Source: an uncultured Pelagibacteraceae bacterium (GTDB lineage Bacteria; Pseudomonadota; Alphaproteobacteria; Pelagibacterales; Pelagibacteraceae). From it: 64,000 nucleotides of DNA. Below the pieces are notes generated by a model. The model did not search any database. It was given only the letters and a program-made list of their open reading frames with translations, and was not told where the DNA came from. The stretch covers positions 1 through 64,000 of the forward strand of contig CABYLY010000003.1 of assembly GCA_902519945.1 (NCBI GenBank). The letters run 5' to 3'. This document shows positions 1-64,000 of the stretch, piece by piece. Position numbers and translations under genes: made by a program. How positions within the stretch are numbered: the stretch's first letter is position 1; each line of letters starts with the position of its first letter.

Positions 1-854
1 GCAATAAAGTAAACTTAAACATAAAGCCTTCTGAACCAAATACAGGAATTTATTTTAAGAGAGTAGATTTAGGTTCCAATAACATAATCTTTCCAAATTT
101 TTCTAATGTTTCAAACACCGACTTAAACACAACTATCTCAAATGAATTCGGGGTAAAAGTCTCTACAATAGAACATTTAATGGGAGCCCTATTTGGTTTG
201 GGTATAGATAACGCCCTTATAGAAATTGATAACGATGAAGTTCCTATTTTAGATGGTTCAGCTAAAGATTTTATTGATGAAATAATTAAATCTGGACTTC
301 AAACAAGCAATGCACCAATTAAGATTATTAAAATTAATAAAAAAATAAATTTTGAAGACGGTGAAAGGTATATTTCTATAGAACCTTCCAAACTTAGTTT
401 AGATATAGATTTTCAAATTAAATATTCTAACGAGTTAATTGGTAATCAAAGAAATAAGATTAATGTTTATGAAGATGATTTGAATGATATTTTTAATTCA
501 AGAACATTTTGTTTATATGAAGATATTGAAAAGATCAAATCATTAGGTTTGGCTAAAGGTGGAAGTTTAGATAACGCTGTAGTAGTTAAAGGAAAAAAAA
601 TCTTAAATGAAACCGGGCTAAGAAATTCCAAAGAGTTTGTAAATCATAAAATTTTAGATTGTATCGGTGATCTTTATACAAGTGGTTACAGAGTGATTGG
701 CAGTGTAATTTGTTCTCAAGGTGGACATTTTTTAACTAATAAATTGTTAAAAAAAGTATTCGAAAATAAAGCAAATTTCTCAATAGTTGAAATACAAGAA
801 AGAAATCTACCACACAACATTATAAATAGAAGTTTGTTAAGATCTATAGCTTAA
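1..854 (+). CDS. lpxC: UDP-3-O-acyl-N-acetylglucosamine deacetylase, 5'-truncated
   Basis: LpxC is the zinc enzyme for the committed, cytoplasmic step of lipid A synthesis. The ORF track starts at an internal ATG (180), but the frame is open from base 3 and reads into recognisable LpxC sequence, so the true start lies before the window. Visible family motifs are STIEHLMGAL (first zinc histidine, TxEHxxxAL), HKILDCIGDL (second zinc histidine and aspartate) and GGHFLTN (general acid/base histidine). About 283 residues are present, close to a full-length enzyme of around 300. bamD follows 51 bases later on the same strand, the usual alphaproteobacterial neighbour. Its presence indicates an outer membrane with lipid A. 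Confidence 0.95.
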   Translation, partial: NKVNLNIKPSEPNTGIYFKRVDLGSNNIIFPNFSNVSNTDLNTTISNEFGVKVSTIEHLMGALFGLGIDNALIEIDNDEVPILDGSAKDFIDEIIKSGLQTSNAPIKIIKINKKINFEDGERYISIEPSKLSLDIDFQIKYSNELIGNQRNKINVYEDDLNDIFNSRTFCLYEDIEKIKSLGLAKGGSLDNAVVVKGKKILNETGLRNSKEFVNHKILDCIGDLYTSGYRVIGSVICSQGGHFLTNKLLKKVFENKANFSIVEIQERNLPHNIINRSLLRSIA

Positions 855-905
855 GCTTAATTATATAAATCTTTTAAATTCGTGTTTTAATTTGTATAAA
901 TCTTT

Positions 906-5459
<4,554 letters not shown>

Positions 5460-5463
<4 letters not shown>

Positions 5464-7496
5464 TTCAATTTTTTTTGATATCTAATCCAACCTGGGCTTC
5501 TTATTTTGTTATCATCAAAATCTATATCCTGATTAAATTCAAAATCCTCTATTTCATCTTTATCTTCTGCAAAAAAAGAATTCTTTTCTAAAGATTTTTC
5601 TGGAAGTTCATCTATAAATCTTGAAGCCATACTATCTATCCAATCTCCTTGATAAAATCTATTCATTGAAAAAGATATAAAAGCATCTTTCTTTGCACGG
5701 GTTATGCCGACATAGGCCAGTCTTCTTTCTTCCTCTAAACCACTCTGACCTTTTTCCTCGATTGATTTTTGATGTGGAAACAGACCTTCTTCCCAACCTG
5801 GTAAAAAAACTGTATCAAATTCTAAACCTTTAGATGCATGCATTGTCATCATATTTACTTTTTCTCCATCCCATTCTTGATCAACTGAAGTGGCTAAAGA
5901 CACATGTTCTAAAAAACTTTCAAGGTTATCAAATTCTTTCATAGCACTCAAAAGTTCTTTAATATTTTCTAATCTATTTTCATTTTCTAAATCTTTTTTA
6001 TTTTTCAACATGGCAGAGTAGCCAGACTCATCTAAAATAATTTGTAGAAGTTTAACATGGTTTATTTTTTTTTTATTTAGGTCATTTCTCCATTTATTCA
6101 TTAACCCTAAAAATAAATTTAAACCTATCTTAGTCTTTGGTTTCACCAAATTTTCCTGGATCAATTTTCTAGATGCGTTCTCTAAACAAAGATTATTTTT
6201 TTTTGCGTATTCATGTATCATTTTAATTGAACTATCACCTATTGATCTCTTTGGATTATTAACAATTCTTTCAAAAGCAAGGTCATCTTTTTCTTGATAG
6301 ATAAGTCTAAGGTAAGCAACACAATCTTTAATTTCAGCTCTTTCATAAAATTTAGTTCCACCTAAAATTCTATAAGGTACACCAATTTTAAGAAATCTTT
6401 CTTCAAACTCTCTTGTTTGAAAAATTGCTCTTACAAGAATTGCAATATTGTTAAAAGAAACTTTGTGCTTAAGGTTCTCTATTTCATCTGAAACACCAAT
6501 AGCTTCATCTTTTCCGTTTTTGAAGCAATTCAATTTAACTAAATTACCTTCATCCTTTGTTGCTTTTAAAGTTTTTCCAATTCTATTTTCATTATTTGCA
6601 ATTAAATTAGACGCAACATTCAAAATATTTTGAGAAGATCTATAATTTTCCTCTAGCCTAATTATTTTTGTATTTTTATAAACCTTGTCGAATTCCAAAA
6701 AATTTCTGATTTCTGCACCCCTCCAACTATAAATAGATTGATCATCATCTCCAACACAGCAAATATTCTTATTTTTTTCAGAAAGTAAATTTAACCATTT
6801 ACTTTGGATGATGTTTGTGTCCTGATATTCGTCTACAAGAATATATTTAAAATTTTTTGAATAGATATTTCTAATATCTTGATCTTTTTCAAAAATTTTT
6901 ACAACATGTAGAATCAAATCTCCAAAATCACACGAATTTAAATCGATAAGTTTTTGTTGGTAAATCTTATAAATTGGTAAAATATTTTTTTCGAAAATGT
7001 CTTTTTTGTTGATAATAACCTCATTAGGATAATATCCTTTATTTTTCCAACGATCTATTATCGCTAAGATATATCTTGGAGCTAACTGTTTGATGTCAAT
7101 ATTTTCAGCTTTACATATATTCTTAATAAGTCTTAATTGATCATCTGTATCAATTATAGTGAAATTTGAATTGAGATTTACTGCAGAGGCGTGTTTTCTC
7201 AAAAGCTTTGCACAGATGGAGTGAAAAGTACCGAGCCAAGATAGTCCAACTGCACCTGAGCCCAGTAACTTACTAACTCTTGTTTGCATTTCTTTTGCAG
7301 CTTTATTAGTAAAGGTGACTGATAAAATTTGGTTTGGATAAGCTTTTTTTTCTTTGATTATGTGTGCAATCCTAGAGGTCAAAACCTTGGTTTTCCCTGA
7401 TCCAGCCCCTGCAACAATCAACAATGGGCCATCTAAATAAATTGTCGCCTCTTTTTGGGCTTTATTTAAATTTTGTAAATAATCGGAGTTTACCAT
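5460..7496 (-). CDS. uvrD: UvrD/PcrA-family superfamily 1 DNA helicase
   Basis: An ATP-driven 3'-5' helicase for nucleotide excision repair, mismatch repair and clearing of stalled forks. The 678-residue protein shows SF1A motifs in order: Walker A GAGSGKT, TFTNKAAKEM, motif II DEYQDTN, motif III GDDDQSIYSWRGA, motif IV LEENYRSS, motif V TMHASKGLEFD and motif VI YVGITRAKK. The C-terminus has an acidic stretch (FAEDKDEIEDFEFN) before the basic tail. The start ATG (complement of 7494-7496) gives MVNSDYLQNLNKAQ, where the Q-motif (LNKAQ) is properly placed. It is divergent from the AsmA-like gene about 34 bases away. No SOS operator was found upstream. Confidence 0.95.
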
Positions 7497-7530
7497 TTCA
7501 AATAATTAATTATAAGTGATCAAAATCATT

Positions 7531-9021
7531 ATGAGTAGACATAATTTATTAAATAAAAAGATAAAGAAGCAAATTTTATCTATAAACGAATTATTAGAAA
7601 ATAATTTTAATAAATTAAAGTATTTTAAGTCCAATTATAAAAAAATCCTTTTAAATAAGAACAATAGAGTTTTTTTGTTCGTAGGAATACTTGTTATTTT
7701 GACACTATCTTATTTAAGTTTACCTTCTTTTTATAATAAAGAAACAGTTCGATCTGAAATTATGAATCAACTACTTAAAAATTATAATATTGGATTAAAA
7801 TTGGAGGAAGAAATTAATTATAGTTTTTTCCCAACCCCTCATTTCTTTATAAGAAATCCCTTAATTATTCGTGAAAAAAAAGAAATAGGTAAAACAAAAA
7901 ATTTAAGGGTCTTCATTGATGGAGCAAAACTTCTAAAAATTAATGAAATCAATATTAGGAAATTAGTTTTTGAAAAAACTGACTTCAACATTTATTTAGA
8001 AGATTTTGTTTTTTTTGAAAACCTTTTAAAGACCGAACCCAATGATAATATTATTTCATTTAAAAAAAGTAATATTTTTTTTAAAAATAAAGATGACGAG
8101 ATACTTTTTATAAATAAGACGTTAAATAGTAGTTTCTATTATGATTCTAAAAATTTACAAAATGTTTTAGACTCACAAAATGAAGTTTTTAATGTACCAT
8201 TTAAAATAACTTTAAGAAACGATAAATTTAATAAAGAATTTTCAGCGAAATTTGACTCAAATAAAATAAGATTAAATATTGAAAATAAAATAAATTACGA
8301 AAATAAATTAAAAAAGGGATTGTTGGATATCTTATTTATTAATAAAGCAACTACTTTGAAATATGAATTAAATCAAAATTCGTTAAATTTTTTATCTTTT
8401 AATAATAAAAATTCGTATAAAGGAACAATTGACTTTAAACCTTTTTACTTTGCTGCTGAATTTAATTATGAAGGTTTAAGTACAAAAAATTTATTTGATG
8501 AAAATTTCATATTTATTGATTTGATTAATTCGGAACTATTAAATAATAAAAATTTTAGCGCTAACCTCAATGTAAATATTAAGAACATTACAAATGTAAA
8601 TGAATTAAATGATTTACAATTAAAAATTTTTATTGAAGATGGTAATATTAATTTTTCAAATTCAAAAATAAAATGGAAAGACAATCTAGAAATTATTCTC
8701 GATGAAAGTGTATTATTAATTGATAATGACGGTGCGAATTTAGTTGGAACAACAATATTTAATTTTGATGATGTAAATACTTTTTACACTTCTTTTCAAA
8801 TATTGAAAAAAAATAGAAAAAAAATAAAACAAATGCAATTAGATTATATCTATAATTTCAATACCAAAAGTATTACTTTTGAAAATCCCCGAATCGATGG
8901 TAAACAAAATCAAAAACTAGATGAGTTTTTAAATATATTTAATTCAGAGCAAGATAGAATTTTTAATAAAATTACTTTTAAGAACTTTATGAATAATTTT
9001 TTTAATGCTTACGCTGGATAA
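7531..9021 (+). CDS. AsmA-like membrane-anchored envelope protein
   Basis: The track starts at GTG 7516; ATG 7531 (MSRHNLLNKK) is the simpler start and gives 496 residues. A basic, helical N-terminus is followed by one transmembrane segment (VFLFVGILVILTLSYLSL, about residues 48-65). A long periplasmic part then begins with SEIMNQLLKNYNIGLKLEEEINYSFFP, resembling the start of AsmA-type proteins, in which an N-terminal anchor precedes a beta-rich groove thought to move lipids between membranes. The rest is extremely Asn/Lys/Phe-rich and of low conservation to the eye. The assignment rests on architecture, so a lineage-specific envelope protein is possible. The 3' end overlaps fumC by 13 bases. 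Confidence 0.6.
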   Translation: MSRHNLLNKKIKKQILSINELLENNFNKLKYFKSNYKKILLNKNNRVFLFVGILVILTLSYLSLPSFYNKETVRSEIMNQLLKNYNIGLKLEEEINYSFFPTPHFFIRNPLIIREKKEIGKTKNLRVFIDGAKLLKINEINIRKLVFEKTDFNIYLEDFVFFENLLKTEPNDNIISFKKSNIFFKNKDDEILFINKTLNSSFYYDSKNLQNVLDSQNEVFNVPFKITLRNDKFNKEFSAKFDSNKIRLNIENKINYENKLKKGLLDILFINKATTLKYELNQNSLNFLSFNNKNSYKGTIDFKPFYFAAEFNYEGLSTKNLFDENFIFIDLINSELLNNKNFSANLNVNIKNITNVNELNDLQLKIFIEDGNINFSNSKIKWKDNLEIILDESVLLIDNDGANLVGTTIFNFDDVNTFYTSFQILKKNRKKIKQMQLDYIYNFNTKSITFENPRIDGKQNQKLDEFLNIFNSEQDRIFNKITFKNFMNNFFNAYAG

Positions 9022-10397
9022 ATCATTTTTTTTGGATTAACAATTTTTTCATAATCTTTTTCATTTATTAATCCAGTTTTAAGAGCTTCAGTTTTAAGTG
9101 TAGTTTTATTCTTTAACGCAGATTTAGCAATTTTTGCAGCATTATCATAACCAATCTTAGGAGCTAATGCTGTAACTAACATTAAAGAATTTTCTAAATA
9201 AAAATTTATTTTTTCTTTATCTGCTTTTAAGCCCTTAATACAATACAAAGCAAAATTCTTAGAACTATCAGCCAATAAATCTATTGATTGCAATATGTTA
9301 TGAGCAATTAAAGGCTTAAATACATTTAGTTCAAAATGACCATGAGATCCTGCCATAGTAATCCCATTATGATTTCCTATTACTTTTACACAAACCATAG
9401 TGACAGCTTCTGATTGAGTTGGATTCACTTTACCAGGCATTATCGAAGAACCCGGTTCATTTGCTGGTAAAATTAATTCACCATAACCCGCTCTTGGACC
9501 AGATCCTAAAAATCTAATATCATTAGCCACTTTCATTAAACAAACTGCTGTCGTATTTAAAGTTCCAGAAAAATTCACAATTTCATCATGAGCCGCGAGT
9601 GCAGCAAATTTATTTTTAGTAGGCTTAAAAGGAATTTTAGTTATTTTTCTTATCTCATTTATAATTTTTTTGTCAAAACCTTTTTTACTATTTATTCCTG
9701 TTCCTACGGCAGTACCACCTTGTGCTAGCAAATAAATTTCACTCAATGCATTTTTAATTCTTGTGATACAATCTTCTAATTGAGATTGATAACCAGAAAA
9801 TTCTTGACCTAAAGATAATGGCGTCGCATCTTGTAAATGAGTTCTGCCAACTTTTACTATCTTTTTAAATTGAGATACTTTTTTTTTAAGTTCTTTATTT
9901 AATAGTTCTAAAGCTGGTAAAAGTTTATTCCTTGTCTCAATAGCAATTGCTATGTGCATTGCAGTTGGGAATACATCATTTGTTGATTGAGATTTATTGA
10001 CGTGATCATTAGGATGTACAGGTTTTTTAGAACCTTTTTTACCCCCTAAAATTTCAATTGCTCTATTAGCGATAACCTCATTAACGTTCATATTAGTTTG
10101 TGTTCCAGATCCAGTTTGCCAAACTTTAAGAGGAAAGTGCTCATCTAGTTTGCCTGAAATTACCTCATTTGAAGCTTTTATAATTGCTTTTGCAATGTTT
10201 GGAGCGATTTGTTTTTCCCTTGAATGAACTATTGCAGCTGCTTTTTTTATTATTGCAATAGATTTAATAAGTATTGGCCTTACTAAAAATTCCCCTATAT
10301 CAAAATACTTCTTAGATCTTTGAGTTGATGCACCCCAATATTTATCGTTTGGAACACTTATTTTTCCAATGCTATCAAATTCTTTTCTTAATTTCAC
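9009..10397 (-). CDS. fumC: Class II fumarate hydratase
   Basis: Interconverts fumarate and L-malate in the TCA cycle without an iron-sulfur cluster. The 462-residue length and the fumarase/aspartase signature GSSIMPGKVNP, together with VWQTGSGTQTNMNVNEVIANRA and HPNDHVNKSQSTNDVFPTAMH, identify class II fumarase rather than aspartase or argininosuccinate lyase. The HLQDATPLSLGQEFSGY block carries the catalytic region. It is transcribed divergently from the MazG-like gene across a 67-base AT-rich gap. Tail to tail with the AsmA-like gene, whose last 13 bases it overlaps. Confidence 0.96.
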   Translation of the reverse strand: MKLRKEFDSIGKISVPNDKYWGASTQRSKKYFDIGEFLVRPILIKSIAIIKKAAAIVHSREKQIAPNIAKAIIKASNEVISGKLDEHFPLKVWQTGSGTQTNMNVNEVIANRAIEILGGKKGSKKPVHPNDHVNKSQSTNDVFPTAMHIAIAIETRNKLLPALELLNKELKKKVSQFKKIVKVGRTHLQDATPLSLGQEFSGYQSQLEDCITRIKNALSEIYLLAQGGTAVGTGINSKKGFDKKIINEIRKITKIPFKPTKNKFAALAAHDEIVNFSGTLNTTAVCLMKVANDIRFLGSGPRAGYGELILPANEPGSSIMPGKVNPTQSEAVTMVCVKVIGNHNGITMAGSHGHFELNVFKPLIAHNILQSIDLLADSSKNFALYCIKGLKADKEKINFYLENSLMLVTALAPKIGYDNAAKIAKSALKNKTTLKTEALKTGLINEKDYEKIVNPKKMIYPA

Positions 10398-10464
10398 GAA
10401 TATTATTTTTTAAGTATATACATAATATATATATATTAATTTTATTTAAACTTATAGGAGCAAA

Positions 10465-10836
10465 ATGACAAATTTCAATAAAGTAGGAACTTTCATGAAA
10501 ACTTTTGGTCAAGAAGTCAAAACAAAACCCTCATTTAGCACAGACAAAATTAACAAACTAAGGCTTGATTTAATCAAGGAAGAACTTAGTGAGCTTACAG
10601 AAGCAATGAACAACAAAGACTTATTAGAAGTTGCTGATGCTTTAACAGATATTCTTTATGTTACTTATGGAGCAGGACATGCATTTGGTATTAATTTAGA
10701 TAAATGTTTTGAGGAGGTTCAAAATTCTAATATGAGTAAATTAGATGAAAATGGTAAACCTATTTATAACGAGCATGGCAAAGTTATGAAGGGACCAAAT
10801 TATTTTAAGCCGGATTTATCTAAATTTGTAAATTAA
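10465..10836 (+). CDS. MazG-like all-alpha NTP pyrophosphohydrolase
   Basis: A 123-residue protein of the all-alpha NTP-PPase superfamily, which hydrolyses nucleoside triphosphates or related compounds to monophosphate and PPi (house-cleaning, or phosphoribosyl-ATP hydrolysis). The metal-binding pattern is visible as the acidic EExxE-type helix KEELSELTEAM (residues about 37-47) and a second helix EVADALTDILYVTYG with the conserved E..D pattern. A short tail (GKVMKGPNYFKPDL) is typical of Cof-like/MazG single-domain members. A good Shine-Dalgarno (ATAGGAG) lies 6 bases before the ATG. The substrate cannot be told from sequence. Its stop TAA shares a TTAA with the convergent nadC stop. Confidence 0.75.
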   Translation: MTNFNKVGTFMKTFGQEVKTKPSFSTDKINKLRLDLIKEELSELTEAMNNKDLLEVADALTDILYVTYGAGHAFGINLDKCFEEVQNSNMSKLDENGKPIYNEHGKVMKGPNYFKPDLSKFVN

Positions 10837-11666
10837 ATTTCCAATTTTAAGTCTACTGCTGGAACACTATGTGTAATGCTGCCAACCGAGACTCTGTTCA
10901 CTCCAGTTTTTGCGACTGATTTTATATTTTTTAAACTTATATTTCCAGATGCTTCAGTTTCATAATATTTTTTTGCAATTTTGACACCTTCTTTTAAATT
11001 TTTAATGCTCATGTTATCAAATAATACAGTATTGAATTTAAAACCCATTATTTCATCAAGTTGTTTTAGATTATCCACCTCAACTGTAATTTTTTTTCCT
11101 TTTTTATTCTTAATAGCTGATAAAATTAGTTTTTTAATATTTTGATTAGCAATGTGATTGTCTTTGATTAAGAATTCATCACTTAAATTGAATCTATGAT
11201 TAGTACCTCCCCCAACTTTAACAGCATATTTTTGAATTACCCTATAGTTTGGTAATGTTTTTCTAGTGCAACAAATTTTACACTTTTTTCCTGCAAGTTT
11301 AACAAACTGGTTAGTTTTTGTAGCAATGCCTGAAATATGAGATAAAAAATTTAAAGCTACTCTTTCAGCAATTAATATTGAATTCGCCTTTCCTTTTACT
11401 AATGCAATAATGGAATTTTTTTTCACTAATGAACCATCTCTTTTTTTTATGATAAATTTGGTTTTTTTGTCCACTTTTTTAAATGCATGTTTTGCGAATA
11501 GTAAACCTGCAATAATTGCTTTCTGATTAGATATTAATCTTGCAGTAATAACTTTATTTTTTTTTAACAAGTTAGAAGTTATATCTCCATAAGGATATAG
11601 ATCTTCTGCTAGAGCAAGTTTAATTCTGTCTTTGACAAAATTTTCAGTTAACTTAACGTTTGACAC
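10833..11666 (-). CDS. nadC: Nicotinate-nucleotide pyrophosphorylase (carboxylating)
   Basis: Quinolinate phosphoribosyltransferase, the third step of de novo NAD synthesis: quinolinate plus PRPP gives nicotinate mononucleotide, CO2 and PPi. The 277-residue length fits. Motifs include AEDLYPYGDITSNLL, the ERVALNFLSHISGIAT helix, CTRKTLPNYR (phosphate binding), VGGGTNHRFNLSDEFLIKDNH and the late VSVGSITHSVPAVDLKLEI. It follows nadA by 6 bases, forming a nadA-nadC operon. nadB (L-aspartate oxidase), often part of this operon, is not in the window. The stop codon shares TTAA with the MazG-like gene. Confidence 0.95.
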   Translation of the reverse strand: MSNVKLTENFVKDRIKLALAEDLYPYGDITSNLLKKNKVITARLISNQKAIIAGLLFAKHAFKKVDKKTKFIIKKRDGSLVKKNSIIALVKGKANSILIAERVALNFLSHISGIATKTNQFVKLAGKKCKICCTRKTLPNYRVIQKYAVKVGGGTNHRFNLSDEFLIKDNHIANQNIKKLILSAIKNKKGKKITVEVDNLKQLDEIMGFKFNTVLFDNMSIKNLKEGVKIAKKYYETEASGNISLKNIKSVAKTGVNRVSVGSITHSVPAVDLKLEI

Positions 11667-11672
11667 AAAGTC

Positions 11673-12662
11673 TTATCTACCAATAGCAACCATTTTTTCT
11701 ACAGACAATCTAGCTTTATTGATCGTCTCTTGGTCCATGATTATTTCACCTGTTTCTTTTTCTAAGCAATCTAAAATTTTAGGCAAAGTAATTTTTTTCA
11801 TATGAGGACAAAGGTTACATGGTCTAATAAATTCAACATTAGGATTTTCTACTTGAATGTTATCACTCATAGAACATTCAGTAACCATCATAACTTTTTT
11901 AGGTTGATTATCTTTTACATAATTTATCATCCCAGAAGTTGAGCCAGCAAAGTCACTTGCTTTTATTACTTCAGGTGGACACTCTGGGTGTGCAATAATT
12001 TTAATCCCAGGATTTTTTTCTCTAATATCGTTTATTTGTTTTTCATTGAATTGATCATGAACAATGCAGATCCCTTTCCAGGAAATAATTTCTACATCTG
12101 TTTGTGAAGCAACATATTTTGCAAGATAATCATCAGGTAGAAAAATAACTTTTTTAACTCCAAGTGATTTTACAATCTTAACTGCATTTGCTGATGTACA
12201 ACAAACATCAGTTTCAGCTTTTACATCAGCTGAAGTATTTACATAAGAAACAACAGGAACCCCAGGATATTTTTCTTTGAGCAATCTCACATCTTTACCC
12301 GTAATTGAAGATGAAAGAGAACATCCAGCTTTCATATCTGGTAACAAAACTTTTTTATTTGGACTCATTAATTTTGCTGTCTCTGCCATAAAGTGTACTC
12401 CAGCCATTACAATTATGTCTGCTGAAGTTTTTGAAGCTTCAACTGCAAGAGCTAATGAGTCTGCTGAAAAATCCGCTATGCCATGATAAATTTCAGGTGT
12501 TTGATAGTTATGAGCAAGAATGACTGCGTTCTTCTCTTTTTTGAGTTTATTAATTTTATGTATATAAGGAGCATGCACTGACCATTCAATCTCAGGCATA
12601 ACCTTTGATATTTTTTTGTAAATCGGGTCAGTTGCTAGTTTTACTTCTTGGTTAAATTCCAT
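11673..12662 (-). CDS. nadA: Quinolinate synthase A
   Basis: 4Fe-4S enzyme condensing iminoaspartate with dihydroxyacetone phosphate to quinolinate. The track uses a TTG (12677); I prefer ATG at 12662 (MEFNQEVKLATD), giving 329 residues. Signature blocks are VILAHNYQTPEIYHGIADFSADSLALA, VMAGVHFMAETAKLMSP, PDMKAGCSLSSS (first cluster Cys), YVNTSADVKAETDVCCTSANA (second Cys region) and FIRPCNLCPHMKKITL (third cluster Cys). First gene of the nadA-nadC operon, divergent from tRNA-Leu. The iminoaspartate source must be encoded elsewhere, either NadB or an aspartate dehydrogenase. Confidence 0.95.
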   Translation of the reverse strand: MEFNQEVKLATDPIYKKISKVMPEIEWSVHAPYIHKINKLKKEKNAVILAHNYQTPEIYHGIADFSADSLALAVEASKTSADIIVMAGVHFMAETAKLMSPNKKVLLPDMKAGCSLSSSITGKDVRLLKEKYPGVPVVSYVNTSADVKAETDVCCTSANAVKIVKSLGVKKVIFLPDDYLAKYVASQTDVEIISWKGICIVHDQFNEKQINDIREKNPGIKIIAHPECPPEVIKASDFAGSTSGMINYVKDNQPKKVMMVTECSMSDNIQVENPNVEFIRPCNLCPHMKKITLPKILDCLEKETGEIIMDQETINKARLSVEKMVAIGR

Positions 12663-12718
12663 ACCAAAATTTATCAATTTGAAACCTACTTGTCATTGAT
12701 TTATTGTGGGTCATATTT

Positions 12719-12804
12719 GCGGCCATGCTGAAATTGGTAGACAGGCACGGTTGAGGGCCGTGTGGACCTAGTCCATGAGAGTTCGAGTCTCTCTGGCCGC
12801 ACCA
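12719..12804 (+). tRNA. tRNA-Leu (anticodon GAG)
   Basis: An 86-base class II tRNA with a complete cloverleaf. The acceptor GCGGCCA pairs with TGGCCGC, followed by discriminator A and an encoded CCA (12802-12804). The anticodon arm is CACGG-TTGAGGG-CCGTG, giving anticodon GAG (reads CUC/CUU). A long variable arm (TGGACCTAGTCCA) and T arm GAGAG-TTCGAGT-CTCTC follow. A possible promoter lies upstream: TTGAAA (12679-12684), 17 bases, then TATTGT. Leu decoded by a GAG tRNA plus a long variable arm is unambiguous. Confidence 0.96.
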
Positions 12805-12841
12805 AAACGAAATTTTTATGGGAATTTTTTAGTCAAAAAAT

Positions 12842-13729
12842 TCAAATTTTAAGCCAATTAGGAATTAAGATTTTAAAGGATCCATTTTTGCTTTTGTATA
12901 TTTGATCTTTGTTAAAATTTTTATCTAAGTATTTTATTAGTGCATAAGGATATTCTTGATTTATCAAAACTTTACCAATTTCAACATCATTGTTATAAAT
13001 TTTTTCATCTTCATCAAGTTGACCGTCAATAATTTCTATCGGTAGCAATCTTTTTGAAAGTTTATCTTTTAATTTTATTCTTGCAGTATTTTCTTGACCA
13101 ACATAACACCCTTTTTTAAAGTCAATTCCATTAAGCTCTTCAAAGTTACACTCAATACCAAATAATTTGTTTTTTAATTTATTAAGATTTTTTGGCACAA
13201 TCCCTAACTTATGACTGAGCTCATAATAATTATTTATATTATTGTCTTTCAGCTCGAGTTTTTTCAAAGATAAATAAAGCTTTTCTAAATTGATAATTAA
13301 TCTTGCACCTAAATTTTTATTTCGTGGATCTAAAACAATGGGATCTTCTCTAAATTTTAGAGTGAAACCTTCTACATCCTTTGCACCCTTAATTGATAAA
13401 AATTTTTCGTAACTTAGATTAGCTACAACAAATTCATTGCTTAAATTTAATATTTCAACTTTTGATCGAATTTTATACAGATTTAATTGATTAAAAAAAT
13501 CCTCAGATTGGGATTTTTCACAATCGATTAAATAACCTGTTTTGTGTTTTAATAAAATGAATTCATAAAGAAATTTCCCCTGTGGGGTTAGTAAAGAGGC
13601 AAAACAACTTGAATTTTCTGTAACTTTTTCAATATCGTTGCTAACTAAATTTTGTAAAAAACCTTTTGCTTCTTCACCATTTATGTAAAGAACTGCTCTA
13701 TCTTCTAAAATGTGTACATTGTTGTTCAT
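12842..13729 (-). CDS. ygfZ: Folate-binding protein YgfZ (GcvT-like, Fe-S protein repair)
   Basis: YgfZ/IBA57-type protein, a tetrahydrofolate-dependent factor that helps assemble or maintain certain 4Fe-4S enzymes and is a paralogue of the glycine cleavage T protein. The 295-residue protein has the family signature KGCYVGQENTARI (near residue 220), whose Cys is the invariant functional residue. The N-terminal GEEAKGFLQNLVSNDIEKV block matches the GcvT fold. The overall length and absence of the GcvT C-terminal pattern separate it from the true gcvT at 49153. It lies between tRNA-Leu and pyrC and is divergent from the latter across 43 bases. Confidence 0.9.
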   Translation of the reverse strand: MNNNVHILEDRAVLYINGEEAKGFLQNLVSNDIEKVTENSSCFASLLTPQGKFLYEFILLKHKTGYLIDCEKSQSEDFFNQLNLYKIRSKVEILNLSNEFVVANLSYEKFLSIKGAKDVEGFTLKFREDPIVLDPRNKNLGARLIINLEKLYLSLKKLELKDNNINNYYELSHKLGIVPKNLNKLKNKLFGIECNFEELNGIDFKKGCYVGQENTARIKLKDKLSKRLLPIEIIDGQLDEDEKIYNNDVEIGKVLINQEYPYALIKYLDKNFNKDQIYKSKNGSFKILIPNWLKI

Positions 13730-13772
13730 ATTTGCTAGATAACTATTTTTAATATAATAACTTTTTCAATAA

Positions 13773-15080
13773 ATGTTAGATCTAATTATAAAAAATGGAA
13801 AGTGTTACATAGATGGCAAGTTAGAGGAAAAAGATATTGCTATTAAAGACGGTAAAATTTTAAAAATCGGTAAAATTTCTGAAGAATGTAAAGATATATA
13901 CGATGCTAAGGACAAAACGGTTTTACCAGGGTGTATAGACACGCAAACCCATTTTAGAGAACCAGGATCAACCGATACAGAAGATCTTCACTCTGGAAGT
14001 AGAGCAGCGATTGTAGGGGGTATCACAGCGGTATTTGAAATGCCAAATACAAATCCTCCAACTGCTACTAAAAAAGAATTTCAAAGAAAATTAGATTTAG
14101 CAAAAAATAGAATGTACTGTAACTATGCTTTTTACTTTGGAGCAACAGCTGATAACGCAAATGAATTAGCAGAATTAAAAAATTTAGAAGGATGTTGTGG
14201 TATAAAACTTTTTGCAGGCTCTTCGACTGGGAATCTTTTAGTTGCTGAGGAAAAAGATATAGATAAAGTTTTTCAAAATAGTTCAAAGGTTGTTGCAGTG
14301 CATTCTGAGGATGAGGAAATTCTTAATCAGAATAAAAAATTAATTAAAAAAGGCGACGTGCATACACATCCAGTTTGGAGAAGTGAAGAATGTGCAATGT
14401 CTTCTACAAGAAGAATAGTTAGGCTTGCAGAACGTTACAATAAAAAAGCACATGTGCTACATATTACAACAAAACAAGAAATTGATTTTCTATCACAACA
14501 TAAGGGCAATATTACTTTTGAAATTACTCCACAACACTTAACTATCTACGCACCAGATTGTTACGATAAGCTAGGTACTTATGCTCAGATGAATCCACCT
14601 ATAAGGGATAAATCTCACTACGATAGATTGTGGTACGCAGTTAAAAATAACTTAAATGATACTATTGGATCTGACCACGCCCCACATTTAAAAGTTAATA
14701 AGGATAAAGAGTATCCAAACTCTCCATCTGGGATGCCAGGTGTGCAAACATTAATGCCTGTAATGCTAAACCATGTGAATGATGGGAAATTAACTTTGAA
14801 TCAATTAATTAATCTTGTTTGTGAAAATCCAATTAAAATTTTTGGAATAAAAAATAAAGGATTTATTAAAGAAGGCTTTGATGCTGATTTTACAATTGTC
14901 GACATGAATAAAAAAATAATTATTAAAAATGAAAACATAGAGAGTAAGTGTGGTTGGTCACCATTTAACGAAACTGAATTTAAAGGAACACCTGTTGCAA
15001 CAATAATTTCTGGGAAGATTAAAATGAGGGATGGAAAAATTTTGGGTGAACCAGAGGGAAAACCTCTGTTATTTGATTAA
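13773..15080 (+). CDS. pyrC: Dihydroorotase (PyrC, multifunctional-complex type)
   Basis: Amidohydrolase cyclising carbamoyl-aspartate to dihydroorotate in pyrimidine synthesis. The 435-residue length and blocks VLPGCIDTQTHFREPG, FEMPNTNPPTA, GIKLFAGSSTGNL (bridging-lysine region), VHSEDEE, AHVLHITT and IGSDHAPH (catalytic Asp) fit class I dihydroorotase. The metal motif reads Q-T-H where many family members have H-x-H; as far as I recall QxH occurs in alphaproteobacterial homologues, so I do not regard it as inactivating. A hydantoinase or allantoinase role is less likely because of the MPNTNP and REPG motifs. It ends 3 bases before the convergent FkbM gene. Confidence 0.85.
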   Translation: MLDLIIKNGKCYIDGKLEEKDIAIKDGKILKIGKISEECKDIYDAKDKTVLPGCIDTQTHFREPGSTDTEDLHSGSRAAIVGGITAVFEMPNTNPPTATKKEFQRKLDLAKNRMYCNYAFYFGATADNANELAELKNLEGCCGIKLFAGSSTGNLLVAEEKDIDKVFQNSSKVVAVHSEDEEILNQNKKLIKKGDVHTHPVWRSEECAMSSTRRIVRLAERYNKKAHVLHITTKQEIDFLSQHKGNITFEITPQHLTIYAPDCYDKLGTYAQMNPPIRDKSHYDRLWYAVKNNLNDTIGSDHAPHLKVNKDKEYPNSPSGMPGVQTLMPVMLNHVNDGKLTLNQLINLVCENPIKIFGIKNKGFIKEGFDADFTIVDMNKKIIIKNENIESKCGWSPFNETEFKGTPVATIISGKIKMRDGKILGEPEGKPLLFD

Positions 15081-15083
15081 AGT

Positions 15084-15968
15084 TTATTTTAAAAAAATTA
15101 AATCAATATTTTTTCCTTTAGTTTTTTTTGATAATTCCATTACCTGATCTTTGCTATAGATATTGCCGTTAAAATCTGTAAATTTTTTATATAAATTTAG
15201 GTTTTCTCTATATTTTGAAAAATTTATTTTTTTCTCATTAATGGGAGTGATTTCAATTATTAAAATTTGATTTTTTTTAAGCACACTTTTAGGAATTTCT
15301 TGAAATATTATCTCATCATATCCTTGGGTATCAATTTTAATAATATTTTTTTTTAATTTTATGCTTTTAAAAAATTTTTGAGTACTCTCACATTTTATTA
15401 TTTCATAGTTATCAGGACTATTCATAAATCCTAATTTGTCTCTTTCTACCATTTCATAATAAAAACTTAAATTACCCATATTATTTTTATCTATAAATAA
15501 TTTTTTATCCTCTTTTTTGGCACTTAAAGCAAAATTAAAAAATTTTATATTTTTGTAATCTTTGAGGTTATTCTTTAAACAAAAATAATTTTCCTGATTA
15601 GGCTCAACACAATAAGTATTGGATAATTTTATCTTATTATTTAACAAACATTTTGACATTATCCCAATATTGGCACCGATATCGACAAAATCATATTTTA
15701 TCTTTTTATTAATTATAGACTTAATCTTTTTAATAAACTCATTTTGATAATTTTGATCATTTATAATATTCCAACTTTGAAAACTATCATTAACAAGATA
15801 CATTTTTTCATTTTTTTTTCCTAAAATTGTATTTTTTGAAAATTTAACTATTGAAATTGAAGGTGGACAAACCTCATTTGCAAATAAATTATTTTTAATT
15901 GTCCAAATGAGTTTTTTTCTATTTTTAAAAAACTTTAAGAAAAAGTTGTATTTAAAATTCTCAAACAT
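15084..15968 (-). CDS. FkbM-family SAM-dependent methyltransferase
   Basis: A 294-residue protein with an FkbM-type methyltransferase domain from about residue 90. SAM-binding motif I is FVDIGANIGIMSKCLL, the acidic post-II region is YCVEPNQENYFCLKNNL, and the family-typical IKIDTQGYDEIIFQEIP and LIIEITP follow. These enzymes usually O-methylate sugars of surface polysaccharides or secondary metabolites; the substrate here is unknown. It is very AT-rich even for the window (many AAA/AAT/TTT codons) and sits alone between housekeeping genes pyrC and the SMR gene, which suggests an accessory gene. It may be co-transcribed with the SMR/prpE pair upstream, only 6 bases away. Confidence 0.8.
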   Translation of the reverse strand: MFENFKYNFFLKFFKNRKKLIWTIKNNLFANEVCPPSISIVKFSKNTILGKKNEKMYLVNDSFQSWNIINDQNYQNEFIKKIKSIINKKIKYDFVDIGANIGIMSKCLLNNKIKLSNTYCVEPNQENYFCLKNNLKDYKNIKFFNFALSAKKEDKKLFIDKNNMGNLSFYYEMVERDKLGFMNSPDNYEIIKCESTQKFFKSIKLKKNIIKIDTQGYDEIIFQEIPKSVLKKNQILIIEITPINEKKINFSKYRENLNLYKKFTDFNGNIYSKDQVMELSKKTKGKNIDLIFLK

Positions 15969-15974
15969 GAATAA

Positions 15975-16310
15975 TTAATTTATCTTGGTAACATTAAAAC
16001 TATTAACCAAAACAACACCAATGACTATAAGAAATAAACCTAATACAGCTTGCCAAGTTAAGCTTTGTTTAAAAAATATATAACCCAAAATAGCAATTGT
16101 AAAAATCCCAAGTCCGCTCCAAGTAGCATAAACAATTGCAATTGGCAGTTTATTTACGACAAAAGTTAATAAATAAAAGGCAGTCAAATAGAATACAGCA
16201 AGAAATGTTGTAGGAATTAGTTTGGTAAAATTTTGAGAGACTGGCAATAACATTGTTCCTGCGACTTCACAAAAGATTGCGCCAATAAGAAATAGATAAG
16301 TTTTAAGCAC
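15975..16310 (-). CDS. Small multidrug resistance (SMR/EmrE) family transporter
   Basis: A 111-residue, four-helix inner membrane protein of the SMR family of proton-coupled exporters of cationic or guanidinium-type compounds. Helix 1 contains the essential glutamate in LIGAIFCEVAGTMLLPVS (about residue 14). Later motifs YATWSGLGIFTIAILGYIFFKQSL and GLFLIVIGVVLVNSF match EmrE helices 3 and 4. Its start overlaps the prpE 3' end by 8 bases, so it should be translated from the prpE transcript. Sequence does not distinguish a drug exporter from a Gdx-type guanidinium exporter. Confidence 0.88.
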   Translation of the reverse strand: MLKTYLFLIGAIFCEVAGTMLLPVSQNFTKLIPTTFLAVFYLTAFYLLTFVVNKLPIAIVYATWSGLGIFTIAILGYIFFKQSLTWQAVLGLFLIVIGVVLVNSFNVTKIN

Positions 16311-18204
16311 TTTTTAAAATATTATTTTTGATTAAATCTTCTTTTATCTCATCTAAAATTGCAGGATCATCAATCGTTGGTGGCATTTTATATTCTACAT
16401 TATCTGCAATTTTTCTTATTGTTCCTCTTAAAATTTTGCCAGATCTTGTTTTAGGTAACCTTTTGATAATAATTGCAACTTTAAATGCTGCGACTGGACC
16501 TATCTTATCTCTGACCATTTGAACACATTCTTTTGTTATTGTTTCATTATCTTTTGCAACACCCGCTTTTAATACGATTAAACCTATCGGTAGTTGACCT
16601 TTTAATTTATCTGCGATACCGAGCACTGCACACTCAGCTACAGATTGATGTTCAGACAAAACTTCCTCAATCGCTCCAGTTGATAATCTGTGGCCAGCAA
16701 CATTAATTATGTCATCTGTTCTTGACATAATCCAAATATAACCATCTTCATCAATGTGGCCTGCATCATAGGTTTGATAAAAACCCTCATAGTTTGACAT
16801 ATAATTTTCTTTATATCTTTGATCTGCGTTCCATAAAGTTGGAAACGTTCCAGGAGGCAAGGGTAGTTTAACAACTATGTCCCCCATCTCATTTGGTTTA
16901 GCTAAAGTTTGATCGGATTTAATTATTTTAACATCATAGCCAGGAACTGCTTTACAAGCTGAACCATACTTAGTTTTCATCATTTCAATTCCAGTGCAAT
17001 TTGAACTTATTGCCCAACTAGTTTCGGTTTGCCACCAATGATCGATAACTGGAACTTTTAATAAATTTTCAGCCCATTTAATTGTATCAGGGTCGGCTCT
17101 TTCTCCTGCAAGAAAAAGGCTTTCAAATTTTGATAAATCATATTTTGAAAAGAATTTACCTTCAGGATCTTCTTTCTTAATTGCTCTGAAAGCAGTGGGA
17201 GCAGTAAAAAGAGATTTAACTTTATAGTCTGAAATAATTTTCCAGAAAGCTCCAGCATCAGGAGTACCTACAGGTTTACCTTCAAACAATACCGTTGTAC
17301 ATCCTTTAAACAATGGAGCATAAACAATGTAAGAATGACCAACAATCCAACCGATGTCACTTGCTGACCACCAAATATCATCTTCATCAATATTATAAAT
17401 ATTTTTCATTGTCCACTTCAAAGCTACGATGTGGCCACCAATATCTCTAACAATTCCTTTTGGGGTTCCTGTTGTTCCTGAGGTATAAAGTATGTAGGCA
17501 AATTCATTTGAATTCATCTCAACACAATCAGTATCTTTAGCATTTGCGTGAGCTTCGTCCCAACTTATTTCCATTGGTGCATTTAATTTAACCTCATGAC
17601 CTTTCCTTTGAAACAGGATCATCTTACTAATTTTGTGTTGAGCTTGTTTTACAGCTTCATCAACAAGAGGCTTGTATTCAACAGTCCTACCAGGTTCAAA
17701 ACCACATGAAGCAGTAACCAAAAGCTTTGCTTTACTATCATCAATCCTACTTGCAAGTTCATTTGATGCGAAACCACCGAAAACAACAGAGTGTATTGCT
17801 CCTATTCTTGCGCATGCTAACATTGCTACAACGGCTTCTGGTATCATTGGCATGTAAATTATAACCCTGTCACCTTTGTTGATACCTTGGTCTTTAAGTG
17901 CACCTGCAAATTTTGATACTTTAGATTTTAATTCTTTGTAACTAAAATTACTTTTGTTACCAGTGATAGGACTATCGTAGATTAAAGCAGTTTTATCTCC
18001 TTTTCCATGATCGATGTGGATATCTAATGCGTTATAACATGTGTTTGTTACACCATCTTCGTACCATTTGTAGAAAGGTGGGTTAGACTTATTTAAAATT
18101 TTAGTAGGTTTTTTAAACCAGAAGACATCCTCTGATGCATTTTTCCAAAATTCCTCAGGATTGTTTATTGATTTTTGGTAAATTTCATTAAACTTGTCAG
18201 ACAT
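16303..18204 (-). CDS. prpE: Propionyl-CoA synthetase (PrpE-like acyl-CoA synthetase)
   Basis: An AMP-forming acyl-CoA synthetase of the acetyl/propionyl-CoA synthetase family that activates short-chain fatty acids with ATP and CoA. The 633-residue protein shows YILYTSGTTGTPKGIVRD (P-loop), LFLAGERADPDTIKWA, HWWQTETSWAI (motif A5 region), YDAGHIDEDGYIWIMSRTDDIINVAGHRLSTGAIEE and the catalytic lysine in LPKTRSGKILRGT. The N-terminal NTCYNALDIHIDHG and GERADPDT blocks favour PrpE over AcsA. Regulation by acetylation of the late lysine is known in the family. An SMR transporter overlaps its 3' end. It is divergent from proteorhodopsin across 212 bases. Confidence 0.88.
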   Translation of the reverse strand: MSDKFNEIYQKSINNPEEFWKNASEDVFWFKKPTKILNKSNPPFYKWYEDGVTNTCYNALDIHIDHGKGDKTALIYDSPITGNKSNFSYKELKSKVSKFAGALKDQGINKGDRVIIYMPMIPEAVVAMLACARIGAIHSVVFGGFASNELASRIDDSKAKLLVTASCGFEPGRTVEYKPLVDEAVKQAQHKISKMILFQRKGHEVKLNAPMEISWDEAHANAKDTDCVEMNSNEFAYILYTSGTTGTPKGIVRDIGGHIVALKWTMKNIYNIDEDDIWWSASDIGWIVGHSYIVYAPLFKGCTTVLFEGKPVGTPDAGAFWKIISDYKVKSLFTAPTAFRAIKKEDPEGKFFSKYDLSKFESLFLAGERADPDTIKWAENLLKVPVIDHWWQTETSWAISSNCTGIEMMKTKYGSACKAVPGYDVKIIKSDQTLAKPNEMGDIVVKLPLPPGTFPTLWNADQRYKENYMSNYEGFYQTYDAGHIDEDGYIWIMSRTDDIINVAGHRLSTGAIEEVLSEHQSVAECAVLGIADKLKGQLPIGLIVLKAGVAKDNETITKECVQMVRDKIGPVAAFKVAIIIKRLPKTRSGKILRGTIRKIADNVEYKMPPTIDDPAILDEIKEDLIKNNILKSA

Positions 18205-18313
18205 ATGAGTTTTTGATTCGATACTGCCTTTTTTTTAGATTTTTAAATTATAAATTGTATTTAATTTTAAAAAGTAAGTAAAATCAATGTAAATTAATGA
18301 CAATTAAGTCTTC

Positions 18314-18319
18314 TATAAT
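18314..18319 (+). promoter_or_regulatory. Candidate -10 box of the proteorhodopsin promoter
   Basis: A perfect TATAAT lies 98 bases before the proteorhodopsin ATG in the 212-base prpE-proteorhodopsin gap. No good -35 hexamer exists at 16-18 bases; ATGACA (18297-18302) is too close (11 bases). If used, the transcript would start near 18326 and carry a leader of about 90 bases with the hairpin and palindrome described separately. Confidence 0.4.
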
Positions 18320-18352
18320 CTCTCTATATTTGCTATTTAACGCACAACTTTT

Positions 18353-18388
18353 GCTTAGGGAAGCCTAAGCTTAGTTTATATAAACTAA
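18353..18388 (+). promoter_or_regulatory. Structured proteorhodopsin leader: hairpin plus 18-bp palindrome
   Basis: GCTTAGG-GAAG-CCTAAGC (18353-18370) is a perfect 7-bp hairpin with a four-base loop. It is followed without gap by the perfect palindrome TTAGTTTATATAAACTAA (18371-18388). Both lie between the candidate -10 and the Shine-Dalgarno GAGGGAG (18404-18410). This is an inferred 5' UTR element or protein-binding site; its role (mRNA stability, ribosome access or operator) is unknown. Confidence 0.55.
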
Positions 18389-18403
18389 TAAAAACTAACT
18401 AAA

Positions 18404-18410
18404 GAGGGAG
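18404..18410 (+). promoter_or_regulatory. Strong ribosome binding site of proteorhodopsin
   Basis: GAGGGAG, separated by six T residues from the ATG at 18417. This is one of the strongest Shine-Dalgarno matches in the window, where most genes have weak or no site, and fits a highly expressed membrane protein. Confidence 0.75.
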
Positions 18411-18416
18411 TTTTTT

Positions 18417-19190
18417 ATGAAAAAACTTAAACTGTTTGCTCTTACTGTTGCGGCATTGATTGGTGTAACTGGTATAGCAAACGCAGCTTCTGCTACGATG
18501 TTAGCTCAAGATGACTTCGTTGGAATATCTTTCTGGATAATTTCAATGGGTATGTTGGCTGCTACAGCGTTTTTCTTTATGGAGAGAAATACTGTTGCAC
18601 CTGGCTGGAAAACGTCAGTAACTGTTGCAGGGCTAGTAACTGGTATTGCATTCATCCACTACATGTACATGAGAGAAGTATGGGTGATGACTGGCGATTC
18701 ACCAACAGTATATAGATATATTGACTGGTTAATTACTGTGCCACTACAGATGATAGAATTTTACTTAATTCTAGTAGCTGTAAGAAAAGCAAATTCTGGA
18801 ATTTTCTGGAGATTGTTAATCGGTTCATTAGTAATGTTAATCGGTGGATATTTAGGAGAAGCAGGATACATCAATGCTACACTTGGTTTTGTAATCGGTA
18901 TGGCTGGATGGATCTACATTCTTTATGAAATATTCTCAGGTGAAGCTGGAAAAGCTGCTGCTAAGAGCGGAAACAAAGCTCTAGTAACTGCGTTCGGTGC
19001 AATGAGAATGATTGTAACTGTAGGTTGGGCTATTTACCCATTAGGTTATGTATTTGGTTACCTAACTGGTGGAGTAGATGCTAACTCATTAAACGTAGTA
19101 TATAACTTAGCTGACTTTATAAATAAAATTGCATTTGGTCTAGTAATCTGGGCTGCTGCAGTAAGTTCAGCTGGTGCAAGAGCAAGATAA
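18417..19190 (+). CDS. Proteorhodopsin, blue-absorbing type (light-driven proton pump)
   Basis: A retinal-binding seven-helix inner membrane protein that pumps protons outward in the light. The 257-residue protein begins with a signal peptide (MKKLKLFALTVAALIGV...ANA). Functional residues line up with the reference protein with an offset of +6: H81 (His75), proton acceptor D103 in YRYIDWLITVP (Asp97), spectral-tuning Q111 in PLQMIEF (position 105), proton donor E114 (Glu108) and retinal lysine K237 in FINKIAFGLVIW (Lys231). Gln at the tuning site predicts blue absorption. A strong RBS precedes it and an intrinsic terminator (19213-19251) follows, so it is probably monocistronic. Retinal synthesis genes are not in the window. 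Confidence 0.98.
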   Translation: MKKLKLFALTVAALIGVTGIANAASATMLAQDDFVGISFWIISMGMLAATAFFFMERNTVAPGWKTSVTVAGLVTGIAFIHYMYMREVWVMTGDSPTVYRYIDWLITVPLQMIEFYLILVAVRKANSGIFWRLLIGSLVMLIGGYLGEAGYINATLGFVIGMAGWIYILYEIFSGEAGKAAAKSGNKALVTAFGAMRMIVTVGWAIYPLGYVFGYLTGGVDANSLNVVYNLADFINKIAFGLVIWAAAVSSAGARAR

Positions 19191-19212
19191 TTACGCTTTA
19201 AATTAATTTAAT

Positions 19213-19251
19213 AGGGCGAGTATGTTTTACATACTTGCCCTATTTTTTTTT
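19213..19251 (+). terminator. Intrinsic terminator after proteorhodopsin
   Basis: A 12-bp stem AGGGCGAGTATG / CATACTTGCCCT (one G-U pair) with a five-base loop TTTTA is followed by an A and nine T residues. It lies 22 bases after the proteorhodopsin stop and is the clearest rho-independent terminator in the window. The ORF-track start for the next gene (19222) falls inside this stem and is therefore not credible. Confidence 0.92.
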
Positions 19252-19269
19252 ACACCTATATATAATCCA

Positions 19270-19590
19270 ATGGCTAAAATCACTTACATAACTCATGACA
19301 ATCAAAAACATATAATTGAAGTTCAAAATGGACTTACTGTTATGGAAGGAGCCGTACAAAATGATATTCCAGGAATTGACGCTGATTGTGGTGGTGGAAT
19401 GGCTTGTGCTACTTGCCATGTTTATGTCAAAGAAGACTGGTTTAATAAACTTCCTAAAAAAGAAGATGGTGAAGAGGATATGTTAGATATGGCATTTGAA
19501 CCAAAAACAAATAGTAGACTTAGTTGTCAAATAATAGTCTCGGATGAGATTGATGGTCTTGAAGTAAGTATTCCATCCAAACAAGCATAA
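19270..19590 (+). CDS. 2Fe-2S ferredoxin, adrenodoxin/ISC type
   Basis: A small soluble electron carrier. The true start is taken as ATG 19270 ([14 protein letters not shown]), because the track's upstream start lies inside the proteorhodopsin terminator; this gives 106 residues. Cluster ligands are visible in [14 protein letters not shown] (three Cys) and LSCQI (fourth), the adrenodoxin/Fdx-type pattern, which differs from plant-type ferredoxin. It abuts the reductase gene with no gap (TAA directly followed by ATG). Adjacent reductase suggests the pair forms an electron-transfer module; partner enzymes are unknown. A TATAAT at 19261-19266 is too close to the ATG to be its promoter. Confidence 0.92.
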
Positions 19591-20610
19591 ATGATTAAAA
19601 CGGATGCATTAATTATTGGAGCAGGACCAACAGGTTTATTTACCGCTCATCAATTAAAATTAATTGGTCTTAGTTGTGAGGTGGTGGACAATTTAGATAA
19701 AATTGGCGGCCAATGTATTGAGCTGTATCCAGATAAACCAATTTATGACATTCCTGCAGTACCTGAATGCACTGGTGAAGAATTGACAAATAACTTAATC
19801 AACCAGTTAAAACCATTTGATATTAAATTTCATTTAAATGAAAGAGTAGAGGAAGTTAAAAAAGAAAATAATGTTTGGTTAGTCAAAACCAATAAAGGCA
19901 CCGCTTTTTCTACACCCAATGTTATTATTGCTGGGGGAGTTGGCTCATTTGAACCTAGGAAATTTTCGCCAAAAGAATGTGAAAAATTTGAGGATAAATC
20001 ATTATTTTATTCAGTAAAAGATAAAAACATATTTAAGAAAAAAGTTGTATCAATATTTGGTGGTGGAGATAGTGCATTAGATTGGGCTGTTGAATTATCC
20101 AAAGATTGCAATGTTAATTTAATACATAGAAGAGACGAATTTAGAGGGGCACAAGCAACAATAGATAAGGTACACAGTCTTGTAAAAGCAGGTAAAATAA
20201 ATTTATTTACTAAATATCAACTAGCTACAGTCACAGGAGATCAACAAATAGAAAGCATTGATATCAAACATGACTCTAATGAAGTGAAATCTTTAAAAAC
20301 TGATTACGTTTTAGGTTTTTTTGGTTTGATTATGCAATTAGGACCAATTGCTAATTGGGGGCTTAATATTGATAAAAAAACTATTGAGGTTGATACTGAA
20401 AAGTTTGAGACCAATCAAAAAGGAATTTATGCAGTGGGAGATATTTGTAATTATCCTGGAAAATTAAAGCTGATTTTATCTGGTTTTCATGAAGGCGCTT
20501 TAGCAGCAAGAGCTTGTTTTAAATTAGCAAGACCCAATGAAAAATATAGATTTGAATTTACCACATCGTCAAAAACAATCAAAGAGCGTCTTGGTGTAAA
20601 AAGTGATTGA
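19591..20610 (+). CDS. Ferredoxin-NADP reductase, thioredoxin-reductase-like type
   Basis: An FAD enzyme moving electrons between NAD(P)H and ferredoxin. The 339-residue protein has two Rossmann motifs, GAGPTGLFTAHQL (FAD, residue about 8) and FGGGDSALDWAVEL (NADP, about 155), and the FAD-closing YAVGDICNYPGKLKLILSGFHEGA. The redox CxxC of true thioredoxin reductase is absent, which together with the preceding ferredoxin supports the TrxR-like FNR (YumC) class. The same proteorhodopsin-ferredoxin-reductase order is known from SAR11. It overlaps the GST gene by 8 bases. Confidence 0.9.
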   Translation: MIKTDALIIGAGPTGLFTAHQLKLIGLSCEVVDNLDKIGGQCIELYPDKPIYDIPAVPECTGEELTNNLINQLKPFDIKFHLNERVEEVKKENNVWLVKTNKGTAFSTPNVIIAGGVGSFEPRKFSPKECEKFEDKSLFYSVKDKNIFKKKVVSIFGGGDSALDWAVELSKDCNVNLIHRRDEFRGAQATIDKVHSLVKAGKINLFTKYQLATVTGDQQIESIDIKHDSNEVKSLKTDYVLGFFGLIMQLGPIANWGLNIDKKTIEVDTEKFETNQKGIYAVGDICNYPGKLKLILSGFHEGALAARACFKLARPNEKYRFEFTTSSKTIKERLGVKSD

Positions 20611-21229
20611 ACTTTTTTCTGCTAACACTCCAAACGGAAAAAAAATAAGCATTATGCTTGAGGAGATTGGTTATGAGTACGAGGTTAAAAAAGTTGATCT
20701 TGATAAAGGTGAACAGTTTAATTCAGAATTTAAGAAAATAAGTCCTTTTAGTAAAATTCCAGTAATAATAGATCACAAAACTAATCAAACTGTTTTTGAG
20801 TCTGGGGCTATTCTTATTTATTTAGCTGAGCAAAGTGGAAAGTTTTATCAGGAAAAAAATCGTTTAGAGATAAATCAATGGTTAATGGCGCAAATGGGTT
20901 ATGTTGGTCCAATGCTGGGGCAACACCATCAATTTCATCACTATAACCCAGGTAAAAGTCAATTTGGTGAAGAAAGATATTTTAAGATTTCAAAGCGTAT
21001 ATACTCTGAACTAGACGAAAGATTATCTAACCACAGATTTTTATCAGGAGATGATTATACAATTGCTGATATTGGAACATTTCCTTGGATAGCAAGACAT
21101 GAGTGGCACGATATTGGTCTTAAAAATTTTAAAAATCTAACCAGATGGTATGAGGATATATCCAAAAGAGATGCAGTTAAGAAGGGCTTTGCGTTTATGG
21201 ATAAAAATGAATTGCCGCCAAAACCTTAA
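20603..21229 (+). CDS. Glutathione S-transferase family protein
   Basis: A 208-residue cytosolic GST: thioredoxin-like N-terminal domain (IELFSANTPNGKKISIMLEE, then the glutathione-site FSKIPVI and ESGAILIYLAE) and all-alpha C-terminal domain (MGYVGPMLGQHHQFHHY, DYTIADIGTFPWIARH). It resembles the YfcG/YghU subgroup, which act on disulfides or peroxides using glutathione; the exact substrate is unknown. The GTG start at 20603 is supported because the first beta strand begins there and the next ATG lies inside the fold. It overlaps the reductase by 8 bases, so the ferredoxin-reductase-GST genes form a redox operon. Confidence 0.88.
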   Translation: MIELFSANTPNGKKISIMLEEIGYEYEVKKVDLDKGEQFNSEFKKISPFSKIPVIIDHKTNQTVFESGAILIYLAEQSGKFYQEKNRLEINQWLMAQMGYVGPMLGQHHQFHHYNPGKSQFGEERYFKISKRIYSELDERLSNHRFLSGDDYTIADIGTFPWIARHEWHDIGLKNFKNLTRWYEDISKRDAVKKGFAFMDKNELPPKP

Positions 21230-21334
21230 TTAATTCATTGAACTTAACAATCTAAATAGTGATGCAAAAATTCCATGTCCTGAAAGTTCAATAGCAACTA
21301 TTGCTAAAATTATTAATACAAACTTTTTGTTCAT
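21230..21334 (-). CDS. Small single-helix membrane protein (34 aa), not in ORF track
   Basis: I read this by hand. ATG is the complement of 21332-21334 and TAA the complement of 21230-21232, giving 34 residues that begin MNKKFVLIILAIVAIELSG. It has a positively charged N-terminus, one hydrophobic helix and a short amphipathic tail (FRLLSSMN). The ATG overlaps the TGA of the upstream 42-residue ORF (ATGA), a classical translational-coupling arrangement. Its stop abuts the convergent GST stop without a gap (TTAATTAA). No function is recognised. Chance is possible for so short an ORF, but the precise packing argues that it is real. Confidence 0.5.
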   Translation of the reverse strand: MNKKFVLIILAIVAIELSGHGIFASLFRLLSSMN

Positions 21335-21459
21335 CTAGTAAATACAAATAATAGTAAAAGTATCCAAAAAAAGGCGTAATAAAAATAAATGTATTTTTTA
21401 GTAAAATTATATGTGATTGGATTGTGAACAGTTTTATTCTTTCTTTTTTTTCTAGTCAT
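21331..21459 (-). CDS. Small basic membrane protein (42 aa) overlapping dksA, not in ORF track
   Basis: Hand-read ORF: ATG is the complement of 21457-21459, inside the last codons of dksA (GATGACTAG), and TGA the complement of 21331-21333. The 42 residues start MTRKKRKNKTVHNPITYNF, a strongly basic cytoplasmic segment, followed by an aromatic/aliphatic helix (FYYAFFWILLLLFVFTR). It overlaps dksA by 8 bases and the next small ORF by 4, so dksA, ORF42 and ORF34 look like one translationally coupled unit. A positive-inside topology with the N-terminus in the cytoplasm is predicted. No known family is recognised. Confidence 0.55.
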   Translation of the reverse strand: MTRKKRKNKTVHNPITYNFTKKYIYFYYAFFWILLLLFVFTR

Positions 21460-21982
21460 CGGCGTGGACTTTTTCATCTTTTTCATGCTTTTCTTGAGCA
21501 GCAATAGTATACTTAGCTACTGGTCTGGCCATTAGTCTTTTTAACCCAATTGGTTCCGCAGTGTCTAAACAATAACCATAAGTATCCTCTCTTATTCTTG
21601 CAAGCGCCTTATCAATTTCAGAAATTAACTTTATTTGTCGATTAATTGCTTTCATTTCCACATTTTTATCTGTGTATGAATTAGCCTGATCAACAATATC
21701 AGCAGAAATACTATTATCATCCATACTACCGTTATATAAAGCTTCATTATTTGATTTGACCAACTCTTTCTTCCATTCTTGAAGTTTAATCCTAAAAAAT
21801 ACTTTATGTTTTTCACACATGTATTTTTCAGTGTCTTTTGGAATATAGGTTTTCGAAATTTTTATAGGTGATTTAGTAGCCTCTTTTATTTTGGGCTTAC
21901 TAGAGACTTTAGTTTTTGGTTTACTAACAACTTTCGTTTTAGTTTTAGCCCCTTTTTTTTTTGCTTTACTAGTTTTAGGCAT
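21452..21982 (-). CDS. dksA: DksA/TraR-family RNA polymerase-binding regulator
   Basis: DksA binds the RNA polymerase secondary channel and, with ppGpp, resets transcription of stable RNA and amino acid genes. Of 176 residues, the first 50 or so are a lysine/alanine/serine-rich extension with repeated KPKTKV-like units. The coiled coil follows (about 55-135), then the globular end YGYCLDTAEPIGLKRLMARPVAKYTIAAQEKHE. Only one of the four canonical zinc-finger cysteines remains (GYCxxT; the second pair is replaced), as described for some alphaproteobacterial DksA proteins that work without zinc. Two tiny ORFs overlap its 3' end. It is divergent from the GT39 gene. Confidence 0.92.
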   Translation of the reverse strand: MPKTSKAKKKGAKTKTKVVSKPKTKVSSKPKIKEATKSPIKISKTYIPKDTEKYMCEKHKVFFRIKLQEWKKELVKSNNEALYNGSMDDNSISADIVDQANSYTDKNVEMKAINRQIKLISEIDKALARIREDTYGYCLDTAEPIGLKRLMARPVAKYTIAAQEKHEKDEKVHADD

Positions 21983-22061
21983 GTTTTAAAATTAAATGCG
22001 AGGCAGTATATTCAGCAAAATAGGGGTGTCAAGTAACCTTAATTATTGTAAATATTTACTT

Positions 22062-23384
22062 ATGAACGTAACAAACAAAAATATAAATAATATTTTTTTT
22101 ATTTTTGTTATATCACATTTAATTATTTGGACGTTGACTCCATCATTAACAAATAAAAATTTACCTCTGGACACAATTGAAGCTTTAGCTTGGGGAAGTA
22201 ATTTAGATTGGGGTTTTAATAAACATCCACCCATGAGTGCTTTTTTTACTGAAGTTCTTTTTCAAATCTTTGGTTCTCAAGATTGGGTTTATTATTTATT
22301 AAGTCAAATATTTGTGATAATCGCTTTTTATTACGTATTTAAATTTGCTTTTGAAATTTTTAGAGATTTAAAATTAAGTTTAATTTCTGTTTTATTATTA
22401 GTTTCTATCTATTTCTATAATTTCACCACTCCCGAATTTAATGTAAATGTTTGCCAATTACCATTTTGGTCATTAGTTGTTTATTATTCATGGAAAATTT
22501 ATTCGTCTCAGGAAATAAAATTTTCAGATTGTTTTCTAGTTGGCTTATTTAGTGCTATTGGCTTTTTATCTAAATACTTGTTTCTCTACCTTTTGGTATC
22601 AATAGATTTATTGTTCATTTATTTAATTTTTTTTAAAAAAACAAAAAAATTTGATTTTAAATATTTGATAACAATTGAAGTCTTTATAGTTTTACTGGTT
22701 CCCCATTTAATCTGGCTCTTTAACAATGATTTTATAACTATAACGTATGGGCTAAATCGAACAGGGTTAGAAAGTTCAAGTATTTTAGATCACATTAGTA
22801 ATTCAGTATTATTTTTATCAAAACAAATTGGAATACTGATTCCCTTCTTCTTTTTGATTTGGTTACTCGTTAAAAAGATAAAATTTAAACTCAATATAAA
22901 AGATAAAAAATTGATGTTTTTACTGTTTATTAATTTTATGCCTATCATTTTAATGTTTTTGACATCATTGATTACTGGTTCAAAAATTAGAACGATGTGG
23001 ATGACGCCTTTTTATTTATTTTTTGGAGTGTTATTTTTATATCTTCTAAAATCACAAATTAATTTAAAAAAAATTAATTCATTTCTTTATGGATTTCTTT
23101 TTCTATTTTTTTTATCACCTGTTCTTTATTCTTATATCTCATTATCACAGACGGATAAAAGAACCGATTATCCAGGAAAAGAAATTTCAATCAAAATTCA
23201 ATACGTTTGGGATCAAGATTTTGATAAAGAAATTCAATTTGTAACTGGTGATGAATGGAAAGCAGGAAACCTTTCATATCACTTAAAATCTAGACCAAAG
23301 TGGGAGGGGTTGAATAATAAAGAGATGCTAAATAACTCATCGCAGTTCATTTGTGTAGGCGATGTTTGTTTGGGAAGATATTGA
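22062..23384 (+). CDS. GT39/ArnT-like lipid-linked sugar transferase, membrane protein
   Basis: An integral membrane glycosyltransferase-C enzyme that transfers a sugar from a polyprenyl-phosphate donor to an envelope acceptor. The track starts at 21996 in the dksA promoter region; ATG 22062 (MNVTNKNINN) directly before the first helix is preferred, giving 440 residues. The first periplasmic loop carries LDTIEALAWGSNLDWGFNKHPPMSAFF, matching the PMT/GT39 catalytic Asp-Glu and KHPP pattern. About eleven hydrophobic helices follow, then a soluble C-terminus (QFVTGDEWKAGNLSYHL). A GT2 gene 8 bases downstream probably makes its lipid-linked donor. The acceptor is unknown. Confidence 0.78.
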   Translation: MNVTNKNINNIFFIFVISHLIIWTLTPSLTNKNLPLDTIEALAWGSNLDWGFNKHPPMSAFFTEVLFQIFGSQDWVYYLLSQIFVIIAFYYVFKFAFEIFRDLKLSLISVLLLVSIYFYNFTTPEFNVNVCQLPFWSLVVYYSWKIYSSQEIKFSDCFLVGLFSAIGFLSKYLFLYLLVSIDLLFIYLIFFKKTKKFDFKYLITIEVFIVLLVPHLIWLFNNDFITITYGLNRTGLESSSILDHISNSVLFLSKQIGILIPFFFLIWLLVKKIKFKLNIKDKKLMFLLFINFMPIILMFLTSLITGSKIRTMWMTPFYLFFGVLFLYLLKSQINLKKINSFLYGFLFLFFLSPVLYSYISLSQTDKRTDYPGKEISIKIQYVWDQDFDKEIQFVTGDEWKAGNLSYHLKSRPKWEGLNNKEMLNNSSQFICVGDVCLGRY

Positions 23385-23392
23385 TATTTTGA

Positions 23393-24262
23393 ATGAAAAT
23401 TAAAATTTTAATACCTGTTTATAACGACTGGCAATCTGCTTCTAAATTGCTGGACGAAATTGATAATAATATTTCGGATTTGAACCACGAAATTTCTGTG
23501 ATTATTATCAATGACTGCTCAACACACGATCGTCAAGAGGAGCAAAAAGATTTTAACAATCTACATTCAATTAAAATTCTAAACATGAAAATTAATCAAG
23601 GTCACGCTCGATGTATTGCAACTGGACTGAAATATATCTTTGAAAAAGAAGACTTTAATTATGTAATTCCAATGGATGGAGATGGAGAGGACAGACCAGA
23701 GGAAATTAAAGAATTTATCAATCAAATTGATAATTCAAATAATAATCCAATAGTCGGCGAAAGAGTGAAAAGATCTGAAAAATTAATTTTTAAAATTTGC
23801 TATCAATTACATAAATTAATCACACTAACTTTTACTGGTAAATCAATAAAATTTGGAAACTATACATGCCTACCAAAAAGCACAGTTGAAAAAATGATCA
23901 AAGAAAAAGCTACGTGGAATAGTTTTTCTGGATCTCTTAAAAAAATTGAAAACAATTTATTGCCAATACCATCTATAAGAGGCAGTAGATATTTTGGTCC
24001 ATCGAAAATGAGTTTTTTCAATCTGATAAGGCATTCGCTTTCAATCATGAGTGTTTTTAGAAAAACGTTTTTAATTCGTTCAGGTTTGTTTATCATCTTA
24101 TATATCTTATTTATTAAGAGTAATGCCTCAGTAGTGGCAGCGTTGCCTTTGGTATTTTTATTAATAGCCGTTTACTCAATTTCGAATTTATCTTTAAGAG
24201 AAAATATGGATGAGTTTGATAAAGCTTTATCTAATATAAACGATATAGAAAATATTAAATAA
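23393..24262 (+). CDS. GT2 family glycosyltransferase (polyprenyl-phosphate sugar synthase-like)
   Basis: A 289-residue inverting glycosyltransferase using a nucleotide sugar. The N-terminal GT-A domain shows KILIPVYNDW, VIIINDCSTHDRQE and the metal-binding VIPMDGDGEDRPEE. Two C-terminal hydrophobic segments (LFIILYILFI and VVAALPLVFLLIAVYSI) anchor it, the architecture of dolichol-phosphate mannose synthase or ArnC/GtrB-type enzymes. Paired with the upstream GT39 gene (8-base gap) it suggests a two-step pathway: sugar loaded onto undecaprenyl phosphate inside, then transferred outside. The sugar is not predictable. Confidence 0.82.
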   Translation: MKIKILIPVYNDWQSASKLLDEIDNNISDLNHEISVIIINDCSTHDRQEEQKDFNNLHSIKILNMKINQGHARCIATGLKYIFEKEDFNYVIPMDGDGEDRPEEIKEFINQIDNSNNNPIVGERVKRSEKLIFKICYQLHKLITLTFTGKSIKFGNYTCLPKSTVEKMIKEKATWNSFSGSLKKIENNLLPIPSIRGSRYFGPSKMSFFNLIRHSLSIMSVFRKTFLIRSGLFIILYILFIKSNASVVAALPLVFLLIAVYSISNLSLRENMDEFDKALSNINDIENIK

Positions 24263-24267
24263 GTTTT

Positions 24268-25098
24268 ATGAAAAAAATTTTTGTTACAATTTTTATAAGT
24301 ATAATTTTTTTAGGATCATCGATTTTTCTAAACAGTGTTGATGCAAAAGAAATTACAAATCTTCAATGGAAAAAAAGTGTAGCAAAAGGTAAGAAGCTTA
24401 CTAAGTTTAGAGAAACTGTTACTTCTCCAGCTTTAGGTGAAAAAGCTTGGAAGATAACATTATTACCTAGAGACTGTGGCAGAGATCAAGAAGGCGATTA
24501 TTCCGATTGTACAAATAATGGTAGAGATGCTGTTGTTGGACATGGTGGAGGAGATCGAGCAAGAAGTGAGTATTCTGCAAAACCTAGATATACGGGTGAG
24601 AAGTGGATTTCAGTAAGTATTTTTATTCCAAAAGATTTCAAAACAGTCGAGCCTGTTAGTACTTCTCTTTTTCAGATATATGAATGGGGAAACACCAATC
24701 AACAAAGACATCCTAGGATGATGCTTAGAGTTAAAAGAGGTAATTTAGAGCCCAGATATTTTGCTGTAAATGGAATGGACTCTCAAGGATTGATTTACAA
24801 GCATTTAAAGATTGATGACATGAGGGGTAAGTGGACAACTATTATATTTCATACCAAAATGTCTAAAGATCCAGACAAAGGATTTATCAAGATGTATGTC
24901 GATGACGTCCTTTACAACGATTATAAAGGCAGGACAGGTTATGGCGGCAAATTTTTCAATAAATTTGGAATTTATCATAGTTGGATTAGTAGATGGAAAG
25001 ATGAAGTACATGGAGAATACCCAACACAAGTTGTTTACTATGACAATCTTTTTAGAACTAGCAGTAAAGAAAAGCTTTTAAAATTAATTCAAAATTAA
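24268..25098 (+). CDS. Secreted polysaccharide-lyase-like (heparin lyase I fold) protein
   Basis: A 276-residue protein with a signal peptide (MKKIFVTIFISIIFLGSS...VDA). The mature part resembles the concanavalin-like polysaccharide lyase family (heparin lyase I/Polysacc_lyase type): GGGDRARSEYSAK, EKWISVSIFIPKDF, SLFQIYEWG, PRMMLRVKRG, GKWTTIIFHTKMSKDPDKGFIKMYVDD, FKFGIYHSW-like region and VVYYDNL. In this fold R-S-E segments and a late Tyr/His contribute to binding and catalysis, but lyase activity here is an inference. It follows GT2 by 5 bases, suggesting a shared role in an exported glycan, either its remodelling or its degradation. It ends 4 bases before the umuC 3' end. Confidence 0.65.
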   Translation: MKKIFVTIFISIIFLGSSIFLNSVDAKEITNLQWKKSVAKGKKLTKFRETVTSPALGEKAWKITLLPRDCGRDQEGDYSDCTNNGRDAVVGHGGGDRARSEYSAKPRYTGEKWISVSIFIPKDFKTVEPVSTSLFQIYEWGNTNQQRHPRMMLRVKRGNLEPRYFAVNGMDSQGLIYKHLKIDDMRGKWTTIIFHTKMSKDPDKGFIKMYVDDVLYNDYKGRTGYGGKFFNKFGIYHSWISRWKDEVHGEYPTQVVYYDNLFRTSSKEKLLKLIQN

Positions 25099-25102
25099 TT
25101 TT

Positions 25103-26380
25103 TTAAGCCCTTATCGTTGGCAGACAATAAAAATCAGCTGTATCTATTTTAGAAGAATATTGCCTTCTCATATTCCATTTTTTATGAACCCCAGCACTTG
25201 CAAGACTTAAAGTTGATCTTCCATACCTATAGTTCGTATTATCAATTGATTGCATTAAGCTTTTTATCTTTTCATCTTTCTCTGATGAAAATAAATTTTT
25301 CCTACCATCATCGTTACGCAATCCTGTAAGCATTACACCTGCTTTTTGATAACGGTAACCATTTCTAAATATACTCTCAAGTATTGAAACTGCAGTTTTA
25401 ACAGTTTCAAGGCTACTGTTTGTTGCAATAGGAAAATCAATAGTTTTTGAGTTTGAATAATAACCATAATCTCTTTGAAAAGGACTCGTTCGAACAAAAA
25501 CTGTAATCGCTTTTGCAACTAAAGACTCTGATCTAATTTTTTCAGATGCATTTAAACAGTAGTTTGCAACTGCTTCCTTCAGTTCTTGAAATTTTTCAAT
25601 TCTTTTACCAAATGATCTTGAGACTACACAGCTTTTTCTTTTGGTTTGTGTAGTTTCCAAATCGATACAAGGTATTCCTCTGAGTTCCATTGCAGTCCTA
25701 GAACTTAAAACATTAGAACATTTTTTAATCCAAGTATTAGATTTATTCTTTAGTTGCTTAGCATTATAAATACCGTTTTTTTGATAAAATTTTGTTAACT
25801 GTCTGCCAACACCCCATATATCATTTATTTCAACTTTTTCTAAAATAGGGTCTAAATTTTCTATTCCAATTAAACTTGTTACCCCTGATTGCTTTTTTTT
25901 TGCGATGTGATTTGCAACTTTACTTAAAGTTTTAGTTTTAGCAATTCCGATACTGGTTGGAATACCTGTCCACTGTAAAACTGTTTTTCTAATTTCTCTA
26001 CCGACTTTTTCAACTTCAGAATCTGGAAAATTGGATAAATCTATAAATGCTTCATCAATAGAATATACCTCTATTTCAGCATTAAACCTCTTAAGCGTTC
26101 TCATTACTCTTCTAGATAAATCTCCATATAAAGAATAATTTGATGAAAAAACTTCAACTTTATTTTTAACAATAATATCTTTTGCTTTGAAATAAGGTTC
26201 TCCCATTTTAATACCTAAAGCTTTTGCTTCATTGGATCTAGAAATAATACAACCATCATTATTTGACAGCACAACTACAGGTTTTTTTCTTATTCTTGGA
26301 TTGAATAATCTTTCACATGAAACATAGAAAGAGTTACAATCAACTAAGCCTATTTTTTTAGTACGTTGAATGGATGACAT
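25103..26380 (-). CDS. umuC: Translesion DNA polymerase V catalytic subunit UmuC
   Basis: A Y-family error-prone polymerase acting after heavy DNA damage. The 425-residue protein has the palm motif GLVDCNSFYVSCERLFNP, the catalytic YSIDEAFIDLS, the thumb/HhH region and the little-finger domain, and a C-terminal tail after SLASAGVHKKWNMRRQ (UmuC-specific W..R..S.. block). It overlaps umuD by 23 bases, so both come from the SOS-controlled promoter upstream of umuD. The 5' part MSSIQRTKK precedes the first palm strand; starts further in are unlikely. Confidence 0.94.
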   Translation of the reverse strand: MSSIQRTKKIGLVDCNSFYVSCERLFNPRIRKKPVVVLSNNDGCIISRSNEAKALGIKMGEPYFKAKDIIVKNKVEVFSSNYSLYGDLSRRVMRTLKRFNAEIEVYSIDEAFIDLSNFPDSEVEKVGREIRKTVLQWTGIPTSIGIAKTKTLSKVANHIAKKKQSGVTSLIGIENLDPILEKVEINDIWGVGRQLTKFYQKNGIYNAKQLKNKSNTWIKKCSNVLSSRTAMELRGIPCIDLETTQTKRKSCVVSRSFGKRIEKFQELKEAVANYCLNASEKIRSESLVAKAITVFVRTSPFQRDYGYYSNSKTIDFPIATNSSLETVKTAVSILESIFRNGYRYQKAGVMLTGLRNDDGRKNLFSSEKDEKIKSLMQSIDNTNYRYGRSTLSLASAGVHKKWNMRRQYSSKIDTADFYCLPTIRA

Positions 26381-26753
26381 AAGTCACAACCCCCCAAATA
26401 AAGACATCTTCTTCTTCATTGATTAAAATTCTATTAGAAAAATCTTTAGAGCCTGAGGATAGAAATTTTTTATCTCTTTCTTGAACTAGAGTTTTAACCA
26501 CAAGCTCGTCATGAACATTTGCGATAACAGTTGAGAAGTTTTTTGGCTTTAAACTTTTGTCGACAACTAATAAATCCCCATCATTAATCCCAACATCAAC
26601 CATAGATTTTCCCTGTACTCGGATGATGAAAGTGGCAGGAACATTTTTGATTAAATGCATGTTTAGATCGATATCTTCTTCGATATAATCAGTGGCAGGC
26701 GATGGGAAACCAGCACCAGCTTTATGCAGATAATAAGGAATAGTCAGTTTCAT
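26358..26753 (-). CDS. umuD: UmuD, SOS-cleaved subunit of polymerase V
   Basis: A LexA-like self-cleaving protein; the RecA-stimulated product UmuD' partners UmuC. The 131-residue protein has the cleavage region HKAGAGFPSPATDYIEEDIDL, with an Ala-Gly bond where Escherichia coli has Cys-Gly. The nucleophilic serine lies in RVQGKSMVDVGI and the general-base lysine in DELVVKTLV. The ATG is immediately adjacent to a perfect GTTC-N7-GTTC operator, implying a very short or absent leader and tight LexA repression. lexA itself is not in the window. Confidence 0.93.
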   Translation of the reverse strand: MKLTIPYYLHKAGAGFPSPATDYIEEDIDLNMHLIKNVPATFIIRVQGKSMVDVGINDGDLLVVDKSLKPKNFSTVIANVHDELVVKTLVQERDKKFLSSGSKDFSNRILINEEEDVFIWGVVTYVIHSTY

Positions 26754-26768
26754 GTTCTTGTTTTGTTC
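26754..26768 (-). promoter_or_regulatory. SOS box (LexA operator) of umuDC
   Basis: GTTC-TTGTTTT-GTTC on the plus strand (GAAC-N7-GAAC in the umuD direction) exactly matches the alphaproteobacterial LexA consensus GTTC-N7-GTTC. It abuts the umuD ATG and covers the transcription start expected from the promoter at 26772-26800, so bound LexA would block initiation. Confidence 0.88.
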
Positions 26769-26771
26769 TTA

Positions 26772-26800
26772 TTTGTAGCGCAGTTATACAATGCAGTCAA
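26772..26800 (-). promoter_or_regulatory. umuDC promoter (-35 TTGACT, 17 bp, -10 TACAAA)
   Basis: Reading toward umuD: TTGACT (complement of 26795-26800), a 17-base spacer, TACAAA (complement of 26772-26777). The -35 matches 5 of 6 and the -10 4 of 6 consensus bases. The start point would fall in the SOS box. Confidence 0.6.
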
Positions 26801-26824
26801 TAGGTTGTATTTTGAGTCCGTAAT

Positions 26825-26846
26825 TGAATCAAAACTGAATCAAAAC
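26825..26846. repeat. Two perfect tandem copies of an 11-bp unit
   Basis: TGAATCAAAAC is repeated twice head to tail between the divergent umuD and GFA genes. The 11-bp period is about one helical turn, so it could be an operator for either gene; no factor is recognised. Chance duplication is possible. Confidence 0.5.
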
Positions 26847-26913
26847 GTGAACATCGAAACTATATTTTGTATGCTTGTGGATAACTTCAACCAAGGATAG
26901 TTTAAAACATCAA

Positions 26914-27276
26914 ATGAAAAAACTAATTTGTCATTGCGGAGCGGTTGAAGCAGAAATTAATTTAGATGGAGATTTAGCTAAAGTAATAAAATGTAATTGT
27001 TCTATTTGTAAAAGAAAAGGAGCAATCATGTCGATGGTAAAAAATGAGGATTTTAAAATTGTTAAAGGCAAAGATAAATTAAAACTTTATCAATTTCACT
27101 CTAAAGTGGCTAAACATTATTTTTGCTCTGAATGTGGAATTTACACACATCATAACCCAAGGATCAATCCAGCAATGACAGGGTTTAATGTTGGTTGTAT
27201 TGATGAAATAAATACTTTCGATATGAAAGAAATTCCAGTAAACGATGGTCAAAATCATCCATTGGATAAAAAATAA
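26914..27276 (+). CDS. GFA (glutathione-dependent formaldehyde-activating-like) family protein
   Basis: A small zinc protein of the GFA/Mss4-like fold. The track begins at a TTG (26875); ATG 26914 (MKKLICHCGAVEAEI) is preferred, giving 120 residues. Zinc ligands appear as CHCG, CNCSICKRKG and FCSECGIYTHH, the order found in the GFA family. The founding member was proposed to speed formaldehyde-glutathione adduct formation, but most homologues are uncharacterised, so a role in formaldehyde handling is only a suggestion. It lies 5 bases before the glycerate-kinase-like gene. Confidence 0.82.
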   Translation: MKKLICHCGAVEAEINLDGDLAKVIKCNCSICKRKGAIMSMVKNEDFKIVKGKDKLKLYQFHSKVAKHYFCSECGIYTHHNPRINPAMTGFNVGCIDEINTFDMKEIPVNDGQNHPLDKK

Positions 27277-27281
27277 TTTTC

Positions 27282-28211
27282 ATGCAACAATTCAGCTTAT
27301 GCTTCGGTAAGGTAAAAAAAGATTGTTTAAAGTTCATTAAGTCACAAGAGACAAAAGCCGATAAATTTAAGAACAAAGAGAAAATGATTAAGTCTTTTTT
27401 GGTTCCTCTATGTTTTTGGATAAATAAAAAAGCTGTTAAAAAAAGGCCCTATTTTGTAGGTTTAGCAGGTGGTCAGGGAACAGGCAAAACAACAATAAGT
27501 TCTTTGATAAGGATTATTTTGACTAAATATTTTAAATTAAATGTCTTTAGAATTTCAATAGATGACTTTTATAAAACTAGAAAAGAGCGAATAAGTTTAT
27601 CAAAAAAAGTTCACCCCATGCTTTTAACAAGAGGAGTTCCAGGAACGCATGATATAAATATGATATTAAGTTTTTTTAAAAAGGCGAAAAGTAAAAAATT
27701 TAAAAGATTGAAATTACCTACATTTAACAAAGCTGTAGATGATAGATTTAGTAAAAAAAAATGGTATGATTTGAAAAAAAGACCAGATGTGATTATCTTT
27801 GAGGGATGGTGCGTTGGTGCTAAATCAGAGAACAATATAACTTTAAAAAAAACAATCAATTCAATGGAAAAAGCTAAAGATCAAAAACACATTTGGAGAA
27901 AGCATGTTAACGATCAATTGAAGTCAAAGTATAAAACCTTATATTCCCAGTTAAATTGTTTGATTTATCTAAGGGCTAAAAATTTTAGTTTGCTTCAAAA
28001 GTGGAGATTAAAACAAGAGAGAAAGCTTTGGATTAAAAGTAAAATTAAATCAAACTTAAAAATAATGAGCAGAGGGGATGTGATCAATTTTATGCAAACG
28101 TATCAAAGAATTACACAAAATATGTTTAAATACATGCCCAAGTATGCATCAATAATTTTCAATTTAAATAGTAACCATCAGATTAAATCTGCAGTATATA
28201 AAAAGAAATGA
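27282..28211 (+). CDS. D-glycerate 3-kinase-like P-loop kinase
   Basis: A 309-residue P-loop kinase resembling plant and fungal D-glycerate 3-kinase (GLYK/Tda10). Walker A is GLAGGQGTGKTTISSL (about residue 63-78), followed by RISIDDFYKTRKER, HPMLLTRGVPGTHDINMI, the Walker B-like VIIFEGWCVGA and the lid region LRAKNFSLLQKWRLKQERK. Glycerate phosphorylation would yield 3-phosphoglycerate from C2/photorespiratory-type glycolate metabolism. Uridine or pantothenate kinase activity is less likely because of the RGVPGTHD block. Its stop overlaps the tolC start by 4 bases. Confidence 0.78.
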   Translation: MQQFSLCFGKVKKDCLKFIKSQETKADKFKNKEKMIKSFLVPLCFWINKKAVKKRPYFVGLAGGQGTGKTTISSLIRIILTKYFKLNVFRISIDDFYKTRKERISLSKKVHPMLLTRGVPGTHDINMILSFFKKAKSKKFKRLKLPTFNKAVDDRFSKKKWYDLKKRPDVIIFEGWCVGAKSENNITLKKTINSMEKAKDQKHIWRKHVNDQLKSKYKTLYSQLNCLIYLRAKNFSLLQKWRLKQERKLWIKSKIKSNLKIMSRGDVINFMQTYQRITQNMFKYMPKYASIIFNLNSNHQIKSAVYKKK

Positions 28212-29503
28212 AATTATTTCTAAAAATTTTTTTGATTATTAATTTTTTTACTCTGTCTGTTTTTGCGGAGACTTTAAATTCAGCTTTGAAAAGAGCCTAT
28301 ATTACTAATCCAGAGCTAAATGCAGAGAGAGAAAGTTTGAATATCTCTGAACAAGAGCTTAAAGTTTCAAAAAGTTCCTATCTTCCAACAGTCACTTTAG
28401 AGGGAAGTAGAAGTCAAGAAGATACTGATAAACTCACCAATAGAGATGGTTCAGATGCAACCATCAGTGACGTCGATCCAAAAACAAAATCAGTTACTAT
28501 AACGCAAACTTTAATAGATTTTGGAAGAGGAGCAGAGCTAGCAAAAAGTAAAATCGGGATTGACTTAGCAAAAGCGAAACTTTTAAAAAAAGAACAAGAA
28601 ATTTTGTATAAAGCTGCAGATGCTTATACTGGGTTGATTTCTGCAAGAGAGAAATTTTCTATAAATAGCTCAAATGTTGATTTATTAGAAAGACAAGTAG
28701 AAACAGATAAAATTAGATTAGAAAGAGGAAACATATCTTTATCAGATGTTGCGCAATCAGAGTCATCTTTAGCTGGCGCCAGAGCAAATTTAATTCAAGC
28801 ACAAAATGACCTGTTAACAAGTAAACTGAATTACGAGAATGTGATAGGTCAAATAAATGATATTGAAAGCTTAAATAAAAGTTCAGTTAAAGATTTAAAT
28901 TTACCAAATCAATTAAATGAGGCTATCGAATTATCAAAAAAAAATAATCCTGACTTGATAATTGCAAAACTTGAATATGAACAATCAAAAAAAGATACTA
29001 TTAGTGCTAGATCAGATTTAGCTCCAACTGCTAAATTATCTTTCGACAGATCTAAAACAGAGGATTTAAGTTCATCATTTGATGAGAGGGAAAAAGATGT
29101 ATTAAAAGCCACTGTTACTTGGCCATTTTATTCTGGTGGAAAGAATTATGCAAATTTGAACAAAAATAAAAGTGCAGAATTACAAAAAAGTTTACTTTTT
29201 GAAAATTCTATAAAAAAAAATCAAACAGATGTTGCTAGTGCATGGTCATCTTACCAATCAAACCAAAGCTTATTGAAATCTGTTCAAGCACAAGTTGATG
29301 CAGCGGAAATAGCAAACGAGGGTATTGTTGCAGAATATAATAGTGGTTCAGATAGAACGACTTTAGAGGTGATTCAATCTAACTCCCTACTATTGAATGC
29401 TCAGATTTCTTTAGCTGATTCTGAAAAAAATTATATTTTATCGCAATTCAACCTTTTAAAATCTATTGGATTATTAAACAGCCAATATTTAAAAATTGAG
29501 TAA
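28208..29503 (+). CDS. tolC: TolC-family outer membrane efflux channel
   Basis: The outer membrane channel for type I secretion and tripartite efflux. The 431-residue protein starts with a signal peptide (MKLFLKIFLIINFFTLSVFAE) and the typical ETLNSALKRAYITNPELNAERE. It has the duplicated helical-barrel arrangement: first repeat SVTITQTLIDFGRGAELAKSK, second repeat KATVTWPFYSGGKNYANLNKNK, and AEYNSGSDRTTLEVIQSN near the end. No transporter or adaptor gene is adjacent, as is usual for a shared TolC. It is followed by recA. Confidence 0.92.
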   Translation: MKLFLKIFLIINFFTLSVFAETLNSALKRAYITNPELNAERESLNISEQELKVSKSSYLPTVTLEGSRSQEDTDKLTNRDGSDATISDVDPKTKSVTITQTLIDFGRGAELAKSKIGIDLAKAKLLKKEQEILYKAADAYTGLISAREKFSINSSNVDLLERQVETDKIRLERGNISLSDVAQSESSLAGARANLIQAQNDLLTSKLNYENVIGQINDIESLNKSSVKDLNLPNQLNEAIELSKKNNPDLIIAKLEYEQSKKDTISARSDLAPTAKLSFDRSKTEDLSSSFDEREKDVLKATVTWPFYSGGKNYANLNKNKSAELQKSLLFENSIKKNQTDVASAWSSYQSNQSLLKSVQAQVDAAEIANEGIVAEYNSGSDRTTLEVIQSNSLLLNAQISLADSEKNYILSQFNLLKSIGLLNSQYLKIE

Positions 29504-29536
29504 TTATTAGGTTTTTTCATCAATTTAAATTTAATC

Positions 29537-29564
29537 TTGCCAATGAGAACAAAATGTGTACATT
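29537..29564 (+). promoter_or_regulatory. Putative recA promoter with imperfect SOS box
   Basis: TTGCCA (29537-29542), 16 bases, TACATT (29559-29564). Between them lies GAAC-AAAATGT-GTAC (29547-29561), a 7-of-8 match to the alphaproteobacterial LexA site GAAC-N7-GAAC. Position and gene make SOS control of recA likely, but the operator has one mismatch. Confidence 0.5.
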
Positions 29565-29610
29565 TAATTTATGATTCGAGTGTTAAAAAAATTAAAAAAA
29601 GAGGCTAAAA

Positions 29611-30759
29611 ATGACGAAAAATAACCTAAAAGTAGTTAAATCTACAAAAGATCAAGAATTGGACATTAAAGAAAAGAATAAAGCACTAGATGCTGCAATC
29701 AGCCAGATAACTGACAACTTTGGAAAAGGTTCGGTCATGAAATTGGGTGAAAAAAGAGCAATGGATATCGAGTCGATATCTACAGGTTCTTTAAGTTTGG
29801 ATCTAGCTTTAGGCATAGGTGGTTTACCTAAAGGAAGAATTATTGAAGTGTATGGACCAGAGTCATCTGGAAAAACAACATTAGCATTACAAGTTGTTGC
29901 TGAAGCTCAAAAAGCAGGTGGAATTTGTGCATTTGTTGATGCAGAACATGCTTTAGATCCAGTTTATGCAAAAAAATTAGGAGTTAATACAGAAGAGCTT
30001 TTAATTTCTCAACCGGATGCTGGTGAGCAGGCTTTAGAAATCGCCGATACGCTAGTAAAATCAGGCTCTATTTCAGTTATCGTAATCGACTCTGTTGCAG
30101 CTTTAACTCCAAAAGCTGAAATTGAAGGTGAGATGGGCGATCATCATGTTGGCCTTCAATCAAGATTAATGAGTCAAGCTCTAAGAAAATTAACTGGTTC
30201 AATTTCAAATACAAACACAATGATGATTTTCATTAACCAAATTAGAATGAAGATTGGAGTTATGTTTGGAAGCCCTGAAACAACATCAGGCGGAAATGCA
30301 CTTAAATTTTATTCATCTGTAAGAATGGATATTAGAAGAATTGGTGCCATCAAAGATAAGGATGAAATTATTGGTAACACTACAAGAGTAAAAGTAGTTA
30401 AGAATAAAGTTGCACCACCATTTAAAGTTGTTGAGTTTGACTTAATGTATGGCAGAGGAATTAGTAAAATGGGTGAGTTAGTTGACCTAGGTGCTAAAGC
30501 CGACATTATAGAAAAATCAGGAGCATGGTACGCTTATAAGGGTGAAAAAATAGGTCAAGGAAGAGAAAATGCAAAAACTTACCTTGCTCAAAACCCTAAA
30601 GTAGCTGCGGAAATAGAAATGGCAATTAGAGAAAAAGCAGGTGTGATTTCAAAGAAAATTGAAGGAAATCCATTAAGTCCTGAAAAAATTGAAAAAGAGA
30701 AGAAAGTAGCTGAAAAAGAAGAGGCTGCAAAAGAAGCTACTCCTTCCAAAAAGAACTAA
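29611..30759 (+). CDS. recA: Recombinase RecA
   Basis: An ATP-dependent strand-exchange protein and co-protease for LexA and UmuD. The 382-residue protein has Walker [24 protein letters not shown], Walker [11 protein letters not shown], loop L1 [22 protein letters not shown] and L2 [31 protein letters not shown]. An N-terminal extension (about 20 residues, [16 protein letters not shown]) and a Lys/Glu-rich C-tail flank the core. The GAGG-like RBS (AAAGAGGC) precedes the ATG. A GC-rich hairpin follows the gene. Confidence 0.98.
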
Positions 30760-30785
30760 AATTAAAGGTCATCTTTAAATTATAA

Positions 30786-30818
30786 AAGGCGCTTGTTATA
30801 AGCGCCTTCCCCCCCTTT
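30786..30818 (+). terminator. recA downstream hairpin followed by a C7 tract
   Basis: A perfect 9-bp stem AAGGCGCTT / AAGCGCCTT with loop GTTAT (30786-30808) lies 26 bases after the recA stop. It is followed by seven C residues then TTT rather than a T run, so it is an atypical terminator and may mainly protect the recA mRNA 3' end. Confidence 0.65.
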
Positions 30819-30860
30819 ATCCCTAACTAGACATAGAATAAAAAAGCTGTATTTTAAAGT

Positions 30861-33527
30861 ATGGCGGATAAATCATTAAATGAAATAAGAAGTACGTTCT
30901 TAAAATATTTTGAAAGGAATGATCATAAGATTGTTGAGTCGAGTAATTTAGTTCCAAATAATGATCCGACATTAATGTTTGCCAATTCTGGAATGGTTCA
31001 ATTTAAGAATGTATTTACTGGTTTAGAAAAAAGAGATTATCAAAGAGCAACTACATCTCAAAAATGTGTCAGAGCAGGGGGTAAGCATAATGATTTAGAA
31101 AATGTTGGTTACACTCCAAGACATCATACTTTTTTTGAAATGTTGGGCAATTTTTCTTTCGGGGACTATTTTAAAGAAAGAGGAATTGAATTAGCATGGA
31201 ATTTAATCACTAAAGATTTTGGTTTAGATAAAAATAGGCTTTATGTAACGGTTTTTAATGAAGATGATGAAGCTTTTAATTTTTGGAAGAAAATAGCAGG
31301 CTTTAACGATGATAAAATAATTAGAATTTCCACTTCAGATAATTTTTGGTCAATGGGTGAAGCAGGCCCTTGTGGTCCTTGCTCAGAAATATTTTATGAT
31401 CATGGTGATCATTTAAAAGGTGGTTTACCAGGAACGAAAGATCAAGATGGAGATCGTTTTATTGAAATTTGGAATTTAGTATTTATGCAATACGAACAAG
31501 TTTCAAAAGATAAAAGAATAGATCTACCCAAGCCATCTGTAGATACAGGAATGGGATTAGAGAGAATAGCAGCACTTTTACAAGGAACTCATGATAATTA
31601 TCAAACTGACCATTTTAAGAAACTAATAAACTCAATATCAGATGTAACCAAAGTGAAGCAAGCTGATAGCAATATATCGAGTTTTAGAGTAATTGCTGAC
31701 CATTTAAGAGCAAGCTCGTTTCTTTTGGCAGAGGGTGTTCTGCCATCTAACGAAGGTCGTGGGTATGTCCTTAGAAGAATTATGAGAAGAGGAATGAGAC
31801 ATTCTCATTTACTAGGATCAAAAGAACCAATTTTTTATAAAATTTTTGAGTCTTTGAAGAATGAAATGTCTGGAAATTATCCAGAATTAGAGAGATCAGA
31901 GTCTTTGATTACAGAAACATTAAAAATGGAGGAAGAAAAATTTTTAGTTTTATTGGATAGAGGTATCAAAATTTTGAATGATGAAATTTATAAAATTGAT
32001 AAAGTTTTATCTGGTGAGGTAGCATTTAAGTTATACGATACTTACGGTTTTCCATTAGATCTCACAGAAGATATTTTGAAAAATAAATCGTTAAAAGTTG
32101 ACCATCAAAAATTTGATGAGTTAATGAAAAAAAGTAAAGAGCTTGCAAAAAAAAATTGGAAAGGATCTGGGGACAGCTCAGAGGAGGCAATTTGGTTTTC
32201 AATAAAGGATAAAATCGGGCCCACAGAATTTTTGGGTTACGAGTCTAATTATTCTGAAGGAGTAGTGTTAAATTTAATCAAAAATAATCAAGAAGCTAAA
32301 TCACTAGCTACGGGAGAGGAGGGAATGATAATAACTAATCAAACTCCTTTTTATGGTGAATCAGGAGGACAACTTGGTGACAAAGGTACAATAGTATCTG
32401 GAAATTCTGTTTTTGAAGTTGAGGATACACAAAAAAAACTTGGAGATTTATTTGTTCATTATGGATCAGTAAAAACTGGTGAAATCAAAATTAATAATGT
32501 AGTCGAAATGAAAATTGATGTTGAAAGAAGAGATAATCTAAAAGCATATCATTCAGCAACTCATTTACTGCATGAATCTTTAAGAAGAACTTTAGGTAAG
32601 CATGTGATGCAAAAAGGATCATTAGTTGCGCCGGATCGATTAAGATTTGACTTCAGTCATATGAAACCAATTACTAATGAGGAACTAGAGACAATAGATA
32701 AAATAGTTAATGAGTATGTGAAAAATAGTTCAGAGGTTACTACAAGAATTATGACTCCCAAGGCAGCAATAGAAAAAGGAGCATTAGCTTTCTTTGGTGA
32801 AAAATACGGTGAAGAAGTTCGTGTTGTCTCAATGGGTAAGGAAAAAGATGCTTATTTTTCAACAGAATTATGTGGTGGAACACATGTGAAAAATACCGGA
32901 GATATTGGAAAATTTAAAACAATTAGCCAATCGTCTATTGCAGCAGGTGTTAGAAGAGTTGAGGCTTTGAGAGACAAACAGTTAGAAGATTTTATTAAGA
33001 ATAAAGAAAAACTTTCAACCTTGTCTGCTCAAAAAGATGAAGAAAATATAAAAGAGCTATCATCCCAAATAATAAAACTTGGTGGAAAACCTAAACTTGA
33101 TAGTAAAGATTTAAAAGAAATAATAAAAAATCTTTCAAAACAACTTGAACAATTAAATATAAGTTCAGTTCTGCAAGACAAAACAAAAAACATTATTAAT
33201 GATCAAAAAATTAATGATATAAAAGTTAGATTTCAAAAAGTCCAAGATTTACCTCCTAAAGATTTAAGAAAATTAGTTGATAATGGAAAAAAAGAATTAG
33301 GTGATGGAATTGTAATTGTTTTCGCAAGTAGCGAAGGCAAAGTTGGTTTAGGAGTTGGTGTTACGGATAAGCTAGTTGACAAATATGATGCTGTAAAATT
33401 TGCAAAATTAGGTTCTGAAATTATTGGTGGTAAAGGAGGTGGTGGTAGAAAAGATTTTGCTCAAGCAGGGGGACAAGATACCAATAAAATTGACGAAGCT
33501 TTTGAAAAAATTAAGTCTTTAATTTAG
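30861..33527 (+). CDS. alaS: Alanyl-tRNA synthetase
   Basis: Charges tRNA-Ala. At 888 residues it is full length. The N-terminal class II aminoacylation domain shows [57 protein letters not shown] and [13 protein letters not shown]. The editing domain has the zinc-binding [13 protein letters not shown] and CGGTHV, and the C-Ala region contains [18 protein letters not shown]. It sits alone on the plus strand after recA, a common order in alphaproteobacteria, and overlaps the convergent icd 3' end by 9 bases. Confidence 0.98.
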
Positions 33528-34733
33528 TTTCTTTTTTAGATTATTATCAATCACATCTAAAAACTGATTGGTTGTTAGATATTTGCTTGAGGGTCCAACC
33601 AATATCGCAAGATCTTTTGTCATTGACCCATTTTCAACGCTTTCAATACAAACTTTTTCTATAGTATTGGCGAATTTTATAAGCTCATTATTAGCATCGA
33701 GTTTACCTCTGTGTGCCAATCCCCTCGTCCAGGCAAAAATTGATGCAATTGGATTAGTAGATGTTTCTTTTCCTTGTTGATGCATTCTGTAGTGTCTGGT
33801 TACTGTTCCATGTGCAGCTTCTGCTTCCATTATTTTTCCATCAGGTGTAAGTAATGTACTAGTCATCAAACCTAATGAACCATATCCCTGAGCCATGGTA
33901 TCAGATTGAACATCGCCATCATAATTTTTACATGCCCATATATATTTTCCACTCCATTTCATCGCACAAGCAACCATGTCATCAATCAATCTATGCTCAT
34001 ATGTAATATTTATTTTTTCAAATTTATCTTTAAATTCTTTTTTATAAATTTCCTCAAATATATCTTTAAATCTTCCATCATATTTTTTAAGAATTGTATT
34101 TTTTGTAGATAAATAAACAGGCCAATTTTTTATTAACCCATAGCTGAAACAAGCTCTTGCAAAATCTTCAATTGATTTGTCTAAATTATACATGGATAGC
34201 GCAACTCCTGGACCTGTAAAATTGAACACTTCATATTTGATTTCATCTTTTCCATCCTCTGAGGTCCATTTGACTTCCATTTTACCCTTACCTGGTACTT
34301 TAAAATCGGTGGCTCTATATTGATCTCCAAAAGCATGTCTTCCAATCACCACTGGATCAGACCATGATGGAACTAGTTTAGGAATATTAGAACAAATTAT
34401 TGGTTCCCTAAATACCGTACCACCAATAATGTTTCTTATAGTTCCGTTCGGAGATCTCCACATTTTTTTTAATTTAAATTCTTCTACCCGAGCTTCATCA
34501 GGGGTAATTGTTGCACATTTAATACCTACACCAAATTTTTTTATTGCATTTGCTGAGTCAATAGTGATTTGATCATCAGAGTCATCTCTACTTTTCATTC
34601 CTAAATCATAATACTCAATGCCAAGATCAAGATATGGAAGTATCAATTTTTTTTTAATAAAATCCCAGATAATTCTGGTCATTTCATCACCATCTAACTC
34701 GACTATAGGGTTTTTAACGCTAATTTTGCTCAC
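33519..34733 (-). CDS. icd: NADP-dependent isocitrate dehydrogenase (eukaryotic-type, class II)
   Basis: Oxidises isocitrate to 2-oxoglutarate in the TCA cycle, giving NADPH. The 404-residue protein begins [24 protein letters not shown] and contains [19 protein letters not shown] (isocitrate binding), the catalytic Tyr region, [42 protein letters not shown] and [14 protein letters not shown] (NADP binding). These match the eukaryotic/alphaproteobacterial homodimeric type rather than the E. coli type. It is divergent from psd across 75 bases and overlaps alaS tail to tail. Confidence 0.96.
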
Positions 34734-34808
34734 TTAAATTTTTAATCTTATTAATTGAATTTCGCGTTTTTATATACATATTAATGAAAAATTATCAAAT
34801 AGAAGAAT

Positions 34809-35456
34809 ATGTTTAGTAAAATATTTCCAAAAATTCACGCTGAAGGCTATAAATTTTTAGTTATAGCTGGAATAATCACAATAGTATTTTATGTTTTTAG
34901 TGATTTCCTAGGTCTTATTGGTTTGTTACTAACGATTTGGGTTTATTATTTTTTTAGAGACCCTGAGAGAGTAATCATTGAGAATGATGATTACCTTGTA
35001 AGTCCTGCTGATGGAGAGGTAATTAAAGTTGAAGAAGTTGATGGTCCAAAAGAATTAGGACTAGAAAGTAAAAAATTTAAAAAAATAAGTATCTTCATGA
35101 ATGTTTTTGACTGCCATGTAAACAGAACCCCATGTGCTGGAAAGGTAGAGGAAATCTTATATAAACCTGGTAAATTTGTTAATGCATCTCTTGATAAGGC
35201 AAGTGAGGATAATGAAAGAAATTATTTTAAAATAAAGGATAATCATAACAACGATATAATTATCGTCCAAATAGCAGGCTTGGTTGCACGAAGAATCGTT
35301 TGTGAAACAAACAAAGATCAAGAGTTAAGACAGGGTGAAAGAATTGGAATGATAAGGTTCGGAAGTAGAGCTGATGTTTATTATGAAAATTATGAGCCAT
35401 TGGTTAAAGTTGGACAAAGAGCTATTTCTGGTGAGACATTACTAGCCAAAAAATAA
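34809..35456 (+). CDS. psd: Phosphatidylserine decarboxylase proenzyme
   Basis: Makes phosphatidylethanolamine from phosphatidylserine at the inner membrane. The 215-residue short form (Psd type II) has a membrane-entering N-terminus (YKFLVIAGIITIVFYVFSDFLGLIGLLLTIWVYYFFRDP), LVSPADGEVIKVEEV and MNVFDCHVNRTP. The self-cleavage site lies in MIRFGSRADVYY, where the Gly-Ser bond yields the pyruvoyl group. It is followed one base later by pssA, forming the expected two-gene phosphatidylethanolamine pathway operon. Confidence 0.95.
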   Translation: MFSKIFPKIHAEGYKFLVIAGIITIVFYVFSDFLGLIGLLLTIWVYYFFRDPERVIIENDDYLVSPADGEVIKVEEVDGPKELGLESKKFKKISIFMNVFDCHVNRTPCAGKVEEILYKPGKFVNASLDKASEDNERNYFKIKDNHNNDIIIVQIAGLVARRIVCETNKDQELRQGERIGMIRFGSRADVYYENYEPLVKVGQRAISGETLLAKK

Positions 35457-35457
35457 A

Positions 35458-36264
35458 ATGGAACAAAGAAAAAGTAATTTAAAAATAGTACCTGATAAGA
35501 AGAGTGCCAGGATGATATTGCCTAATATGCTCACTTTAATTGGAGTTTGTATTGGTTTAACCTCTATAAGATTTGCTTTAGATGAAAGATATGAAATTGC
35601 AATAATTGCAATTTTATTTGCTGCACTGATCGATGGTCTTGATGGAAGAATTGCAAGATTAATAAAAGGAACCTCTAAAGTAGGAAAAGAACTAGATTCA
35701 TTAACAGACATGATAAGTTTTGGAGTAGCACCAGCGTTTATAATGTATTTTTGGAAATTAAATACTCTTGGAAAATTTGGCTGGTTACTCTGTTTAATAT
35801 TTGTGGTTTGTGTAGCATTAAGATTGGCTAGGTTTAATATAAATTCAAATCAAGAGCCTTCTTGGAGAGATAATTTTTTTGAGGGTGTGCCCTCACCAGC
35901 AGGTGGTATTTTAGTTTTAACGCCTTTAATCATAAGTCTAAGTGGATTTGATTTTATAAATTTGAATTATGAAATAGTTGTCCCAGCTTTTTTCATAGCA
36001 ACCTCTATTTTATTAATAAGTAAATTTCCAACATATTCATTTAAAAAAATAGTGATACCAAGAAAAACAACAATATTTTTACTTTTTGGTATTGTTTTAT
36101 TTTTTGGTCTTTTACTTGTTTATACTTTTAATGTAATAGCAATAAGTGCAATTGTATATTTGCTTTTAATACCAATTAGTTTTTTACATTACTCTAGAAA
36201 AAAAACACGACTGGAAAATGAAAAAAATCAAGACGATGAAGATGATCTTGAAGATGTATTATAA
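35458..36264 (+). CDS. pssA: CDP-diacylglycerol-serine O-phosphatidyltransferase
   Basis: Produces phosphatidylserine from CDP-diacylglycerol and serine, supplying Psd. The 268-residue integral membrane protein carries the CDP-alcohol phosphatidyltransferase motif within DGLDGRIARLIKGTSKVGKELDSLTD, followed by MISFGVAP. It has about seven to eight hydrophobic segments and an acidic C-terminus (NQDDEDDLEDVL). The serine type is supported by the adjacent psd and the N-terminal LPNMLTLIGVCIGLTSIRFA. Its stop overlaps the next ATG by one base. Confidence 0.93.
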   Translation: MEQRKSNLKIVPDKKSARMILPNMLTLIGVCIGLTSIRFALDERYEIAIIAILFAALIDGLDGRIARLIKGTSKVGKELDSLTDMISFGVAPAFIMYFWKLNTLGKFGWLLCLIFVVCVALRLARFNINSNQEPSWRDNFFEGVPSPAGGILVLTPLIISLSGFDFINLNYEIVVPAFFIATSILLISKFPTYSFKKIVIPRKTTIFLLFGIVLFFGLLLVYTFNVIAISAIVYLLLIPISFLHYSRKKTRLENEKNQDDEDDLEDVL

Positions 36265-37163
36265 TGAAGAAAAATGTCATTATCTCTTTAGCTGATGCAA
36301 ATTATTTTTTACTTTTAAATGAATTAATAGACTCAATAAAAAGATTCAAGGAAAGCGAACAGATTGCGATTTGTATTCTTGATGCAGGTCTAACAGATGA
36401 ACAAAAGAAAGATCTATCAAATAAAGTTGACTCAATCAAAATTGCTGATTGGGATATAGAAGTTCCAGACTCAAAAGTTAAAGGAAAAGAATGGCTTAAA
36501 AGTCAAGTTTCAAGGGCTTTCTTACCTAGATACTTTCCAGGTTATGAAAAATATCTTTGGATAGATGCAGATGCATGGGTAAATTCTTGGTATCCAATCG
36601 AATTATTCTTAAAAGGATGTGAAAATGGTAAACTCTCAATTGCCTCCTCAGCAGATCGTGCTTACGGAAGAGTTTTGAGAGCAGAGTGGTTTTTAGGAAG
36701 TTTCGCCAGAATAAAATCACAAAATTATAAACATGCTAAATCCTCTGGTTTTTCAGAAAAAATTGCAAGACAAGTTGCCTTAAAACCTCATTTAAATATT
36801 GGTGTCTTTGCCCTAGAGGCTAATGCTCCACATTGGGAAGTATGGCAAAAAAATCTTAAAAAGGCATTATCAGGTGGAAAAATTTGGGGCTCTGAACAAA
36901 TAGCAATGAATATAACTATTTATTATGATGGTTTGAATGTAGAAATATTGCCCGCTTATTGTAATTGGACTTTAATTGAGGCTTTAAAGTTTGATACTAA
37001 AAAAAATACTTTAGTTGAACCCTACTTACCAAATCATGAAATAGGAATAGTGCATTTTGCTGGAAAAAATAATGATCAAATAAGAAAAGATAAAAATTTT
37101 ATCTCTAAAATTGAAACTTTGGATGGCGAAGTAATAGATAAAAAACTTAGATTTAATAATTGA
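36264..37163 (+). CDS. GT8-like glycosyltransferase
   Basis: A 299-residue protein with a GT-A nucleotide-sugar transferase fold: N-terminal strand VIISLADANYFLLLNELIDSI, then the metal-binding YLWIDADAWVNSWYPIELF (D-x-D, about residue 100) and late HFAGKNNDQIRKDKNF. The DADAWV motif and spacing are reminiscent of glycogenin/GT8-type enzymes, but the family call is by eye. It lacks a signal peptide or membrane helix. It is embedded between pssA and rlmE with a one-base overlap and no gap, so it is co-expressed with phospholipid genes; a lipid or LPS sugar acceptor is plausible. Confidence 0.6.
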   Translation: MKKNVIISLADANYFLLLNELIDSIKRFKESEQIAICILDAGLTDEQKKDLSNKVDSIKIADWDIEVPDSKVKGKEWLKSQVSRAFLPRYFPGYEKYLWIDADAWVNSWYPIELFLKGCENGKLSIASSADRAYGRVLRAEWFLGSFARIKSQNYKHAKSSGFSEKIARQVALKPHLNIGVFALEANAPHWEVWQKNLKKALSGGKIWGSEQIAMNITIYYDGLNVEILPAYCNWTLIEALKFDTKKNTLVEPYLPNHEIGIVHFAGKNNDQIRKDKNFISKIETLDGEVIDKKLRFNN

Positions 37164-37778
37164 TTGAAAAAAAATAAAATTTCAAAAAACTGGGTAAATA
37201 GACAAAAAAGAGATATTTTTGTTCGTAAATCTAAAATTGAGGGATTTCGAGCAAGATCTGCTTACAAATTAATTGAAATAAATGAAAAATTTAAAATTTT
37301 AAAAGGAGGAATGATAGTTGTTGATATTGGTGCTGCACCAGGTAGTTGGTCACAATATGCCTCAAGGATTGTTAAAAATAGCGGTCATGTAATTTCAATA
37401 GATTTAAAAAAAATGGATGAGATTAAGAATACGACGCAGATAATTGGAGATTTTACTGAACCAGATATTCAAGAAATTATAAAAACTAATTTAGTTAAAG
37501 AGGCAGATCTTGTAATGTCAGATATGGCTATAAATACCACAGGAATAAAAAATATAGACTCTATTCAAACAGGTGAATTATGTAAGGAGGCTATGATTTT
37601 TTCTAAAGAAATTATTAATAAAAATGGTTCATTTGTTTCTAAAATATTTATGGGATCATCATTTAATGAAATTGTCGCACTAGGTAAAAAACTTTTTAGA
37701 GAAGTTAGGGTTTTTAAACCTCAATCAAGTCGCAAAGATTCCAAAGAAAGTTTTATTATTTGTAAAAAAATTAGATAG
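37164..37778 (+). CDS. rlmE: 23S rRNA 2'-O-ribose U2552 methyltransferase RlmE
   Basis: An FtsJ/RrmJ-type SAM methyltransferase acting on the large ribosomal subunit A loop. The 204-residue protein has NWVNRQKRDIFVRKSKIEGFRARSAYKLIEI, motif I VVDIGAAPGSWSQYA, the catalytic K-D-K-E set (including DLVMSDMAIN, SFVSKIF and SRKDSKESFIICK). The start is a TTG directly after the upstream TGA; no ATG is available before the conserved N-terminal block, so TTG is well supported. Confidence 0.93.
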   Translation: MKKNKISKNWVNRQKRDIFVRKSKIEGFRARSAYKLIEINEKFKILKGGMIVVDIGAAPGSWSQYASRIVKNSGHVISIDLKKMDEIKNTTQIIGDFTEPDIQEIIKTNLVKEADLVMSDMAINTTGIKNIDSIQTGELCKEAMIFSKEIINKNGSFVSKIFMGSSFNEIVALGKKLFREVRVFKPQSSRKDSKESFIICKKIR

Positions 37779-37815
37779 TCTCTTTTAATTTTATAGGAAT
37801 CATATATAAATCATT

Positions 37816-38892
37816 ATGGATCCTATAAAAGAAGCACTCACCTTTGATGATGTTACCCTTGTTCCGAAGTATTCTGAAATACTGCCAGCAGAAGTTGACA
37901 CAAGTATTAAATTAACACCAAGTTTAAAACTTAAGATACCACTTTTATCATCAGCGATGGATACTGTAACGGAAAGTAAAATGGCCATCGCAATGGCAAA
38001 ATCTGGTGGAATTGGGATTATTCATAGAAATTTAGACATAAAGAATCAAATTAAAGAAATTAAAAAAGTAAAAAAACACAACTTACTTGTTGGCGCTGCT
38101 GTTGGAGCTGGTCCAGATGAATTTAAAAGAGCCAAAGCAATTCTCAAAGAAAATTTGGATATGGTTGTTGTTGATACAGCCCATGGTCATACCAAAAAAG
38201 TTTCTGAAATTATCAAATTAATTAAAAAGATAAAAAATAAAAAAACTGCATTATGTGCTGGTAATATTGCAACAACAGACGCAGCAAAATTTCTTGTAAA
38301 ATTAGGTGTAGATATCATAAAAGTTGGGATAGGACCTGGCTCAATTTGTACTACGAGATTAGTTGCTGGTATTGGGGTACCTCAATTAAGTGCAATATTA
38401 AACGTGAGAAAAGGAGTTAAAAATAAAAATATTAAAATAATTTCTGATGGAGGTATAAAATACTCCGGGGATCTTGCTAAAGCTTTTGCAGCTGGAGCAG
38501 ATGCGGTAATGATTGGTTCTTTATTTGCTGGCACTGATGAAACACCTGGGAAATTGATAAAGAGAAATGGAAAATTTTTTAAAAGTTTTAGAGGCATGGG
38601 TTCTGTAGGAGCTATGAACAAAGGATCAGCTGATAGATACTTTCAATCTAAACAAAAAGATTTGTCTAAATATGTACCTGAAGGTGTTGAAGGTTTGGCA
38701 AAATATAAAGGCAATGTAGATAAAATAATTTTTAAATTAGTTGGTGGATTAAGATCCTCAATGGGATATCTTGGATCCAAACAAATTAAAAACTTAAGAT
38801 CTAAACCGCAATTTGTAAAAATAACAAAAGCAGGATTTTATGAAAGTATGGTTCATAACGTTGATGTAGTTAAAAACGACAATAAATATTAA
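37816..38892 (+). CDS. guaB: IMP dehydrogenase lacking the CBS (Bateman) domain
   Basis: Catalyses the first committed GTP step, IMP to XMP with NAD. Catalytic TIM barrel features are intact: [25 protein letters not shown], the cysteine loop [15 protein letters not shown] and the flap [20 protein letters not shown]. Length is only 358 residues versus about 490 usual. The sequence runs from [12 protein letters not shown] straight into [10 protein letters not shown], exactly where the two CBS motifs normally sit, so the nucleotide-sensing regulatory domain is missing. It is not a GMP reductase, because the flap and the adjacent guaA favour IMPDH. First of guaB-TPR-guaA-panB. Confidence 0.9.
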
Positions 38893-39332
38893 TGATCAGA
38901 TTATCTAATTATACCCTCGTATTTTTCATTATTATAAATTTTCTAAACTCCAGTTTGGGAAATGAAAAATTTTTTAAGGAAGGTTTAGATTTCTATAATG
39001 CAAAAAAATATGAAGATGCAAGATTTATGTTTGAGAGAACTATTGTTTTTAATCCAAAAGACTCTAATGCGTACCTATATTTAGCAAAAATTTATAATTT
39101 AGAGGAAGATCAAGAAAACGAAAAAAAAAATTTAGAGGCAACACTTTTAATAGAACCCAATAATGAAGAAGCGATTTTAATGTCTATGAAAATAGCCTTA
39201 AAACAATCAAATTATTCTGAAGTAAAAGATTTATCTGATACATTTAGTAAAGTTTGTAAAAAACTTTGTGATGAAAATAAAAATATTTTAGAAACTCTGT
39301 CTAATATTGAGCCAAAAAATAATGAGTCCTGA
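38892..39332 (+). CDS. TPR-repeat protein with signal peptide
   Basis: A 146-residue protein beginning with a hydrophobic export signal ([24 protein letters not shown]), then about two to three tetratricopeptide repeats ([38 protein letters not shown] and [19 protein letters not shown]). It is predicted periplasmic. It overlaps guaB by one base and guaA by 11, so it is locked into the GTP-synthesis operon, though no functional link is evident. No specific family name is recognised. Confidence 0.7.
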
Positions 39333-40884
39333 TCAAAGTCTTAAAAAGATTTTAATTATAGATTTTGGTTCACAATTTACCCAATTAATAGCAAGAAGAA
39401 TAAGAGAGCTTGGAGTTTTTTCTGAAATTGTAAGTCATAAAAAAATAAGAAACAAAAATATTGATGTTTCTATCAAGGGTATAATTTTATCTGGTGGCCC
39501 ACTAAACGTTTATGACATTAAAAGATATTCCTTTGATAAAAATATCATTGAAAACAATATACCAGTTCTTGGAATTTGTTTTGGGCATCAAATTTTATCA
39601 AAATTAAATGGAGGCCGGGTAAAACAATCAAAACATAGAGAATTTGGGTTAGCAAATATTTACATGAAAAAAAATAGCCCTCTCACTAAAAATTTTTTTA
39701 GGAAAAATAAAACAATAAAAGTATGGATGAGCCATGCTGATCAAGTCTCAAAACTACCTAAAAATTTCAGAGTCATTGCCTCAAGTCAAAATTCAAAATT
39801 TGCCATGGTAGAAAATCAATCAAAGAATTTCTATGGAGTTCAATTTCATCCTGAAGTTACACATACTGAAAATGGTAAAAAACTTTTAAGTAATTTCATC
39901 TTTTTAATTTGTAAAATTAAAAGAAATTGGTCCTCTAGGGATCAAAAGAAAAAATTGATAAGAGATATTAGAAAACAAGTAGGCAAAAGTAGAGTGATTT
40001 GTGCTTTATCAGGCGGGGTAGATAGCAGCGTTGTTGCTCAATTACTGAATAAAGCAATTGGAAAAAATCTCTATTGTATATTTGTTAATACAGGTCTTCT
40101 TAGAAAAAATGAGGAAAAACAAGTTGTAGAAACATTCAAAAAAAAGTTAAGAATAAATTTAATTTATGTCAATGCTGAGAATGAATTTATTAGAAAATTA
40201 AAGAATATTATAGACCCAGAAAAAAAAAGAAAAATTATAGGTAATTTATTTATTAAAATTTTTGAACGTTATGCAAAAAAAATTAAAAGAGTAAAATATT
40301 TAGCACAAGGGACCCTTTACCCTGACTTAATTGAGAGTAAATCTGTTACTGGTAGCAAAACCTCTAAAATTAAATCGCATCATAATGTAGGAGGATTACC
40401 AAAAAAAATGAAACTTAGTCTTGTTGAGCCATTAAAGTTTTTATTTAAAGATGAGGTAAGAAAATTAGGATTAGAGCTTAACTTAAGTAAAGAAATAATA
40501 TCTAGGCATCCTTTTCCAGGCCCTGGTTTAGCTATAAGAATGCCAGGTATGATAACTAGAGAAAAAATAAAAATTTTGAAGGAAGCAGATTATTATTTCA
40601 TTAAGGGTTTAAAAGATCACAAATTATATGACAAAATTTGGCAAGCTTATGCAGCATTACTTCCAGTAAAAACAGTCGGTGTAATGGGGGATAATAGAAC
40701 ATATGAATATCTGTGTTTGCTCAGGGCTATAACTTCCGAAGATGGTATGACAGCTGATTTTTTTCAATTTAAAAAAACATTTATCCAAGAAATTTCAAAT
40801 AAAATCGTTAATAGCATTAGAGGTATTAATAGAGTAGTTTATGACGTAACTTCTAAGCCACCAAGCACAATTGAACTAGAATGA
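39322..40884 (+). CDS. guaA: GMP synthase (glutamine-hydrolysing)
   Basis: Converts XMP to GMP with glutamine and ATP. The track starts at TTG 39307; ATG 39322 ([18 protein letters not shown]) is preferred, giving 520 residues. The class I amidotransferase domain has LGICFGHQ (Cys nucleophile) and [10 protein letters not shown] (His, Glu). The ATP-pyrophosphatase domain has [11 protein letters not shown], and the dimerisation end [15 protein letters not shown] and [16 protein letters not shown] is intact. It sits downstream of guaB as a GTP-synthesis operon and overlaps panB by 4 bases. Confidence 0.97.
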
Positions 40885-41657
40885 TAAAAAAAATAAAAAA
40901 AATTTTAAATAAAAAAAACAGAGCAAAAATAGTTTGTCTTACTGCTTATTCAAAAAATGTTGCAGAAGAAATTGATAAGTACGTTGATATTGTTTTAGTA
41001 GGGGATTCACTTGGTTCAGTTTTGTACAATTACAAAACTACAAGAAGTGTCAGTTTAACTGAAATGATAAATCACTCAAAAAGTGTAAGGCTCGGTGTTC
41101 AAAAAAGTTTAATGGTTGTAGATATGCCATACAAAACTTACGATACAAGTGTCTCAGCTTTGAAAAATTCTAAAAAAATAATGAAAGAGACAAAATGTGA
41201 TGCTGTAAAATTAGAAGGGGGAAAGAAAATTATAAAACAAATTAGGGCTCTAACAAAAAATAATATTCCCGTTATGGGTCATCTTGGATTATTACCTCAA
41301 TCTGCAAAAGGAAAATTTAAATCTAAAGGAAAAACCACTAAAGAAATTAATCAATTAATTAATGATGCTTTGTTACTCCAGAAAAATGGGGTTTTTGCAA
41401 TTGTACTAGAGTGTATTAAAACACCAATAGCTAAACAAATAACTAAAAGTTTAAAAATTCCAACTATTGGAATTGGGTCCTCTGTTTATTGTGATGGTCA
41501 AGTCCTAGTAACTGATGATTTGATTGGTTTAAATCAAACTAATATTAAATTTGTAAAAAAGTTTCTAAATGTAAAAAGATATATTAATTCAGGATTAAGA
41601 AAATTTGCTTATGAAGTAAGAACTAGTAAATACCCAACCAAAAAACATTCATATTAA
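40881..41657 (+). CDS. panB: 3-methyl-2-oxobutanoate hydroxymethyltransferase
   Basis: Transfers a C1 unit from methylene-tetrahydrofolate to 2-oxoisovalerate, giving ketopantoate for coenzyme A. The 258-residue protein shows [64 protein letters not shown] and LECI (catalytic Glu), then [15 protein letters not shown]. panC and panD are not present here. Its stop TAA shares TTAA with the TerC-family gene on the other strand. Confidence 0.95.
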
Positions 41658-42265
41658 AAATATTTTTTGAATTGTTCATTGATAGATAAAATTTCTAAAT
41701 CTACAAGTCCCCCAATAACTAACTGAATTGCTACAAGTAGAATAAAACCTAAGCCAACATAAGCAATCCATAAATGTTTCTGAATATAACTCGCAAGGTA
41801 TGTTGCCATAGCACCAGTCAGAATTACTGATAAAACTAGGCCAAAAATCATAAAACCAAAATTCCCTTTAGCCGCTCCAACAACACCTATGACGTTATCA
41901 AAACTAATTGTAATATCTGCAAACAAGACTTTGTAAACACTCTGAATATATGATGGTTCTTTTGATTTTTTCGTCGGTGATTTTACTTTCTTAATTTCAA
42001 AAAGATCTTTTCTTAAATCATTTACAATCCAAATTAAAAGCAAGCCACCTAAGATTTTGATAAAGTAAAATTTAAATAAGTAAGTTGCAAATAAAGCAAA
42101 AACTACCTTAAATATTAATGCTCCTGCAACGCCCCACAAAATAATTTGTCTTCTATGTTTTGGTGCAAAGTTTGCAGCAATTAAGCCAATGATAATTGCA
42201 TTATCTGCTGCTAAGATTATATCTATAAAAATAATCTGAACTAATATGAGTGCTTCTTCTAACAA
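41654..42265 (-). CDS. TerC/YjbE-family integral membrane protein
   Basis: A 203-residue inner membrane protein of the TerC family, with members implicated in metal ion (notably manganese) export or tellurium resistance. The hallmark acidic membrane motifs IIFIDIILAADNAIIIGLIA and VLFADITISFDNVIGVVGAA form two inverted repeats with Asp residues in the membrane. About six to seven helices are predicted, and a basic cytoplasmic loop (KKVKSPTKKSKEPS) lies between them. It is divergent from the TRAP operon. The transported ion is inferred from family only. Confidence 0.85.
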   Translation of the reverse strand: MLEEALILVQIIFIDIILAADNAIIIGLIAANFAPKHRRQIILWGVAGALIFKVVFALFATYLFKFYFIKILGGLLLIWIVNDLRKDLFEIKKVKSPTKKSKEPSYIQSVYKVLFADITISFDNVIGVVGAAKGNFGFMIFGLVLSVILTGAMATYLASYIQKHLWIAYVGLGFILLVAIQLVIGGLVDLEILSINEQFKKYF

Positions 42266-42301
42266 AATGAGCTTATAGTATTAAATATTTAAAATAATTC
42301 A

Positions 42302-42363
42302 ATTAAAAGTAGTATTATTTTTTTATTGAAAATTATTTTAATACATAATGAAATACTTTTAAT
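42302..42363 (+). promoter_or_regulatory. Interrupted inverted repeat in the dctP leader
   Basis: ATTAAAAGTA (42302-42311) is the exact reverse complement of TACTTTTAAT (42354-42363), and directly inside, GTATTA (42312-42317) complements TAATAC (42339-42344). The structure ends seven bases before the strong RBS GGAGG (42370-42374) of dctP (ATG 42379). It may be a 5' UTR hairpin or an operator; AT-rich chance pairing cannot be excluded. Confidence 0.35.
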
Positions 42364-42378
42364 AAAAATGGAGGACAA

Positions 42379-43350
42379 ATGAAATTCTTAAAATATTTAT
42401 CAACTATTTTAGTTTCATTAATTTTGTCAATTAATCTAGCAATTGCAGAGAAATGGGACATGGCTCTAGCTTATGGAGCAGGGAACTTTCATTCTGCAAA
42501 TGCAGCTGAATTCGCAAAAAATGTAACTGAAAAAAGTGGCGGCAAATTAACAATTGTAACTCACCCAGGTGGTTCTTTGTTCAAAGGTGGAGAAATTTTT
42601 AGAGCAGTAAGAACAGGTCAAGCTCAGATTGGTGAGAGATTTATGTCAGCTCTTGGAAAAGAAGATCCACTTTTAGAGGTTGACTCTCAACCATTCCTAG
42701 CAACTTCATACTCTGATGCAATGAAGCTATATAAAGCTTCTAAAGATGAAATTGTTAAAGGATTAGACGAGAAAGGCTTAGTGTTTCTTTACGCTGTGCC
42801 GTGGCCAGCCCAAGGCTTATACAGTAAAAAAGAAATTAATTCTGTGGAAGATTTAAAAGGTCTAAAATTTAGAGCTTATAATTCAGCAACAATAAGAATC
42901 GCTGAGCTAACAGGAATGGCTCCTACAAAAATAGAGGCAGCCGAAATTAGCCAAGCCTTTTCTACCGGAGCAGTAGAAAGCATGATCACATCACCAACTA
43001 CTGGTAAAAATTCAAAAATTTGGGAAAATGGTGTGAAATATTTCTATGATATTGCAGCTTGGTTTCCAAAAAATATGATAATTGTAAATAAAGATGCATG
43101 GAATAAATTAGATCAAGCGACCAAAGATCTAGTTATGAATCAAGCAGCCTTAGCTGAAAGAAAAGGTTGGCAGTTATCAAAACAAGGAAACGTGGGTGAC
43201 AAAAAAGCTTTAGCTGACGCTGGTATGGTTGTTGGCAAAGTGAATGCACCTTTGCAAGCTCACTTTGAAAAAGTTGGACAGACTATGGCTAAGGAATGGT
43301 CTGAAAAAGCTGGTTCAAGAGGAGCTGCGGTCCTATCAAGTTATAGATAA
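42379..43350 (+). CDS. TRAP transporter periplasmic substrate-binding protein (DctP family)
   Basis: A periplasmic receptor of a TRAP system, which imports carboxylate-bearing substrates using the sodium gradient. The 323-residue protein has a signal peptide (MKFLKYLSTILVSLILSINLAIAE) and DctP-family features: NAAEFAKNVTEKSGGKLTIVTHPGGSLFKGGEIFRAVRTGQAQIG and GLKFRAYNSATIRIAELTGMAP, where the Arg of KFRAYN is the usual carboxylate-binding residue. A strong GGAGG RBS precedes it. It is separated from dctQ by an 11-bp hairpin, consistent with higher expression of the receptor. The ligand is unknown; adjacent oxoprolinase genes suggest an amino-acid-derived acid. Confidence 0.9.
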   Translation: MKFLKYLSTILVSLILSINLAIAEKWDMALAYGAGNFHSANAAEFAKNVTEKSGGKLTIVTHPGGSLFKGGEIFRAVRTGQAQIGERFMSALGKEDPLLEVDSQPFLATSYSDAMKLYKASKDEIVKGLDEKGLVFLYAVPWPAQGLYSKKEINSVEDLKGLKFRAYNSATIRIAELTGMAPTKIEAAEISQAFSTGAVESMITSPTTGKNSKIWENGVKYFYDIAAWFPKNMIIVNKDAWNKLDQATKDLVMNQAALAERKGWQLSKQGNVGDKKALADAGMVVGKVNAPLQAHFEKVGQTMAKEWSEKAGSRGAAVLSSYR

Positions 43351-43364
43351 TTCAAATCTTAAAA

Positions 43365-43395
43365 TTAAGGCCACTTATAATTTGAGTGGCCTTAA
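43365..43395 (+). terminator. Intercistronic hairpin between dctP and dctQ
   Basis: TTAAGGCCACT / AGTGGCCTTAA forms a perfect 11-bp stem with a nine-base loop, 14 bases after the dctP stop and ending six bases before the dctQ ATG. No T run follows. It probably stabilises the upstream mRNA or attenuates dctQM, and also covers the dctQ ribosome-binding region. Confidence 0.7.
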
Positions 43396-43401
43396 ATTGT
43401 T

Positions 43402-43884
43402 ATGCTAAAATCTTTAGATAAAAATTTAAATAAACTTTATAAATTCTCAGGATATATTGCCGCTTTTTTTTTAATTCTAGTAGCAGTTTTTATACTGATT
43501 GGTATCTCATCAAGAATATTCAGTTTTTATATAAGAGGTCTTGCAGAATACTCAGGTTATTGCATGGCCGCTGCTTCCTTTTTCGCATTAGCTTACACAT
43601 TTGTAGAGGGCGGACATATTAGGATTACGCTTTTCTTGGAAAAATTATCAGGTACCAAAAAAAAATTTATTGAGATTTGGTGCTTAAGTATAGCAAGCTT
43701 TTTTTCAGGATATTTAGCTTTTTATTTTATAAAAATGTTAATTATTTCATATAAATTTCAAGAACGTAGCGAGGGAGCAGATGAAATTTTGATTTGGATT
43801 CCTCAAACAAGTGTAGCTATTGGATCAACAATTTTTTTTATAAGCGTTTTTCATCAATTTATTTTAACAATTAAAAAGCATTAG
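43402..43884 (+). CDS. TRAP transporter small permease (DctQ family)
   Basis: A 160-residue inner membrane protein with four hydrophobic helices (IAAFFLILVAVFILIGIS, YCMAAASFFALAYTF, WCLSIASFFSGYLAFYFI, TSVAIGSTIFFISVFHQFIL). The characteristic DctQ segment AEYSGYCMAAASFFALAYTFVEGGHIRITLF is present. It acts with the DctM large subunit. The ATG is directly after the hairpin, with no clear Shine-Dalgarno. dctM starts immediately after its stop. Confidence 0.88.
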   Translation: MLKSLDKNLNKLYKFSGYIAAFFLILVAVFILIGISSRIFSFYIRGLAEYSGYCMAAASFFALAYTFVEGGHIRITLFLEKLSGTKKKFIEIWCLSIASFFSGYLAFYFIKMLIISYKFQERSEGADEILIWIPQTSVAIGSTIFFISVFHQFILTIKKH

Positions 43885-45195
43885 ATGACTGAAATATTTT
43901 TAACAATTTTCTTTATCAGTGTTTTATTATTTTTTTTAGGATCTGGAATTTGGGTTGCTTTAAGTATGATTGGTGTGTCGGCTATTGGTATGATGTTATT
44001 TACTTCAAGACCAGTTGGCGATGCAATGGCTACAACAATATGGGGGACATCATCTTCTTGGACACTTACTGCATTACCACTATTCGTCTGGATGGGTGAG
44101 ATTTTGTTTAGGACAAAGCTTTCTGAAAATTTATTCAAAGGATTATCTCCTTGGATGCAAAAACTACCAGGAGGTTTAATCCATGTTAATGTTGTTGGGT
44201 GTGCATTATTTGCAGCAATTTCCGGCTCTTCAGCTGCAACTGTTGCAACAGTTGGAAAGATGTCTATTCCCGAATTAAGAAAAAGAAATTATCCAGAAAA
44301 AATCTTACTAGGCAGCTTAGCAGGTTCAGGAACACTGGGTCTGCTTATACCACCATCAATTATATTGATTATTTATGGAGTTGCTGTTCAAGAGTCTATA
44401 GCAAAATTATTTATTGCCGGAATTATTCCTGGAATAATGATCGCGCTAATATTTATGTCTTACGTAATTATCTGGTCGTTGATTAATAAAAAATTTATGC
44501 CTAAAATTATTGAGGAGTACTCATTTTTAGAAAAAATAAAAAGATCAAAACAACTTTTACCAGTGATTATTTTAATATTAGCTGTTATTGGATCGATATA
44601 TACAGGAATAGCAACGGCTACTGAGGCAGCTTCACTAGGAGTTGTTGGAGCATTAATATTGTCTTACTTTCAAAAGAGTTTGACATTAAAGACTTTTAAG
44701 TCTTCTTTGCTTGGAGCAACTAAAACTTCCTGTATGATTGCTTTTATTTTAGCAGGCTCAACATTTTTATCTTTAGCAATGGGATTTACTGGGTTACCGA
44801 GAAATCTAGCTCTCTGGATCCAAAACATGGAACTATCTCCATATGTTTTGATTTTTGTTCTGATGATATTTTATATAATTTTAGGAATGTTTCTTGATGG
44901 TATTTCAGCTGTAGTTTTAACTATGGCAATCATTGAACCAATGATTAGGCAAGCAGGTTTTGATATGATTTGGTTTGGAATTTTTTTAGTAATTGTTGTT
45001 GAGATGGCACAAATCACTCCACCCGTTGGTTTTAATTTATTTGTTCTTCAAGGGATGGCAAAAAAAGATATGGGATATATTGCGAGAAGTGCATTTCCAT
45101 TATTTTTACTAATGGTTCTTGCAGTTATATTAGTAGTAATTTTTCCAGAAATAGCTTTATGGATGCCTGAACAAATGATTAAAAATATAAATTAA
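43885..45195 (+). CDS. TRAP transporter large permease (DctM family)
   Basis: The 436-residue transport subunit with about twelve helices. The family-typical GSSAATVATVGKMSIPELRKRNYPEKILLGSLAGSGTLGLLIPPSIILIIYG covers the first substrate/sodium site. A second half TATEAASLGVVGALIL, GMFLDGISAVVLTMAIIEPM and AQITPPVGFNLFVLQGMA mirrors it. It abuts dctQ without a gap. The stop shares TTAA with the convergent TPR gene. It forms a complete TRAP set with dctP and dctQ. Confidence 0.93.
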   Translation: MTEIFLTIFFISVLLFFLGSGIWVALSMIGVSAIGMMLFTSRPVGDAMATTIWGTSSSWTLTALPLFVWMGEILFRTKLSENLFKGLSPWMQKLPGGLIHVNVVGCALFAAISGSSAATVATVGKMSIPELRKRNYPEKILLGSLAGSGTLGLLIPPSIILIIYGVAVQESIAKLFIAGIIPGIMIALIFMSYVIIWSLINKKFMPKIIEEYSFLEKIKRSKQLLPVIILILAVIGSIYTGIATATEAASLGVVGALILSYFQKSLTLKTFKSSLLGATKTSCMIAFILAGSTFLSLAMGFTGLPRNLALWIQNMELSPYVLIFVLMIFYIILGMFLDGISAVVLTMAIIEPMIRQAGFDMIWFGIFLVIVVEMAQITPPVGFNLFVLQGMAKKDMGYIARSAFPLFLLMVLAVILVVIFPEIALWMPEQMIKNIN

Positions 45196-45671
45196 TATTT
45201 CGATTTTTCACCAGCTATTACAGCTTTGAGCTGATCATATTCCTCACAATTGCAACCTTTTAAAACCTCAAGCCTTTCAACTGCAAGATTATGTCTGTTA
45301 GTTGCAACATACAATTCGCCAAGATATTCATTAATACCTTTATGTTTTGGATCAATAGCTAAACCTTGAAGATAATATTTCTCCCCATTTTCAAAATCCC
45401 CAAGCTTTCTAGTCGTGAAACCTAAATAATTAAGAGTATCAGCTTTACCAGGTTTTTCCTTATTAGATTTCAATAAAAGTTTTTGAGCTTTTTCATATTG
45501 AGAGTTAGCTTTTTCTTTTTTACCTTTTTTCTCATTCTTTTTTGCAAAATTAATCACTTTTACAGCTTTGTCGTAATTAGACTCTGTATCTGAAGAAGCA
45601 CTACCTGCTGCTAAAACATAGTTACTTGATAGTAAAAAAGTTGCACCGATTAACAAAATTATTTTTTTCAT
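45192..45671 (-). CDS. Secreted TPR-repeat protein
   Basis: A 159-residue protein with a signal peptide (MKKIILLIGATFLLSSNYVLAAG) followed by tetratricopeptide-like helices (KEKANSQYEKAQKLLLKSNKEKPGKADTLNYLGFTTRKLGDFENGEKYYLQGLAIDPKH). The C-terminus holds a Cys pair (GCNCEEY) near residue 142. It is predicted periplasmic and is transcribed after pxpA with only 0-1 bases between. No specific function is recognised; the C-x-C pair may bind a metal or form a disulfide. Confidence 0.7.
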   Translation of the reverse strand: MKKIILLIGATFLLSSNYVLAAGSASSDTESNYDKAVKVINFAKKNEKKGKKEKANSQYEKAQKLLLKSNKEKPGKADTLNYLGFTTRKLGDFENGEKYYLQGLAIDPKHKGINEYLGELYVATNRHNLAVERLEVLKGCNCEEYDQLKAVIAGEKSKY

Positions 45672-46445
45672 TTATTTAAATTTTTTCATTTTATTTAAAG
45701 TTTTAAGTTCTAATCCATTTTTTACTAAATTTAATCTTATTGATTTAGCAGTAGCTAAAGAACTTAAGTTGTCCCCGTGTATACAAACAGAATCGATTTC
45801 ACAAGGTATTTGCTTTCCACTGTGACAATTAAGCGCCTGAGATTGTACCATTTTTAAAACATGTTTTTTTGCTTCCTCAGGGTTTGTAATCAAAGCATGT
45901 GATTTTTTTCTAGAAACAAGATTTCCATCATCCTCGTAATTTCTGTCAGCAAATATTTCGCAAGCAAATTTCATATTTAATTTTTTTGCTGCCTCTTGCA
46001 TCTTAGACCCGGTAGGCACTAAATAAATTAAGTCTTTATTAATTGTCTTAATAGTCTTGGCTAATATTGTTGCCAATTCAATATCTTCACAAGCCATATT
46101 ATTTAATGCTCCATGAGGTTTCACATGAGTTACATTTTCTCCGTGTGTTAACGCTATTTTTTGTAAAATTTCATATTGATCAACTATAAGCTTTTTTATT
46201 TCTCTTTCTGATAGATTTAATCTTTCTCTTCCAAAATTTTCTGGATCATTAAAAGAGGGGTGCGCGCCAATACTTACACCATTTTTTTTCGAAATTTGCA
46301 CTACTTGATTCATAGTTTCTTCATCTCCAGCATGATAACCACAAGCAACATTTGCTGAATTGACGATTTCTAATAAATCTGGATCATATTTATTTGAGTG
46401 ATGTTTTGATTTTTCACCTAAATCACAATTTATATTAATTTCCAT
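45672..46445 (-). CDS. pxpA: 5-oxoprolinase subunit A (LamB/YcsF family)
   Basis: One of three subunits of the ATP-dependent bacterial 5-oxoprolinase that opens pyroglutamate to glutamate. The track start at 46469 is upstream of the conserved N-terminus; ATG 46445 (MEININCDLGEK) matches the family start, giving 257 residues. Motifs are NCDLGE, ANVACGYHAGDEETMNQVV, GAHPSFNDPENFGRE, VKPHGALNNMA and VCIHGD. It is divergent from pxpBC, their start codons only 27 bases apart, whereas pxpABC are usually co-directional. Confidence 0.92.
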   Translation of the reverse strand: MEININCDLGEKSKHHSNKYDPDLLEIVNSANVACGYHAGDEETMNQVVQISKKNGVSIGAHPSFNDPENFGRERLNLSEREIKKLIVDQYEILQKIALTHGENVTHVKPHGALNNMACEDIELATILAKTIKTINKDLIYLVPTGSKMQEAAKKLNMKFACEIFADRNYEDDGNLVSRKKSHALITNPEEAKKHVLKMVQSQALNCHSGKQIPCEIDSVCIHGDNLSSLATAKSIRLNLVKNGLELKTLNKMKKFK

Positions 46446-46472
46446 AGTCATATTTTGTAAGTATAACATGGC

Positions 46473-47147
46473 ATGATAAAAAATATATCAAATCTTGGTG
46501 ACGCAGCTTTGTATTGTGATTTTGGGACTGAGGTGAATAAAGAGATAAATACTAAAGTAATACAATATTTCAAAAGTATTCAACAAGAAAATATTGACGG
46601 TATAAATAATTTAACTCCATCTTATAATAAATTAATTATTTCATTCGACCTTCGAAAAAAAAATTTTAAAACTTTAAAAAAATTGATCGAAAATTTAGAA
46701 GTCATTAATCAAGACAAATTAGTAAGTAATAAGATTAAAATACCTGTTTGTTGCCATGAAAAATTTGCATTGGATATTAAAAGATTAGAAGAAAAGTTAA
46801 AAATAAGTCGTGATAAGATTTATGAAAAATTCTTCAGTAAAGAATTTTTTTGTTATATGACTGGCTTCATTGCAGGTATGCCCTTTTTGGGTGATTTAGA
46901 TCATGAACTACGCGTAAAACGTTTAGAGACTCCAAGAGTTAAAGTACCCAAAGGTTCAGTTGGATTAACAGAACAGTTCGCTAATGTTTATACTTTTGAA
47001 AGTCCTGGAGGATGGAATATCATTGGAAACACACCACGTATTATTTTCGATAATTCAAAAGAGAGTGAACCAAATTTAATTAATCCAGGTGATACAATCA
47101 TTTTTGAACAAATGACACAAGATCAATATAAAGATTATAATGAGTAA
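46473..47147 (+). CDS. pxpB: 5-oxoprolinase subunit B (KipI family)
   Basis: A 224-residue allophanate-hydrolase subunit 1-like protein, partner of PxpC and PxpA. Family motifs include SNLGDAALYCDFG, the N-terminal LTPSYNKLIISFD, CYMTGFIAGMPFLGDLDHELRVKRLETPRVKVPKGSVGL and QFANVYTFESPGGWNIIGNTP. It overlaps pxpC by 8 bases. A TATAAC sits only five bases before its ATG, compatible with a leaderless transcript. Confidence 0.92.
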   Translation: MIKNISNLGDAALYCDFGTEVNKEINTKVIQYFKSIQQENIDGINNLTPSYNKLIISFDLRKKNFKTLKKLIENLEVINQDKLVSNKIKIPVCCHEKFALDIKRLEEKLKISRDKIYEKFFSKEFFCYMTGFIAGMPFLGDLDHELRVKRLETPRVKVPKGSVGLTEQFANVYTFESPGGWNIIGNTPRIIFDNSKESEPNLINPGDTIIFEQMTQDQYKDYNE

Positions 47148-48084
47148 AAATTATTTTGAAATAAAAAGAGCTGGAATAAACACTACATTTCAGGACCAAG
47201 GCAGAAACAATCTTTATCATATTGGGATTCCATTTAGTGGAGCTATGGATAATAGAAATTTTCAAATTTCTAACAAACTTGTTGGTAATGATTTGAATTC
47301 ACCAACAATCGAATTTGCTTATCAGGGTCCATTATTAAAGTATTTTGGAGATAATATAAATTTTGCGATTTCGGGAGATGTTAAATTTATGGTTCAGAAA
47401 AAAAATAAAGTTATAGAGGGAAATTGTTATCAATCTTTCACATTAGAAAATGGTGATGAAATAGATATTGTTACAACGAACAAATCTGTTTATGGATATT
47501 TAGCAGTTAGTGGCCAACTTGATCTAAATTATCAATGGTCAAGTTGCTCTATTAATACAAAAGCAAATATCGGTGCTAATAATGGAAAAAAAATAGAAGA
47601 TGGAAAAAAAATATATATTTCAAAGATCAATAAAAATTTAAATGATAAAAAATTAAATTACATTAATACAAAAATCGAAAATATAAGAGTTATTCAAGGT
47701 ACAAATTTTGATTATTTTTCTGATGAGGGCAAAAATATCTTTTTCGAAAGAGAATTTACTGTCTCTAAATTAACAGATCGAATGGGGATGAGATTAGAAG
47801 GACCAAAAATAGAAAATATTGTAGATACAAATATAAAATCAGAAGGTTTAATAAAAGGTGTAATTCAAGTACCAGCAGACGGAAATCCAATTATTATGCT
47901 TTCAGACCACGGAACTATTGGGGGTTATCCTAAAATAGGAGTTGTTATTAGCGCTGATTATGACAAATTAGTTCAACTAACCCCTGGTTCAAAAATAAAA
48001 TTTAAAAAAGTTGAATTAGCTGATGCAGAAGTATTATTTAAATTATATGACCTGGAGACGCAAAATTTAATTTCACAAATTTAA
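47140..48084 (+). CDS. pxpC: 5-oxoprolinase subunit C (KipA family)
   Basis: A 314-residue allophanate-hydrolase subunit 2-like protein. It begins IKRAGINTTFQDQGRNNLYHIGIPFSGAMDNRNFQISNKLVGN, a hallmark of KipA/PxpC, and later has TDRMGMRLEG, GVIQVPADGNPIIMLSDHGTIGGYPKIGVV. With pxpA and pxpB it should complete an ATP-dependent 5-oxoprolinase feeding glutamate. Its stop overlaps the EamA-type transporter start by one base. Confidence 0.92.
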   Translation: MSKNYFEIKRAGINTTFQDQGRNNLYHIGIPFSGAMDNRNFQISNKLVGNDLNSPTIEFAYQGPLLKYFGDNINFAISGDVKFMVQKKNKVIEGNCYQSFTLENGDEIDIVTTNKSVYGYLAVSGQLDLNYQWSSCSINTKANIGANNGKKIEDGKKIYISKINKNLNDKKLNYINTKIENIRVIQGTNFDYFSDEGKNIFFEREFTVSKLTDRMGMRLEGPKIENIVDTNIKSEGLIKGVIQVPADGNPIIMLSDHGTIGGYPKIGVVISADYDKLVQLTPGSKIKFKKVELADAEVLFKLYDLETQNLISQI

Positions 48085-48962
48085 TGACTTTTATCAGAAA
48101 CTTACCTGGTCCATTATTAATTTTTTTAGGTGCGTTAAGTTTAAGTTTTGGAGGATTAATTGTAAAATCTTTTGAGGGTGCAACATTGTGGCAAATTTTA
48201 TTTTGGAGATCTTTATTTTTTTCTTTAACAGTTTTAGCTTTTCTAATCATTAGTTATAAAACAAAAATAGTAGCGTCCTTTTATAATTCTGGATTACCAG
48301 GTTTTGTTGGAGGAGTTATTTTATCTTTTGGTTTTTGTGGTTATGTTTTTGCTATGTACAATACTACTGTTGCAAACACTAATTTTATTATCTCACTTCA
48401 AATATTATTTCTTGCAATATTTGGGTACTTTTTTCTCAAGGAAAAAATTAATTTAACTACTTTATTTTCTATCTGTCTAGCCATGACAGGTGTTTTAATA
48501 ATGGTTGGAAATTCATTATCACCAGGAGAATTATCTGGAAACTTAGCAGCTTTTACGATGCCTATTACTTTTGCTGTTCTAATAATGATAGTGAGAAAAT
48601 TTCCCACTGTAGACATGGTGCCAGCTCAGTTTGTTGCTGGTGTCAGTTCATGTTTAATTGGCTTTTTGTTATCTCCAAAAATAATGATTTCTCCGAATGA
48701 TATTTTTTTAGGTTTTCTGGCAGGGTTTTTTCAAGTTGGTTTTGGTTTTATATTTATAACTATTGGTGCAAGAACAACACCGTCTGCAATGGTGGGAATC
48801 ATAATGTTATCCGAATCTGTTTTAGGACCTTTATGGGCATTCCTTTTTGTCAGTGAAAGACCTTCTATATTTGGATTAATAGGGGGTGCAATCGTACTTT
48901 TTGCAGTTTTATTACAATTTTACTCGCTTTTGAGTAAACAAAAAAAAATTGTTTCTGATTGA
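48084..48962 (+). CDS. EamA/DMT-family drug-metabolite transporter
   Basis: A 292-residue inner membrane protein with ten predicted helices arranged as two EamA repeats (GPLLIFLGALSLSFGGLIVKS and TMPITFAVLIMIVRKFPTVDMVPAQFVAGVSS, then SAMVGIIMLSESVLGPLWAFLFVSERPS near the end). DMT transporters move amino acids, nucleotides or other metabolites, direction and substrate being unpredictable by eye. It is translationally coupled to pxpC and is followed by the glycine riboswitch, so an amino-acid-related role is possible. Confidence 0.85.
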   Translation: MTFIRNLPGPLLIFLGALSLSFGGLIVKSFEGATLWQILFWRSLFFSLTVLAFLIISYKTKIVASFYNSGLPGFVGGVILSFGFCGYVFAMYNTTVANTNFIISLQILFLAIFGYFFLKEKINLTTLFSICLAMTGVLIMVGNSLSPGELSGNLAAFTMPITFAVLIMIVRKFPTVDMVPAQFVAGVSSCLIGFLLSPKIMISPNDIFLGFLAGFFQVGFGFIFITIGARTTPSAMVGIIMLSESVLGPLWAFLFVSERPSIFGLIGGAIVLFAVLLQFYSLLSKQKKIVSD

Positions 48963-48993
48963 CTTTTTTCTATACATATAAGATTATTTAGCC

Positions 48994-49151
48994 ACGGGAG
49001 AGACTACAGATTATCGTAGCGCCGAAGGAGCAACCACCCAGGAATCTCTCAGGCAAAAAGGACCGTAACATATTAACTCTGGAAAGAGATTTAATTCTCG
49101 CCGAAGGAGCAAAACTCTCAGGCAAATATACAGATGGGTACAAAGAGTTAA
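48994..49151 (+). ncRNA. Tandem glycine riboswitch controlling gcvT
   Basis: Two consecutive aptamers with the glycine-riboswitch core. Aptamer I (48994-49066): ACGG/CCGT closing stem, GAGAGA/TCTCTC stem, P3 hairpin CTAC...GTAG, core GCCGAAGGAGCAA and CAGGCAAAAAGGACCGT. Aptamer II (49073-49151): closing stem TTAACTCT / AGAGTTAA, core GCCGAAGGAGCAA, CTCAGGCAAATATACAGATGGG. The 3' strand of the second closing stem contains the presumed ribosome-binding AGAG and ends one base before the ATG. Glycine-responsive switches are established in SAR11 for glycine genes. It regulates the gcvTHP operon. Confidence 0.96.
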
Positions 49152-49152
49152 T

Positions 49153-50256
49153 ATGGAAACAAAAAAAACATCGCTGTACCAATTACACCAAGATTGTAAT
49201 GCAAAATTTGTTGAATTTGCAGGCTATCAAATGCCGATACAATATTCAGAAGGTATTATAGAAGAGCATAAATTCACAAGAAATCACTCAGGTATCTTTG
49301 ATGTTTCCCACATGGGTCAGCTATTTATTTATGGTGGTGAAGACTTAATTAAAGATTTAGAAAAAATTTTTCCTTTAAATCTAAAAAATTTAAAATTAAA
49401 TCATTCAAAATACAGCTTCTTAATGGATAAAGATGCTGGGATACATGACGATTTGATTATTACAAAAACAAATGAGGGTTTTTTAATAATTCTTAATGCA
49501 GCATGCAAAGATAATGACTTCAAAATTTTAAAAGAACTTCTTAAAGAGAAGTACAAAATGGTTTTGAATGAAAATAGATCTCTAATTGCCATTCAGGGTC
49601 CTAAATCATCAGAAATTCTTAATGATGTTATTAATGGTGTGAAAGATCTTAATTTTATGTCAGGAAACTGGTTTAAATTTGAAAATCAAAAAGTTTATAT
49701 TACGCGATCTGGTTATACAGGCGAAGATGGTTTTGAGATATCTATTGCTAACGATTTTGTAGACAAACTAACCAGAGAATTAATTAACAAAGGGTCTAAA
49801 TTGATAGGTCTTGGAGCAAGAGATACATTAAGACTGGAAGCTGGTTTATGTCTTTATGGTCATGATCTTGATAAAGACAAAACTCCAGTGGAAGCAAATT
49901 TAAAGTGGGCTATTTCAAAAGAAAGAATTTCTAAAGGAGATTTTATTGGCTCTGATATAATTATTAAACAATTAAATGATGGTGTTAGCAAAATAAGAGT
50001 TGGAATTAAACCTGAGGGAAGAATTATTGCTAGAGAAAAAACAAAAATATTTAATCAATCAGATGTTCATATTGGAGAAATCACAAGTGGTACATTTGGA
50101 CCAAGTGTTAATGGGCCTGTTGCAATGGGTTATGTGGGAAATGAATTTTCGAAAAAAAATACTAAGGTATTTTTAGAAGTAAGAGGTAAAAAACATCCTG
50201 CAAGTATTTGCAGCTTACCATTTTATAAAAAAAGTTATGTTAAAGGAGTAAATTAA
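49153..50256 (+). CDS. gcvT: Glycine cleavage system T protein (aminomethyltransferase)
   Basis: Transfers the methylene group from lipoyl-H protein to tetrahydrofolate, releasing ammonia. The 367-residue protein has [37 protein letters not shown] (folate/Asp region), [14 protein letters not shown]-like block, [16 protein letters not shown] and [21 protein letters not shown]. Start ATG 49153 follows the riboswitch directly. It overlaps gcvH by one base and heads gcvT-gcvH-gcvP, which feeds C1 units and serine/glycine balance. Confidence 0.97.
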
Positions 50257-50636
50257 TGAGTGAAGTAAAATATTCAAAAGAACATGAGTGGATTAAGCTA
50301 GATGGAGATGTTGCAACAATAGGTATTACACAACATGCAACAGAAATGTTGGGTGATATAGTTTTTGCAGAACTTCCAGAAAAAGGTGCTAACGTAGAGA
50401 AAGATGGTACAGCTGGTGTTGTAGAGTCAACCAAAGCCGCTAGTGATGTATATACACCTGTGAGTGGCGAAGTGGTTGATACAAATCAAGCTATAGTAGA
50501 TGATCCATCAAAAATTAATCAAGATCCAGAAGACTCGGCTTGGTTTTTTAAACTTAAAATAAAAGATCCATCAGAAATGGATACTTTAATGAATAAAGAT
50601 GATTACGACAAATTTGCAAAGGAGACTTCAGCATAA
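50256..50636 (+). CDS. gcvH: Glycine cleavage system H protein
   Basis: The lipoyl carrier that shuttles the aminomethyl intermediate between P, T and L proteins. The 126-residue protein contains [20 protein letters not shown], the lipoylated lysine in [18 protein letters not shown] (about residue 62) and [20 protein letters not shown] clear RBS (AAAGGAG) precedes its ATG within the gcvT end. It overlaps gcvP by one base. Lipoate ligase or synthase and the L protein are elsewhere. Confidence 0.97.
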
Positions 50637-53506
50637 TGTTACCAAATTCAGAAAAAGATTTTTTAAAAAGACATATTGGTCCTTCTAAAGAAGACCAATC
50701 AAAAATGTTAAAAGAATTAAATTATCAATCACTAGATGATTTGATTGACAATACTGTTCCAGAAAAAATAAAGTTTAAAGGTGAACTTAATATTGGCGAT
50801 TCAAACTCGGAGTACGAGGCGTTAAGAAAGTTACGAGCAATTTCGAAAAAAAATCAAGTTTACTCAAATTTTATCGGTATGGGTTACTATGGAACATATA
50901 CACCCTACGTAATTTTGAGAAATTTATTAGAAAATCCAGGTTGGTATACTTCATATACACCTTATCAGCCTGAGGTAGCTCAAGGAAGACTCGAGATGTT
51001 ATTGAACTTTCAACAAATGATTGTTGACTTTACGGGAATGGATATTGCCAATGCTTCTTTATTAGATGAAGGCACAGCAGCAGCAGAGGCTATGGGTCTA
51101 AGCCATAGATTGAATAAAAAAGATAGTAATTTAGTTTTTGTTTCTGAAGATTGTCATCCTCAAACAATAAATGTAATTCAGACAAGAGCTGAACCAATGG
51201 GTTTAAAGGTTTTAGTTGGAAAAGAGGATGAAGTTTTAGACCAGCTAAAAGAGGATTTAGTTTGTGGAATTTTACAATATCCTGGAACTTTAGGAGACAT
51301 TAAAGACCCAAGTGAAGCAATTAGCAAAATTCACAAAAAAAACGGTAAGGCTGTATTAGCTTGTGATCTGTTAGCCCTAGCAAAATTAAAAACGCCAAGA
51401 GAACTTGGCGCCGACATTGCAGTTGGAAGCTCTCAAAGATTTGGTATTCCAATGGGATATGGAGGTCCGCATGCAGCTTTTTTTGCTACAAAAGATGAGT
51501 TTAAAAGATCAATGCCCGGAAGGATTGTCGGTGTATCAGTTGATAGACACGGTAATAAGGCATATAGATTATCATTACAAACTAGAGAGCAACATATCAG
51601 AAGAGATAAGGCAACAAGTAATATTTGTACTGCCCAAGCTTTATTAGCAATTGTGTCAGCAGCATATGCTATTTATCATGGTCCGGATGGAATTAAAAAT
51701 ATTTCAGAAAGAGTGTCTCAATTGGCAAAAAGTTTTGCTGATAAAATAAAACAATCAGGATACGAGCTTTATTCGAATAATTTTTTTGACACAGTTACTA
51801 TTATTACTAAAGAAAAGACTGATCAAATTTATAAGAATGCTCTGAACCAGAGAGTTAATATTCGAAAAGTAAATTCTGAAATGCTTGCTGTTTCATTTGA
51901 TGAAAGAAAAAATGTATATAGAGTAAATCAACTATTAAAAATTTTTAATGCAGCAGAATCTATCAAAAAAGAAGATCCATCAGTAAGTTTACCTAATCTT
52001 CCAAAAAACTTATTAAGAACTTCAAAATATTTGGAGCACCCAGTTTTCAACTCATATCACTCTGAAACTGAAATGCTTAGATATTTAAAAAGATTAGAAG
52101 ATAAAGATATAGCATTGAATAGAACTATGATTGCACTCGGCTCATGCACAATGAAGTTAAACGCTGCTGCCGAAATGATCCCAATATCATGGAAAGAATT
52201 TGCAGAACCTCATCCGTTTGTTCCAGTTGAACAAATGGAAGGTTTTAGAGATTTATTTACTGATCTAAAAAATTGGTTGCGTTCAATAACTGGTTTTTCA
52301 GGTGTTTCTTTGCAACCTAATGCAGGAGCTCAAGGTGAGTATGCGGGTTTAATGGTTATCAGAAAGTATCATTTAGATAGAGGCGAAGCTAATCGAAATA
52401 TATGTTTAATTCCAAGTTCAGCACATGGCACTAACCCTGCAAGTGCACAAATGGTTGGAATGAAGGTGGTAGTTGTTAATTGTGATAAAGAAGGAAATGT
52501 TGATTTTGATGATTTAAAGAAAAAAGCTGAACAACATTCTGAAAATCTTGGGGCACTAATGGTAACTTATCCATCTACCCATGGAGTATTTGAGGAAAAA
52601 ATAACTGATATCTGTGAGTTAGTTCATAAACATGGAGGTCAGGTTTACATGGATGGAGCAAATCTAAATGCCTTAGTAGGTGTTGCAAAGCCTGGAAATT
52701 TTGGTCCAGATGTTTGTCATATTAATTTGCATAAAACATTTTGTATCCCACACGGTGGGGGAGGACCTGGTATGGGACCAATCGCTTGTAAAAGACATTT
52801 GCAAGTTTATTTACCCAATCACCCAGTGATTAAAGATTGTGGACCAACATCTGGTATTGGAGCAGTGTCGGCAGCTCCTTGGGGTAGTTCAAGTATTTTA
52901 TCAATCTCTTGGATGTATATTAAAATGATGGGATCAGCTGGATTAAAACTTGCTACTGAAGTGGCAATATTAAATGCAAATTATATTGCTCATAGACTAA
53001 AAGATCATTTTCCAATTTTATATAAAGGATCAAATGGAAATGTTGCTCATGAATGTATTATTGATATTAGAAATATTAAATCAGAGACAGGAGTGACAGA
53101 AGAAGATATTGCAAAAAGATTAATAGATTATGGATTTCATGCACCAACCATGTCATGGCCTGTAGCTGGTACAATGATGATAGAGCCAACCGAAAGTGAA
53201 GGTTTGTCAGAACTTGATAGATTTTGTGACACTTTAATTAAGATTAAAGAAGAAATTGAAAAAATTAAATCAGGTGAATTTGATAAAATAGACAATCCAA
53301 TAAAAAATGCTCCTCACACAGACAGTGAATTAGCTTCTGATGATTGGACACATAAATACTCAAGAGCAGAAGCTGCTTATCCAGCAAAATTCTTAAGATC
53401 AAATAAATTTTGGCCTCCAGTTGCAAGAGTGGACAATGTTTATGGTGACAAGAATATATTTTGTACTTGTCCAAGCATAGATGAATTTAAAGAAGATGCA
53501 GCTTAA
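50636..53506 (+). CDS. gcvP: Glycine dehydrogenase (decarboxylating), P protein
   Basis: The PLP enzyme that decarboxylates glycine and loads the aminomethyl group on H protein. At 956 residues it is the fused alpha-beta (single-chain) form. N-terminal half: FLKRHIGPS, FIGMGYYGTYTPYVILRN and TPYQPEVAQGRLEMLLNFQQM. C-terminal half: ALGSCTMKLNAAAEM, SLQPNAGAQGEYAGLMVIR, IPSSAHGTNPASAQM and the PLP lysine in INLHKTFCIPHGGGGPGMGPI. It is followed 6 bases later by the flavoprotein cluster, so that cluster may share glycine-regulated readthrough. Confidence 0.98.
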   Translation: MLPNSEKDFLKRHIGPSKEDQSKMLKELNYQSLDDLIDNTVPEKIKFKGELNIGDSNSEYEALRKLRAISKKNQVYSNFIGMGYYGTYTPYVILRNLLENPGWYTSYTPYQPEVAQGRLEMLLNFQQMIVDFTGMDIANASLLDEGTAAAEAMGLSHRLNKKDSNLVFVSEDCHPQTINVIQTRAEPMGLKVLVGKEDEVLDQLKEDLVCGILQYPGTLGDIKDPSEAISKIHKKNGKAVLACDLLALAKLKTPRELGADIAVGSSQRFGIPMGYGGPHAAFFATKDEFKRSMPGRIVGVSVDRHGNKAYRLSLQTREQHIRRDKATSNICTAQALLAIVSAAYAIYHGPDGIKNISERVSQLAKSFADKIKQSGYELYSNNFFDTVTIITKEKTDQIYKNALNQRVNIRKVNSEMLAVSFDERKNVYRVNQLLKIFNAAESIKKEDPSVSLPNLPKNLLRTSKYLEHPVFNSYHSETEMLRYLKRLEDKDIALNRTMIALGSCTMKLNAAAEMIPISWKEFAEPHPFVPVEQMEGFRDLFTDLKNWLRSITGFSGVSLQPNAGAQGEYAGLMVIRKYHLDRGEANRNICLIPSSAHGTNPASAQMVGMKVVVVNCDKEGNVDFDDLKKKAEQHSENLGALMVTYPSTHGVFEEKITDICELVHKHGGQVYMDGANLNALVGVAKPGNFGPDVCHINLHKTFCIPHGGGGPGMGPIACKRHLQVYLPNHPVIKDCGPTSGIGAVSAAPWGSSSILSISWMYIKMMGSAGLKLATEVAILNANYIAHRLKDHFPILYKGSNGNVAHECIIDIRNIKSETGVTEEDIAKRLIDYGFHAPTMSWPVAGTMMIEPTESEGLSELDRFCDTLIKIKEEIEKIKSGEFDKIDNPIKNAPHTDSELASDDWTHKYSRAEAAYPAKFLRSNKFWPPVARVDNVYGDKNIFCTCPSIDEFKEDAA

Positions 53507-53512
53507 AAATTA

Positions 53513-54751
53513 ATGAAGATTGCTGTTGTCGGTTCAGGCATATCAGGATTAAGCGCTGCATATTACTTATCTAAAAAACATCATGTAGATCTTTTCGAGA
53601 AGGAAGATCGTTTCGGTGGTCACTCTCATACTATTGATTTATCTTTTGGTACAAAAAAAGTTCCAGTTGATATAGGTTTTATTGTATTCAACTATGCAAC
53701 CTATCCACATTTAATAAATTTTTTTGAGGAGAATAATATTGCAATTGAAAAAAGCGATATGTCTTTTTCTGTGTCAGTTGAAAAATCTTCGTTTGAATAT
53801 TGCGGTAGAGGATTAAGCGGAATTTTTTCGAATAAGAGTAATCTGTTTAATTTAAGATTCCTCAAAATGTTTTATGATATAATTCAGTTTTACAAAAAAT
53901 GTGATAATATAAAAAAAATTGATCAAGAAACTACACTTGGTGATTATTTGAGTAAGGAAAATCTTTCAAAAGAGTTTATCAATTATCATTTGATACCGAT
54001 GGTCTCAGCTATATGGTCAATGCCACCAAGTGCTGCTAGTCAAATGCCATTAAGATTTTTTTTAAAGTTTTTCCAAAATCATGGTTTGTTTAAATTAAAA
54101 AATAGACCTCAGTGGTACACAGTCTCAAATCGAAGTAGATCCTATGTTCAAAATATTGTTTCAAAAATCAGTGGTGAACATTTTAAAAATTATCCAATCA
54201 AAAAAATTAAATCAAAAACAACAGGGATAGATTTATATTATGGCGGAGAAAGTGAATATTTTGGTTATGATAAAGTTGTAATTGCAACGCATGCTGATGA
54301 AGCTTTATCAATAATTGATAATCCAACTGATCAGGAAAAAAACATCCTATCAAATTATAAGTATAAAGAGAACACTGCATATATTCATATAGATGAACAA
54401 GTTATGCCAAAAAATAAAAAAGCCTGGTGCTCATGGAATTCTTCAATTAAAAAAAACGAAATAGAAAAAAATTCAATTACTTATTGGTTAAATTTATTAC
54501 AAAATCTTAAATGTGAAGAAAATATTTTTCTTACTTTAAATCCTTATTTTGCAATCGATGAGAAAAAAGTTTTAAAAAAAGTTAAATTTACACATCCTTA
54601 TTTTGATCAATCGGCATTAAATTTTCAAAACCAGCTTATAAATTTACAAAATAAAAGAAATATGCTTTTTTGTGGTAGTTATTTTGGTTACGGTTTTCAT
54701 GAAGATGGAATAAAGTCATCTATTGAAATGCTTAAAAACCTTAATGACTAG
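53513..54751 (+). CDS. FAD-dependent amine-oxidase-like protein (COG2907 type)
   Basis: A 412-residue flavoprotein with an N-terminal dinucleotide fold (VVGSGISGLSAAYYLSKKHHVDLFEKEDRFGGHSHTID) and the amine-oxidase-like body (DIGFIVFNYATYPHLINFFE, AIWSMPPSAASQMPLRFFLKFFQNHGLF, WYTVSNRSRSYVQNI, LFCGSYFGYGFHEDGIKSSIEM). This matches predicted NAD/FAD-binding proteins that lie next to DUF1365 and Cfa genes in many proteobacteria. The reaction is unknown; oxidation or desaturation of a fatty-acyl product is a suggestion from context. Its 3' end overlaps the DUF1365 start by 8 bases. Confidence 0.82.
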   Translation: MKIAVVGSGISGLSAAYYLSKKHHVDLFEKEDRFGGHSHTIDLSFGTKKVPVDIGFIVFNYATYPHLINFFEENNIAIEKSDMSFSVSVEKSSFEYCGRGLSGIFSNKSNLFNLRFLKMFYDIIQFYKKCDNIKKIDQETTLGDYLSKENLSKEFINYHLIPMVSAIWSMPPSAASQMPLRFFLKFFQNHGLFKLKNRPQWYTVSNRSRSYVQNIVSKISGEHFKNYPIKKIKSKTTGIDLYYGGESEYFGYDKVVIATHADEALSIIDNPTDQEKNILSNYKYKENTAYIHIDEQVMPKNKKAWCSWNSSIKKNEIEKNSITYWLNLLQNLKCEENIFLTLNPYFAIDEKKVLKKVKFTHPYFDQSALNFQNQLINLQNKRNMLFCGSYFGYGFHEDGIKSSIEMLKNLND

Positions 54752-55502
54752 TTGTATTTATAACGGCACTGTTATTCATAAAAGATTTAAACCAAAAATA
54801 CATTTTTTTAAATATAAAGTATTTTCACTTTTAATTGACCTTTCCGAATTAGAAAAATTGGATAAAACAATCAGTCTCTTTTCATATAATAAATTTAATT
54901 TAGTTAGTTTTTTTGATAAAGACCATGGTGAAAGAGATGGCTCATCTTTAATAAATTGGGTAAAAAAAAATCTTAAACAAAATAATATTAATTGTGAAAA
55001 TATAACAATTAAACTCTTGTGTTACCCAAGAATATTTGGATATGTTTTTAATCCTCTAAGCGTTTTTTATGTATACAACGATCACAACGATTTAATATCT
55101 ATACTTTATGAGGTAAAAAATACTTTTGGAGAGCAACACACATATGTTTTTAAAGTAAGTAATAATAATATGATACAGCATAATTGTGAGAAAAAATTTC
55201 ATGTTTCACCATTTATTGAAATGAATTGTAATTATTTTTTTAGAATTTTAAAACCTGCAGATAAAATTTCAGTAATCATTGATCAATATCAATTAGATGA
55301 AAAAATATTGTATGCTTCTCAAGATGGTAAAAGAACAGATTTTACAACTTCAGAGTTAATCAAATCTTATTTAAAACACCCATTAATGACCTTTAAGATT
55401 ATTACAGCGATACATTTTGAAGCGTTTAAATTATGGACCAAAGGAATAAAGTTTGTACAGAAAAAATTAAAAATAAGAAACAATATATCTTTTGAAAATT
55501 AA
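54744..55502 (+). CDS. DUF1365 family protein
   Basis: The track uses a TTG at 54723; ATG 54744 (MTSCIYNGTVIHKRFKPKIHFFKYKVF) matches the DUF1365 N-terminus and gives 252 residues. Other recognisable blocks are FFDKDHGERDGSSLINWVKKNL, LLCYPRIFGYVFNPLSVFYVYN, VKNTFGEQHTYVF and HVSPFIEMNCNYFFR, with HPLMTFKIITAIHFEAFKLWTKGI near the end. Function is unknown in general, though the family is tied to Cfa-type genes and lipid modification. It overlaps the cfa-like ATG by one base. Confidence 0.85.
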   Translation: MTSCIYNGTVIHKRFKPKIHFFKYKVFSLLIDLSELEKLDKTISLFSYNKFNLVSFFDKDHGERDGSSLINWVKKNLKQNNINCENITIKLLCYPRIFGYVFNPLSVFYVYNDHNDLISILYEVKNTFGEQHTYVFKVSNNNMIQHNCEKKFHVSPFIEMNCNYFFRILKPADKISVIIDQYQLDEKILYASQDGKRTDFTTSELIKSYLKHPLMTFKIITAIHFEAFKLWTKGIKFVQKKLKIRNNISFEN

Positions 55503-56680
55503 TGGCTTTAAATAAATTTTCAGACAAAATAGTTTTTAGTATATTATCCAAAATTAATGTTGGGTATTTAGAAATTACTAACTATCAAGGTAAAGTTTTT
55601 AGATTTGGAAATCCTCAAGATGATTTAAAAGCTCAATTGAAAATAAAAAATCCAAATTTTTCTTTTAACCTTATAAAAAGTGGCAGTATTGGGTTTGCTG
55701 AGTCTTACATGAGAGGAGAATTTGAAACTGATAATTTGTCTAATTTAATTGAAATAACTGCTAGAAATATCAAAATTATCTATAAGTTTTCTGGTTTACT
55801 TGATTTCCCTATCGTTAATTTTTTTAAGAATATGTTTATAAAAAATACAAAAAATAGAAGTAAAGAAAATATTGCAAAACATTATGATCTGGGAAATGAT
55901 TTTTTTTCATTATGGCTCGATGACACTTTAACTTATTCAAGTGGAATTTTTAGTGAGACCGCTAAAGATCTTTCAGATGCACAAAATAATAAATATCAAA
56001 AAATGATAGATTTAATCAAACCCAGCAACGGTGATAGAGTATTAGAGATTGGATGTGGTTGGGGCGGTTTTGCTGAATATTTAGGTAAAAAATATGATGT
56101 GAAACTTGATTGTATTACAATTTCAAAAAAACAATTTGAATATGCAAAACAGAGAATTCATAATTGTGGTTTAAATGAAAAAGTAAATATTGAAATAAAA
56201 GATTATAGAGATTTAAAGAATAAATATAATTCAATAGCGTCCATAGAAATGATTGAGGCAGTAGGGCAAAATTATTTGGAAAGTTATTTTAAAACTATTA
56301 AGAAAAACCTTTCTACAGATGGCAGGGCAGCCATTCAAGCAATTACGATCGATGATAATTTATTTGATAGATATAAAACTAAACAAGATTTTATTCAGAA
56401 ATATATTTTTCCAGGTGGATTTCTTCCAAGCAAAAGCAGTTTGAATAGATATGTTTCAGACAATGGCTTAACAATAAAGTCTTACGACTCTTATGCTGAT
56501 CATTATGCAAATACATTAGCTATCTGGAAAAATGAATTTAATAGAAAATGGGATTTAATTAAAAAACAAGGATTTGATATGACTTTTAAGAGAATGTGGG
56601 AATTTTATCTTTCTTATTGCGAAGCTGGATTTAAATCGAAAAATATCGATTTGATACAATTTTCAATTCAAAATAAATAA
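55502..56680 (+). CDS. cfa: Cyclopropane-fatty-acyl-phospholipid synthase-like SAM methyltransferase
   Basis: A 392-residue SAM-dependent enzyme of the Cfa family that modifies unsaturated phospholipid acyl chains in the membrane. Motifs include SIGFAESYMRGEFETDNL, ENIAKHYDLGNDFFSLWLDDTLTYSSGIF, SAM motif VLEIGCGWGGFAEYL and IASIEMIEAVGQNYLESYF, then FIQKYIFPGGFLPS and the C-terminal WEFYLSYCEAGFKSKNIDL. Whether it makes a cyclopropane ring or a methyl branch cannot be told; the linked amine-oxidase and DUF1365 genes hint at a further-processed methylated or furan product. The symbol refers to the family. Confidence 0.88.
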   Translation: MALNKFSDKIVFSILSKINVGYLEITNYQGKVFRFGNPQDDLKAQLKIKNPNFSFNLIKSGSIGFAESYMRGEFETDNLSNLIEITARNIKIIYKFSGLLDFPIVNFFKNMFIKNTKNRSKENIAKHYDLGNDFFSLWLDDTLTYSSGIFSETAKDLSDAQNNKYQKMIDLIKPSNGDRVLEIGCGWGGFAEYLGKKYDVKLDCITISKKQFEYAKQRIHNCGLNEKVNIEIKDYRDLKNKYNSIASIEMIEAVGQNYLESYFKTIKKNLSTDGRAAIQAITIDDNLFDRYKTKQDFIQKYIFPGGFLPSKSSLNRYVSDNGLTIKSYDSYADHYANTLAIWKNEFNRKWDLIKKQGFDMTFKRMWEFYLSYCEAGFKSKNIDLIQFSIQNK

Positions 56681-56694
56681 AAAACAGGAGGATT

Positions 56695-57243
56695 GTGATT
56701 AAAATAGGAAACATAAAATCAATTTTATTGATAATTTTTTTATTCTTAATTACAAACTGCTCAAAAAATAGTGATATGAAACCAGAAGATTTCAAAGGAA
56801 AAGAACCAAGACTGATAATAGAAAATTACTTATCAGGAAATGTAAAAGCTTGGGGAATTCTTCAAAATAGATCTGGAAAAGTCACAAGACAGTTTTCAGC
56901 AGATTTAGATGGCAAGTGGGATGGTAAACAGTTAATCCTTGATGAAAAATTTAATTGGGATGATGGTGAAGTACAAACCAGACAATGGCAAATCACTAAA
57001 ATTGATGAAAATAATTATGAAGGTACCGCTGGAGATGTAGTTGGTAAAGCCAGAGGTTACTCATATGGTCCAGCTTTTAAGTTTGAGTATGTTTTGTTAG
57101 TCCCAGTAAAAGGTAAAGAAATCAAAATAACTTTTGATGACTGGATTTTTAAACAGGATGATCGAGTAGCTATTAATAGAGCCACGATGACAAAGTTTGG
57201 TATCAAAGTAGCAGAACTAACGGTCGTGTTTGTAAAAGATTAA
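56695..57243 (+). CDS. DUF3833 family lipoprotein
   Basis: A 182-residue protein with a lipoprotein signal ending in FLITNC (Cys about 22). The mature part contains EPRLIIENYLSGNVKAWGILQNRSGKVTRQFSADLDGKWDG, the typical DUF3833 opening (YFxGxxxAxGxxxDRxGxxxRxF), with WQITKIDENNYEGTAGDVVGKARG. It is predicted to be an outer-membrane lipid-facing lipoprotein of unknown function. The start GTG (56695) lies only three bases after a perfect AGGAGG, an unusually short spacing. Its stop shares TTAA with the convergent SDR. Confidence 0.8.
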   Translation: MIKIGNIKSILLIIFLFLITNCSKNSDMKPEDFKGKEPRLIIENYLSGNVKAWGILQNRSGKVTRQFSADLDGKWDGKQLILDEKFNWDDGEVQTRQWQITKIDENNYEGTAGDVVGKARGYSYGPAFKFEYVLLVPVKGKEIKITFDDWIFKQDDRVAINRATMTKFGIKVAELTVVFVKD

Positions 57244-58001
57244 TTCTTTTTCTGATATTTTGTCATTTTTCCAACTAAAGCAAAATAAATTTTACTTGGA
57301 AGAAAACTTAAGATTTTAAGAGTGATAGTTAATGATTTTGGAAAATGAATTTCAAAAGCTTTTTTGTTAATTAAACCGTCATATATTTTATCAGCAGCAT
57401 ATTCTGTAGTTTTTAAAAAAGGCATTTTAAAATCATTTTTGTCTGTCATAGGAGTTTTGATAAAACCTGGTGATACCAAACATACTCGGACATTCGATCG
57501 TCCAAAATCAAAATATAAACTTTCAGCTAAATTATTTAGCGCAGATTTTGAGGGACCATATCCTGTTGAATTTGGTAAACCTCTATAGCCTGCAATTGAG
57601 GAAACAATAGTTATAGTTCCACTTTTTTTATTTTTAAAATATTCTTCGACTGCTTTAATACTATTTAATGTTCCAAAAAAATTAATTTTGAATACTTCCT
57701 CAATTTGCTCTACATCAATATCCTTTTCTTTTTTTGGATCCCATGTGCCAGTTGAAAAAAAACAAATATCTATATTTTCAAATTTATTTTTAATTTTTTC
57801 AAAAACCTCTTTACATTTTGATTTGTCAGTCACATCTAAAGGGAAAGAACTTATATTTTCATGATTATCTGAAATTTCATTTAAAAGGTTTTCACGTCTT
57901 GCTGAAACAGCAACATTCCACCCTTCGTTAGCAAATTTTATTGCCAAAGCTTTACCAATACCAGTGCTTCCACCAGTGATCCAAATTGTTTTTTTATTCA
58001 T
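57240..58001 (-). CDS. Short-chain dehydrogenase/reductase (SDR) family protein
   Basis: A 253-residue classical SDR using NAD(P)H: cofactor motif TGGSTGIGKALAIKFA (about residues 9-24), NISSFPLDVTD, SSIAGYRGLPNSTGYGPSKSAL with the catalytic Ser, Tyr and Lys, and VSPGFIKTPMTD. The C-terminal segment (SLTITLKILSFLPSKIYFALVG) is hydrophobic and resembles SDRs that associate with membranes. The substrate is unknown; SDRs of this kind often accompany Cfa/DUF1365 clusters. It is convergent with the DUF3833 gene and divergent from tspO. Confidence 0.88.
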   Translation of the reverse strand: MNKKTIWITGGSTGIGKALAIKFANEGWNVAVSARRENLLNEISDNHENISSFPLDVTDKSKCKEVFEKIKNKFENIDICFFSTGTWDPKKEKDIDVEQIEEVFKINFFGTLNSIKAVEEYFKNKKSGTITIVSSIAGYRGLPNSTGYGPSKSALNNLAESLYFDFGRSNVRVCLVSPGFIKTPMTDKNDFKMPFLKTTEYAADKIYDGLINKKAFEIHFPKSLTITLKILSFLPSKIYFALVGKMTKYQKKN

Positions 58002-58024
58002 TATTTAAGATGTATAATACCAAT

Positions 58025-58492
58025 ATGTTAAAAAATAAATTTTTATCATTATTACTTTTTTTTATCATTACATTTTCAGCCTCATTTATTGGTAGTTTAG
58101 TGACAATTAGCCTTAAAGAGCCGTGGTATTCACAATTAATAAAATCAAAATTTAATCCACCAGAGTGGATATTTGCCCCTGTTTGGACAACACTTTATTT
58201 AATGATGACATTAGCCATATGGTTTTTTTGGCATAGTAAAAATAGGGATATGAATACGATTTATATTTATTTTATCCATATTATTTTTAATACAACTTGG
58301 AGTATCGTTTTTTTTGGATTGCACCAAATATTTTTAGCTTTAATTGTTTTAATAATTTTAATTGGTTTAATAATTACTTTGATAATAAGATATAAACGTG
58401 TCAATTTTGTAAGTTATTACCTTATGATTCCCTATTTACTTTGGTGTTGCTATGCATTATTTCTGAATATTAACTTACTAATTTTAAATTAA
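58025..58492 (+). CDS. tspO: TspO/MBR family tryptophan-rich sensory protein
   Basis: A five-helix membrane protein that binds porphyrins and related ligands. The track start (57986) overlaps the SDR gene; ATG 58025 (MLKNKFLSLLLFF) gives 155 residues, normal for TspO, and ATG 58010 is an alternative. Signature blocks are PWYSQLIKSKFNPPEWIFAPVWTTLYLMMTLAIWFFW, TTWSIVFFGLHQIFLALIVL and YYLMIPYLLWCCYALFLNINLLILN. In Rhodobacter TspO adjusts pigment gene expression with light and oxygen. A TATAAT at 58012-58017 could drive a leaderless transcript from 58025. Its stop overlaps the next gene by one base. Confidence 0.88.
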   Translation: MLKNKFLSLLLFFIITFSASFIGSLVTISLKEPWYSQLIKSKFNPPEWIFAPVWTTLYLMMTLAIWFFWHSKNRDMNTIYIYFIHIIFNTTWSIVFFGLHQIFLALIVLIILIGLIITLIIRYKRVNFVSYYLMIPYLLWCCYALFLNINLLILN

Positions 58493-59595
58493 TGGATGAT
58501 GTTGTAATAGTTGGTGGTGGGATAATAGGAGCCGCAACTGCTTACTTTTTGTCAAAAGAGGGCAGAAAAGTTAAAGTTATAGAAAAAGATCCAACTTATA
58601 AAACAGCTTCTTTTCCCTTGTCTTTAGGTGGATTTAGAAGACAATTTTTTCAAAAAGAAAATATTTTACTAGGAAAATTTGCTAGAGAATTTATTTTTCA
58701 AATTCCTGATTTATTAAAAACTGAAAAAAATCCTAATCCAACTGCTAGTATGGTCACTAATGGGTATCTATTAATGTTTGGACCTGAGCACGCAGAGGAA
58801 CAATATAAAGCATTAGAAAATCATAAAGCGTGCGATGCAGGAACAAAAAATATCAAAGGTTCTGAGTTAAATAAATTTTTTCCTTATATTAATTGTGAGG
58901 GTATTGAAACAGCTACGTTTACTGATAATCAAAGTGAGGGATGGATTGATCCTTTTATGTTTCATAGTGCATTAAAAAGTAAAGCTATTGATCTTGGTGC
59001 AGAGTTTGTAAAAGGTGAGGTGAAATCACTTTCTGAAATAAGTGCCAAAACAATTATTTCAGCTGCTGGTTGCTGGACTAAAGAACTTTTGGAAGATATT
59101 CCTGTTGAACCTCAAAAACACACTGTCTTTAGAGTTAAATGTCCAAAACATATTCCAGAAATGCCATTAACTGGAGATTTGACCACTGGAGTTTATTGGA
59201 GACCTGAAGGTAAAGAATATTTAGCAGGTTCACCAAAATCAATTTTTGATGCTGAAGACCTTGAGCCGGCATGGGATGATTTTGAGGAACTTGTTTGGCC
59301 AGCATTAGCTAAAAGAATACCTGCAATGGAAGAATTAAAATTAACTGGAGGTTGGGCAGGATATTATGATTGTAATCGACTAGATAATAATGCGGTTGTT
59401 GGAAAACATCCGAAATTTGAAAATGTTTATTTGGCAACAGGTTTTACTGGAAGAGGGCTAATGCAAGCCCCAGGCATTGGTAGAGCATTAACAGAATTGA
59501 TTACAACTGGAGCTTATCAATCAATTGATATCTCGAACATGGCTGTTGAAAGAGTTTTGGGAAAACAAGCCAGACACGAACCATATGTCCTTTAA
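58492..59595 (+). CDS. DAO-type FAD-dependent oxidoreductase
   Basis: A 367-residue flavoprotein of the D-amino-acid/glycine-sarcosine oxidase superfamily. The FAD motif VVIVGGGIIGAATAYFLSKEGRKVKVIEKD opens the protein; SLGGFRRQFFQKENI, ISAAGCWTKELLEDIPVEPQKHTVFRVK and the C-terminal GGWAGYYDCNRLDNNAVVGKHP, VYLATGFTGRGLMQAPGIGRALTELI fit sarcosine-dehydrogenase or FOXRED1-like members. A secondary or N-methyl amine substrate is plausible, feeding C1 metabolism together with gcvTHP, but this is inference. It is coupled to tspO and abuts the convergent selO. Confidence 0.85.
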   Translation: MDDVVIVGGGIIGAATAYFLSKEGRKVKVIEKDPTYKTASFPLSLGGFRRQFFQKENILLGKFAREFIFQIPDLLKTEKNPNPTASMVTNGYLLMFGPEHAEEQYKALENHKACDAGTKNIKGSELNKFFPYINCEGIETATFTDNQSEGWIDPFMFHSALKSKAIDLGAEFVKGEVKSLSEISAKTIISAAGCWTKELLEDIPVEPQKHTVFRVKCPKHIPEMPLTGDLTTGVYWRPEGKEYLAGSPKSIFDAEDLEPAWDDFEELVWPALAKRIPAMEELKLTGGWAGYYDCNRLDNNAVVGKHPKFENVYLATGFTGRGLMQAPGIGRALTELITTGAYQSIDISNMAVERVLGKQARHEPYVL

Positions 59596-61047
59596 TTAGG
59601 TTCCACAAAAAGTTTGATAATTTTCATCTGATTGAGAGGGTATTTGATATTCAGTGATATGTTTTTGATCAGTATAAGGACTACTTAAAATTTTTAAAAA
59701 ATTATTTATTGGTTCGAAATTCCCTTGATTTGCTTTTTTTAAGGCATCTTCGACAATGTGATTTCTTGGAATTACAAGAGGGTTAACACTTCTCATTAAG
59801 TTTATGTATTTTTCTGAAGAACTATTTTGACTTAATCTTTCCTGCCATCTTTTTTTCCAGTTACTAAATTCATTATTCTCGTAAACAATATCGTTTTGGG
59901 TTTGAAAATTCATTAAATGGCAAAATGTATTTGTATAATCAACTTTATTCTTGTGCATCCAAGTAAGTAAGTCTAAAATTAAAAACTTATCTTTCTCATC
60001 CTCATCAGCTAAGCCTATCTTATTTCTCATCATGCCCAACCATTTTTCCTCATATTTTTTTTCAAAAGTATCAATTACTTCAGTTGCTAATTTAATAGCT
60101 TTATCTTGATCTCCATTTATCAAGGGTATCAAACACTCAGCAAACCTTGAAAGATTCCATTTTGTTATGATTGGCTGATTACAATAAGCATATCTTCCCA
60201 ACTTATCAATCGAGCTAAATACTGTTTTTGGATCATAAATATCCATAAATGCACATGGCCCGTAATCAATAGTCTCTCCAGCAATACTCATATTATCAGT
60301 ATTCATTACGCCATGAATAAAACCAACCCTCATCCAGTTTACAACTAGTTCAATTTGTTTATTTAAAACAACATTTAAAAGATCTAAGGCTTGATTTTTT
60401 GAACTTTCAATCTCTGGATAATGTCTTTTGATTACATATTCAAATAACATCTCTAACTCACCTTTTTTATTTCTTGCAGCAATATACTGAAAAGTTCCAA
60501 CTCTAATATGGCTTGATGCTACTCTCGTGAGTATGGCACCTTCTAATTGGGTCTCTCTAATCACTTTTTCACCAGTTTTTGCAACTGCTAAACTTCTTGT
60601 CGTTGGTATGTTTAAGAAATGCATCGACTCACTAATTATATATTCCCTCAACATGGGTCCTAAAGCTGCTCTTCCGTCCCCGTTTCTTGAAAAAGCAGTT
60701 TTTCCTGAGCCTTTAAATTGAATATCATATCTGTGATTACTTTTAGATATGTGTTCTCCAATTAGAACTGCTCTTCCATCACCAAGCATTGTAAAATGTC
60801 CAAATTGATGACCTGCATAAGCTTGAGCTATTGACCTAGAATTATTTGGTAATTCATTACCAGAAAATAGAGCTGATAATTTAGCTTGATCCAAACCTGA
60901 AAAGTCCAAATTAAGATCTTCAGCTAAGGATTTATTAAGCATAACTAGTTCAGGATTTTTAACTTTTACTGGATTAATTTTTTCTCTAAATGGGTCTGGC
61001 AATCTGGAATAAGTATTATCAAAATTCCAATTAATATTATTCTTCAT
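59596..61047 (-). CDS. selO: Protein adenylyltransferase SelO (YdiU/UPF0061)
   Basis: A pseudokinase-fold enzyme that transfers AMP to Ser/Thr/Tyr of target proteins, in bacteria linked to redox stress. The 483-residue protein has AQAYAGHQFGHFTMLGDGRAVLIGEH, QFKGSGKTAFSRNGDGRAALGPMLREYIISE, LEGAILTRVASSHIRVGTFQ, VNWMRVGFIHGVMNTDNMSIAGETIDYGPCAFMD and the C-terminal FCGT, whose Cys is part of a redox disulfide in the family. It is a Cys (not selenocysteine) form as usual in bacteria. msrA lies 6 bases upstream, so redox-repair genes are co-transcribed. Confidence 0.94.
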   Translation of the reverse strand: MKNNINWNFDNTYSRLPDPFREKINPVKVKNPELVMLNKSLAEDLNLDFSGLDQAKLSALFSGNELPNNSRSIAQAYAGHQFGHFTMLGDGRAVLIGEHISKSNHRYDIQFKGSGKTAFSRNGDGRAALGPMLREYIISESMHFLNIPTTRSLAVAKTGEKVIRETQLEGAILTRVASSHIRVGTFQYIAARNKKGELEMLFEYVIKRHYPEIESSKNQALDLLNVVLNKQIELVVNWMRVGFIHGVMNTDNMSIAGETIDYGPCAFMDIYDPKTVFSSIDKLGRYAYCNQPIITKWNLSRFAECLIPLINGDQDKAIKLATEVIDTFEKKYEEKWLGMMRNKIGLADEDEKDKFLILDLLTWMHKNKVDYTNTFCHLMNFQTQNDIVYENNEFSNWKKRWQERLSQNSSSEKYINLMRSVNPLVIPRNHIVEDALKKANQGNFEPINNFLKILSSPYTDQKHITEYQIPSQSDENYQTFCGT

Positions 61048-61053
61048 TAAATC

Positions 61054-61635
61054 CTACATTTTCCAAATTCTGTTTAAAACTTCTTCCCTTCGACAAGCTT
61101 TTTTATATTTTAAATAATTTAACAAATATTCTTTATAGTAGTTTTGATGACGATTCTCTGCAATATAAAATTTTTCAAATTTTCTTACATAGGTAACAAT
61201 TTTTTTATTAAATTGTTTTTCTAATTTTTTAATGTCTTTTTCAATTAAGTCTTTTTCCTTCTCGTTTGTGAAAAATGCTACAGATCTATAGCTATAACCC
61301 TTGTCACAGAATTGTCCGAAAGAGTCAAATGGATCTATATTTTTCCAAAAATTTTCTAGTAACTTCTCAAAAGATATTAAATTTTTATCATAAATCACTT
61401 CTATAACTTCAAAATGACCAGTGTTACCATAAGTAACTTCCTTATATGTTGGATTTTCAGTTTTTCCACCTGAGTATCCTGAAATCACTTCTTCAACACC
61501 ACTCAGTTTTTCAAAAGACTCCTCCATGCACCAAAAACATCCACCTGCAAAATATGCTTTATTCTTTTCTGTTGCCAATACAGAGCTAGAAATTATTAAA
61601 CTTAATAATATAAATATGAAAGATCTCATTATCAT
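61054..61635 (-). CDS. msrA: Peptide methionine sulfoxide reductase MsrA, exported
   Basis: Reduces methionine-S-sulfoxide in proteins. The 193-residue protein has the catalytic AGGCFWCMEESFEKL, SGYSGGKTENPTYKEVTYGNTGHFEVIEVIYD and NFWKNIDPFDSFGQFCDKGYSYRSVAFF, with further cysteines near the end (YKKACRREE) that may resolve the sulfenic acid. Unlike most cytosolic MsrA, it starts with a signal peptide (MRSFIFILLSLIISSSVLATE), so it should work in the periplasm. It precedes selO by 6 bases; ATG 61629 is an alternative start. Confidence 0.93.
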   Translation of the reverse strand: MIMRSFIFILLSLIISSSVLATEKNKAYFAGGCFWCMEESFEKLSGVEEVISGYSGGKTENPTYKEVTYGNTGHFEVIEVIYDKNLISFEKLLENFWKNIDPFDSFGQFCDKGYSYRSVAFFTNEKEKDLIEKDIKKLEKQFNKKIVTYVRKFEKFYIAENRHQNYYKEYLLNYLKYKKACRREEVLNRIWKM

Positions 61636-61674
61636 GAGACTTATACAAAAAAGACAGATTGAGTCTATATCATT

Positions 61675-61704
61675 AAAGGTAGCTACTTAAAGTAGCTTAC
61701 CTTT
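61675..61704 (-). terminator. Hairpin between formate dehydrogenase and msrA
   Basis: AAAGGTA-GCTAC, loop TTAAA, GTAGC-T-TACCTTT: a 12-bp stem with one bulged base, 17 bases after the formate dehydrogenase stop on the minus strand. No T run follows in that direction, so it is a possible weak terminator or mRNA end-stabiliser. Confidence 0.5.
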
Positions 61705-61721
61705 AATAATTTAAGAATTTT

Positions 61722-62921
61722 TTATTTTTTCTTATATTTAGCTGCTTCCTCAGAACCACCAGTAGCAGATCCTTTACTGTAAGAGTGAGCACCCATTCCA
61801 GCTAATTGTCCATCTTTTACAATTAAATACTGGTTTCTTATTTCTTTACCTTCAAAAAAACACTCCAAAATTTCTCTTACACCATCTGCATATCTTGCTT
61901 GAGCAGATAAAGATGTTCCTGATGTATGTGGTGTCATCCCGTGATTAGGCATACTTCTCCAGATGTGATCATTCGGAGCTGGCTGAGGAAACCAAACATC
62001 ACCGGCATAACCACTTAGTTGTCCACTTTTTAATGCTTTTGCAATTGCTTCACGATTGCAAATTTTTCCTCTTGCTGTGTTAACAATGTATGCACCTTTT
62101 TTCATTTTACTAATCATTGCATCATCAAATAAATTTTCAGTTTCTGGATGAAGTGGACAATTTATTGTCACTACATCACAAACTTTAACCATTGACTCTA
62201 CAGATTCATGAAATGTAAGATTAAGTTCTTTTTCAACAGCATCAGGTAATTTGTGTCTGTCAAAGTAATGTAAATGAACGTCAAAAGGTTTCATTTTTCT
62301 TAACGCATCAAGTCCAATTCGACCTGCAGCTACTGTTCCTATATGCATACCTTCTACATCATATGATCTTTGCACTGCATCTGCGATATTCCAACCACCC
62401 TCATTAACAATTCTATGTTGGTTATGGTAATCTCTTACCATAGAAACAATCATCATCACTATATGTTCAGCAACAGATCTTGAGTTACAGAATGTTACCT
62501 CTACAACATCAATTTTATTATCCATTGCAGCTTGTAAATCGACATGGTCTGATCCTATCCCTGCTGTAATTGCCATTTTCAAATTTTTAGCTTTAGCTAT
62601 TCTCTCTTTTGTTAAATAATATGGGAAAAATGGTTGTGAAATCACAATATCAGCATCTACAATATGTTTATCAGCTTCACATCCGTCACCATCTTTACTA
62701 TTTGTAACAACAAATTCATGGCCATTACTCTCTAAGAATTTTCTTAATCCCAATCCTCCTGAAACACAGCCTAGTAACTCACCAGGCGTGAAGTCTCTAC
62801 CTTTAGGTGAAGGTAATGTCATTCCATCAGGATACTTATCTAATTTTGGTAAATCTCCCAAAGGATATGATTTTGGCATACCTCCTTTAGGGTCATCGTA
62901 TAATACACACAATATCTTCAT
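61722..62921 (-). CDS. fdh: NAD-dependent formate dehydrogenase
   Basis: A cofactor-free (no metal) formate dehydrogenase of the D-2-hydroxyacid dehydrogenase family, oxidising formate to CO2 with NAD. The 399-residue protein has the long N-terminus MKILCVLYDDPKGGMPKSYP, ITAGIGSDHVDLQAAMD, NSRSVAEHIVMMIV, the nucleotide fold GTVAAGRIGLDALRKMKPF with DRHKLP, VTINCPLHPETENLF, NTARGKICNREAI, YAGDVWFPQPAPNDHIWRSMPNH and TPHTSGTS, all typical of FDH rather than glycerate or lactate dehydrogenases. A GGAG RBS precedes the ATG. It fits the C1 oxidation metabolism known for SAR11. Confidence 0.96.
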   Translation of the reverse strand: MKILCVLYDDPKGGMPKSYPLGDLPKLDKYPDGMTLPSPKGRDFTPGELLGCVSGGLGLRKFLESNGHEFVVTNSKDGDGCEADKHIVDADIVISQPFFPYYLTKERIAKAKNLKMAITAGIGSDHVDLQAAMDNKIDVVEVTFCNSRSVAEHIVMMIVSMVRDYHNQHRIVNEGGWNIADAVQRSYDVEGMHIGTVAAGRIGLDALRKMKPFDVHLHYFDRHKLPDAVEKELNLTFHESVESMVKVCDVVTINCPLHPETENLFDDAMISKMKKGAYIVNTARGKICNREAIAKALKSGQLSGYAGDVWFPQPAPNDHIWRSMPNHGMTPHTSGTSLSAQARYADGVREILECFFEGKEIRNQYLIVKDGQLAGMGAHSYSKGSATGGSEEAAKYKKK

Positions 62922-62995
62922 TTACTCTCCTATGTAATTAAAAGTGTTAATTTTAAAACGCATCTAACATTATTTTTAAGGCTCAAGCAAATAAA

Positions 62996-63460
62996 TTATT
63001 TCTTAGCAGGATACGTTTTTTTGAGAATAAATCGATTAATTGCAATAGCAGAAATAATAATTATTAAAGACCCGCTTATAACAGGACTCAATAAGTAATC
63101 AAAAGAGACGCTACCAATTATGACTATAATGGGATTTCCACCTGCAGGAGGATGGGTTACATTTAATAAAATCATAAAACCAACACCAAACCCAACTGCT
63201 AAAGGAATAATAATATAAATTGGAAATGGAACAAAATTTAAAAAGATTAACCCGATAGTGGTTGTTATGAAATGACCAAAAAAAACGTTCTTTGGTTGAG
63301 CGAAAGGACTCTCAGGATATCCATAAAGAAGAACCATTGATGAGCCAAAAGAAGCTAATAAAAATACACCATACACAGTTTTATAAGTTAACAAAGTTAA
63401 TATACTGATAGTAATAAACGAAAATAAACCAGCTAAAAAAGACTTCTTCAAATTTGTCAT
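62996..63460 (-). CDS. HPP family integral membrane protein
   Basis: A 154-residue membrane protein with four to five hydrophobic helices and the family-naming motif in VTHPPAGGNPIIVI (about residue 104). Other family features are SFGSSMVLLYGYPESPFAQPKNVFFGH and FVPFPIYIIIPLAVGFGVGFM. HPP proteins are poorly characterised; some are proposed to move nitrite or other anions. It starts directly after the stop of the IscU-like gene (no gap) and precedes formate dehydrogenase by 74 bases. Confidence 0.85.
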   Translation of the reverse strand: MTNLKKSFLAGLFSFITISILTLLTYKTVYGVFLLASFGSSMVLLYGYPESPFAQPKNVFFGHFITTTIGLIFLNFVPFPIYIIIPLAVGFGVGFMILLNVTHPPAGGNPIIVIIGSVSFDYLLSPVISGSLIIIISAIAINRFILKKTYPAKK

Positions 63461-63865
63461 TTAAATTTTACTCACTAGTATCTTCTTTAAAGCTCTAAAT
63501 GGAAGTAATATACAGTCTTTTCTCGAAAGGTTTTTTTGTTTGAATAGTTTTTTGAAAGACGAGCACTTATTTTTAGAATTTTTATTATTTCCTTTAAGAT
63601 ATAATTCTACCTCATCACAAAGTTTATTAATTTTCATTTTTTTTTGATTAATTGACATTTTAGAAAGTAAACTTGCAGATGCTTGACAATAAATACAAGC
63701 ATTTCCTTGATAACCAAAATCAACAATTTTATCTTTTTTTATTATTAATTTAATCTGTATTTCATCCCCACACATTGAATTTTTTAGCTTTGAAAAGTGG
63801 GTATGATTTGTAATATTTTTATTATTTTCAGTGAAAGATGCAATTTTTAGTATTTCTAAGTCCAT
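63461..63865 (-). CDS. IscU/SufU-like iron-sulfur scaffold family protein
   Basis: A 134-residue protein with the NifU-N/SufU-like fold pattern: NSMCGDEIQIKLIIKKDKIVDFGYQGNACIYCQASASLLSKM, with Cys near residues 32, 57 and 60, and a C-terminal KDCILLPFRALKKIL holding the last Cys. These match the scaffold ligands C-GD, the second Cys and the late R..C..L.xxAL motif. The CIYCQAS block is typical of a subgroup distinct from the main IscU. It abuts the HPP gene. Whether it builds clusters or has another role is unknown. Confidence 0.75.
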   Translation of the reverse strand: MDLEILKIASFTENNKNITNHTHFSKLKNSMCGDEIQIKLIIKKDKIVDFGYQGNACIYCQASASLLSKMSINQKKMKINKLCDEVELYLKGNNKNSKNKCSSFKKLFKQKNLSRKDCILLPFRALKKILVSKI

Positions 63866-64000
63866 TAAAATCTTTAATTAATCTAATTAACTTACAACCT
63901 ATCATACAACTGAAGAGAGTAAAATATATTCTATTTTATCTGATCAAAAATATGGATCATACCTCAAGTTTTTTTTCAAATTTAACTGAATAATTTATTT
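63866..64000. other. Window-end intergenic stretch, no gene seen
   Basis: A 135-base AT-rich segment upstream of the IscU-like gene. I see no RNA gene or convincing promoter; the only plus-strand ATG (63952) opens a 13-codon frame that ends before the edge. It presumably carries the start signals for the minus-strand sufU-like/HPP genes. Confidence 0.5.

Follow-up and report, generated by a model that had tools for sequence, protein, structure and literature searches.

Proteorhodopsin (PR) is a light-driven proton pump. In SAR11, the most abundant bacteria in the ocean, its gene belongs to the most strongly transcribed energy genes of surface waters, and the region upstream of the PR gene raises the question of how its level is set in so reduced a genome. 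We addressed this question in a DNA stretch of 64,000 nucleotides (the window) from a Pelagibacter-type SAR11 genome, labelled genus g1 in our comparisons. The original prediction placed a 7-bp hairpin and a perfect 18-bp palindrome between the promoter and the ribosome binding site of the PR gene, and direct reading of the sequence confirmed the positions of both (Table 1). The hairpin, P1, reads GCTTAGG-GAAG-CCTAAGC and is followed by the palindrome, P2; to these we add a third, weaker element, P3. Rfam searches at gathering and permissive thresholds returned nothing in the PR leader. Elsewhere in the window, Rfam matches were the SAR11_0636 sRNA (RF01827, 26803-26892) and a glycine riboswitch (RF00504, 48985-49075).

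Table 1. Features of the PR upstream region and gene in the window.
Feature	Position	Strand	Remarks
Possible -35 CTTCTA	18310-18315		
Extended -10 TGcTATTTA	18331..18339	+	Conserved 5' of P1 in genus g1 as TTTGnTATTTA
Predicted transcription start	18347	+	By homology to HTCC7211; inferred for the window strain
Predicted leader	18347-18416	+	70 nt
P1, 5'-terminal RNA hairpin	18353..18370	+	18353-18359 pairs with 18364-18370; loop 18360-18363
P2, perfect 18-bp palindrome TTAGTTTATATAAACTAA	18371..18388	.	Hairpin or DNA-level palindrome
P3, SD-presenting hairpin	18390..18415	+	18390-18396 AAAAACT pairs with 18409-18415 AGTTTTT
Shine-Dalgarno (SD) GGGAG	18406..18410	+	Direct reading; nearly invariant in the aligned set
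PR coding sequence (CDS), 257 aa	18417..19190	+	ATG at 18417; Pfam PF01036, E 6.1e-54

In AT-rich DNA inverted repeats may arise by chance, and shuffled versions of the window do yield about one 18-bp palindrome per 64 kb: two palindromes of 18 bp or more were observed, compared to 1.1 per dinucleotide shuffle. Within the 212-bp intergenic region such a palindrome was moderately rare (19 of 2000 shuffles). Palindrome length alone is weak evidence, and the real evidence is conservation. PR genes were present in 233 of 297 sampled Pelagibacteraceae genomes; the comparison drew on upstream regions of two families within the order and covered 110 leaders in which the P2 core could be recognised. 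Loci were found with R1, which served solely for this purpose. R1 was built on a MAFFT alignment misplacing P1, so that its structure comprised P2 and P3 only; its strong matches (E below 0.001) lay at PR-leader places, as far as the places are known, and weaker non-PR matches had E values of about 0.01 or worse. Over 98 distinct leaders the median folding z-score was -2.8 for the P1 segment, -4.7 for P2 and -2.6 for P3, compared to 0.1 and 0.2 in two upstream 36-nt segments and -0.1 at the start of the CDS, which indicates that structure is confined to the leader. This confinement led us to reject a chance origin, and together with conservation and covariation across about 100 genomes it leaves that explanation a negligible probability. 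A phage origin was rejected as well, since no match was found among phage records or viral contigs.

Where the transcript begins was derived from the relative HTCC7211, whose PR gene is listed as 529616-530457 in Table 2 of a published start-site study (PMC5069720). In genome G035, which has a matching gene position, the PR ATG lies at 529690, placing the listed start 74 nt upstream of the ATG and 7 nt downstream of a TATTTA hexamer. That the table columns are start-extended is our reading and is not stated in that paper; listed starts of the other HTCC7211 genes checked behave as transcription starts, with leaders mostly of 0-31 nt and the rest longer or internal. At 74 nt, the PR leader exceeds those of nearly all checked genes, apparent internal starts excepted. 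Transferred to the window, this start predicts transcription from about 18347. Initiation downstream of 18388, which would have left P1 and P2 outside the transcript, is contradicted by the start mapped upstream of both elements in this close relative.

In all 67 leaders to which the HTCC7211-derived rule was applied, the predicted start is followed by P1 after 3-6 nt. In 35 distinct leaders with an 8-bp stem and 4-nt loop, double-sided changes occurred at 6 of 8 pairs; the number of double-sided cells was 15 compared to 4.5 in shuffles, and slid controls were far lower. Among P1 cells, G-U combinations numbered 36 and A-C combinations none, which assigns the fold to the sense strand. In the rest of the genus and in genus g4 the P1 sequence is wholly rewritten and folding is retained, so that among 44 distinct P1 sequences it is the pairing rather than the sequence that is conserved. 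The compensatory changes found here in P1 thus answer the covariation analysis proposed with the original prediction in its favour. Altogether, covariation combined with the start mapping in the relative shows P1 to be an evolutionarily maintained sense-RNA hairpin near the mRNA 5'-end. In five leaders of genus g2 (L094-L097 and L100) the P1 hairpin itself includes an SD-like GAGGGAG resembling the true downstream SD.

A hairpin followed by TTAGTTTATA might also act as a weak intrinsic terminator or pause site, which would make the leader an attenuator. A loose terminator scan does flag 18353-18370 with this tail (1 found, 0.0 expected), and runs of T5-T8 follow the leader hairpin in genera g7, g9 and g12. 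However, A and G interrupt the tail in genus g1, a strict scan of a g7 locus (L112) returned no terminator, no conserved antiterminator was seen, and PR is highly transcribed. We therefore regard attenuation as very unlikely. The PR leaders of these three genera (L110-L120 and L151) do have a terminator-like look, with hairpin, T5-T8 and an TTTTTGTTTAAACAAAAA palindrome directly before the SD.

P2 is the most sequence-conserved part of the leader. Throughout the genus, and in most of g2 and g4, the core GTTTA..TAAAC is preserved, and its arms TAGTTTA/TAAACTA enclose five centre types, one giving a 16-bp form and four (AATT, ATAT, TATA and TTAA) 18-bp forms, all of them self-complementary; the exception is leader L101, with a longer stem and a non-palindromic loop. 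Perfect palindromes unrelated in sequence occupy the P2 place in other SAR11 genera and in the sister family f2: TTTTTGTTTAAACAAAAA or a longer form in g7, g9 and g12, and TAATTTTATAAAATTA or a similar palindrome in most PR leaders of f2, L143 having none there. No palindrome was found at the P2 place in PR leaders of genus g5. As RNA, P2 is of marginal stability (-2.6 kcal/mol at 37 °C). What is conserved in P2 is thus its perfect palindromic form more than the stability of a hairpin. A second rhodopsin gene, with about 45% identity, is present in two members of the genus (L153 and L154, in genomes G218 and G088), and its upstream region is unrelated.

Palindromes also occur in leaders of other SAR11 genes. 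Of 17 HTCC7211 leaders tested, all from highly expressed genes, 8 contain a palindrome longer than in their own shuffles (p<0.05 each, uncorrected). Perfect palindromes between start and SD were seen in the leaders L175, L179, L184, L185, L188, L193 and L197 and in orthologues (L206-L325), the HTCC7211 genes with such leaders being tauA, opuAC, potD, dctP, PB7211_130, yhdW and the H+-pyrophosphatase gene. Palindromes of at least 10 bp were present in 100% of yhdW, 100% of potD and 96% of dctP orthologues, compared to 10-16% after shuffling, and in 57% of tauA orthologues, which have several different palindromes (23-28 distinct sequences per gene). Since no palindrome excess was seen in the 40 nt preceding ORFs at large (26 starts in the window, 61 in HTCC7211), palindromes are not a genome-wide property. 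The window also holds the perfect palindrome TTTAAAATTTTAAA (37290-37303), immediately 5' of the SD that precedes an FtsJ-like methyltransferase ORF. Closest to PR in layout is the yhdW leader (HTCC7211 PB7211_1204 and orthologues; L193 and L206-L235), in which a 5' hairpin, TTCAAAA..TTTTGAA, is followed by the nearly invariant perfect palindrome TTATTTGTTAACAAATAA, an A-rich stretch and the SD; the P1 and palindrome sequences differ from those of PR, and the product is a transporter component. For the yhdW P1 z-scores, only rows ending in a TTTTGAA-type stem were read, as the palindrome matches both strands and wrong-strand rows were present. A perfect AU-rich palindrome between start and SD could tentatively be proposed as a general, hitherto undescribed leader element of the most highly expressed SAR11 genes (PR and transporter genes), its self-complementarity conserved while its letters change from gene to gene and clade to clade, but we consider this generalisation doubtful. 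If true, it would point to a shared expression or regulatory module in which a protein binds symmetrically or RNA duplexes form, rather than simple hairpins.

The yhdW, dctP and potD palindromes are nearly invariant and do not covary, which leaves room for a DNA-level role of this class of leader palindromes. For PR, the corresponding explanation is that P2 is a DNA operator bound by a dimeric regulator or nucleoid protein on the early transcribed region, with P1 a separate RNA element. In nearly all clades the self-complementarity of P2 extends right through its centre, where the 4-nt loop of a mere hairpin would be expected to drift freely; invariant perfect palindromes recur in the three leaders just named, of which the dctP and potD ones lack the stability to fold as RNA at 37 °C. 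On the other hand, the spacing of the arms shifts by 2 bp between clades (16- or 18-bp span) and the distance from P2 to the -10 varies between 29 and 36 bp, both ill-suited to a rigid dimer. The palindromes of other genes differ in sequence, and L101 with its non-palindromic loop does not fit either. Strict P2 patterns found the PR gene, and further matches per genome were about or below the rate of a reversed-pattern control in 297 and in 10 genomes, on which basis a palindrome regulon was rejected: the same site did not occur at other promoters above control, and half-site spacing was not fixed. An operator for the divergent acs gene was likewise rejected because genus g9 loci retain the PR palindrome without acs. 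The operator offered in the original prediction is not supported for P1; for P2 it is conceivable, but with no second copy-family at strict stringency and with varying spacing we consider it fairly unlikely.

P3 was selected by RNAalifold together with P2, with the SD in the P3 loop. Two matched changes support it: in genera g2 and g4 it consists of GAAAAC with GTTTTC, an A-U to G-C co-change relative to g1, and in L105 and L106 it is shortened on both sides to GAAAC with GTTTC. How P3 pairs are counted depends on choosing between registers that lie one base apart in different clades. In one control, (b), a neighbouring register paired equally often, for which reason the evidence is moderate that P3 holds the SD in a weak hairpin near the AUG. 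Its estimated stability is about -5.7 kcal/mol at 37 °C and -9.6 kcal/mol at 20 °C, and the SD is partly paired by it (median about 0.6). A FourU-type RNA thermometer was rejected since the U-run of P3 pairs with the A-run and not with the SD; of GGGAG only AG is paired.

The two downstream elements could also form a regulated RNA switch, in which strand a of P2 (TTAGTTT) pairs either with its own partner (a') or with the P3 strand (AAACTAA, b') and the SD is thereby opened or closed, with temperature, a protein or a metabolite as possible input. The AAACTAA repeat of P2 and P3 is conserved, and in the window both folds are populated at 37 °C, with P(a-a') 0.50 and P(a-b') 0.40. Over 104 leaders, however, median P(a-b') is 0.016, so that the alternative folds considered (P2 strand with P3 strand; U-run with CDS start) were rejected as populated in the window strain and not conserved. 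Furthermore, the leader has neither an Rfam family nor a conserved aptamer core, and the P1 sequence is free to vary. PR has been reported to be constitutive, with neither transcript nor protein altered by light (PMC3090418), and it ranked 10th by start-site reads in situ (PMC5069720). Constitutive expression and high in situ start activity argue against a light switch, and do not address energy or temperature input. Light or riboswitch control is therefore not supported, the light- or energy-responsive element among the initial suggestions finds no backing, and we judge a switch of any such kind to be quite unlikely.

We favour, with a probability of roughly 0.55, the explanation that the leader combines a 5'-terminal stabilising hairpin with a translation-initiation region and serves constitutive high PR expression without ligand or light input. 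P1, 3-6 nt from the mRNA 5'-end, would most likely shield this end from RppH/RNase E-type decay; P2, a perfect AU palindrome that evolution has kept, lies between this hairpin and the ribosome site, and P3 would present the SD in a weak hairpin next to the AUG. Acting together, the three elements would most likely confer high and constant stability and translation on the PR mRNA. All 4 near-complete genus members examined have an RNase E/G family gene; in the genome of the window itself, 78% complete, no RNase E was detected. We counted the yhdW leader with its shared layout in favour of a stabilising leader. Against it we counted that pairing of the SD by P3 would normally lower translation, and that P2, although weak as RNA, is the most sequence-conserved element, a degree of conservation not required of a plain stabiliser. 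Of the three functions originally suggested, an mRNA stability device is the best supported, now with P1 as a covarying sense-RNA hairpin at the very 5'-end and a stabilising effect that is probable by analogy.

A hairpin that starts 3-6 nt into the transcript has the geometry of 5'-terminal stabilising stem-loops such as that of ompA, for which PMC3997798 cites the primary papers. The E. coli ompA and phage T7 gene 10 leaders confer high, constant mRNA stability and translation. Like the stem-loops of ompA and papA in E. coli and aprE in B. subtilis, P1 is a hairpin a few nucleotides from the 5'-end with a strong SD downstream in a highly expressed gene; it leaves few unpaired 5' nucleotides at the predicted start, its pairing rather than its sequence is conserved, and RNase E/G family genes are present in near-complete relatives. 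In contrast to the ompA type, P1 is followed by two further elements, the conserved perfect palindrome P2 and the SD hairpin P3, the sequence is unrelated, and the effect on PR mRNA stability is predicted. The T7 gene 10 leader, with its 5' stem-loop, AU-rich stretch, strong SD and high output, resembles the PR leader in the order of parts, by which we claim no homology; to our knowledge it has neither a perfect palindrome nor a covariation record of the kind described here.

We found no description of the PR leader structure in the open-access literature searched. A 2009 survey of SAR11 structured RNAs (SAM-V, rpsB, ffh and others), which ranked long, relatively GC-rich intergenic regions, does not mention rhodopsin in its text (PMC2704228). 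The RNAs of that survey by Meyer et al. resemble the PR leader as cis-acting leaders in the same organisms, from which the PR leader differs in matching no Rfam family. Nor did we find described the pattern that highly expressed SAR11 genes, with leaders mostly of 0-31 nt, repeatedly carry perfect leader palindromes. For the setting of PR levels, a structured leader with a 5'-terminal hairpin is a concrete and testable answer, and either the structured PR leader or the palindrome pattern would guide expression work in the hard-to-engineer SAR11.
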